NCBI GenBank assembly: GCA_903871905.1
Contig: CAIQIV010000761.1
Span: 1-35,183, forward strand
Source of the DNA: an uncultured Chloroflexota bacterium
GTDB taxonomy: Bacteria > Chloroflexota > Anaerolineae > Anaerolineales > UBA4823
Length of the DNA stretch: 35,183 nucleotides
Reading direction: 5' to 3'
The position numbers were made by a program, and so were the translations under genes. The notes below the pieces were generated by a model that searched no databases, was not told the origin of the DNA, and worked only from the letters and a program-made list of their open reading frames with translations. How positions within the stretch are numbered: the stretch's first letter is position 1; each line of letters opens with the position of its first letter. This document shows, in pieces, positions 1 to 35,183 of this stretch.

Positions 1-6
1 AAGGGT

Positions 7-786
7 GTGCCTATATCATACCCGGCGAGGGTTGTCGGGCTGCGAGATGGGGCTTTGCAAATCCAGACGGATAGACTGCAAATTGTATGCCTGTACCGCG
101 AAAGGGTGACTTATATTCAGGGAGATGCCTTCCCGGAAACCATCCGTGCCTGGGTTTCGGCAATAGACCTGGGCCGGTTGGAGGCTGAGCTGGATAAATT
201 TGAGCTGGTAACTGGGCGTATCGGTAAGCGCACCCAGGTGCGGGTTCAACCGGGCGAGCCGATCCAGGGCGATTTGCAGATCAAAGGAGTCCTTCTGCCT
301 TTTCGCGGTGAGCTCTCGGATATTTCGCAGAATGGTTTATCTGTGATGTTGAAAAGAGATCGCAACAATGCGGCTTATTTCACCATGGGTACGGCGATTA
401 CCGTTGCTTTTCATCTGCCAGGGGTATATGAGTTGGGCTCAAATAAAAAGGAGGATCTTTCGGCTGCCCCGTCACCTGTTGTTGATCGCTATAGCCGGGA
501 AGGAGTGCGCGGCTCTGTATTCTCTGCTGCACGCCAAGAACGGGATCAGTTGTACAACTCCCGACAGCGAGTGCGCTCGCCTTTGCTCAAGTTGGATGGA
601 TTGATCTCCAATCTGGTTGAGCTTAAAGAAAGTGACCGCTTCCGCATGGGAGTGCGCTCCCTACCTGATGATCCATCTCGCAAGGTAATTACCGAATTTA
701 TTTCCTCCCGTCAATCAGAGATTATCCGCGAAATCAGGGCCATCAGCGACCTGATCGCCTCCCAGAAGTCACTCCCGCCGCGATAG
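7..786 (+). CDS. PilZ-like domain protein (possibly 5'-truncated by the window edge)
   Basis: 259 aa ORF starting GTG at the window edge. Contains a PilZ-like stretch 'GKRTQVRVQPGEPIQGDLQIKG...GELSDISQNGLSVML'. Confidence 0.6.
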   Translation: MPISYPARVVGLRDGALQIQTDRLQIVCLYRERVTYIQGDAFPETIRAWVSAIDLGRLEAELDKFELVTGRIGKRTQVRVQPGEPIQGDLQIKGVLLPFRGELSDISQNGLSVMLKRDRNNAAYFTMGTAITVAFHLPGVYELGSNKKEDLSAAPSPVVDRYSREGVRGSVFSAARQERDQLYNSRQRVRSPLLKLDGLISNLVELKESDRFRMGVRSLPDDPSRKVITEFISSRQSEIIREIRAISDLIASQKSLPPR

Positions 787-802
787 CGTATTCCGGGCAA
801 AG

Positions 803-2068
803 ATGCATCAACCCCTGCCACAACTCGTTCGTACTTCCAGCCGTCTGGCGTGGGTGGTGATTGGTTTATTATTGTTCGCTTGCAGCAGTTTGGGCAGCCC
901 GGCGATCCGCTTGAGCCGGGAGAATCCGGTGGTTGGTACCCAGGTCGCTTCAACCGTCAATGCGGATCGTACCCAGATTGCTTCTACGCTGACCCCACCG
1001 CCCACGGTCGCCTATCACCTGCCCTATTTTGTGGTTGGGCCTTCTCCTCGTCCATCGAAAACATCATCCCCTGCGCCGTTGATCCCGTTCTCTCCGACAC
1101 CTTCTGAGACCACAACACCTTCGCCAGTTCCCCCTACCCCGACATTTACCCCGATGCCGTGCAATTTTGCCTACTTTGTGCAGCACATCACTGTTCCGGA
1201 TGGCACGGTTATGGCTCCTGGGGAGAAGTTTCGGAAAATATGGCGCCTGATGAACCTGGGAACATGTCCCTGGACGTTTCAATACCTGGTAATCTATGCC
1301 GAAGGAAACCAGATGAGCGCCAAGGATAATACGGTGATGCCTGCCGTGATCGCTCCCGGCAACTCGGTGGATATCGCCCTGGATATGGTCGCCCCCAAAA
1401 CGGTTGGGTATATTCACAGCGGCTGGATGATCAAGGCGCCAAACGGCCAGATTTTTGGCGTGGGCCCATATTCAGTTGAACCGTTTAGCGCGAATATCTA
1501 CGTACGCTCGAGCACTACTGGCACTGCCACCAAGTCCGGGACTGGCACATCAGCCGCCACCACCGCTGCTGCCACCACCAAGCCGGCTTCTACGACAGCC
1601 GCTCCAACGACTGCTGGACCAACCTCCACAATCACTCCCTCGCCGTCGATCACCCCGACGCCCTCGCCTACTGTTCCGACGTTTACACCTTCCCCCTCGC
1701 CCACCAACCAACCGCCCGTTGGGCAAACTGTGATCCGCTACCGGCGGGAGAATGCCACGACTGGGATGTGTGATGACCTGATCATCACTTTCACCGGGCA
1801 CACATCCCCCGAAGCACAAGGGAGCTCCTGCGGCGGAACTTATTATGGTTCATACCAGTTGTCAAACGCTCAGCTTGCCCAGGTGACAGCCTGGTATAAT
1901 GCGATTCAGACGTTTGATGCCACGCGCACACCGCCTTATCCGATGGATCAGACGACCTCCCGTGTGCAGTTTACCGGGGTGGGCGCCAACCTGTACACGG
2001 AGCAGGATTTCCAGCAAATGAAGGCTTTGTGCGACCAAATTCTGACCTATATGCCTCACAGCCCGTGA
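803..2068 (+). CDS. Exported lipoprotein with NBR1-type Ig-like domain and Thr/Pro/Ala-rich linkers
   Basis: N-terminal hydrophobic segment followed by Cys (WVVIGLLLFACSS). 'FVQHITVPDGTVMAPGEKFRKIWRLMNLGTCPW...VMPAVIAPGNSVDIALDMVAP...GYIHSGWMIKAPNGQIFG' matches the NBR1-Ig-like pattern. Long T/A/P-rich linker. Confidence 0.8.
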   Translation: MHQPLPQLVRTSSRLAWVVIGLLLFACSSLGSPAIRLSRENPVVGTQVASTVNADRTQIASTLTPPPTVAYHLPYFVVGPSPRPSKTSSPAPLIPFSPTPSETTTPSPVPPTPTFTPMPCNFAYFVQHITVPDGTVMAPGEKFRKIWRLMNLGTCPWTFQYLVIYAEGNQMSAKDNTVMPAVIAPGNSVDIALDMVAPKTVGYIHSGWMIKAPNGQIFGVGPYSVEPFSANIYVRSSTTGTATKSGTGTSAATTAAATTKPASTTAAPTTAGPTSTITPSPSITPTPSPTVPTFTPSPSPTNQPPVGQTVIRYRRENATTGMCDDLIITFTGHTSPEAQGSSCGGTYYGSYQLSNAQLAQVTAWYNAIQTFDATRTPPYPMDQTTSRVQFTGVGANLYTEQDFQQMKALCDQILTYMPHSP

Positions 2069-2092
2069 GCTGTACAGACACAGGAGTGAGAG

Positions 2093-2674
2093 ATGAATAC
2101 CGATAATTCTACCCGTGAGCTGCGCCGCAGCGCCTGGATAGGGCTTGGTGTGATCCTGGTCATCGGCGCGTTCTTGTTGGCAGCCCTGGTTGTCCCGGCT
2201 CGTGCAGAAAGCTGCATGGCGAAATACACGGTTGGTGCAAGTGAAACCCTGCAAGATATTGCAGATCTGTATAAAGTGCGCCTGCGCGACCTGGCGCGGG
2301 TTAACAGCCTGAAGAAGCCATACCGCATCGAAAAAGGGCAGGTACTGTGCATCCCAAGCAAGAACAGCCAGTCCAGTGATCCCACGCCTGGGCCAAACGA
2401 TGGTTTTACCTTCGATGTCAGCTTCCTCAGCACAACCTTCATTATCGAAGCCGGCAACATGCCCGGGCGGAATACCTATTATGTCATTCTGGAGAATGAT
2501 ACTCGCCGTATTAAAGCAGGCATGCTGCGCACCGCAAATGGGGGCAAGGTGAGGATGATCTTTGATTTGAACGAGCCGATGCGCAGCTCCAAAGAAGTTA
2601 ATGTGTGTCTGAAAAACATCACCTCCAATGCTTCGGTGTGCAGGAAGTACACGCGCCGGCTGAGTTCTCCATGA
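2093..2674 (+). CDS. Exported LysM-domain protein with conserved Cys-containing C-terminal domain
   Basis: N-terminal TM or signal segment. LysM 'KYTVGASETLQDIADLYKVRLRDLARVNSLKKPYRIEKGQVLCIPS'. Preceded by a GAG-rich RBS. Confidence 0.85.
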   Translation: MNTDNSTRELRRSAWIGLGVILVIGAFLLAALVVPARAESCMAKYTVGASETLQDIADLYKVRLRDLARVNSLKKPYRIEKGQVLCIPSKNSQSSDPTPGPNDGFTFDVSFLSTTFIIEAGNMPGRNTYYVILENDTRRIKAGMLRTANGGKVRMIFDLNEPMRSSKEVNVCLKNITSNASVCRKYTRRLSSP

Positions 2675-2743
2675 TCTCATCCGAAAGGTTGAGAAAAATT
2701 CCGTCTCATGATGGATTGGATACCCGCCCCATACGATGTATAA

Positions 2744-2772
2744 CCGGATCAGGAACCTGATCCGGTTTTGTT
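2744..2772 (+). terminator. Rho-independent terminator
   Basis: CCGGATCAGGAACCTGATCCGG followed by TTTTGTTT. Confidence 0.8.
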
Positions 2773-2832
2773 TCGTCTTTCTTTTGAAAAGTATGGTGAG
2801 TACAATGATAAAACCTGATGTGAGGAGCAGTG

Positions 2833-3819
2833 ATGAGTCCGCTTAAGGTTCGCTTTCAGATTGTCATTCTTACCTGGCTGGTGCTGCTGGCAGCCGCCCT
2901 TGCGTGCAACCTGCCGCTCATGCAGCCAGCTACCCCCACCCCCTTCCCGCCGGAAGTGCTGACCGCAGGGGCAGAGACCTTGGCTGCGCAAATGACCATT
3001 GCCGCCCCGCGCCCATCCTTGACGCCCTCACCTTATCCGATGCCTGCCCAGCCCAGCCCGACGCCGCTCCCTCCCATTGTTCTTTCCCCCTCGCCCACCT
3101 GGGTGCCGCCGACTGCATCCTATCCGACGCCAGCCCCTCCCTCTGCAACCAGCACACCTTATGGGTTTTACCCGGTGCCGACTTATGGGTACAATCCATA
3201 CAATCCATATAATCCGTATTACCCAACCCAGGCTTTTCCAAACTACCCTGCTTATCCTACGCAGTACAGCCCGTATTACCCCTGGCCGCCTTCACCTACA
3301 CCGGTTTTCTTTCCATGGTATCCCACACCTTATTATCCTGACCGTCCCACTCCGCCATATGTTTTTTGTGATGCCGCGCGTTTTGTCAAAGATGTGACCT
3401 ACCCGGATGGGACTGTCGTGCAGCCCGGCCAATTGATCATCAAGACCTGGCGGCTGCGCAACGTCGGTACCTGCATGTGGAATATGAGCTATGCCATCGT
3501 ATACTTTAGCGGCGATTTGATGGGAGGCGCACTGGCATACCCGCTTCCGGGTGTGATTGCCCCGGGCCAGGAGGTGGATATTTCTATCAACCTGGTTGCT
3601 CCTTTGGTATCAGGGCATGCACGTGGGGAGTGGAAGCTGCGAAATTCGATGGGTGTGGTCTTTGGCCTGGGCGATACTGCCGACAAGCCGTTCTGGGTAG
3701 ATGTCAATGTCGCCCCCACCCCGGCGATCCCGACCCTGGTCTATCCCACCCCCTGGACGCCTGCGCCATTCCCTACCTTCCCACCACCACCGCCGACTTT
3801 ACCACCGCCGTCTCCTTAG
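2833..3819 (+). CDS. Exported lipoprotein with Pro/Tyr-rich region and NBR1-type Ig-like domain
   Basis: ORF 2830..3819, with ATG at 2833 or GTG at 2830. Signal segment 'IVILTWLVLLAAALAC' (lipobox-like). 'CDAARFVKDVTYPDGTVVQPGQLIIKTWRLRNVGTCMWN...PGVIAPGQEVDISINLVAP...GHARGEWKLRN' resembles the domain in CDS 803-2068. Confidence 0.8.
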   Translation: MSPLKVRFQIVILTWLVLLAAALACNLPLMQPATPTPFPPEVLTAGAETLAAQMTIAAPRPSLTPSPYPMPAQPSPTPLPPIVLSPSPTWVPPTASYPTPAPPSATSTPYGFYPVPTYGYNPYNPYNPYYPTQAFPNYPAYPTQYSPYYPWPPSPTPVFFPWYPTPYYPDRPTPPYVFCDAARFVKDVTYPDGTVVQPGQLIIKTWRLRNVGTCMWNMSYAIVYFSGDLMGGALAYPLPGVIAPGQEVDISINLVAPLVSGHARGEWKLRNSMGVVFGLGDTADKPFWVDVNVAPTPAIPTLVYPTPWTPAPFPTFPPPPPTLPPPSP

Positions 3820-3837
3820 CCTTCTGCTGATTCTCGT

Positions 3838-3881
3838 GCAGGTCCCCTGGGCCGCGATGCGGCAGGGGACCTGCTGTTTTT
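3838..3881 (+). terminator. Strong Rho-independent terminator
   Basis: Perfect 12-bp stem GCAGGTCCCCTG ... CAGGGGACCTGC with inner CCGC/GCGG pairing, followed by TGTTTTT. Confidence 0.85.
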
Positions 3882-3897
3882 CCCCCAGGGGGAAAAA
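3877..3897. repeat. Perfect short palindrome overlapping the terminator U-tract
   Basis: TTTTTCCCCC-A-GGGGGAAAAA, 10-bp arms around one central base. Confidence 0.8.
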
Positions 3898-4001
3898 GAT
3901 AAAAGATGGTACTCGCTTATCACTATCAGGAATTCGTGATATCATTATTGCACTCCGAGAGAGTAATTCCAGACCAGGCGAATGAGAATAAGAAAGGAAT
4001 T

Positions 4002-4913
4002 ATGGAGGAGAAACGTCCCCTTACCTTGATGCTGACGACCCGCGAGATGTTATATCTGGTGGCAAGTTTAAAATTACCCACCAATGTATTGCTTGGTAAC
4101 CCATTTGGAAAACTCAATGCAGAGCAACTGCGGGAAGAGATCAGCAAAGGACGGGCCACGCTGGAGGACCGGCGGTTGCTGAAGCGCGTTGGGCCAAGTG
4201 AGTGGGAATATGAAAGCCAGGTACGCGGCGTCTTGCCCTTCCTGACCCAAACAGAGTATTCAATAAACATGAACATTATACGCCGCACCGGGGAGACGGT
4301 GCAAATGGCGTTGTTTTTCAGGGAAAACCGCGGGGTAAACCTGACTTTCAAGAATCCATATTACACACTCACTCTCTACCAGGATCTTCAAACGCTGCTA
4401 TCATTCATTTTGCCCTTGATGGATGTGGGGTCCCGTTTCTCCTACGGTTGTCCTTCCTTCGTTATGCCTGCTACAAACGTGTTTAATAATCTGCAGGGAG
4501 TGTGGAAAAAGCCAGAGGACCCGGTGTCTGTCATGACCGCTGCAGGAATGTCCGGTCAGGAGGCAGAGAACAGCGCCCGCTGCCTGATGCAGGTGGATAA
4601 TGCTACGGTGTTGGTTCTTCAACCCCGGGATGCCAAACAGCCTGTGCGCCAGGCGGTAGCTTTCCTGTTTACCAGTAAAGGCTGTATCTGGTGGAATGAA
4701 AAGGTGGACATGGCGTCAAACCTGCTGGTTTTTGATCCTGTTCCTTCCTCGCATAAAGAGGCTGCCATGCCAGATGTTTATGAGGCGATGTTTGAGCCGC
4801 AGATGATCAAGCTGGATCCGAGCGCTCCTTCAGCCACCACCTTCCTGCTGCGCCTGCTGCGCGGTAACCCCCCAGAAAAAGTGAATGATAAAGGCACGGA
4901 TGTTCTGCAATAA
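4002..4913 (+). CDS. Uncharacterised protein
   Basis: ORF track starts at 3906, but AAAGGA lies just upstream of ATG 4002 (MEEKRPLTLMLTTREMLYL...). No family recognised with confidence. Confidence 0.75.
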   Translation: MEEKRPLTLMLTTREMLYLVASLKLPTNVLLGNPFGKLNAEQLREEISKGRATLEDRRLLKRVGPSEWEYESQVRGVLPFLTQTEYSINMNIIRRTGETVQMALFFRENRGVNLTFKNPYYTLTLYQDLQTLLSFILPLMDVGSRFSYGCPSFVMPATNVFNNLQGVWKKPEDPVSVMTAAGMSGQEAENSARCLMQVDNATVLVLQPRDAKQPVRQAVAFLFTSKGCIWWNEKVDMASNLLVFDPVPSSHKEAAMPDVYEAMFEPQMIKLDPSAPSATTFLLRLLRGNPPEKVNDKGTDVLQ

Positions 4914-4949
4914 GACCTGGTTTGTGGTATAATTAACATTGATAAGTCT

Positions 4950-4981
4950 TTCCCCAGGCGCTCTTATCCTGGGGAATTTTT
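4950..4981 (+). terminator. Rho-independent terminator
   Basis: TTCCCCAGG-cgctcttat-CCTGGGGAA followed by TTTTT. Confidence 0.85.
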
Positions 4982-5033
4982 CTTGCTCGCAAGTTGATTG
5001 CGCAATCGAATTTTAGGACAGCAAGGAGTTCGA

Positions 5034-5609
5034 ATGAAACTAGCTGAAAAAAGGCGCAGGGTCGCCCTGCGGTTGTTAGCCCTGGTAGGGGTGATTATCC
5101 TGGCAGCAGCACTGCTGCCGGCAAGTGTTTTAGCTGAACAGAGCTGTGTCTCCAAATACAGCGTCCAATCCGGAGATACCCTGGCGCGTATCGCCCGCAG
5201 TAATGGGTACACGACACAGGAACTGGCATCTGCCAACAGTCTGTCTCTGCCATATTCTGTGCAGCCTGGCGATGAGCTGTGCCTGCCCAACAGCAGCAAG
5301 GCAACCGCCACCCCCGAAGGGGCAAAGGCCAGTAAAAGTAATAAAATCCCGAAGTTTTCAGCATTCATGACCGCAAAAAACCTGGTTGCCACGGCGGCTG
5401 AATTCCCCGAAAAGCAATCCTACCAGGTTAAGCTGCGCGGCAGTTCAACCAAGCTGGGCGCGCTGCGTGGAAACAAGGGAGACACGCTGCACCTGACGGT
5501 GGATCTCAGCAAAGTAGAGTTCAGCGGACGCAGTTACTCGGTTTGTTTCAAGAATATGTCAACCAACCAATCTTACTGTGTTCCGGTTTCTGTTGTGTCT
5601 ACCAAGTAA
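5034..5609 (+). CDS. Exported LysM-domain protein, paralog of CDS 2093-2674
   Basis: ATG 5034 preceded by GCAAGGAG; the ORF track start at 4998 is probably too early. LysM 'KYSVQSGDTLARIARSNGYTTQELASANSLSLPYSVQPGDELCLP'. C-terminal 'VCFKNMSTNQSYC' parallels 'VCLKNITSNASVC' in the first LysM protein. Confidence 0.85.
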   Translation: MKLAEKRRRVALRLLALVGVIILAAALLPASVLAEQSCVSKYSVQSGDTLARIARSNGYTTQELASANSLSLPYSVQPGDELCLPNSSKATATPEGAKASKSNKIPKFSAFMTAKNLVATAAEFPEKQSYQVKLRGSSTKLGALRGNKGDTLHLTVDLSKVEFSGRSYSVCFKNMSTNQSYCVPVSVVSTK

Positions 5610-5644
5610 GTAATCGCCGCGTCTGAATCTGAACATCATCTTCT

Positions 5645-5675
5645 CTCCAGGGTCTAACCGCTCTGGAGTTTTTTT
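5645..5675 (+). terminator. Rho-independent terminator
   Basis: CTCCAG...CTGGAG followed by TTTTTTT. Confidence 0.8.
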
Positions 5676-5775
5676 ATGCTAATTTTATGGCTGTATCGTT
5701 GCCGGGGAACAAACTATTTTTAGAACATCAGTATAATAGCATGAATGCCCGAAACTCCTGTCTGAGGTTAGCTTC

Positions 5776-7989
5776 ATGAATTGGTTGAAGAATTTCAAGG
5801 TCGGAATTAAGCTAAATGTTGGGTTTTTATTTGTCACTCTTCTCTCCATTGTTGTGGCGGCCAGCGGATTCGTGGGGATCAATCGAGTTCAGCAGTCTCT
5901 GGAACAGGCGTTACTACGCCAGCAAGATATCGTTGTTCTGGACCAATTTAAGCTGGATTTTCAAAACCTGATCACGATAAAAAACCGGGTAATCGGGTAT
6001 GACGTGAAAGCTATCGACGCATATAACCAGCGGCAGCAGGTGCTGCGTAATTCGGTCAACAGCTTGAAGACCAGGATTGACAGCCCAGAAGAACAGGTAT
6101 TAATGAAGGAAATTGATCGCTTGCTGGCGGTTTTTAATAACACTTTCCAGGCAAAAATTGTGCCAAATGCCCGCAGGGGGTACCTGGGAAATACGGACCT
6201 GGATAAAAAGGAGATGGACAAAGCCGCAGATGGATTGGTGGCAGCGACTGATCAACTGGTCGACCGGTTTGCTGCGGAAGCAGAAATAACGGCTTCTGAG
6301 TCAATAGCAACGGGAAAGAAAGCCCAGTTGGTCATCCTGTTTGCCACAATGGGTGTGATTGCGGTGGGGTTGGTTCTGGGTTTGGCCATCACCCGCGACC
6401 TGGTTTCTCCGATCCAGGAAATGACCGGGATGCTGCAGAAAATGGCATTGGGTGAACTTAATCGCGAGGATTCGCTTGAAACAAAGGAAAAAGTTGCTGC
6501 TCGGGGCGATGAATTAGGTACGATGGGGGAGGCTCTCCGGGCGATGGAGAGCTATATGATACAACTGGCAGATGGCGTGCAGCAGGTGGCGGCAGGAGAT
6601 TTAACCCTGGAACTCGGGTCGCGCTCCTCGCAGGACGAGCTTGGCCAGACCTTCTCCAGGATGGTTGACTCGCTGCGCCAGGTAGTGGGGAGGGTAGCGG
6701 AGAGCGTGGAGCAGTTGGACAGAGCGGCCGCACAAATGGCCAGGGCAGCTCAGCAGTCCGGAGCCGCCACCGGGCAAATTTCCTTGACCATGCAGCAGGT
6801 GGCGAGAGGCGTAAGCCAGCAGAGCAGCAGCCTGAGCGAGGTAGCAAACTCGATGGACCAGATGACAAGGGCTATCAACGGTGTGGCAGAGGGGGCGCAG
6901 GAGCAGGCACAATCTGTTGCCCTGGCGTCACATACCATGCAGGAGCTTACAAAAGCGGTGGACAGCATCCAGGGCGGCGCGCAGCAGCAGGTGGCGCAAA
7001 TGGAAACAGCTGCGGCTGCGCGAGAAGATATGGGCAGGATCATCGCCCAGGTGGCGCAGACCTCTCAGCAGGTCAGCCAACAGACACAGCAAGTTTCATC
7101 CCTGGCAGATGGCGGTGCGGAGGCGATTCGTGAAACCGTCAAGGGAATGGAACGGGCAAGCAGCGCAACACAGCAGCTGGCTGTGCGGGTGAAGGATCTG
7201 GGAAAGAGTGCAGGGAAGATCGGCGCGATTGTGGAGACGATCGATGAGATTGCTGCTCAGACCAACCTCCTGGCGCTGAATGCGGCAATTGAGGCGGCGC
7301 GAGCCGGGGAACATGGTCGTGGCTTTGCTGTTGTTGCTGGGGAAGTGCGTAAACTGGCTGAGCGCTCAATTTTGGCGACCAGGGAGATTGGGGATATGGT
7401 TTCGATGATCCAGGATGGAACGCGGGAAACAGCTTTGGCGATGAACCACGCTGGAGAAGATGTTACCGCTGCCGCAGGCCTGGCTGACCAATCGATGACT
7501 GCTTTCCAGGAGATTGCAGGTGAAGCTCGGGAGACGGCCAGCAAAATGAACGCAGTCAGGGAAATGGTCATTTCCATGGCGGATGCTGAGCACAGGCTGG
7601 CCGTAGCAATTGCCGAAGCCACCCGTGTTGCAGAGGCAAACCAGGAAGCCACAAAGCACATGGCTCAGCGCAATATTCGCATGGGGGAGAGCCTGGATGT
7701 GGTATCGGCGGTGGTTGAAGAAAATACGGCAGCCACCGAGCAGATGACAGCCGGGGCAGCCGAAGTCTCCCAGGCCTTTGAATCGGTGGCCAGCGTCTCG
7801 GAACAAAATACCGCAGCGGTGGAACAGGTCAGTGCCAGTGCAGAGAAGGTCACATCTCAGGTGCAGGAGATGGCAACCTCGGCCCAGGGATTATATGACC
7901 AGGCGCAGTCGCTGGGGGCAGTGATCTCGCATTTCAGGCTCACTGGTCATACATTGAATGAGATAGAGGACGCCGACACCTGCAGTTAA
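5776..7989 (+). CDS. Methyl-accepting chemotaxis protein (helical N-terminal sensor, HAMP, MA signalling domain)
   Basis: Two TM segments. HAMP-like '[22 protein letters not shown]'. MCP hairpin tip '[43 protein letters not shown]'. Confidence 0.95.
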
Positions 7990-7994
7990 AACAC

Positions 7995-8023
7995 TAAAAG
8001 CGGGAGGTGGAAACACTCCCGCT
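7995..8023 (-). terminator. Putative terminator between convergent genes, T-tail on the minus strand
   Basis: AGCGGGAG-gtggaaaca-CTCCCGCT. On the minus strand the hairpin is followed by TTTTAGTGTTTT. Confidence 0.5.
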
Positions 8024-8091
8024 GTAAAGGCGCGTATGTTTTTGCGGGTTTTATGCCAACAGAGTTGGCATCCACCCGGGAAAAGAAGGCG

Positions 8092-8370
8092 CTACTTAAC
8101 CGGGTTTTTCTGCATCGCAGCCAGGCGCCGCATCAGGCGGCTTTTGCGGCGGGCAGCATTATTCTTGTGCAGGATGCCCTTCTCGGCAGCCTTGTCCAGG
8201 GCGCTGACAGCCTCCATCGTAGCCTGCTGAGCAGTTTCCAGGCTGCCTTTTTCCTGGGCAGCGCGAGCTTTCTTCACTGCAGTGCGGGCGCGTCCGGTAT
8301 AGTAGCGATTGCGCAAACGGCGCTTTTCATTCTGGCGGTTGCGCTTGATTTGAGATTTAATATTAGCCAA
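8092..8370 (-). CDS. rpsT: 30S ribosomal protein S20
   Basis: MANIKSQIKRNRQNEKRRLRNRYYTGRARTAVKKARAA... is typical S20. TTG start codon, with GGAGGA Shine-Dalgarno 5 nt upstream. Confidence 0.95.
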   Translation of the reverse strand: MANIKSQIKRNRQNEKRRLRNRYYTGRARTAVKKARAAQEKGSLETAQQATMEAVSALDKAAEKGILHKNNAARRKSRLMRRLAAMQKNPVK

Positions 8371-8424
8371 TGCGATCCTCCGGTCGTGTGTTACACGAAA
8401 ATTTATGAATAAGAACGGCGCAAT

Positions 8425-8453
8425 ATTTTACCTGAAGGCGGCTGGATTGGCAA
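8425..8453 (-). promoter_or_regulatory. Sigma70-like promoter for rpsT
   Basis: Minus strand: TTGCCA - 17 nt - TAAAAT, with the -10 about 55 nt upstream of the start codon. Confidence 0.7.
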
Positions 8454-8473
8454 GGGTTTTGCGCAGCGAGTTA

Positions 8474-9793
8474 TCAGGCTGTTGAGGATGGAGATTGACG
8501 TTTTTTGGCCTCTTTCTCTTCATACATGCTGCGGTCGGCCAGTTTGAGGGTTTCAGACAGCGGAACGCCAGCCAGGCTGGTTGCCACCCCAATGGAGAGG
8601 CTGATGGTGGGAAAGGGATTCTGGCTGTTATAGCGGTCAACATTACTGCGCAGCCGGTTGAGGGCCACCGCCGCTTGTTGGTTGTCCGTTGCAGGTAAAA
8701 TGATGATGAACTCATCTCCGCCTATGCGCGATACGGTATCCTGGGAGCGGAAACTCTGGTGTAAGATGTCCCCGGTCGCCTGGATCAGGTGGTCTCCTGC
8801 CTCGTGTCCCCAGGTGTCATTGACCCTTTTGAGATCATCCAGGTCTATCGCAATCACCGAGACTGGCTTTACCTGCAGGCTTTCGATGCGCTGCAGAGTA
8901 TCTTCAAAATAAGTCCGGTTGTATAAACCAGTCAAAGCATCATGGGTACTTAAATGTAGCAGCTTTTGCTCTGTCTCAACCTGTATCTGCACCTCTTTTT
9001 GGAGCCGATTGGTGGCGAAGGCGATGCCTAATAACCCGGCCAGCGCGATCAGGCTGTGCCCGACCAGCAGCGACTGGTTGAAACCCTCGTTTGCTCCCTG
9101 CAGTGGTTTGAGGGGGACGGTTTCGCTGATTCCCCCCCGCACCTGGCCGATCTGGTAGCCCTGCTTGGCGTGGCATTTCAGACAGCCTTCCTCCACGAAC
9201 AATGGGCGCATGAAGCGCAGGGCTGGCTGTCCGTCCATCATTTCAATGGAACTGACCTCCTCTACGCCCTGCTCAAAGGCTTGCAGGGCCCGGGTCTCCC
9301 ATGCATCCGCCTTGTTCTGAGGTCGGATGGGGTTCAGACTGGTGATGTGCCCCCAGACCCCCATGTTCTCCTGTTGCAGCTCGAACACCTGGCGGGTCAT
9401 GTAAGCCGGGTTGATCAGGGTATACAAACGCTCATTGCTGGCGGTCAGATCACGGTTGGGGTTGTCAGCCAGGTAAGGATTGGGCTGTGTTTTATCGGTA
9501 ACCGGGACATAAACGCCGCCGTGCCCGGAATTCCATCTCCGGTAAAGCACATCTTTTTGGAATGAGGCCAGCGCCAGCAGGCGGGCATGTTCCTTGATTG
9601 CCTCAGACTGCTGGTACAGGTTCCAGGCAAGCGAGGTGCTGACCCCAATTATCCAGGCCAGGGCAATGGCAAGCATATAGCGGCGCAGTGCTTTCAGGCG
9701 GCGATGTGTGTTAAACCCTGACGTCATTGCCGGAAGAGCCGACTCTTTGCTCGTGGGATTGCTACCCAGGCCTGGCATTTCAGGTGGGCTCAC
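8474..9793 (-). CDS. Membrane diguanylate cyclase with periplasmic c-type haem sensor (DUF3365/Tll0287-like) domain
   Basis: N-terminal TM, 'CLKCHAKQGYQIGQVRGGIS' (CxxCH haem c motif), second TM, then GGDEF domain 'RSQDTVSRIGGDEF' (RxxD I-site five residues before GGDEF). Confidence 0.9.
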   Translation of the reverse strand: MSPPEMPGLGSNPTSKESALPAMTSGFNTHRRLKALRRYMLAIALAWIIGVSTSLAWNLYQQSEAIKEHARLLALASFQKDVLYRRWNSGHGGVYVPVTDKTQPNPYLADNPNRDLTASNERLYTLINPAYMTRQVFELQQENMGVWGHITSLNPIRPQNKADAWETRALQAFEQGVEEVSSIEMMDGQPALRFMRPLFVEEGCLKCHAKQGYQIGQVRGGISETVPLKPLQGANEGFNQSLLVGHSLIALAGLLGIAFATNRLQKEVQIQVETEQKLLHLSTHDALTGLYNRTYFEDTLQRIESLQVKPVSVIAIDLDDLKRVNDTWGHEAGDHLIQATGDILHQSFRSQDTVSRIGGDEFIIILPATDNQQAAVALNRLRSNVDRYNSQNPFPTISLSIGVATSLAGVPLSETLKLADRSMYEEKEAKKRQSPSSTA

Positions 9794-12700
9794 TGCTTGG
9801 CGTAATTGTAAAAGTATAATCCCCCGTTGAGCAGTGGACTGGGAAATGGGCCCCTCACCCAGCGCTGTTCAAAATGTCTGCCGGTTGGTATGGGCAACAG
9901 CGTCAGCAGCACTTCTTGGGAAACCTGCAGATTCATCTCCGTATAAATCTTCTCTCGCTCCTCTGGCTGCTGGGTATGGACGCCCAGGTTGATCAGGTCT
10001 CGCAGCGACTGTGTCGCTGAATTGGGTAAGCTGAACCATTGGCTGTACTGCCCGCTGAAATATCCAGCTGCCCAATAATGGGGATCATGCACCTGTTCCA
10101 CCAGGCCAAACATCGCCAGCGGCACCCGCTTCTCTTCAAGCAGGCGGGAGTACTCTGCAAAATCCACCTCGATCAATTCCAGGCGGAATTTTTCGTTGAC
10201 CCGCGCCAAACCGTCGGCCAGCAGCTGCAGCATTGGCTGGCGCAGGCTGCCGCCAGTGTTATAGGGTACCTGCAGGCGAAAGCCTACATCCCAAAGCGGC
10301 TGGCCGTCAGGCGCCTGCCATTGGGAGTTTCTGAATGCATCAGCACAGGCCTGCAGGTTGAAATCATATCCTGGCGCATCTGGGTTGAAGCCCGGCATTT
10401 CCGGGAGCGGGAAACCATTGCTTTCCAGGGTATGGCCCTGGTAAGCCAGGTTGGTCAGTGCTCTCCGGTCCAAGCAGAAACTGAATGCCTTACGGATTTC
10501 CGGGTCCTTGAAGAAATCTGGGGGCGCACCCTCGCCATCTAACTGGCCGCTGCCCAGGAGGTCATTGCCATTTTCTGCGTTGATCTCATAGTTGAAGAAC
10601 AAATCATAGCGGTGACCAATTATAAAGCCAGTGATCATCCGCAGCGGCTCATTCGTGGCGGCAGTGGGCACGCAGTTCCCTGGTTCAAAGTGCAGCGGGT
10701 CCAGCATGCATTGTTCGCCTACCTTGTCAAGCAGGGTGGAGGTGTCTTCCCCGCGTGCGGGGTCACTGATCGCGTCCACCATGCCATCCATGAGCAGTTT
10801 GTAGCGTTCGCTGGACCGGGCAACCAGGCGGATGACCACCTGTTCCAATCTGGCTGGACCGGTCGGCGCGCCAGGCCAGGCTGGCTCTTTGCGCCAGTAG
10901 TCGGGAAAGCGCTGCAGCACAATCTCCTGCCCCGGCGTCCAGTGGTCCAGGAGAAACGGTCCACTGCCGTTGGCCACCTGGTGCAGCGGGGTCTCTCTTG
11001 ACCCGACTCCGTAATAGTTCTGCCAGGTTTCGCATTTCCCATCCCATGTGCCCTGTTCCTCAGCCCATTGGCGCTCAAGCACTGAACCCCACGGTCCAGC
11101 CAGGGTTACCAGGAAAGGCGCCCAGGGCCGGGACAAGTGAAGGTTGAGCGTCCAGGCGTCATCATTCGCCTGGATGGCTTCCATTACCACCTGGCATACC
11201 TTAAACAATAAGGCCGGATCGGCCCGTTTCAATCCTTCCGGGTTGTTTACCAGGTCTGGATCCACCATGGCTGCAATGTCAAAGATTCCATCACCAAGCA
11301 GCGGCTCTGTAAGCAGCGATTGTTGGGAACCACTGCCTCCCTGGAGTATTCCACGCTGCAGGGCGTAAGCTGCATCCGATGGTTTCAGCTCAGCACCGCT
11401 GTGGAAATGCACCCCTCGCCGGAGGTAAAAGGTATAGTTCAGCCCATCCGGCGAGATTTCCCAGCGTTCTGCCAACTGGGGAAGGACTTCACCGGGGTGG
11501 GAGGCGTTATAGAAGACCAGGGTTTCATAGACATTCTGGATAACCTGTGGGCCGTAAGTTCCGTTATCCAGCGCTGGATCCAGGTTAGCCGGCTCACCGC
11601 TGGCGGCCAGAAAAAAGGTAGCCGGTTCGCGGGCTGCCGGTCCTGGTTGGAGCCCCGGGGGGGTGATCTCTGGTGGGTTGGCAGGCAGGATGGGGGTTGG
11701 CGCATCGGTCGATGGCACAGGGGAAGGATGAGTGGTCCGGGTGGGAGACAACATCCCGGAAACTGCCGTAGGGGTGACCGGTCCGCCAAGGACCAGCGGT
11801 TGGCGCATTGATGGAGGAAAAATACCGGCAGCATACAGCATTCCCAATCCAACCCCCAGCAGAACCAGGAAGGCTGCAATCCATGCCCAGGGAGGAAACC
11901 GGCGAGAGGCCGTTGGGGGGGAGATCTGCCCCGCCCTTTCCGCCACGGGAGAGACGCCTGGCACCGGTAGGGTGTCGCTGGACCGGCCTGGCGTTTCCTT
12001 GGAGACCACGGGCTGGGTGGCTTCAAATGATGAAGAGGGGGCGGAGTCCGGCTCTGCCCTGGATGGCCGCACTGGGGAAATTGGCCTGGGAGGGGATCCT
12101 GCCTCTGGCGCCAGGGCAATTAGTGGAGCGACCTGCGCCTGCCTGCTTGGCAGGACCGTCGGATTTGTCATGTCCTGGGCCGCGCTGCCGGTTCCAGTTT
12201 CCAGTGCCTGGACCAGCAGCGCTTTGAATTCGACTGCATTAGAGATTCGCTGCCGGCGGTTCAGGCGCATTGCCCGGTCAACAGCCTGGGCTAAGGTCTC
12301 GGGTACCCGGGGGTTAACCTGGTCCAGCAACAGCGGCGGCTCGGCAATTCCAGACATCACATCTACGCTGGCAGGCGGGGTGCTGCCGCTCAGCAGGCTG
12401 TAAAGAGTAGCTCCCAGGGAGTACACATCACTGGCAGCATCGGTGACGCCCAATCCATACTGCTCGGGGGGAGAATACCCCGGGGTGACAGCCTGCGCGC
12501 CGGTGGTGGTGCGTGTGTTGGGGTCATACACTTTGGCGATGCCGAAATCAACCAGTACAGCCTTATCTTCCGGTGTGATTTTTATATTGGCTGGTTTGAT
12601 GTCTCGATGGATCACCGGGGGTTTTTGTTGATGCAGGTATGATAGGGCATCGCAGATCTGAGCGATCCAGGTGACAGCCAGGTCCACGGCCAGCGGGCCG

Positions 12701-13011
12701 TTTTGTTCACTTAACAGCTGTTCCAGGTCTTTTCCCTCGATATAATCCATCACCAGGTACTGGCCTTGCCCGGGCAGGGCAAAGTAATCTTTCACCAACG
12801 GCAGGTTCGGATGGCGCAGGGTGTGCAGCATCTGGGCTTCGCGCATAAACTGGCGCTGGGCTTCAGGGGTGGATTCTGTATTTTCTTTGACCGCGCAGGG
12901 CAGGCTGAAGCTGGTATCCCAGGCGCGGTAAACTGCTCCAAAGCCTCCCTGTCCTAGCAGGCGCACAATGCGGTAGCGATTATTCAGGACCTGGCCCTGG
13001 CTTAGAGGCAT
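9790..13011 (-). CDS. Transmembrane Ser/Thr protein kinase fused to an extracellular solute-binding protein family 5 domain
   Basis: Kinase motifs 'LGQGGFGAVYRAWD', 'CAVKEN', 'VIHRDIKPANI', 'VDFGIAK'. Then a Pro-rich linker, TM 'WAWIAAFLVLLGVGLGMLYAAGIF', and SBP_bac_5-like 'EPANLDPALDNGTYGPQVIQNVYETLVFYN...LAERWEISPDGLNYTFYLRRGVHFHSGAELKPSDAAYALQR'. Confidence 0.9.
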   Translation of the reverse strand: MPLSQGQVLNNRYRIVRLLGQGGFGAVYRAWDTSFSLPCAVKENTESTPEAQRQFMREAQMLHTLRHPNLPLVKDYFALPGQGQYLVMDYIEGKDLEQLLSEQNGPLAVDLAVTWIAQICDALSYLHQQKPPVIHRDIKPANIKITPEDKAVLVDFGIAKVYDPNTRTTTGAQAVTPGYSPPEQYGLGVTDAASDVYSLGATLYSLLSGSTPPASVDVMSGIAEPPLLLDQVNPRVPETLAQAVDRAMRLNRRQRISNAVEFKALLVQALETGTGSAAQDMTNPTVLPSRQAQVAPLIALAPEAGSPPRPISPVRPSRAEPDSAPSSSFEATQPVVSKETPGRSSDTLPVPGVSPVAERAGQISPPTASRRFPPWAWIAAFLVLLGVGLGMLYAAGIFPPSMRQPLVLGGPVTPTAVSGMLSPTRTTHPSPVPSTDAPTPILPANPPEITPPGLQPGPAAREPATFFLAASGEPANLDPALDNGTYGPQVIQNVYETLVFYNASHPGEVLPQLAERWEISPDGLNYTFYLRRGVHFHSGAELKPSDAAYALQRGILQGGSGSQQSLLTEPLLGDGIFDIAAMVDPDLVNNPEGLKRADPALLFKVCQVVMEAIQANDDAWTLNLHLSRPWAPFLVTLAGPWGSVLERQWAEEQGTWDGKCETWQNYYGVGSRETPLHQVANGSGPFLLDHWTPGQEIVLQRFPDYWRKEPAWPGAPTGPARLEQVVIRLVARSSERYKLLMDGMVDAISDPARGEDTSTLLDKVGEQCMLDPLHFEPGNCVPTAATNEPLRMITGFIIGHRYDLFFNYEINAENGNDLLGSGQLDGEGAPPDFFKDPEIRKAFSFCLDRRALTNLAYQGHTLESNGFPLPEMPGFNPDAPGYDFNLQACADAFRNSQWQAPDGQPLWDVGFRLQVPYNTGGSLRQPMLQLLADGLARVNEKFRLELIEVDFAEYSRLLEEKRVPLAMFGLVEQVHDPHYWAAGYFSGQYSQWFSLPNSATQSLRDLINLGVHTQQPEEREKIYTEMNLQVSQEVLLTLLPIPTGRHFEQRWVRGPFPSPLLNGGLYFYNYAKQ

Positions 13012-13036
13012 CTTTTCTCCTGACCTGTTTGGGTGA

Positions 13037-13597
13037 TTATTCCCCTGGCAGCCAGCTTCTCACCAGGTCGCGCTGGTGCCCTGTTTCGGGCGCCAGGCGG
13101 TTAACCCGGGGGTCGTTCTGGCGCAGCGCCTGGAGCCGGCCCAATGCAGCCTGCCCGGTGGCAATATCATGCCGGGCGAGCCAGCAGCCGATCACCGTGC
13201 CAGTGCGGCCGATTCCGCTGCCGCAATGGACGTAGACCACCAGACCATCTGCCAGGGCAGCGTCGATTGCATCCAATATCAAGACCATTTCTGCACGGGT
13301 AGGCGCCTGCCAGTTTGGCAGTGGGAAATTTGTGAAGCGAACGGTCATCCCGCGCGCGGCCGCCAGCTGCGCCAGGAGCGGCTCATAAGGCACAACCGCC
13401 ACCCCATCGCAGTTGCGCTCCTCGGAACTGACCAGGTTAACAGTGCACGTGATCTTGCAATCCAGCAATGCGTTCAGCTTGAGCTCAGCCCTGCGCGGGT
13501 TGATGTTTCCAGGAAAGTATCCAGCCAACAACCGGCCAGGTTCCACCCAATAAGCGCGGGGGAATGGGGGTGAGAAGGTTGTGCTTGGGGTCACCAT
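13037..13597 (-). CDS. Dual-specificity / tyrosine phosphatase-like protein
   Basis: P-loop 'VYVHCGSGIGRTGTVIGCWL' (HCxxGxxR). Strong AGGAGGAG RBS upstream of the ATG. Confidence 0.85.
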   Translation of the reverse strand: MVTPSTTFSPPFPRAYWVEPGRLLAGYFPGNINPRRAELKLNALLDCKITCTVNLVSSEERNCDGVAVVPYEPLLAQLAAARGMTVRFTNFPLPNWQAPTRAEMVLILDAIDAALADGLVVYVHCGSGIGRTGTVIGCWLARHDIATGQAALGRLQALRQNDPRVNRLAPETGHQRDLVRSWLPGE

Positions 13598-13650
13598 GAA
13601 AGCAGTTCTCCTCCTGGGGAAAAGATTGACTGGCTTATCTCTTGTGAAAG

Positions 13651-13656
13651 ATTATA
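13651..13656 (-). promoter_or_regulatory. Candidate -10 element for the phosphatase/kinase/DGC operon
   Basis: Minus strand TATAAT about 54 nt upstream of the phosphatase start. The -35 is weak. Confidence 0.4.
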
Positions 13657-13724
13657 CACCATCGGAAAACAAAATTTAGCAACGAAATGATGAATAAAGA
13701 AAAACGAAAAAAGGGGTTTCTTAA

Positions 13725-13733
13725 TGCTAGAAT
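13725..13733 (+). promoter_or_regulatory. Candidate extended -10 element upstream of the PAS gene
   Basis: TGC-TAGAAT, ending 6 nt before ATG 13740. No clear -35. Confidence 0.4.
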
Positions 13734-13739
13734 TGTTTC

Positions 13740-15332
13740 ATGGATATTCTCAGTCAGATCCCTGATCTCGTTTTCCTGTTAGAACCGGCAAATTTTGGGC
13801 TGGTGTATACCAACGATTCTTTCCGGCAGCGTTTGGGTTACACCGATACGAGGCTGCACGGCCTATCTCTGCGCCAGATTGCAAGCAGCGGGCAAGAATC
13901 GCTGTTGGAGGCAGCTCACCGTGTATTCCAGACGCACCAGCCGCTGGTAGTCTCCACCCTGCTTCTTTCCCCGGATGGCAGCACCCAGGCGGTTGAGATC
14001 AGCTTAAGCGTGATTATCCTGGCTGGCCACGAGCTGGTCTGCGCTGTTGGACGCCCCGTGCCTGGAGGTGCGCCTGAGGCGAACCGGGAGCAGGTCCGAG
14101 CAGGCAGCATTCCTGGTCCACATCCTGGATCTCCAGAGGATGAAGCATCCAGCCAGCGCACAGCCAGTCTCCTGGATGGTTTCCGAGAAGGTTGCTTCAC
14201 CCTGGACCAGGTCATGGTGATCACATATTTCAGCCGGTCAGCAGAGAGGCTGTTGGGTCGGGCTCGCCAGGAGGTCCTGGGGCTCCCGCTCAGTGAGGCG
14301 TTCCCGGAGATGCATCGTGTTATTGAAGAGTATTCTACACGTTTAACCCAGGAGCGCCTGCCGCTGGATTTTGAGATATGTCTTGATGCTGCGCCTTATG
14401 CCAACTGGTTTGCAGTTCGTCTTTATCCGCTGGATGATGGGTTGGCTGTATATTTCACCAGAACCTCCGAGCAAAAGCAGATAAGGGCCGACCTGCAGCG
14501 CAGCCAGGCGATGCTTGACCTGTTTTTTCAGCAGTCATTGGACGGCTTTTTCTTGATGATGCTGGATGAGCCGATTGCCTGGGATGATAACGCCGACAAG
14601 GATACCCTGATCGAATATGCCTTTACTCACCAGCGCTTCACCAAGGCAAATGAAGCCATCCTGGAGCAGTATGGTCTGGAGTTGAGGGATTTTATCGGGC
14701 TTACCCCGGCGCATTTCTTCCAGCACGATCCGGATGGCGGACGGCGGGTCTGGCACAAATTTTTTGATGCCGGTACGCTTCACGTGGTTACCAACGAGCG
14801 GCGAGAAGACGGTTCGGAAATGTGGATAGAGGGGGATTATACCTGCCTGTATGATGAACAGGGTCGTATCACTGGCCATTTTGGGGTACAGCGGGATATC
14901 ACCGGGCGCGTGCAGGCCGAGCGTGTCCTGCGGGAGAGCGAGCAGCGCCTGGACCTGATCCTGCAGTGTTCTGACCTGGGATTGTGGGATTGGAATATCC
15001 AGACCGGCTTTCTGCACATCAATGCCCGATGGGCTGAGATGCTGGGTTATAAGCTGGAAGAAATTGAACCATCTATCCGTTCGTGGGAGCGGATGATCCA
15101 TGTTGATGATCTTCCGAGGGTTATGCAGGCGCTTCATCATCACCTGGATGGAGAGGCCTTCCAATTTGAGTGCGAATACCGCATGCGGTGTAAGAATGGC
15201 GGCTGGGTTTGGGTGCTTGGGCGTGGCAAGGTGTTTTCCTGGGATCAACAAAACCGGCCACTGCGTGCGCTGGGTACAAATGTGGATATCAGCGAGCGAA
15301 GGCGGGTGGAAACAGCACAACTTGGAGTGTGA
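13740..15332 (+). CDS. Multi-PAS domain protein without recognisable output domain
   Basis: Several PAS/PAC units, e.g. 'GHFGVQRDITGRVQAERVLRESEQRLDLILQCSDLGLWDWNIQTGFLHINARWAEMLGY...ALGTNVDISERRRVE'. The ORF stops directly after the last PAC motif. Confidence 0.85.
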   Translation: MDILSQIPDLVFLLEPANFGLVYTNDSFRQRLGYTDTRLHGLSLRQIASSGQESLLEAAHRVFQTHQPLVVSTLLLSPDGSTQAVEISLSVIILAGHELVCAVGRPVPGGAPEANREQVRAGSIPGPHPGSPEDEASSQRTASLLDGFREGCFTLDQVMVITYFSRSAERLLGRARQEVLGLPLSEAFPEMHRVIEEYSTRLTQERLPLDFEICLDAAPYANWFAVRLYPLDDGLAVYFTRTSEQKQIRADLQRSQAMLDLFFQQSLDGFFLMMLDEPIAWDDNADKDTLIEYAFTHQRFTKANEAILEQYGLELRDFIGLTPAHFFQHDPDGGRRVWHKFFDAGTLHVVTNERREDGSEMWIEGDYTCLYDEQGRITGHFGVQRDITGRVQAERVLRESEQRLDLILQCSDLGLWDWNIQTGFLHINARWAEMLGYKLEEIEPSIRSWERMIHVDDLPRVMQALHHHLDGEAFQFECEYRMRCKNGGWVWVLGRGKVFSWDQQNRPLRALGTNVDISERRRVETAQLGV

Positions 15333-15422
15333 GGTTGTTACAGGATAGATGACTGCGGTGGCTGGCTGTCCATTTGCTCGAGTGCCATCAGCAAGCGAAC
15401 CATGACCAGGAGAGAAACAATA

Positions 15423-16256
15423 GTGAAGGTATTCATTTCTGTAGATATTGAGGGGATTGCCGGGGTTGTTCATTGGGATGAAACCCGTGGAGAAGGTGAA
15501 GAATTTCAGCGAGCCCGGCGTTGGATGACCGGCGAAGCCAATGCTGCGGTCCGGGGGGCTTTCGCTGGGGGAGCGGATGAGGTGGTGGTGAATGACTCCC
15601 ACGGCCAGCAGCGCAACTTGTTGGCTGAAGAATTAGATCCGCGCGCCAGGTTAGTACGTGGCAGGCTGAAACCAATGATGATGATGGAGGGGATCACCCC
15701 GGGGACAGACGCCATTTTTCTTGTTGGTTATCACGCCCGGGCTGGGACCGGTCAAGCTATTCTCAACCATACATTTAGCGGCAAGTCGATTTATCAATTG
15801 AGCTTGAATGGTCGGGTGGTAGGGGAGGTTGGTTACAACGCAGCCCTGGCTGGCTCTTTGGGCAGCCCGGTTGCCCTCGTGTCTGGGGATGATGTCCTGA
15901 GCCGTGAGGTGGACCTGCTGCTTCCCTGGGCCGAACGGGTGGTGGTTAAGCGAGGGGTGAGCTCGTGGGCGGCAGAAAACCTCTCCCCCCAGATCTCATG
16001 TGAGCGGATTTACCAGGGGGCAGCGCGTGCGCTGGCCGGGCTAAGCGAAATGCAGCTTTACCAGCTTCCAGGGCCGATCAATATGGAAATCACTTTTCAG
16101 CGTCCGATCCTGGCTGACCTGGCTGCGTGGGTCCCGACTGCACGGCGTGTCGATGGGACAACAGTCGCATTTGCCGCGGAGAATATGATGGAGATCAACC
16201 GCGCCTGGGTGACAGTGATCAACCTGGTTTCAAGCCAGACAGATGGGTATGGATAA
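15423..16256 (+). CDS. dppA: M55 family D-aminopeptidase (DppA-like)
   Basis: 'MKVFISVDIEGIAGVVHWDE', 'VVVNDSHGQQRNLL', 'FLVGYHARAG', 'VVGEVGYNAALAG' are M55 motifs. GTG 15423 is preceded by AGGAGAG; the ORF track starts at 15402. Confidence 0.85.
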   Translation: MKVFISVDIEGIAGVVHWDETRGEGEEFQRARRWMTGEANAAVRGAFAGGADEVVVNDSHGQQRNLLAEELDPRARLVRGRLKPMMMMEGITPGTDAIFLVGYHARAGTGQAILNHTFSGKSIYQLSLNGRVVGEVGYNAALAGSLGSPVALVSGDDVLSREVDLLLPWAERVVVKRGVSSWAAENLSPQISCERIYQGAARALAGLSEMQLYQLPGPINMEITFQRPILADLAAWVPTARRVDGTTVAFAAENMMEINRAWVTVINLVSSQTDGYG

Positions 16257-16340
16257 GCAGATGGAGGGGATCCTTTATGGGGGGGTGAACATCCTTTAAT
16301 GAGAGTGATATTTGGACTTTGATCCTCTGGTTTGGGCGGG

Positions 16341-16369
16341 TTGCCAATCTGTTTAGAGACTGTTATACT
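16341..16369 (+). promoter_or_regulatory. Sigma70-like promoter for the radical-SAM operon
   Basis: TTGCCA - 17 nt - TATACT, about 40 nt upstream of ATG 16410. Confidence 0.75.
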
Positions 16370-16409
16370 TTGGGGGGATCACAATTTATTGGTGTGTGGT
16401 AGGAGACGA

Positions 16410-18479
16410 ATGGCAGAATATTCTCAACGGATTAGCACCTTGCTTCCACGCTTGCCCCTGGAAGGGAATATAGACCTGACGTATCGCTGCAACAATACCT
16501 GCCAACATTGCTGGTTGTGGCTGTCGCCGCGAGCTCACCAGCAGGCGGACGAGCTGACCTTTAGCGAAATCTGCCAGATTGCCGATGAAGCACGAGCCAT
16601 GGGAACCCGCCGCTGGAATATTTCTGGCGGCGAGCCGATGCTGCGCCCGGATTTTCCCGAAATTTTTGATTATCTCACTGCAAAGTCAAGTGGATACAGC
16701 TTGAATACCAACGGTACGCTGATCACCCCGGAGATCGCCCGCCTGATGACCCGTAAAGGCAGCAAGATGGTGGCGCTGTACGGGGCGACCCCTGAGGTCT
16801 ATGATACTGTAACCCGCAACCCAGGGGGATTTGAACTTTTAATGCAGGGAATTGAAATGCTCAAACAGGCTGGCGCCGGGTTCATCATGCAGCTGATCCC
16901 GATGCGTCAGAACTGGCACGAGTGGGATGCGATGATCAGGCTGGCAAGGTCCCTTACCTCTCATTACCGGTTGGGCGCTCCCTGGCTTTACCTGTCTGCG
17001 AATGGTGACCCACGGCGCAGAGCAGAGATTGCTGACCAACGCCTGCCGCCCCGTGAAGCGCTGTTATTAGACCCGCCACAACTTCCGGATGACCTGCCGC
17101 CGCAGCTCGGGAGTGCCCTGGCGATGGGTGAGACAGCGCTGATGCCATCCTGCGGCATCCCGGAGGCCAGTGACGACCGCCTGTTTGCCCGCTGCATCGC
17201 CGGGCGGAAAGAGTTTCATATTGATCCCTACGGGGGAATGACTTTCTGCACTTTCATTAAACATCCAGATCTACGGTATGATCTGCGCCGCGGCAGCTTT
17301 CGCCAGGCCTGGGAAGAGTTTATCCCTTCCCTGGCGGATATGGTGCGTGGCGGGGATGAGTTCCGCCAGAACTGTGGTTCGTGTGACCGCCGCGAAGATT
17401 GTCGCTGGTGCGCAGTTTACAGCTACCTGGAAACCGGGCGCTTTACTGCCCCAGTACCCTACCTGTGTGCTGTGGCTGAGGAGACGCGAAAGTATAAAGA
17501 AGAATGGCCTGTACTCCATCGCCGCTACTTTCGCATTGCGGGCATCACTGTGCGTGTCGAAAGCGACCTGGATTTCTTCGAATTTCCGTTCAAACCTGAG
17601 TTCTCAGCCTTTGCAGTGGAAGGCCCAGGGGAGGATATGGTTACCCTGCGCCATCATTTTTACCTGCCTGAACTGCAGGAGAAGGACCTGGGGGAAGAGG
17701 TATATCATCGGGTGCCCTGGTCCATCTGGCGCAAGAACGGCTCCTGGTTTTACCTGGGTATTTCAGATGGGGTACAGGCTGGTTTGCACCGGGTAGCCCA
17801 GTTTAGCGCCGATTATTCCCGCGGGGTAATCTTCAGCCCGCCGCGCGATATCGAGCTGTTGCAAAGGACAGGCTGGAACTCAATTTCAATGTTCCCCACG
17901 GACCAGATCTGGCTGGCGCCGCTGCTGGCGGACCGACAGGCGGTGCTCATCCATTCCGCCGGCCTGGTGGTCAATGGCGCCGGGTTGGCCTTCATCGGTC
18001 ACTCCAGCGCCGGTAAGTCGACCACGGTCACCTTGCTTAAGGATGCAGCCGGGATAGGTGAGGCGCCTCCCCAGGTTGAGATCCTGTGTGATGATCGCAA
18101 TATCCTGCGCCGGTGGGAGGACGGCTGGCGCATCCACGGCACGTGGAGCCACGGCACGGTGAGCGATGTATCCAATGGCGCAGCGCCGTTGTGTGCCATC
18201 TTGTTCATCGAGCAGTCCCCATGTAACGAGATCCTCCCCATTGTGGACCGCAAGGAAATCTGGAAGCGCCTGCTGGCGACTTTGATCCGCCCTATGGCGA
18301 CGCCTGAGTGGTGGCAAAAGGAGCTGGATATCTTGCAGAAAGTGGTGGATGAAGTTCCATGTTATTTGATGCGTTTTGATAAAAGTGGGGCAATTGTCAA
18401 AGAGCTGCTGCGCCTGGTGAAAGATGTGCGGGGGCTGCAGGACATCGAGAGCTCGACTGCGGAATTGGGCGTGGGGTGA
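16410..18479 (+). CDS. Radical SAM/SPASM enzyme fused to an HPr kinase-like domain
   Basis: 'LTYRCNNTCQHCW' (CxxxCxxC), 'NISGGEPMLRPDF', SPASM-type Cys 'CGSCDRREDCRWCAVYSYLETG'. C-terminal Walker A 'FIGHSSAGKSTTVTLLKDA' in a HprK-like context. ATG 16410 with AGGAGA RBS; the ORF track start at 16332 lies upstream of the predicted promoter. Confidence 0.88.
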   Translation: MAEYSQRISTLLPRLPLEGNIDLTYRCNNTCQHCWLWLSPRAHQQADELTFSEICQIADEARAMGTRRWNISGGEPMLRPDFPEIFDYLTAKSSGYSLNTNGTLITPEIARLMTRKGSKMVALYGATPEVYDTVTRNPGGFELLMQGIEMLKQAGAGFIMQLIPMRQNWHEWDAMIRLARSLTSHYRLGAPWLYLSANGDPRRRAEIADQRLPPREALLLDPPQLPDDLPPQLGSALAMGETALMPSCGIPEASDDRLFARCIAGRKEFHIDPYGGMTFCTFIKHPDLRYDLRRGSFRQAWEEFIPSLADMVRGGDEFRQNCGSCDRREDCRWCAVYSYLETGRFTAPVPYLCAVAEETRKYKEEWPVLHRRYFRIAGITVRVESDLDFFEFPFKPEFSAFAVEGPGEDMVTLRHHFYLPELQEKDLGEEVYHRVPWSIWRKNGSWFYLGISDGVQAGLHRVAQFSADYSRGVIFSPPRDIELLQRTGWNSISMFPTDQIWLAPLLADRQAVLIHSAGLVVNGAGLAFIGHSSAGKSTTVTLLKDAAGIGEAPPQVEILCDDRNILRRWEDGWRIHGTWSHGTVSDVSNGAAPLCAILFIEQSPCNEILPIVDRKEIWKRLLATLIRPMATPEWWQKELDILQKVVDEVPCYLMRFDKSGAIVKELLRLVKDVRGLQDIESSTAELGVG

Positions 18480-18482
18480 TAT

Positions 18483-19727
18483 ATGGAAGGAGCTTATTCC
18501 CGTCGAGTCCAGCCTCACCAGTTCAGGGTTTACAAACCGGGCGGCCTGCACATGGGCAGCCTGGATATTGAGCTGACTGAGCGTTGTAACAACGACTGCA
18601 TCCACTGCTGCATCAACCTGCCGGCTGGCGACCGGCAGGCTCGGGCGCGAGAGATGACCACCGACCAGGTGAGGCGCATCCTGCGCCAGGCCGCAGATCT
18701 TGGCGTTATTCGGGTGCGCTTTACCGGCGGCGAGCCGCTGCTGCGCCCGGATTTTGAAGAGCTGTATCTGTTCACCCGCCGCCTGGGGATCAAGGTCCTG
18801 TTATTCACCAACGCCCGCCTGCTGACCCCGCTTCTGGTAGAGATGTTTGCTAACATTCCTCTCCGCGCGCCGATTGAGATCACGGTCTACGGCCTGCGTC
18901 CTGCATCATATGACGCAGTCAGCCGCGTTCCAGGCTCTTTTGCCCAGTTTCGTAGGGGGGTAGAATTGTTGAGTGAGCGGAATATTCCCTATGTTCTCAA
19001 GAGCGTGGTGCTGCCTCCCAACCAGGAAGAGTTGGAAGAGTTTGAGGCCTGGGCGGGGTCTATCCCCTGGCAGGGTGACCGCCGGCCTTCTTTGGCAATG
19101 TTTTATGATCTGCGCAACCGCCGCGATGACCTTGAAAAGAACCGCCAGATAGAGCGTTTCAGGCTGTCGCCTGAGTCGGGGCTGCGCATCCTGATCAGGG
19201 ATGAGGAGCGGTTTCGGAAAGAACGGGCTGAGTTTGCAGCCAGATTCATGGGTCCAGCCGGCGATCACCTGTTGAACTGCGGTATCGGACAAGGGATGAC
19301 GGTCGATGCTTATGGCCGGGCGCAGCCCTGTCTTGGCATACGCGCTCCTGAGCTGACCCTGGACCTTTTTCCGCCCACAGCCGGCCTTGATGGCATTGGT
19401 CTGGGCACTGCTCTGGAACATTTTCGCAGCCTCGCCGGGTTGACCACCACCAATCCTGAGTACCTGCGCCGCTGTGCCCGATGTTTTCTTAAAGGCCTGT
19501 GTGAGCAGTGCCCGGCTAAATCCTGGGCAGAATATGGCACTCTCGATACCCCGGTAGAGTATTTATGCCAGGTGGCGCACGCTCAGGCAGTTCACCTTGG
19601 GTGGCTGCAGGAGGGGGAGCATGCCTGGGAGGTGGAGGACTGGCAGTCCAGGTTAAACGGACCCGGGGGGAATGGAGAGCAGCAGGCAGCCGGGCGCGCC
19701 CGGGCGAACAGGATGGAATTGAATTAA
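18483..19727 (+). CDS. Radical SAM/SPASM domain protein
   Basis: 'LTERCNNDCIHCCINLPAGD', 'RFTGGEPLLRPDF', 'CARCFLKGLCEQCPAKSWAEYG...YLC'. Starts 3 nt after the previous stop. Confidence 0.9.
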   Translation: MEGAYSRRVQPHQFRVYKPGGLHMGSLDIELTERCNNDCIHCCINLPAGDRQARAREMTTDQVRRILRQAADLGVIRVRFTGGEPLLRPDFEELYLFTRRLGIKVLLFTNARLLTPLLVEMFANIPLRAPIEITVYGLRPASYDAVSRVPGSFAQFRRGVELLSERNIPYVLKSVVLPPNQEELEEFEAWAGSIPWQGDRRPSLAMFYDLRNRRDDLEKNRQIERFRLSPESGLRILIRDEERFRKERAEFAARFMGPAGDHLLNCGIGQGMTVDAYGRAQPCLGIRAPELTLDLFPPTAGLDGIGLGTALEHFRSLAGLTTTNPEYLRRCARCFLKGLCEQCPAKSWAEYGTLDTPVEYLCQVAHAQAVHLGWLQEGEHAWEVEDWQSRLNGPGGNGEQQAAGRARANRMELN

Positions 19728-19752
19728 ACAGGGTTTGATCAGGAGTAAATGC

Positions 19753-20055
19753 ATGGATTTGGTCACGATGGATAGTGTGTGCTTTCCCTCCAAAGATGTG
19801 GTTGCGCGGATGATTGAAGGAGAAATAGTGATTGTCCCGATCGCCTCCGGGATTGGAGATGCAGAGGATGAGCTGTATTCGCTTTCTCCGACGGGACAGT
19901 CGATTTGGGAAAAACTGGATGGGGAAAAGACCCTGGGCCAGGTCGCCCAGGCGTTGGTGCAGGAGTACGAGGCCCCACTCCAGGAAATAGAAGATGATGT
20001 GCTGGGGTTTGCCAGCGAGCTGGTTCGCCGCCGCATCCTGGAGCTGAAAAACTGA
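19753..20055 (+). CDS. PqqD-like RiPP recognition/peptide chaperone protein
   Basis: 100 aa, 'EDELYSLSPTGQSIWEKLDGEKTLGQVAQALVQEYEAPLQEIEDDVLGFASELVRRRILEL' is PqqD-like. ATG 19753 with upstream AGGAG. Confidence 0.85.
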   Translation: MDLVTMDSVCFPSKDVVARMIEGEIVIVPIASGIGDAEDELYSLSPTGQSIWEKLDGEKTLGQVAQALVQEYEAPLQEIEDDVLGFASELVRRRILELKN

Positions 20056-20074
20056 GGGGTTACTCCTCAGGTGG

Positions 20075-21091
20075 ATGATGGATGAAGCCCCTTTTACCCG
20101 CCAGGGTGAGCCTCTGCGCCTGACAAACCATGCTCAACTGGAACTGATGTGTGGGGTGATCGAGCGAGGCGCAACCTTCCGCTTCAGCGCGCGTGGTTAC
20201 AGCATGCTGCCCTTTATCCACGATGGGGATGTGCTCACCATTTCTCCCCTTGATCCTCCCCTGCAGGTTGGCGCCGTGGTGGCTTTTATCCGTCCGGGTT
20301 GGGAAGTGCTGGCGGTGCACCGGGTGGTGGCGCAGAAGGGAAGTGAGTACCTGATCAAAGGGGATAACTGCATCCAGCCGGATGGGGTTATCCCGGCGGC
20401 GCAGCTCATAGGTCAGGTGGTTCGGGTGGAACGCCGGGGACGCCGGGTCGGTGGGGGGCTGGGCGCATCGGGGGCGTGGATTGCCCGTCTGTCACAGCGC
20501 GGTTTCTTCATCCGCCTGCGCTCATTTCTTGACCTGCCGCGCCGGGCAGCAGCGGCTGTGTTGTGGCGTCTGCAGAAGCTGGGGCTGTACCGCCGCTGGG
20601 CGCGCCATCGAGGTTTGCAGGTGGTTATCGATGAAGCCCGGGACGACGAGCTGGATTTGCTGGCCCAGCGATTGAACCCGGGGATCTGGCTGCCTCCCAT
20701 GCGCCGGGTCCCGGAGGTTAATACATACGTGGCGCGCCTGGGAGGCGAGGTGGCTGGCATGGTGGAACTGGTGCGCCGGCCTCCTGAGTTTGGTCCGCAT
20801 GCTGGCCACTGGCTCTACAGTCTGCATGTCTGGCCCCGTTATCGCGGCTTCGGGCTGGGCGAGTTACTCAGCTGCCGTGTGATCCGCCAGGCAGCGGCAG
20901 AGGGGGCGGCTGAGCTGCGCTTGCTGGTCAAGTCGAACAATACTCCGGCGATTCAACTATATCGTAAGCTGGGTTTTGAGGTTGTGGATGGCAGCGAGCT
21001 GGCAGAAGTACTTGAAAAAGATAGGCTGCTGCTGATGCGCCTTCATCTGCAGCCTGGAGATGCAATTTTTACCGGTAATCAACAAGGATGA
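20075..21091 (+). CDS. S24/S26 (S26B-like) peptidase fused to a GNAT acetyltransferase
   Basis: 'FSARGYSMLPFIHDGDVLTI' (catalytic Ser region), 'VLAVHRVVAQKGSEYLIKGDNCIQPDG' (HR...GDN as in S26B). C-terminal GNAT 'LHVWPRYRGFGLGELLSCRVIRQA...NTPAIQLYRKLGFEVV'. Confidence 0.85.
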   Translation: MMDEAPFTRQGEPLRLTNHAQLELMCGVIERGATFRFSARGYSMLPFIHDGDVLTISPLDPPLQVGAVVAFIRPGWEVLAVHRVVAQKGSEYLIKGDNCIQPDGVIPAAQLIGQVVRVERRGRRVGGGLGASGAWIARLSQRGFFIRLRSFLDLPRRAAAAVLWRLQKLGLYRRWARHRGLQVVIDEARDDELDLLAQRLNPGIWLPPMRRVPEVNTYVARLGGEVAGMVELVRRPPEFGPHAGHWLYSLHVWPRYRGFGLGELLSCRVIRQAAAEGAAELRLLVKSNNTPAIQLYRKLGFEVVDGSELAEVLEKDRLLLMRLHLQPGDAIFTGNQQG

Positions 21092-21145
21092 CGGATAGGA
21101 TGCCAGGGCATGTGGATGGCCGGGTACCAGAAAGCAGGTGAGAGG

Positions 21146-22264
21146 ATGACCCATACAAGCACAGGCGAGATCCAGGATTTTCATTTGTGGGATAAGCTGA
21201 TCAGCAAACGCACACCGTTCTCCTTCGATCTGGAGGTAACCGCCCGCTGCAACAACGACTGCCGTCACTGCTATATTAACCTGCCGGCGGGTGATATGGA
21301 GGCGCGCGGGCGTGAGCTGAGCCTGGGTGAGATAACAGACATCGCCTCGCAGGCAGTAAAAATGGGTACGGTGTGGTGCTTGCTGACCGGTGGTGAGCCG
21401 CTGTTACGCCCCGACTTTGCCCAGATTTACATGGCTCTCAAGCGCCTGGGCCTGCTGGTTTCGGTTTTTACTAATGCCACGGCAATCCAGGATGAGCACA
21501 TCCAGTTGTGGAAGAGGTATCCACCGCGGGACATCGAGGTCACTGTCTATGGCGTCACCCAGGAAACATACGAGCGTGTCACCCGCCGGGCTGGTTCATA
21601 TGAAAATTTCCGGCGTGGATTAGACCGCCTGTTTGCTGCGGGGATCCGGGTGCGGTTGAAGGCGATGGCCATCCGCTCCAACCTGGAAGAACAGCCTGCA
21701 ATAGCCAGGTTCTGCCGCCAGTACACCAAGGATTTCTTTCGTTTCGACCCGCAGCTCCATCTGCGGTATGACGGCAACGCTGAGCGGAATGATGAAATCC
21801 GCCAGGAGCGTCTGTCACCCGCACAGATCGTTGCCCTGGAGCAGTCGGATGAACAGCGGATGCAGGTGATCGCCGAGCACTGCAGGGAATTGGTTAACCA
21901 GGAGCTCAACCACTATGGCTGCAATCACTTGTTTCACTGCGGGGCGGGCAAAGGCAGTTTTTCGGTAAGCTATGACGGCCAGTTCCGTCTGTGCTCCGCT
22001 CTATGGGGGCCCGGGACCACTGCTGATCTGCGCCGCGTACCCCTGGCGGAGGTCTGGAACAACCTGGTGCCTCAGGTAAGGGATTGGCGCTCCTCCCGCC
22101 AGGAGTACCTGGATACCTGCCGGAAGTGCGCCCTGGCTAACCTGTGCCTGTGGTGCCCGGCACATGCATACCTGGAAAGTGGCGAGCTGGATGGCGAAAC
22201 GCCGTATTTCTGCGCCGTTGCCCATGCCCGCGCTGCGGTTATCCAACAGAACTTGCCCGGGTAA
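21146..22264 (+). CDS. Radical SAM/SPASM domain protein
   Basis: 'VTARCNNDCRHCYINLPAGDMEARG', 'LLTGGEPLLRPDF', 'CRKCALANLCLWCPAHAYLESG...YFC'. Alternative ATG at 21110. Confidence 0.9.
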   Translation: MTHTSTGEIQDFHLWDKLISKRTPFSFDLEVTARCNNDCRHCYINLPAGDMEARGRELSLGEITDIASQAVKMGTVWCLLTGGEPLLRPDFAQIYMALKRLGLLVSVFTNATAIQDEHIQLWKRYPPRDIEVTVYGVTQETYERVTRRAGSYENFRRGLDRLFAAGIRVRLKAMAIRSNLEEQPAIARFCRQYTKDFFRFDPQLHLRYDGNAERNDEIRQERLSPAQIVALEQSDEQRMQVIAEHCRELVNQELNHYGCNHLFHCGAGKGSFSVSYDGQFRLCSALWGPGTTADLRRVPLAEVWNNLVPQVRDWRSSRQEYLDTCRKCALANLCLWCPAHAYLESGELDGETPYFCAVAHARAAVIQQNLPG

Positions 22265-22288
22265 TCCTGAAAATCGCGCTGGATGCGC

Positions 22289-22318
22289 TTGACATAACTC
22301 GTACCTCCCCTGTATACT
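22289..22318 (+). promoter_or_regulatory. Sigma70-like promoter
   Basis: TTGACA - 18 nt - TATACT, upstream of the GNAT-ADP-ribosylglycohydrolase gene. Confidence 0.8.
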
Positions 22319-22411
22319 ATAGCCAACCTGCCCAATCCCGTGCCGCAGAGATTTTCTGCGGCTGAGTGGTTTAAGCTGATCGACAATTTTGAAATCCATC
22401 CATGCACAGGT

Positions 22412-23923
22412 ATGATTGAGGTGACATTGGACGAAAAGACAGACACTGGGCAGGCGCTTGAATGGCCTACGAATTATCCCGCTGATTGGATAGAAGATAT
22501 TACCCTCAAGGATGGGCTGCAGGTGCACCTGCGTCCAATCCTGCCGTCGGACGCGCCGCGTTTGCAGGAGGGATTCAAATACCTTTCACCGCGCTCGATC
22601 TATATGCGCTTCTTCGAGACTTACAAGAGCCTGCCGGATGAGATGGCTCAAAGCTTCAGCAATCTGGATTACCAGGAGCGCATGGCCTTCATCGGCGAAA
22701 TTGATATCGACGGGCAGAGGCGCATCATTGGGGTTGCACGGTTTGGTATGCTTGGCCCGGAAAGGCCGGGCATGGCGGAGAGTGCAGTGGTCGTTGCTGA
22801 TGACTTTCAGCGCCGGGGGCTGGGATCAATGTTGGTCCAGAGGTTGGTGAATTACGCCTGTTTGCACGGAGTGCAGTCCATGCTGGCAACGGTTCACATA
22901 TCAAACCTGGCGATCCTCAATTTCATCCGCAGTAGCGGGTTTCTCTTTTCACGTAAGATGTTAGAGCCAGGCGTTTTTGAGATTACCATTCATCTGCCTT
23001 CTCGAGAGAGTTTCCAGGGCAGCCTGCTAGGCCTGGCGGTGGGGGATGCGTTAGGCGCACCGGTTGAATTCATGGCGCCGGGATCTTTTCCCCCTGTCCA
23101 AGGGATGCTGGGGGGGGGAACATGGGGCCTGAAACCAGGCCAGTGGACGGATGACACCTCCCTGGCTCTCTGCCTGGCTGCAAGCCTGGTGGAGAGCGGG
23201 GGGTTTGACCCGGCTGACCAGATGCAGCGCTATACCCGCTGGTGGAAGCAGGGGTACATGAGCAGCACAGGTTTTTGTTTTGATATCGGCAATACCACAC
23301 GCGCCGCCCTCGAGCAGTTTGCCCGCAGTGGCGAACCCTACAGCGGCCCGACCGATCCCTCGCTGGCAGGCAACGGATCGCTGATGCGCCTGGCGCCAGT
23401 GCCCATGTTCTACGCTCGCCGGGCGGATCTGGTCCTGCGCATGTGCGCTGACAGTTCGCGCACCACCCATGGCGCACGCCAATCGGTGGATGCCTGCCGT
23501 TACTTCGGCGGCCTGCTGTTGGCTGCGTTCTATGGTGTTGAAAAAGATGTGCTGCTCTCTCCCCGCTATTCGCCAGTACTCAATGCCTGGGAGGAAGAAC
23601 CGCTGCATGAAATGGTAGACACGGTTGCTGCTGGCTCGTTCAAGCTGCGCCAACCGCCGGCGATTCGCGGGGCCGGGTACGTGGTGGATTGCCTGGAGGC
23701 AGCCTTGTGGGCATTTTACAACTCGGATGACTTCCGCAGCGGAGTCCTGCTGGCGGTTAACCTGGGCGATGACGCGGATACCACCGCGGCCGTGTACGGC
23801 CAGCTCGCCGGTGCGTATTACGGCGTGAAGGGTATTCCGGAAGAATGGCTGGAGCAGTTGTACCAACGCCCGCTGCTCGATGACTATGCTGGACGGCTGT
23901 TTTCACAGGTCTGCACCCGCTGA
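22412..23923 (+). CDS. GNAT acetyltransferase-ADP-ribosylglycohydrolase (DraG/ARH) fusion protein
   Basis: GNAT part 'LKDGLQVHLRPILPSDAPRLQEGFKYLSPRSIYMRFF...DDFQRRGLGSMLVQRLVNYA'. DraG part 'GLAVGDALGAPVEF', 'WTDDTSLALCLA', 'GNGSLMRLAPVPMF', 'AVNLGDDADTTAAVYGQLAGAYYG'. Alternative GTG start at 22340. Confidence 0.9.
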   Translation: MIEVTLDEKTDTGQALEWPTNYPADWIEDITLKDGLQVHLRPILPSDAPRLQEGFKYLSPRSIYMRFFETYKSLPDEMAQSFSNLDYQERMAFIGEIDIDGQRRIIGVARFGMLGPERPGMAESAVVVADDFQRRGLGSMLVQRLVNYACLHGVQSMLATVHISNLAILNFIRSSGFLFSRKMLEPGVFEITIHLPSRESFQGSLLGLAVGDALGAPVEFMAPGSFPPVQGMLGGGTWGLKPGQWTDDTSLALCLAASLVESGGFDPADQMQRYTRWWKQGYMSSTGFCFDIGNTTRAALEQFARSGEPYSGPTDPSLAGNGSLMRLAPVPMFYARRADLVLRMCADSSRTTHGARQSVDACRYFGGLLLAAFYGVEKDVLLSPRYSPVLNAWEEEPLHEMVDTVAAGSFKLRQPPAIRGAGYVVDCLEAALWAFYNSDDFRSGVLLAVNLGDDADTTAAVYGQLAGAYYGVKGIPEEWLEQLYQRPLLDDYAGRLFSQVCTR

Positions 23924-23982
23924 CTGGCGTGCCAGGAAGCCCTGTTTTCATCCGTGACTCCAGAACAAATGGATTGATTTTA

Positions 23983-24022
23983 CAGGCTGCCCCTGGGAAC
24001 TGGATTTCCCATGGGCAGCCTG
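23983..24022. terminator. Hairpin between convergent genes, putative terminator
   Basis: CAGGCTGCCC ... GGGCAGCCTG, 10-bp stem with an internal GGGAA/TTTCCC pairing. No strong T-tract. Confidence 0.5.
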
Positions 24023-24056
24023 ATCGAGCCGGTGAGATGAAGAGTCTGGACCGGTG

Positions 24057-27000
24057 TTACTTGAACACCAAGGGGGCGTAGAATTTAATTAACGGCGGCG
24101 GAGGAGCCATCAAGCTGCCAGTTGCCAGGCTGACGGTGATGGTGACCGTCTGTGTGGTGTGGTCGGAGGCTGCGGGGGAAATGAGGGTGACTGTTGTATC
24201 CGCACTGGTGAATGGAGGAATACCGCTGGGGTCAGCCGTAAGCGTCAGGGTAAAGGGGGCCGTCCCGCTAAAAGCATTGAGTGAAAGCCAGGGTGCAGGC
24301 GTGCTGGCAGTAAACGCCAGCATTCCGGAGCCGGTATTGCGGATGCCAACCTCGGCTGCCTGGAGGTTAGTGCTGCCGGGCGATACAGACCAGGCAACGG
24401 TGGTGGGGCTGGCGTCCAGGTTCGGGCCAGGCAGGCCCAAATCGTCATCGACGACAATGGTGATGCTGGTGGATGCTGTATTGAAGTCCGAGTCGGTGGC
24501 GGTCAGGGTGATCAGGTTCACCCCTGGCGGCAGGCTGTCGCTGGACAACTGGGATCCGCTGCCCAGGGGACCCTTCTGGGTGCTCCAACTCAGGTTTGCC
24601 GGGGGGAGGCTCCCATCTTCAAAATCCTCCGCTTCTCCTGAGAAATTGACCAACTGGCCATAGTGGATATGCAGGTTGTTCCCTGGGAGCAGGATGTGCG
24701 GGATGGGCGGTTTACTTTGCATGGTGAAGGGAGCGCTGTCGGCGTAACCGGTATTAGCTCCATCATTAGCAAGAACACGGAAGATGGCGGTGGAGCTGCC
24801 ACCCAACCGGGCTGTATCCACCTGGACGCTGCTGCCCGGCGTCCCTTTTTGCAGAGGCTGGAAGGTGGCGCCGTTGTCCCGGCTGTAGAGAATGTCGAAG
24901 CTCAGCGGGTCGTTATCTGCATCGCTGGCATCCCAGGTCAGGGCGACGGTGCCGGTGACCGGTTCTGAGGCGCCGGTAATTTGTACAATGCTAACCACCG
25001 GCGGTTTTGGGCTGATATCCTGGCTGACCAGCACCAGGCTGTCCGATTGGCGGATGATCTCCACACGGGTAGTATTGGGAGCATCGTTGACGACTTCGGC
25101 AAAGGAAAGCACCTTGCCGCCCGAATCGTCAACTGGCAGCGCACTGAAATCATAGCTTGCCAGGATTGTGCTGCCGGCTCCGAGCAGGCGCAAGGTGTAG
25201 CCGCCAGGGATGGGGGTGGTGGTGCCGGAAGCATTATCCAGGCGGCGCAGGTGCTGGATGGCGGCGCTGTTGGTGCCCGAGATGATCACGCCTGAGATGC
25301 TCAGGTAGCTGCCCGGTACCAGCGGCAGGCGTTCAGGAGATGCCGGAGCTTTCAGCGCCGGCAGGGGTATGGCGTTATATAGAGCATTGTAGGTATAATC
25401 GCTCCACCATTTCGGGCTGCAGTAGCTCATATTGTCAGACCAGTTAACCCCGGGCATCAGGCGCATGGGGATGCCAAAAGCCGGGTCGCCGGTGTCGAAG
25501 CCGAGCACCGCCCCGTCATTGGAGCTAATTTGGGCATTCGGGTAGGGATAACCCGGGTCGCTGCGGCTGTGACCACAACCTTCGGTCGCCTTGGTTGCCG
25601 GATCATCCGAATTTGGGTTGGGGTGTGCCCTGCCCAGAGAGTGTCCGATTTCATGCCCGGCATACCAGTCGGCGTAGGTCTGGTCATTCTCCCATCCGGC
25701 TCCAAAGTAGGCTGGGGCAGTGTTGGGAACACCCGCCGGTCCGCTGGAAACCTTGCTGCCGCCCTCTTGCCCTCGAGGGAAGAACCCTGCCCGGTCAGAG
25801 ATCATGCCATACATGAAAACATTGTCAGGGATGCCCTCCTCCTTGCGCATGGTGACCATCAGCCCATTTACATAGGCGCTGGCGCACAGGGACTTATCAC
25901 CCATCGAGGCACAATCCTTGGCAGTCTGGTTGACGCGGCTTGCCAGGCCATCGTCAGCGATGAACCACAGGTTGGGTCGCAGCCCAGCAGATGGATCGGA
26001 CGAGAAGCCGGGGGAGGAAGCCAGCGGAAAAGAACGGCGCAGCCAGGAGTAGGTCTGCACAATGTCCGTGGCGATCAGCGGAAAATAGTACTGGTTATTC
26101 AGGATATAACCCCAGCCTACAAACTGCACCTGCAGGCGAGGGGAAGGGGAGAAGGAGATATTGTTGAGGGTGACCTGGTTGTCACCGAAATTTGGCTCCA
26201 GAGGATAGCCGTAGGGATTGACCACACCGCGCAAGTTAATGGGGCCATTGGTCCAATCCCAGGGAAGCTCAAACAGGAAACTGTCGTTCAGAAAGTTACG
26301 GGAGGGAGAGGGCAACACGGTCAGTTTTGTCCCCACCGGGTTCACCGGCAGCAGACTGGCAGAGATGGGCGTGCCCTGCCCGTCGACCAGGTATAAGGAT
26401 GCGGTCACCCCGGAGACATACGCGCTGTCAGCCTGGACATACAGGCGGACAAATGTGCGCTTGCCCCGCACCAGGCGGATCGAGTTATCTGCGCGCTGCA
26501 CGGATTGGATCACCTCCATGCCGGTGGCGCGCAGGTTAATCTTCGGAAGGGCAGCTGCGTTCTTGGGCAGGCGGCGGATGACATTGTCCTCCAGCCAGAA
26601 AAGGAAATTCCCGGCCGCTTGAAGGCTACGGGCGGGGAGGCTGGCAAACACGTTTTGTTGGACAAAGAGCTCGACCGGGTTGCTGCCATCCAGGTTGGAA
26701 CGGAAGATCACATAGTTATAGGATGGGAAGCAGGGCTGTGGGTTGCAAGGATTCGGCCGCCGCTCGATGAAGAAAAGGTTTGCTCCGTCGTTGATCAGGC
26801 TGGTGATGGTTGCATTGGGGTCTATGCTGGTATAGATCGTGGTTGTCGGGTCACCCAGGTTGCTGTAGACCAATAACTGATTTCCCGAAGAATAATAGAC
26901 GAGCTGAGCAGCAGCAAAGAAGCTGTTGACGCTGCCAGCAATTGAACCTGCCGGAGGTCCATAATAAGTAACCATCTGTTGCAGTGTGTTGCCCACCAGC

Positions 27001-27692
27001 CAGTACAGGCCATAACCGTCGTTTTGCAGCCCACCGGGATAACTCCCGGCGTTGGCAATGACCTGGTTGGAGACACCAGTATATTTATTGATCTGCCACA
27101 GGCTGCCGGTGCTGGCGTATGTCAGAACATAAATATCACCACCGTCAAAGGCCAGGGAAGCCATGCCGCTGACGGCATTGCTGACCAAGGTGATCGGATC
27201 GCCAGGGCTGGCTTCTACCGGGTATTTGGCCAATCCTCCCTGACTGGCGCTCATCCAATACAGGAATGTGCCATCGGTGATCACATTGGATAAAACTTCT
27301 GACTGGTTGCAGTTCTTCTGGGCGCTGTACAGAGTGCGCTGAGGTCCGCCATAGATGGCAACCCGGCCGATTGTCTCGGTATCATTGGGAGCATTTGCCT
27401 GGGTGGGTGCAGCAGGTGGGCATGGAGAGACGCCGCTGTACCAGAACAATTTGGGATCGACCGCAAGGAAGGAAACCACCGGTCCGCTGACAAAGTAATC
27501 CGGTGTATCCTGTGGCGCATGGGGTGCATCCGGACTGCTGCGGGTTAGAAAACCACCTGGCTGTAGAGCGGCCTTATCCGTCGCGGCAAGGCGAACACCT
27601 TGCTTTTGCAATGCCTGAACAGGTTCTGGCAGCATTGCTTGGGAGAGGATAAAGGCCAGGATGGCCAGGTTGACCCATCGTGCTCTGCTCAT
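24057..27692 (-). CDS. Large secreted metzincin-type zinc metalloprotease with propeller-like N-terminal region and Ig/BACON-like C-terminal region
   Basis: Signal peptide 'MSRARWVNLAILAFILSQAMLPEPVQA', 'HEIGHSLGRAH' = HExxHxxGxxH, downstream 'NMSYC' Met-turn candidate. C-terminal 'DASPTTVAWSVSPGSTNLQAAEVGIRNTGSGMLAFTAST..PWLSLNAFSGTAPFTLTLTADPSGI' is BACON-like. RBS GGAGG. Confidence 0.88.
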   Translation of the reverse strand: MSRARWVNLAILAFILSQAMLPEPVQALQKQGVRLAATDKAALQPGGFLTRSSPDAPHAPQDTPDYFVSGPVVSFLAVDPKLFWYSGVSPCPPAAPTQANAPNDTETIGRVAIYGGPQRTLYSAQKNCNQSEVLSNVITDGTFLYWMSASQGGLAKYPVEASPGDPITLVSNAVSGMASLAFDGGDIYVLTYASTGSLWQINKYTGVSNQVIANAGSYPGGLQNDGYGLYWLVGNTLQQMVTYYGPPAGSIAGSVNSFFAAAQLVYYSSGNQLLVYSNLGDPTTTIYTSIDPNATITSLINDGANLFFIERRPNPCNPQPCFPSYNYVIFRSNLDGSNPVELFVQQNVFASLPARSLQAAGNFLFWLEDNVIRRLPKNAAALPKINLRATGMEVIQSVQRADNSIRLVRGKRTFVRLYVQADSAYVSGVTASLYLVDGQGTPISASLLPVNPVGTKLTVLPSPSRNFLNDSFLFELPWDWTNGPINLRGVVNPYGYPLEPNFGDNQVTLNNISFSPSPRLQVQFVGWGYILNNQYYFPLIATDIVQTYSWLRRSFPLASSPGFSSDPSAGLRPNLWFIADDGLASRVNQTAKDCASMGDKSLCASAYVNGLMVTMRKEEGIPDNVFMYGMISDRAGFFPRGQEGGSKVSSGPAGVPNTAPAYFGAGWENDQTYADWYAGHEIGHSLGRAHPNPNSDDPATKATEGCGHSRSDPGYPYPNAQISSNDGAVLGFDTGDPAFGIPMRLMPGVNWSDNMSYCSPKWWSDYTYNALYNAIPLPALKAPASPERLPLVPGSYLSISGVIISGTNSAAIQHLRRLDNASGTTTPIPGGYTLRLLGAGSTILASYDFSALPVDDSGGKVLSFAEVVNDAPNTTRVEIIRQSDSLVLVSQDISPKPPVVSIVQITGASEPVTGTVALTWDASDADNDPLSFDILYSRDNGATFQPLQKGTPGSSVQVDTARLGGSSTAIFRVLANDGANTGYADSAPFTMQSKPPIPHILLPGNNLHIHYGQLVNFSGEAEDFEDGSLPPANLSWSTQKGPLGSGSQLSSDSLPPGVNLITLTATDSDFNTASTSITIVVDDDLGLPGPNLDASPTTVAWSVSPGSTNLQAAEVGIRNTGSGMLAFTASTPAPWLSLNAFSGTAPFTLTLTADPSGIPPFTSADTTVTLISPAASDHTTQTVTITVSLATGSLMAPPPPLIKFYAPLVFK

Positions 27693-27816
27693 TGGACGCC
27701 TCCATAATGGTGCAAACCGCCTATTTGTGGATAAATATAATCAACTTTACCTTAGATAAAAATTTTTGTCAATTCGACTTGTACCTTACAATGCTGTTAG
27801 CTTGCTGCGGATTATC

Positions 27817-27844
27817 TTTGCAAAATTGATTCCGTACGTATAAT
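27817..27844 (+). promoter_or_regulatory. Candidate promoter for the first Cache MCP
   Basis: TTTGCA - 16 nt - TATAAT. Confidence 0.5.
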
Positions 27845-27940
27845 CGTGGATACGTATACCTTAGGGTGAATCAATTGTCACCTCAACAGGATTCATTAGC
27901 TTTTATTGAATGGTTGGTTATTCTTATGGGAGCAAATGAC

Positions 27941-30367
27941 ATGGCTAAGCAAGAACATCGGCGTTTCGTATCTCTCCAGGTGAAGCTTGTAATGTGGGCA
28001 GGCCTGTGCCTGTTGGTAACGGGGCTGGTGATCATCGCCTATGCATCCTGGGCGGCGCGCAATGAGGCGCTTATGTTGGGGAATGCAACGATTGAGGGGA
28101 GCGCCAGAACCCAGGCATCGAGGCTGGATGCGGAGCTGGAAGTAGCGATGGATACGGCGCGCGCCCTGGCCTTGAGCCTGGCGGCGCAGCATTCTGCCCA
28201 GAACCCGGCGAACCTGAACCGCGACCAGGTCAATTCCATGTTAAAAAATGTCCTGGAAAATAACCCGAATTTCCTGGGAGTGTATACCGCCTGGGAGCCG
28301 GACGCCTTTGATGGCCAGGATAAGCTGTACGCCAACTTGCCAGGGAATGACCAGACCGGGCGGCTGATCCCCTATTGGGTGCGTTCCGGGGGCAAGGTGG
28401 TGATGGAGCCGCTGCTGGATTACGAGACGGAGGGCGCCGGGGAGTATTACCTGTGTTCAAAGCGATCGGGCAAAGAATGTATCATCGACCCATATATTTA
28501 TCCCATCGAGGGCAAGGATGTGCTCCTGGCCTCGCTGATTGCCCCGATCCTGATCGATGGAAAGTTCGCCGGGATTGCCGGGGTTGATCTATCTGTGGGT
28601 TTCCTGCAGGAAATGGCGGACCAGTTTGACCTGTTTGAAAAACAGGGGAAGATGACCATTGTCAGCCATAACGGCACCATAGCCGGGGAAACAGGGGCGA
28701 AAGACCACGTGGGTAAGCTTACCAGCGATTTCCACCAGGATTACCAGGAAGACTTGAAGCTGATCCAGGCAGGGGAAGAGCGGTTTTCCCAGATGGATAA
28801 TGTGCTGGAGTTCTTCACACCAATTGCGGTGGGCAATAGCGTAACTCCCTGGTCGGTGTTGGTGACGGTGCCGGCCTCGGTGGTATCGTCCGCGGCGACC
28901 CGGCAGATGTTTGTCATGATTGGCGTGTCGATCGTGGTGGTGCTGCTCGGGCTGCTGGCGCTGTGGTTCGTGGTTCGCCGCACCGTGGTCTTCCCGATCA
29001 CCCGCCTGCGCCAGGGGGCGCTGCTGCTGGCGGAGGGGGATGCCAATCTGAATGGAATGAACAGCCTGGACATTACCCAAATCGGCAGCCGCAATGATGA
29101 GATGGGAGAGATTGGACAGGCATTTATCGATCTGATCGGGTACTTCAGGCAGATGTCCGAAACCGCCTCATCCATTTCCAGGGGAGACCTGACCGGGCAG
29201 GCGCAAACTCGCTCGGCGAATGACCTGCTGGGGCATGCGTTCACCGACATGAGCCAAAACCTGCGTGAATCGGTGAGCCGGGTGCGTGAGAATGCCCTGA
29301 CCTTGAAATCTGCCTCGGAGGACCTGGCGCAGTCGGCCAGCCAGGCAGGGAGGGCGACGAACCAGATTGCAGCCACCATCCAGCAGGTGGCGCGTGGATT
29401 GTCACAAGAGTCCGAGTCGCTTTCCCATACCAATTCATCTGTGGAGCAGATGGGCCGGGTGATCGACGGTGTGGCGCGCGGCGCCCAGGAGCAGGCAGCG
29501 GCAGTGGGCAAGGCATCCACCGTGGCCAGCCAGATCACCGGGTCAGTGGGTCAGGTGGCGGGCAATGCCCAGGCAGTTTCGCAAGAGGCGGCGAACGCCG
29601 CAGGGGCGGCGCGCAAAGGCTCGCAGACTGTAGAAGAGACCATTGCCGGCATGCAGCAGATCAAGGCCAAAGTGGGCGTTTCGGCGCAGAAGGTGCAGGA
29701 GATGGGGCAGCGCTCAGACCAGATCGGCGCTATCGTAGAGACGATTGAGGATATTGCATCGCAGACCAACCTGTTGGCTTTGAACGCGGCGATTGAAGCG
29801 GCGCGCGCTGGGGAGCACGGCAAAGGCTTTGCCGTGGTAGCGGACGAGGTGCGCAAACTGGCCGAGCGGGCTGGCGGAGCCACCAAGGAGATCGGAGGAT
29901 TGATCAAAGGCATTCAGAAAACTGTGAACGAGGCAGTGAGTGCCATGGAAGATGGGGCGCGGGAGGTTGAATTGGGGGTGGCGCGGGCTAACCAGGCTGG
30001 GGCGGCGCTGACCGACATTCTGCGTGCTGCGGAGGCGGTACGCCAGCAGGCAGAGCAGGCGGCGTCTGCCACCCAGGTCATGGGGCGTGCGGCAGATGAG
30101 CTGGTAAGCTCGGTGGATTCGGTCTCGGCGGTAGTGGAAGAGAACACCGCCTCCACCGAGGAGATGGCAGCCTCATCGGGTGAGGTGATCCGCGCCATTG
30201 AGAACATCGCCTCGGTGAGCGAGGAGAACAGCGCCGCGGTGGAACAGGTGAGTGCGGGCGCTGAAGAGATGAGCGCGCAGGTGGAAGAGGTGACTGCCGC
30301 GGCCCAATCCCTGTCTGAAATGGCTCGCGAGTTGGAGGATATCGTCCAGTTTTTCAAATTATCCTGA
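27941..30367 (+). CDS. Methyl-accepting chemotaxis protein with dCache sensor
   Basis: TM, Cache region ('[23 protein letters not shown]...[37 protein letters not shown]'), HAMP, MCP tip '[44 protein letters not shown]'. ATG 27941 chosen by alignment to the paralog; the ORF track starts at 27866. Confidence 0.95.
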
Positions 30368-30374
30368 GCAGAGC

Positions 30375-30415
30375 CGGGCGCAGCCTTTTCGCAACCGGGC
30401 TGCGCCCGACTTTTA
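30375..30415 (+). terminator. Rho-independent terminator
   Basis: CGGGCGCAGCC-ttttcgcaaccg-GGCTGCGCCCG followed by ACTTTTACTTTC. Confidence 0.75.
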
Positions 30416-30490
30416 CTTTCGAACTCTCCCTGGTTTCTGGTTCTGAGTTTCTTGACACCTTTCAATATTGATAGCTTTGCTTGGATTCCA

Positions 30491-30518
30491 TTGAAAAATA
30501 ACATACAATCTGTATAAT
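30491..30518 (+). promoter_or_regulatory. Sigma70-like promoter for the second Cache MCP
   Basis: TTGAAA - 16 nt - TATAAT, 73 nt upstream of the ATG. Confidence 0.65.
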
Positions 30519-30590
30519 CGGGGTGCATCAGTGAAAAGGGGCGATAGCACCTTTCCCAGGAAGACATTCTAGACAATAAGGAGCCTGGTC

Positions 30591-33185
30591 ATGGAAAAAG
30601 GGAAAAAAGGTCGATTTATCTCTCTGCAAGTGCAAATCACATTTTGGGCCGGGTTATGCTTGCTGCTCTCCGGCATCATCATTATCATTTATGCAACCCT
30701 GGTTGCCAGGCAAAACGGATTAGCCCTTGCCCGGGCAGAGATTGAAGGGCATGCGCGCACCCAGGCATCCGTGCTGGATGCTGACCTGGAGGTGGCGATG
30801 GATGCGGCGCGCACCCTGGCCCAAAGCCTGGCGGCGCAGCGATCTGCCGCAGCTCCAGCCAACCTGTCCCGGGACCAGGTGAACGCCATGTTGAGAAATG
30901 TCATGGAAACCAACCCCAATTTCCTGGGCGTCTCGACAGCCTGGGAGCCGGATGCCTTCGATGGCAAGGATCAGGAGTTCGCCAACACTCCGGGGTATGA
31001 TCAGACCGGCCGCCTGGTTCCTTATTGGGCGCGCGCAGGAAACAAGGTTGTGTATTCCCCCCTGGTTGATTATGAGACCGAAGGGGCTGGTGAATATTAC
31101 CTGTGTTCAAAGCGCAGTGGGAAGGAATGCATCATCGATCCATACGTTTATAAGATTGAAGGGAAAGATGTGCTGATGACTTCGCTGATCGCCCCGATCG
31201 TCGTGGATGGAAAATTCGTGGGGATGGCTGGGGTGGATATGGCGGTGGATTATTTGCAGGAAAAGGCTGACCGGATCGATCTCTTCGATAAGCAGGGTCG
31301 AATGGTGATCATCAGCAACAACGGCACCATTGTCGGGGAAACCGGGACGCCGGAGCACGTTGGCAAACAGCTAAAGGATTTCCAGGATGATTACCTGGAG
31401 GATCTGGCAATCATCCAGGATGGGAAAGAGCAGTATTCAGACCAGGGGGATGTGCTGGAACTGTTTTCCCCGGTGGCGGTGGGCAACACGGTCACCCCCT
31501 GGTCGGTGCTGGTCATGGCGCCGCAGTCGGTGGTTACAGCAAATGTCAATACTGAGATGTTTACCCTGATCGGCCTCTCGGCGGCGATGATCCTGCTCGG
31601 GTTGGTCGGTATCTGGTTTGTGGTGCGCCGCACGGTTGTTGCGCCCATCTTGCTGATCCGCCAGGGCGCGATATTGCTGTCGCAGGGTGACGCCGGGGTC
31701 ACGGGGATCGACCGCAAAGATATTGCCCGCATCAATGCCCGGAACGATGAGATGGGTGAAATCGGGCGGGCGTTCAATGACTTGATCGCTTACCTTACAG
31801 ATATGGCGTCTGTGGCAGCCAGCATTGCTGGAGGCAACCTCTCCAGCCAGGTGCAGCCGCGTTCGACACAGGATGTGTTGGGCCAGGCTTTTGCCCAGAT
31901 GACCACCACCCTACGGCAGTCGATAACCCGGGTATCCGAGAATGCCCAAAGCCTGAAGGCGGCATCAACAGAGCTGGCGCAGGCGGCTGTTCAGGCAGGC
32001 ACAGCCACGAACCAGATTGCGGCAACTGTCCAGCAGGTGGCGAAAGGACTGGCCCAGGAGTCGGGGTCGATCTCGCAAACAGCGGCTTCGGTGGAGCAGA
32101 TGGGTCGTGCCATCATTGGCGTCGCCCGCGGCGCCCAGGAGCAGGCGGATGGCGTCTCGCAGACCGCATCAGCCATGAGCAAGCTCACCACAACCGTGGA
32201 GGGCATCCGCCAGGGCGCCCGCCTGCAGGCCGAACAGATGGAACAGGCAGCGCGCGCCCAGTCGGACATGGTGATGGCGGTGGCTAATGCTTCCAACGCT
32301 GCTGACCAGGTTGCCCAGGAAACTGAAAAGACCGCGGCATCTGCCGCGGATGGCACCGCCATTGCTGCCCGTACGGTTGGCGGCATGCAGCGCCTGCAGT
32401 CCACCACTGAAGAGCTCGGCCTGCGCGTGCGCGACCTGGGCAAGCGCTCGGGCCAGATTGGAGCCATTATCGAGACGATTGATGATATTGCCGCCCAGAC
32501 CAACCTCCTGGCGCTCAATGCCGCCATTGAAGCGGCGCGGGCCGGTGAGCACGGCCGGGGCTTTGCGGTGGTGGCTGATGAGGTGCGCAAGCTGGCTGAA
32601 CGCTCCTCTCAAGCGACAAAAGAAATTGGTGAGATGATCCGCACTGTTCAGGGTGGGGCGAATGAGACAGTGGAAGCCATGCGCCGGGCGGGCGAAGATG
32701 TCAGCGCCGCGGTGGATCTGGTCAACAAGGCCGGCAGTTCCTTCGATACGATTGCCCGGGGGACGCAGGTCTCTCGCCAGCGGGTCGACGCGATTAATGA
32801 AGCGGTTCGTCGCATCCAGGAGGCTGCTTCTACGCTGGAAAATTCAATTAAACAGGCTGCCAGCATCGCGGAGCGCAACCGCCAGGCATCTGAGGAAATG
32901 AATAAGCTGAGCAATGAAGCGGTAGAGCGCCTGGATTCAGTGAGTGCCGTGGTTGAAGAGAACACAGCAGCAACTGAGGAAATGGCTGCCAGCTCCAGCG
33001 AGGTCAACCAGGCGGTGGAGAACATTGCCTCGGTAGCAGAGGAAAACAGCGCGGCCGTAGAGGAAGTGAGCGCTTCAGCCGAGGAGATGAGCGCACAGGT
33101 GGAGGAAGTGTCGGCTTCAGCGCAATCTCTGGCCGAGTTGGCCAGGGTCCTGGATGACGTGGTCGGTCACTTCAAGCTTGCATGA
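30591..33185 (+). CDS. Methyl-accepting chemotaxis protein with dCache sensor, paralog of the preceding gene
   Basis: Co-linear with CDS 27941-30367 across Cache, HAMP and MA domains, e.g. the shared '[21 protein letters not shown]'. Confidence 0.95.
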
Positions 33186-34708
33186 TGAATTTCCAGGGCG
33201 GGACCCTGGAGGCTGTCCTGTCCGCTTCCGCTCTCTTCGGGTAGTGAGGCGGACAGGGCGCGTCCCTCGCGCAGCCAGCTGCGCAGAGCGCTGATTGTCT
33301 CGCGCTGTGAGATTGAAAGGGGGACCTGCCGCTTGAGAGCAGCCGAGATGTCTTCGGTGGTGAACTCGCGCGCCTGGTTGAAGCCTTCGTACATGGCGTC
33401 GATCACCGCCTGCTCGATCTCGGCGCCGACATAGCCCTGTGACTCGCGCCCCAACCGCTTCAGGTCATAATCCTGCACCAGGCGGCGGCGCTTGCGCAGG
33501 TGGACGGTGAAAATCTCCATGCGCTCCGCCAGTCCCGGCAGGTCCAGGAAGAAGATCTCATCGAAGCGGCCTTTGCGCAGCAGTTCCGGCGGCAGGCTGG
33601 TGATATCGTTGGCGGTGGCTACCACAAAGCAGGGCGCGGTCTTCTCTTGCATCCAGGTCAAGATGGTACCGAAGACGCGCTGGCTGGTGCCGCTGTCCAG
33701 CCCGGAATGCGCCAGGGCTTTTTCCATCTCATCGATCCATACCAGGCAGGGGGCGACCGTTTCAGCCAGGCGCAGGGCGCGCCGGGCGCGTTCCTCAGAT
33801 TCGCCGACCAGGCTGCCGAACAGCGCCCCCACGTCCAGGCGCAGCAGCGGCAGGCGCCACATGCCGCCGATCATCTTGGCTGTCAGGCTTTTCCCTGTAC
33901 CAGGGATGCCGATCAAGGCAATACCCTTGGGAGCAGGCAGCCCATACTGGCGCGCCTCCTGGGTGAAGGCCTTCTCGCGCAGCCCCAGCCAGCGCTTGAG
34001 AACCCCCAGCCCGCCTACGTCGTCCGGCGTTTCCGTCGCCGGGTAATATTCCAACGCCTCGCTCTCGCGAATAATCTGCTGCTTGGCGTGCGAAACCTGT
34101 TCAATATCCCGGTCATCGATCACCCCATCGCTGACAATAGCCCGGGCGTATACCCGCTGCGCCTGGGAGGCGCTCAATCCCAGGGCTGCCTGCACCAGCT
34201 TCTCACGGCCCAGGGGGGTCAGCTTAACCTTCAGCCCAGGGGTATGCAGCAGGCGCTCCAGCACCGCTTCGATTTCGGCAGCCGTGGGCGCTGGAAATTC
34301 CACCACCACCGCCTCGTCGCGCAGCTCGGCTGGCAGCCTGGCGCCCGGGGTGGTGATGATCAGCGACTTGCGCCCAAACTTTAGGCGCTGCGCGGCGTTG
34401 CGCAGCTTGCGCTTGACCTGGGGGTTGCTCCAGGCTTCGTGAAAATCCTTCAGCACATACACCGTGTCCCCCTCGGCTTTTTCCACCTGTTCCAGGGCGG
34501 TGAGGGGGTCTTTTGCCACGGGCAGGGGTCCGCTCCAGCCTCCCAGCACCTGAAAACCATCGGCAACATCCCAGGCCAGGCAGGCGCGCCCGCTGCGCTC
34601 ACAGGCGCCGCGTACCGCCTCCAGCGCCCGCTCCTCCTCGGATGAAACGATCACCACCAGGGTGAAACGGGCGCGCAGATATGTATCCAGCTCTTGTTCG
34701 AAGTCCAT
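33167..34708 (-). CDS. AAA family ATPase, Ycf46-like
   Basis: Walker A 'GIPGTGKS', Walker B 'CLVWIDEME', '[31 protein letters not shown]' and a degenerate N-terminal P-loop-like region, as in the Ycf46 architecture. Confidence 0.9.
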
Positions 34709-34718
34709 GCACTGAATT

Positions 34719-35183
34719 TTACCTCACCTCATAGGTCAGGTCGATAAAATCCTTCATCCCTTCGCTCAGTATTTGTTTGCCTTCCAGGGTTCCCGCCAGG
34801 CCATACAGCGCCCCGGTCTTGGGGTAGTCGTAGGGCGGGTCCTTGGCAAAGTTGACCGCCTCCCCCAGGTCCTGCACAAACTGCTCCGCCACGCCGGGGA
34901 GTGTCTGGCGCAGGGTGAGGCAAAAGTGGAAACCGGGCGGGTTCTGGCAGCCGTTCATGCGCCAGCCTTTCATTGCCAGGTAATCGTTAACATGATAGAT
35001 ATTTACCACGTCTGAGCCCAGGCTGAGCAGGAAGGTGGATTTTCCCAGGATTTTGAGCTCGGGGATCTGGGCGATGCCGGCGCGGATGGTGTCAGATGCG
35101 CGCATGATCGCTCGCGCCGCCTCCAGGTAGCCCTGCTCCCCCATGCTGACCATGGCTGCCCAGGTCGCCGCGCTCAAACCGGC
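34719..35183 (-). CDS. C-terminal part of a group II PLP-dependent decarboxylase / sphingosine-1-phosphate lyase-like protein, truncated by the window edge
   Basis: 'AATWAAMVSMGEQGYLEAARAIMRASDTIRAGIAQIPELKILGKS...VNIYHVNDYLAMKGWRMNGCQNPPGFHFCLT' resembles the C-terminal domain of S1P-lyase/GAD-like enzymes. The frame stays open to the window end. Confidence 0.75.
   Translation of the reverse strand, partial: AGLSAATWAAMVSMGEQGYLEAARAIMRASDTIRAGIAQIPELKILGKSTFLLSLGSDVVNIYHVNDYLAMKGWRMNGCQNPPGFHFCLTLRQTLPGVAEQFVQDLGEAVNFAKDPPYDYPKTGALYGLAGTLEGKQILSEGMKDFIDLTYEVR

Follow-up and report, generated by a model that had tools for sequence, protein, structure and literature searches.

The window analysed here, a 35,183-nucleotide stretch of DNA from an uncultured Chloroflexota bacterium, carries five adjacent open reading frames on the + strand between positions 16410 and 22264 (Table 1). 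The gaps that separate them measure 3, 25, 19 and 18-54 nucleotides, in order, the range in the last case reflecting two possible starts of the fifth gene (21146, or an alternative ATG at 21110). Our ORF calls agree with the compact same-strand operon of the original prediction. The same gene order recurs in other phyla, so the arrangement is not a matter of chance.

Table 1. Features of the operon and of the gap upstream of it (positions in the window)
Feature	Position	Strand	Evidence
Promoter-like site TTGCCA-17-TATACT, second hexamer preceded by TG	16341..16369	+	Consensus scan, 10/12 matches
P0001, 689 aa, fusion of a radical SAM/SPASM enzyme with an HprK-like kinase domain	16410..18479	+	Radical_SAM E 1.6e-20; orthologs in several phyla
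P0001 radical SAM domain, CNNTCQHC, C27/C31/C34	16476..16943	+	Pfam residues 23-178; three Cys in 18/18 orthologs
P0001 SPASM region, C262, C280, C322, C325, C331, C334, C353	17193..17468	+	Seven Cys in 18/18 orthologs
P0001 predicted HprK-like kinase domain, H515, Walker A GHSSAGKS (K536), CDD (D561)	17517..18425	+	Residues, fold match, weak ScmC/HprK_rel_B matches
P0002, 414 aa, radical SAM/SPASM enzyme	18483..19727	+	Radical_SAM E 3.1e-22; 3 + 7 Cys kept in orthologs
P0003, 100 aa, PqqD-like RiPP recognition element	19753..20055	+	PqqD E 1.4e-15; orthologs in same position
P0004, 338 aa, fusion of an archaeal-type signal-peptidase-like protease with GNAT	20075..21091	+	sigpep_I_arch E 5.6e-10, GNAT E 2e-14
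P0005, 372 aa, radical SAM/SPASM enzyme	21146..22264	+	Radical_SAM E 3.5e-24, SPASM E 2.4e-6; Cys conserved in 10 orthologs

The five genes had been placed behind one clear promoter. A promoter-like site does lie in the gap upstream of the operon, but sites of this kind often arise by chance (5 found against 2.6 expected), and consensus promoter scans of the operon and of the precursor gene described below gave nothing significant. Among the flanking genes, an M55 D-aminopeptidase is encoded immediately upstream (15402-16256, +), and a GNAT domain fused to an ADP-ribosylglycohydrolase is encoded at 22340-23923 (+), with a promoter-like site, TTGACA-18-TATACT, at 22289-22318. A long protein encoded on the - strand (9790-13011) looks by eye like a Ser/Thr protein kinase combined with an extracellular solute-binding domain. 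As had been predicted, neither the operon nor the adjoining sequence contains a precursor ORF; scanning the whole window for the motif in six frames, and searching it with profiles, likewise yielded none.

The first gene had been read as a fusion of a radical SAM (rSAM) enzyme with an HprK-like domain, and our results support this reading. The rSAM half is readily recognised, and its cysteines are conserved, although among the rSAM genes of the operon only gene 5 has a SPASM match over the Pfam cut-off. The HprK-like domain has no Pfam match, its NCBIfam matches (ScmC and HprK_rel_B) are weak, and a PDB sequence search with this domain returned weak P-loop matches only. Stand-alone homologs of the kinase half, found in related clusters, match HprK models better. 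The catalytic residues H515, K536 and D561 are kept in all 18 P0001 orthologs, and a low-confidence AF2 model of this half (pLDDT 65) retrieved PEPCK and HprK/P in a Foldseek search, with E-values of about 6e-6 to 1e-3. On the evidence of this HprK/PEPCK fold and of its catalytic residues, the second half of gene 1 is assigned to the HprK-like kinase superfamily.

For genes 2 to 5, Pfam and NCBIfam domain matches agree with the predicted succession of rSAM enzyme, PqqD protein, peptidase-GNAT fusion and rSAM enzyme. In P0004, Pfam identifies a Peptidase_S24 domain (E 2e-6) and a GNAT domain (E 2e-14), while archaeal signal peptidase I is the best NCBIfam model; residues S43, H82, D97 and D103 are invariant in 4 orthologs, and GNAT folds are found among its structural matches. 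The GNAT half looks separable from the protease half: the protease part alone matches in one related genome (G011), and the halves match at different places in another (G405).

Scanning genome contigs yielded six relatives of P0001 with 60-63% identity, in MAGs labelled Chloroflexi, Aminicenantes, Acidobacteria and Anaeromyxobacter, several of which may bear a wrong taxon label. The gene order is the same wherever the contig is long enough (L009, L012, L014 and G011). A further member of the cassette occurs in G405, a genome from the window genome's own family, and P0001 is present in 12 of 297 genomes of the phylum of G402 (a MAG labelled Acidobacteria); in one of these 12 (G595) the match is confined to the kinase half, which forms an ORF of its own. 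The cassette constantly includes the three rSAM genes. The original prediction was open to attack on two sides, namely that its genes might not be conserved together or that HMMs might place them in a characterised pathway; in fact, they stay together across phyla and no such placement was obtained above cut-off.

Some copies of the cassette have additional genes. The absence of a transporter, also part of the original prediction, holds for the operon of the window, with none in it or beside it, but not for the copy at L014, directly downstream of which we found an ABC exporter, a PF14907 nucleotidyltransferase and two further precursors (L014:7839-10843 and 10929-11399). In two Chloroflexi MAGs, sulfotransferase genes are inserted in the cassette (L009:5097-5672 and L010:4232-4822), possibly providing an extra tailoring step.

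Small ORFs lie beside or between the cassette genes at six of these loci and genomes (L009, L010, L011, L014, G011 and G405). They encode unannotated peptides of about 60 residues with a leader of the form WxKPELxVLxRxxPEEAVLxxCK and a variable core with 2-4 Cys; in L009, L010, L011, L014 and G011 the leader reads WxKPELxVLVRxxPEEAVLxxCK. With a relative's precursor peptide as query, the window's own genome (G000) gave a single strong match, at G000:C599:2541-2726: MDKLKKTCWEKPQLLVIVRSQPEEAVLITCKCDGWGDAQSTNFGCYQDAQSCTVCSTYGLS. This gene has a GGAG ribosome-binding site and is solitary, located between sialidase-like and aminopeptidase-like genes (so named from a look at their sequences). The tetranucleotide profile of C599 correlates with that of the window at r = 0.917, to be compared with 0.938 between the two halves of the window and 0.27-0.80 for relatives' contigs. 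The bin of the window genome is fragmented and 8% contaminated, and it holds eight other PqqD matches (see below); precursor and operon are paired in it by family and are unlinked on contigs. A substrate encoded elsewhere, to be sought among small co-occurring ORFs of the genome, is what had been proposed, and this is what we found: a precursor in trans on C599 and in cis in relatives.

We collected 34 precursors of the three-rSAM cassette, some with start codons picked by eye. All 34 contain the WxxP motif, and every core contains Cys (2-4), with aromatic residues rare. Of these precursors, 32 end in Ser and the other 2 in Thr, each of these amino acids making up about 8% of the core; after similar cores were removed, 27 of 28 still ended in Ser. 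A relative's genome can hold several precursors, and their cores are hypervariable. No Pfam or NCBIfam model matched the precursor over its cut-off, and no conserved cleavage site was identified among the sequences. Four weak profile matches (L036, L055, L057 and L101) were judged to be chance matches and rejected. The family has the traits expected of a RiPP substrate: its short precursors are genetically encoded, combine a conserved leader with a variable core, and go with the enzymes.

The distribution of the two components is closely matched. Among 399 Chloroflexota genomes, a full-length P0001 and a strong precursor match (E < 1e-20) occur in the same two; the precursor was found in each of the eight cassette genomes first tested, and also in G405. 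In the second phylum (297 genomes), all 12 genomes with P0001 are among the 14 with a precursor (E < 1e-9). As to the two precursor genomes that lack P0001, one (G729) has genes 2, 3 and 5 around the precursor at a contig end, and the other (G635) has the kinase domain. The Fisher test for this phylum, before these cassette parts are counted, gives p = 1.2e-19, a value whose true strength is less because the genomes are related.

Weaker matches of the precursor search revealed a sister system comprising PqqD, one rSAM, a precursor, a stand-alone HprK-like protein and a signal-peptidase-like protein. Its 18 precursors carry YxxP in 18 of 18 cases and exactly two core Cys, and they end with Ser (13) or Thr (5). 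The C-terminal Ser/Thr is thus present in 52 of 52 precursors of both systems, and the cores contain no other constant Ser. A PEEAVLGxCK-like leader motif is seen in the sister clusters at L050, L054, L056, L059, L060, L062, L092-L100 and L102-L104, for which Pfam and NCBIfam annotation returned nothing, as far as tested. Genes for the PqqD and signal-peptidase-like proteins are present where the stretch reaches far enough. One genome, G011, carries both a WxxP cassette and YxxP precursors; at least five of the latter are near-identical (L050, L054, L056, L059 and L060), with a core ending in CNSTCPTIGT or CNNTCPTLGT, and are scattered over contigs. The W or Y of the leader perhaps keeps the two branches apart, in which case the strict split between sister precursor groups would be a second natural case of RREs separating parallel pathways.

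What do these enzymes do to the peptide? It is very probable that the operon is a RiPP maturation module with this precursor family as its substrate, the copy on C599 being the candidate in this genome. The PqqD-like protein would bind the WxxP leader and present the peptide, RRE binding through a [W/Y]xxP-type leader being established for lasso and LPP leaders (PMC13381572). The three rSAM/SPASM enzymes would then put radical-derived links on the Cys-containing core. Since Cys is the sole recurrent reactive residue of the core and aromatics are rare, thioethers would be the likeliest chemistry, a choice to which we commit only tentatively.

The signal-peptidase-like domain of P0004 would remove the leader. 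We regard this role as probable because LppS, an enzyme of the same type, does that job with an RRE partner; LppS needs S29, H68 and D93 (PMC13381572), and the Ser-His spacing of 39 residues is the same in both proteins (S43/H82 in P0004 and S29/H68 in LppS). Acetylation of the product by the GNAT domain is conceivable and, given the apparent separability of that domain, would be a tailoring step.

The HprK-like domain, lastly, would phosphorylate the C-terminal Ser. In the lasso peptide paeninodin, the kinase modifies the last Ser of the precursor, before maturation (review PMC9266682), and the constant C-terminal hydroxyl of two systems that share an HprK-like kinase suggests that this residue is the one phosphorylated. 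By this analogy and from the conservation of the precursors, we think that the domain probably has the same activity here. The main alternative is a nucleotide-dependent scaffold, or a kinase whose target lies elsewhere in the core. This is less likely, yet a serious possibility, given the action of the LPP kinase on core Ser3 and the low confidence of the kinase model (pLDDT 65). It fits poorly with the invariance of His, Walker A Lys and Asp in 18 orthologs, and with a terminal Ser/Thr shared by every precursor of both systems in cores that have no other constant Ser.

Is this a known pathway? The nearest known systems (LPP, paeninodin-type lasso peptides and SynChlorMet) each fail a defining feature. 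Like the present operon, paeninodin-type lasso clusters (kinase PadeK/ThcoK, PMC9266682) combine a WxxP leader, an HprK-like kinase and a PqqD-like B1/RRE, and the conserved C-terminal Ser that goes with their kinase is found here too (32/34 Ser, 2/34 Thr). However, the operon has three rSAMs and a Cys-containing core instead, and neither a macrolactam synthetase (C) nor a B2 protease is among its domains, hence we rejected lasso membership. SynChlorMet has the same types of parts, with an HprK-like ScmC, a PqqD-like ScmD and two rSAM/SPASM proteins (ScmE and ScmF), but its ScmC lacks a fused rSAM half, whereas the cassette here has three rSAMs and a protease-GNAT protein. Membership was rejected on the scores of its models (ScmC 17.2 against 125, ScmD 27.4 against 100, ScmE 73.0 and ScmF 79.1 at best against 400), and no paper on SynChlorMet was found in the literature searched. 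Sactipeptide and ranthipeptide maturases (AlbA, SkfB, StsB, PapB) resemble the present enzymes as rSAM/SPASM proteins that act on Cys-containing cores, as we infer for this operon; no model of these maturases matched above cut-off. To our knowledge, a kinase and a signal-peptidase-type protease are not features of these classes.

The LPP system (Popov et al. 2026, PMC13381572) comes closest, with a discrete RRE, an archaeal signal-peptidase-like leader protease, an HprK-like kinase and an aromatic-xxP leader. The operon could then be an LPP family member, whose rSAM genes are local additions to an RRE, a leader protease and an HprK kinase acting on a linear peptide. The three core functions are indeed found together here, the [W/Y]xxP leaders are related, and, where LPP clusters contain an NTP transferase and an MsbA-like exporter, the copy at L014 has both a PF14907 NTP transferase and an ABC exporter, neither of which accompanies the window operon. 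We nevertheless rejected LPP membership, which we hold to be very unlikely: LPP leaders read YxxPxVLxHQxIxFETxxS and not WxKPELxVLxRxxPEEAVLxxCK, the LPP kinase is unfused and phosphorylates core Ser3, the family is described from Bacillota, and the term 'radical SAM' is absent from the LPP paper (PMC13381572), while three rSAMs are constant in our cassette.

Two further explanations compete with the RiPP reading. The original prediction left the choice between a RiPP-like and a protein-modification pathway, with an ordinary host protein as a potential substrate. Its first branch is supported by the precursor family, in trans or in cis, and its second is not. The operon of the window genome does have no internal precursor, as would be expected if the enzymes acted on one or several host proteins and the small ORFs were unrelated neighbours, but precursors that lie within the cassettes of six relatives or next to them, the tight co-occurrence, a leader of RRE-binding type and a variable core make this scarcely credible. 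Alternatively, the peptide might be the raw material of a redox cofactor, as for mycofactocin or PQQ. The rSAM models of these two pathways are among the best domain-level matches, PqqD is present, and the precursor is solitary in the window genome. All those matches are far below curated cut-offs, however, and several precursors per genome, hypervariable cores and the exporter of L014 fit better with secreted peptides, so we give the cofactor explanation very little credence.

An undescribed RiPP family is therefore the best reading of this operon and its precursors. We found no description of an rSAM-HprK-PqqD-signal-peptidase system in the literature searched, which was mostly open-access, so that an earlier description is possible. 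Going one step further, we lean slightly towards a new RiPP class in which rSAM modification would be coupled to phosphorylation of a C-terminal Ser, partly in a single rSAM-kinase protein, and the leader would be cut off by a signal-peptidase-like protease. This class would divide into two sister lines, one with WxxP precursors, three rSAMs and a kinase that is mostly fused, the other with YxxP precursors, a single rSAM and a kinase of its own. It would join radical-derived links with peptide phosphorylation, which no paper that we found describes together, contribute an enzyme in which rSAM and kinase are fused, and carry the range of signal-peptidase-type leader proteases far outside Bacillota. 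With its missing substrate found, the orphan enzyme operon becomes a directly testable pathway.

The window genome contains eight further PqqD matches on contigs C87, C704, C816, C626, C369, C674 and C539 (L001-L004 and L006-L008); C539 has two of the eight, with rSAM-like sequence nearby. Other RiPP systems are likely in this genome. In G405, two copies of the precursor (L112 and L114) look degraded or truncated, one by an in-frame stop and the other by a short core, as if copies decay.
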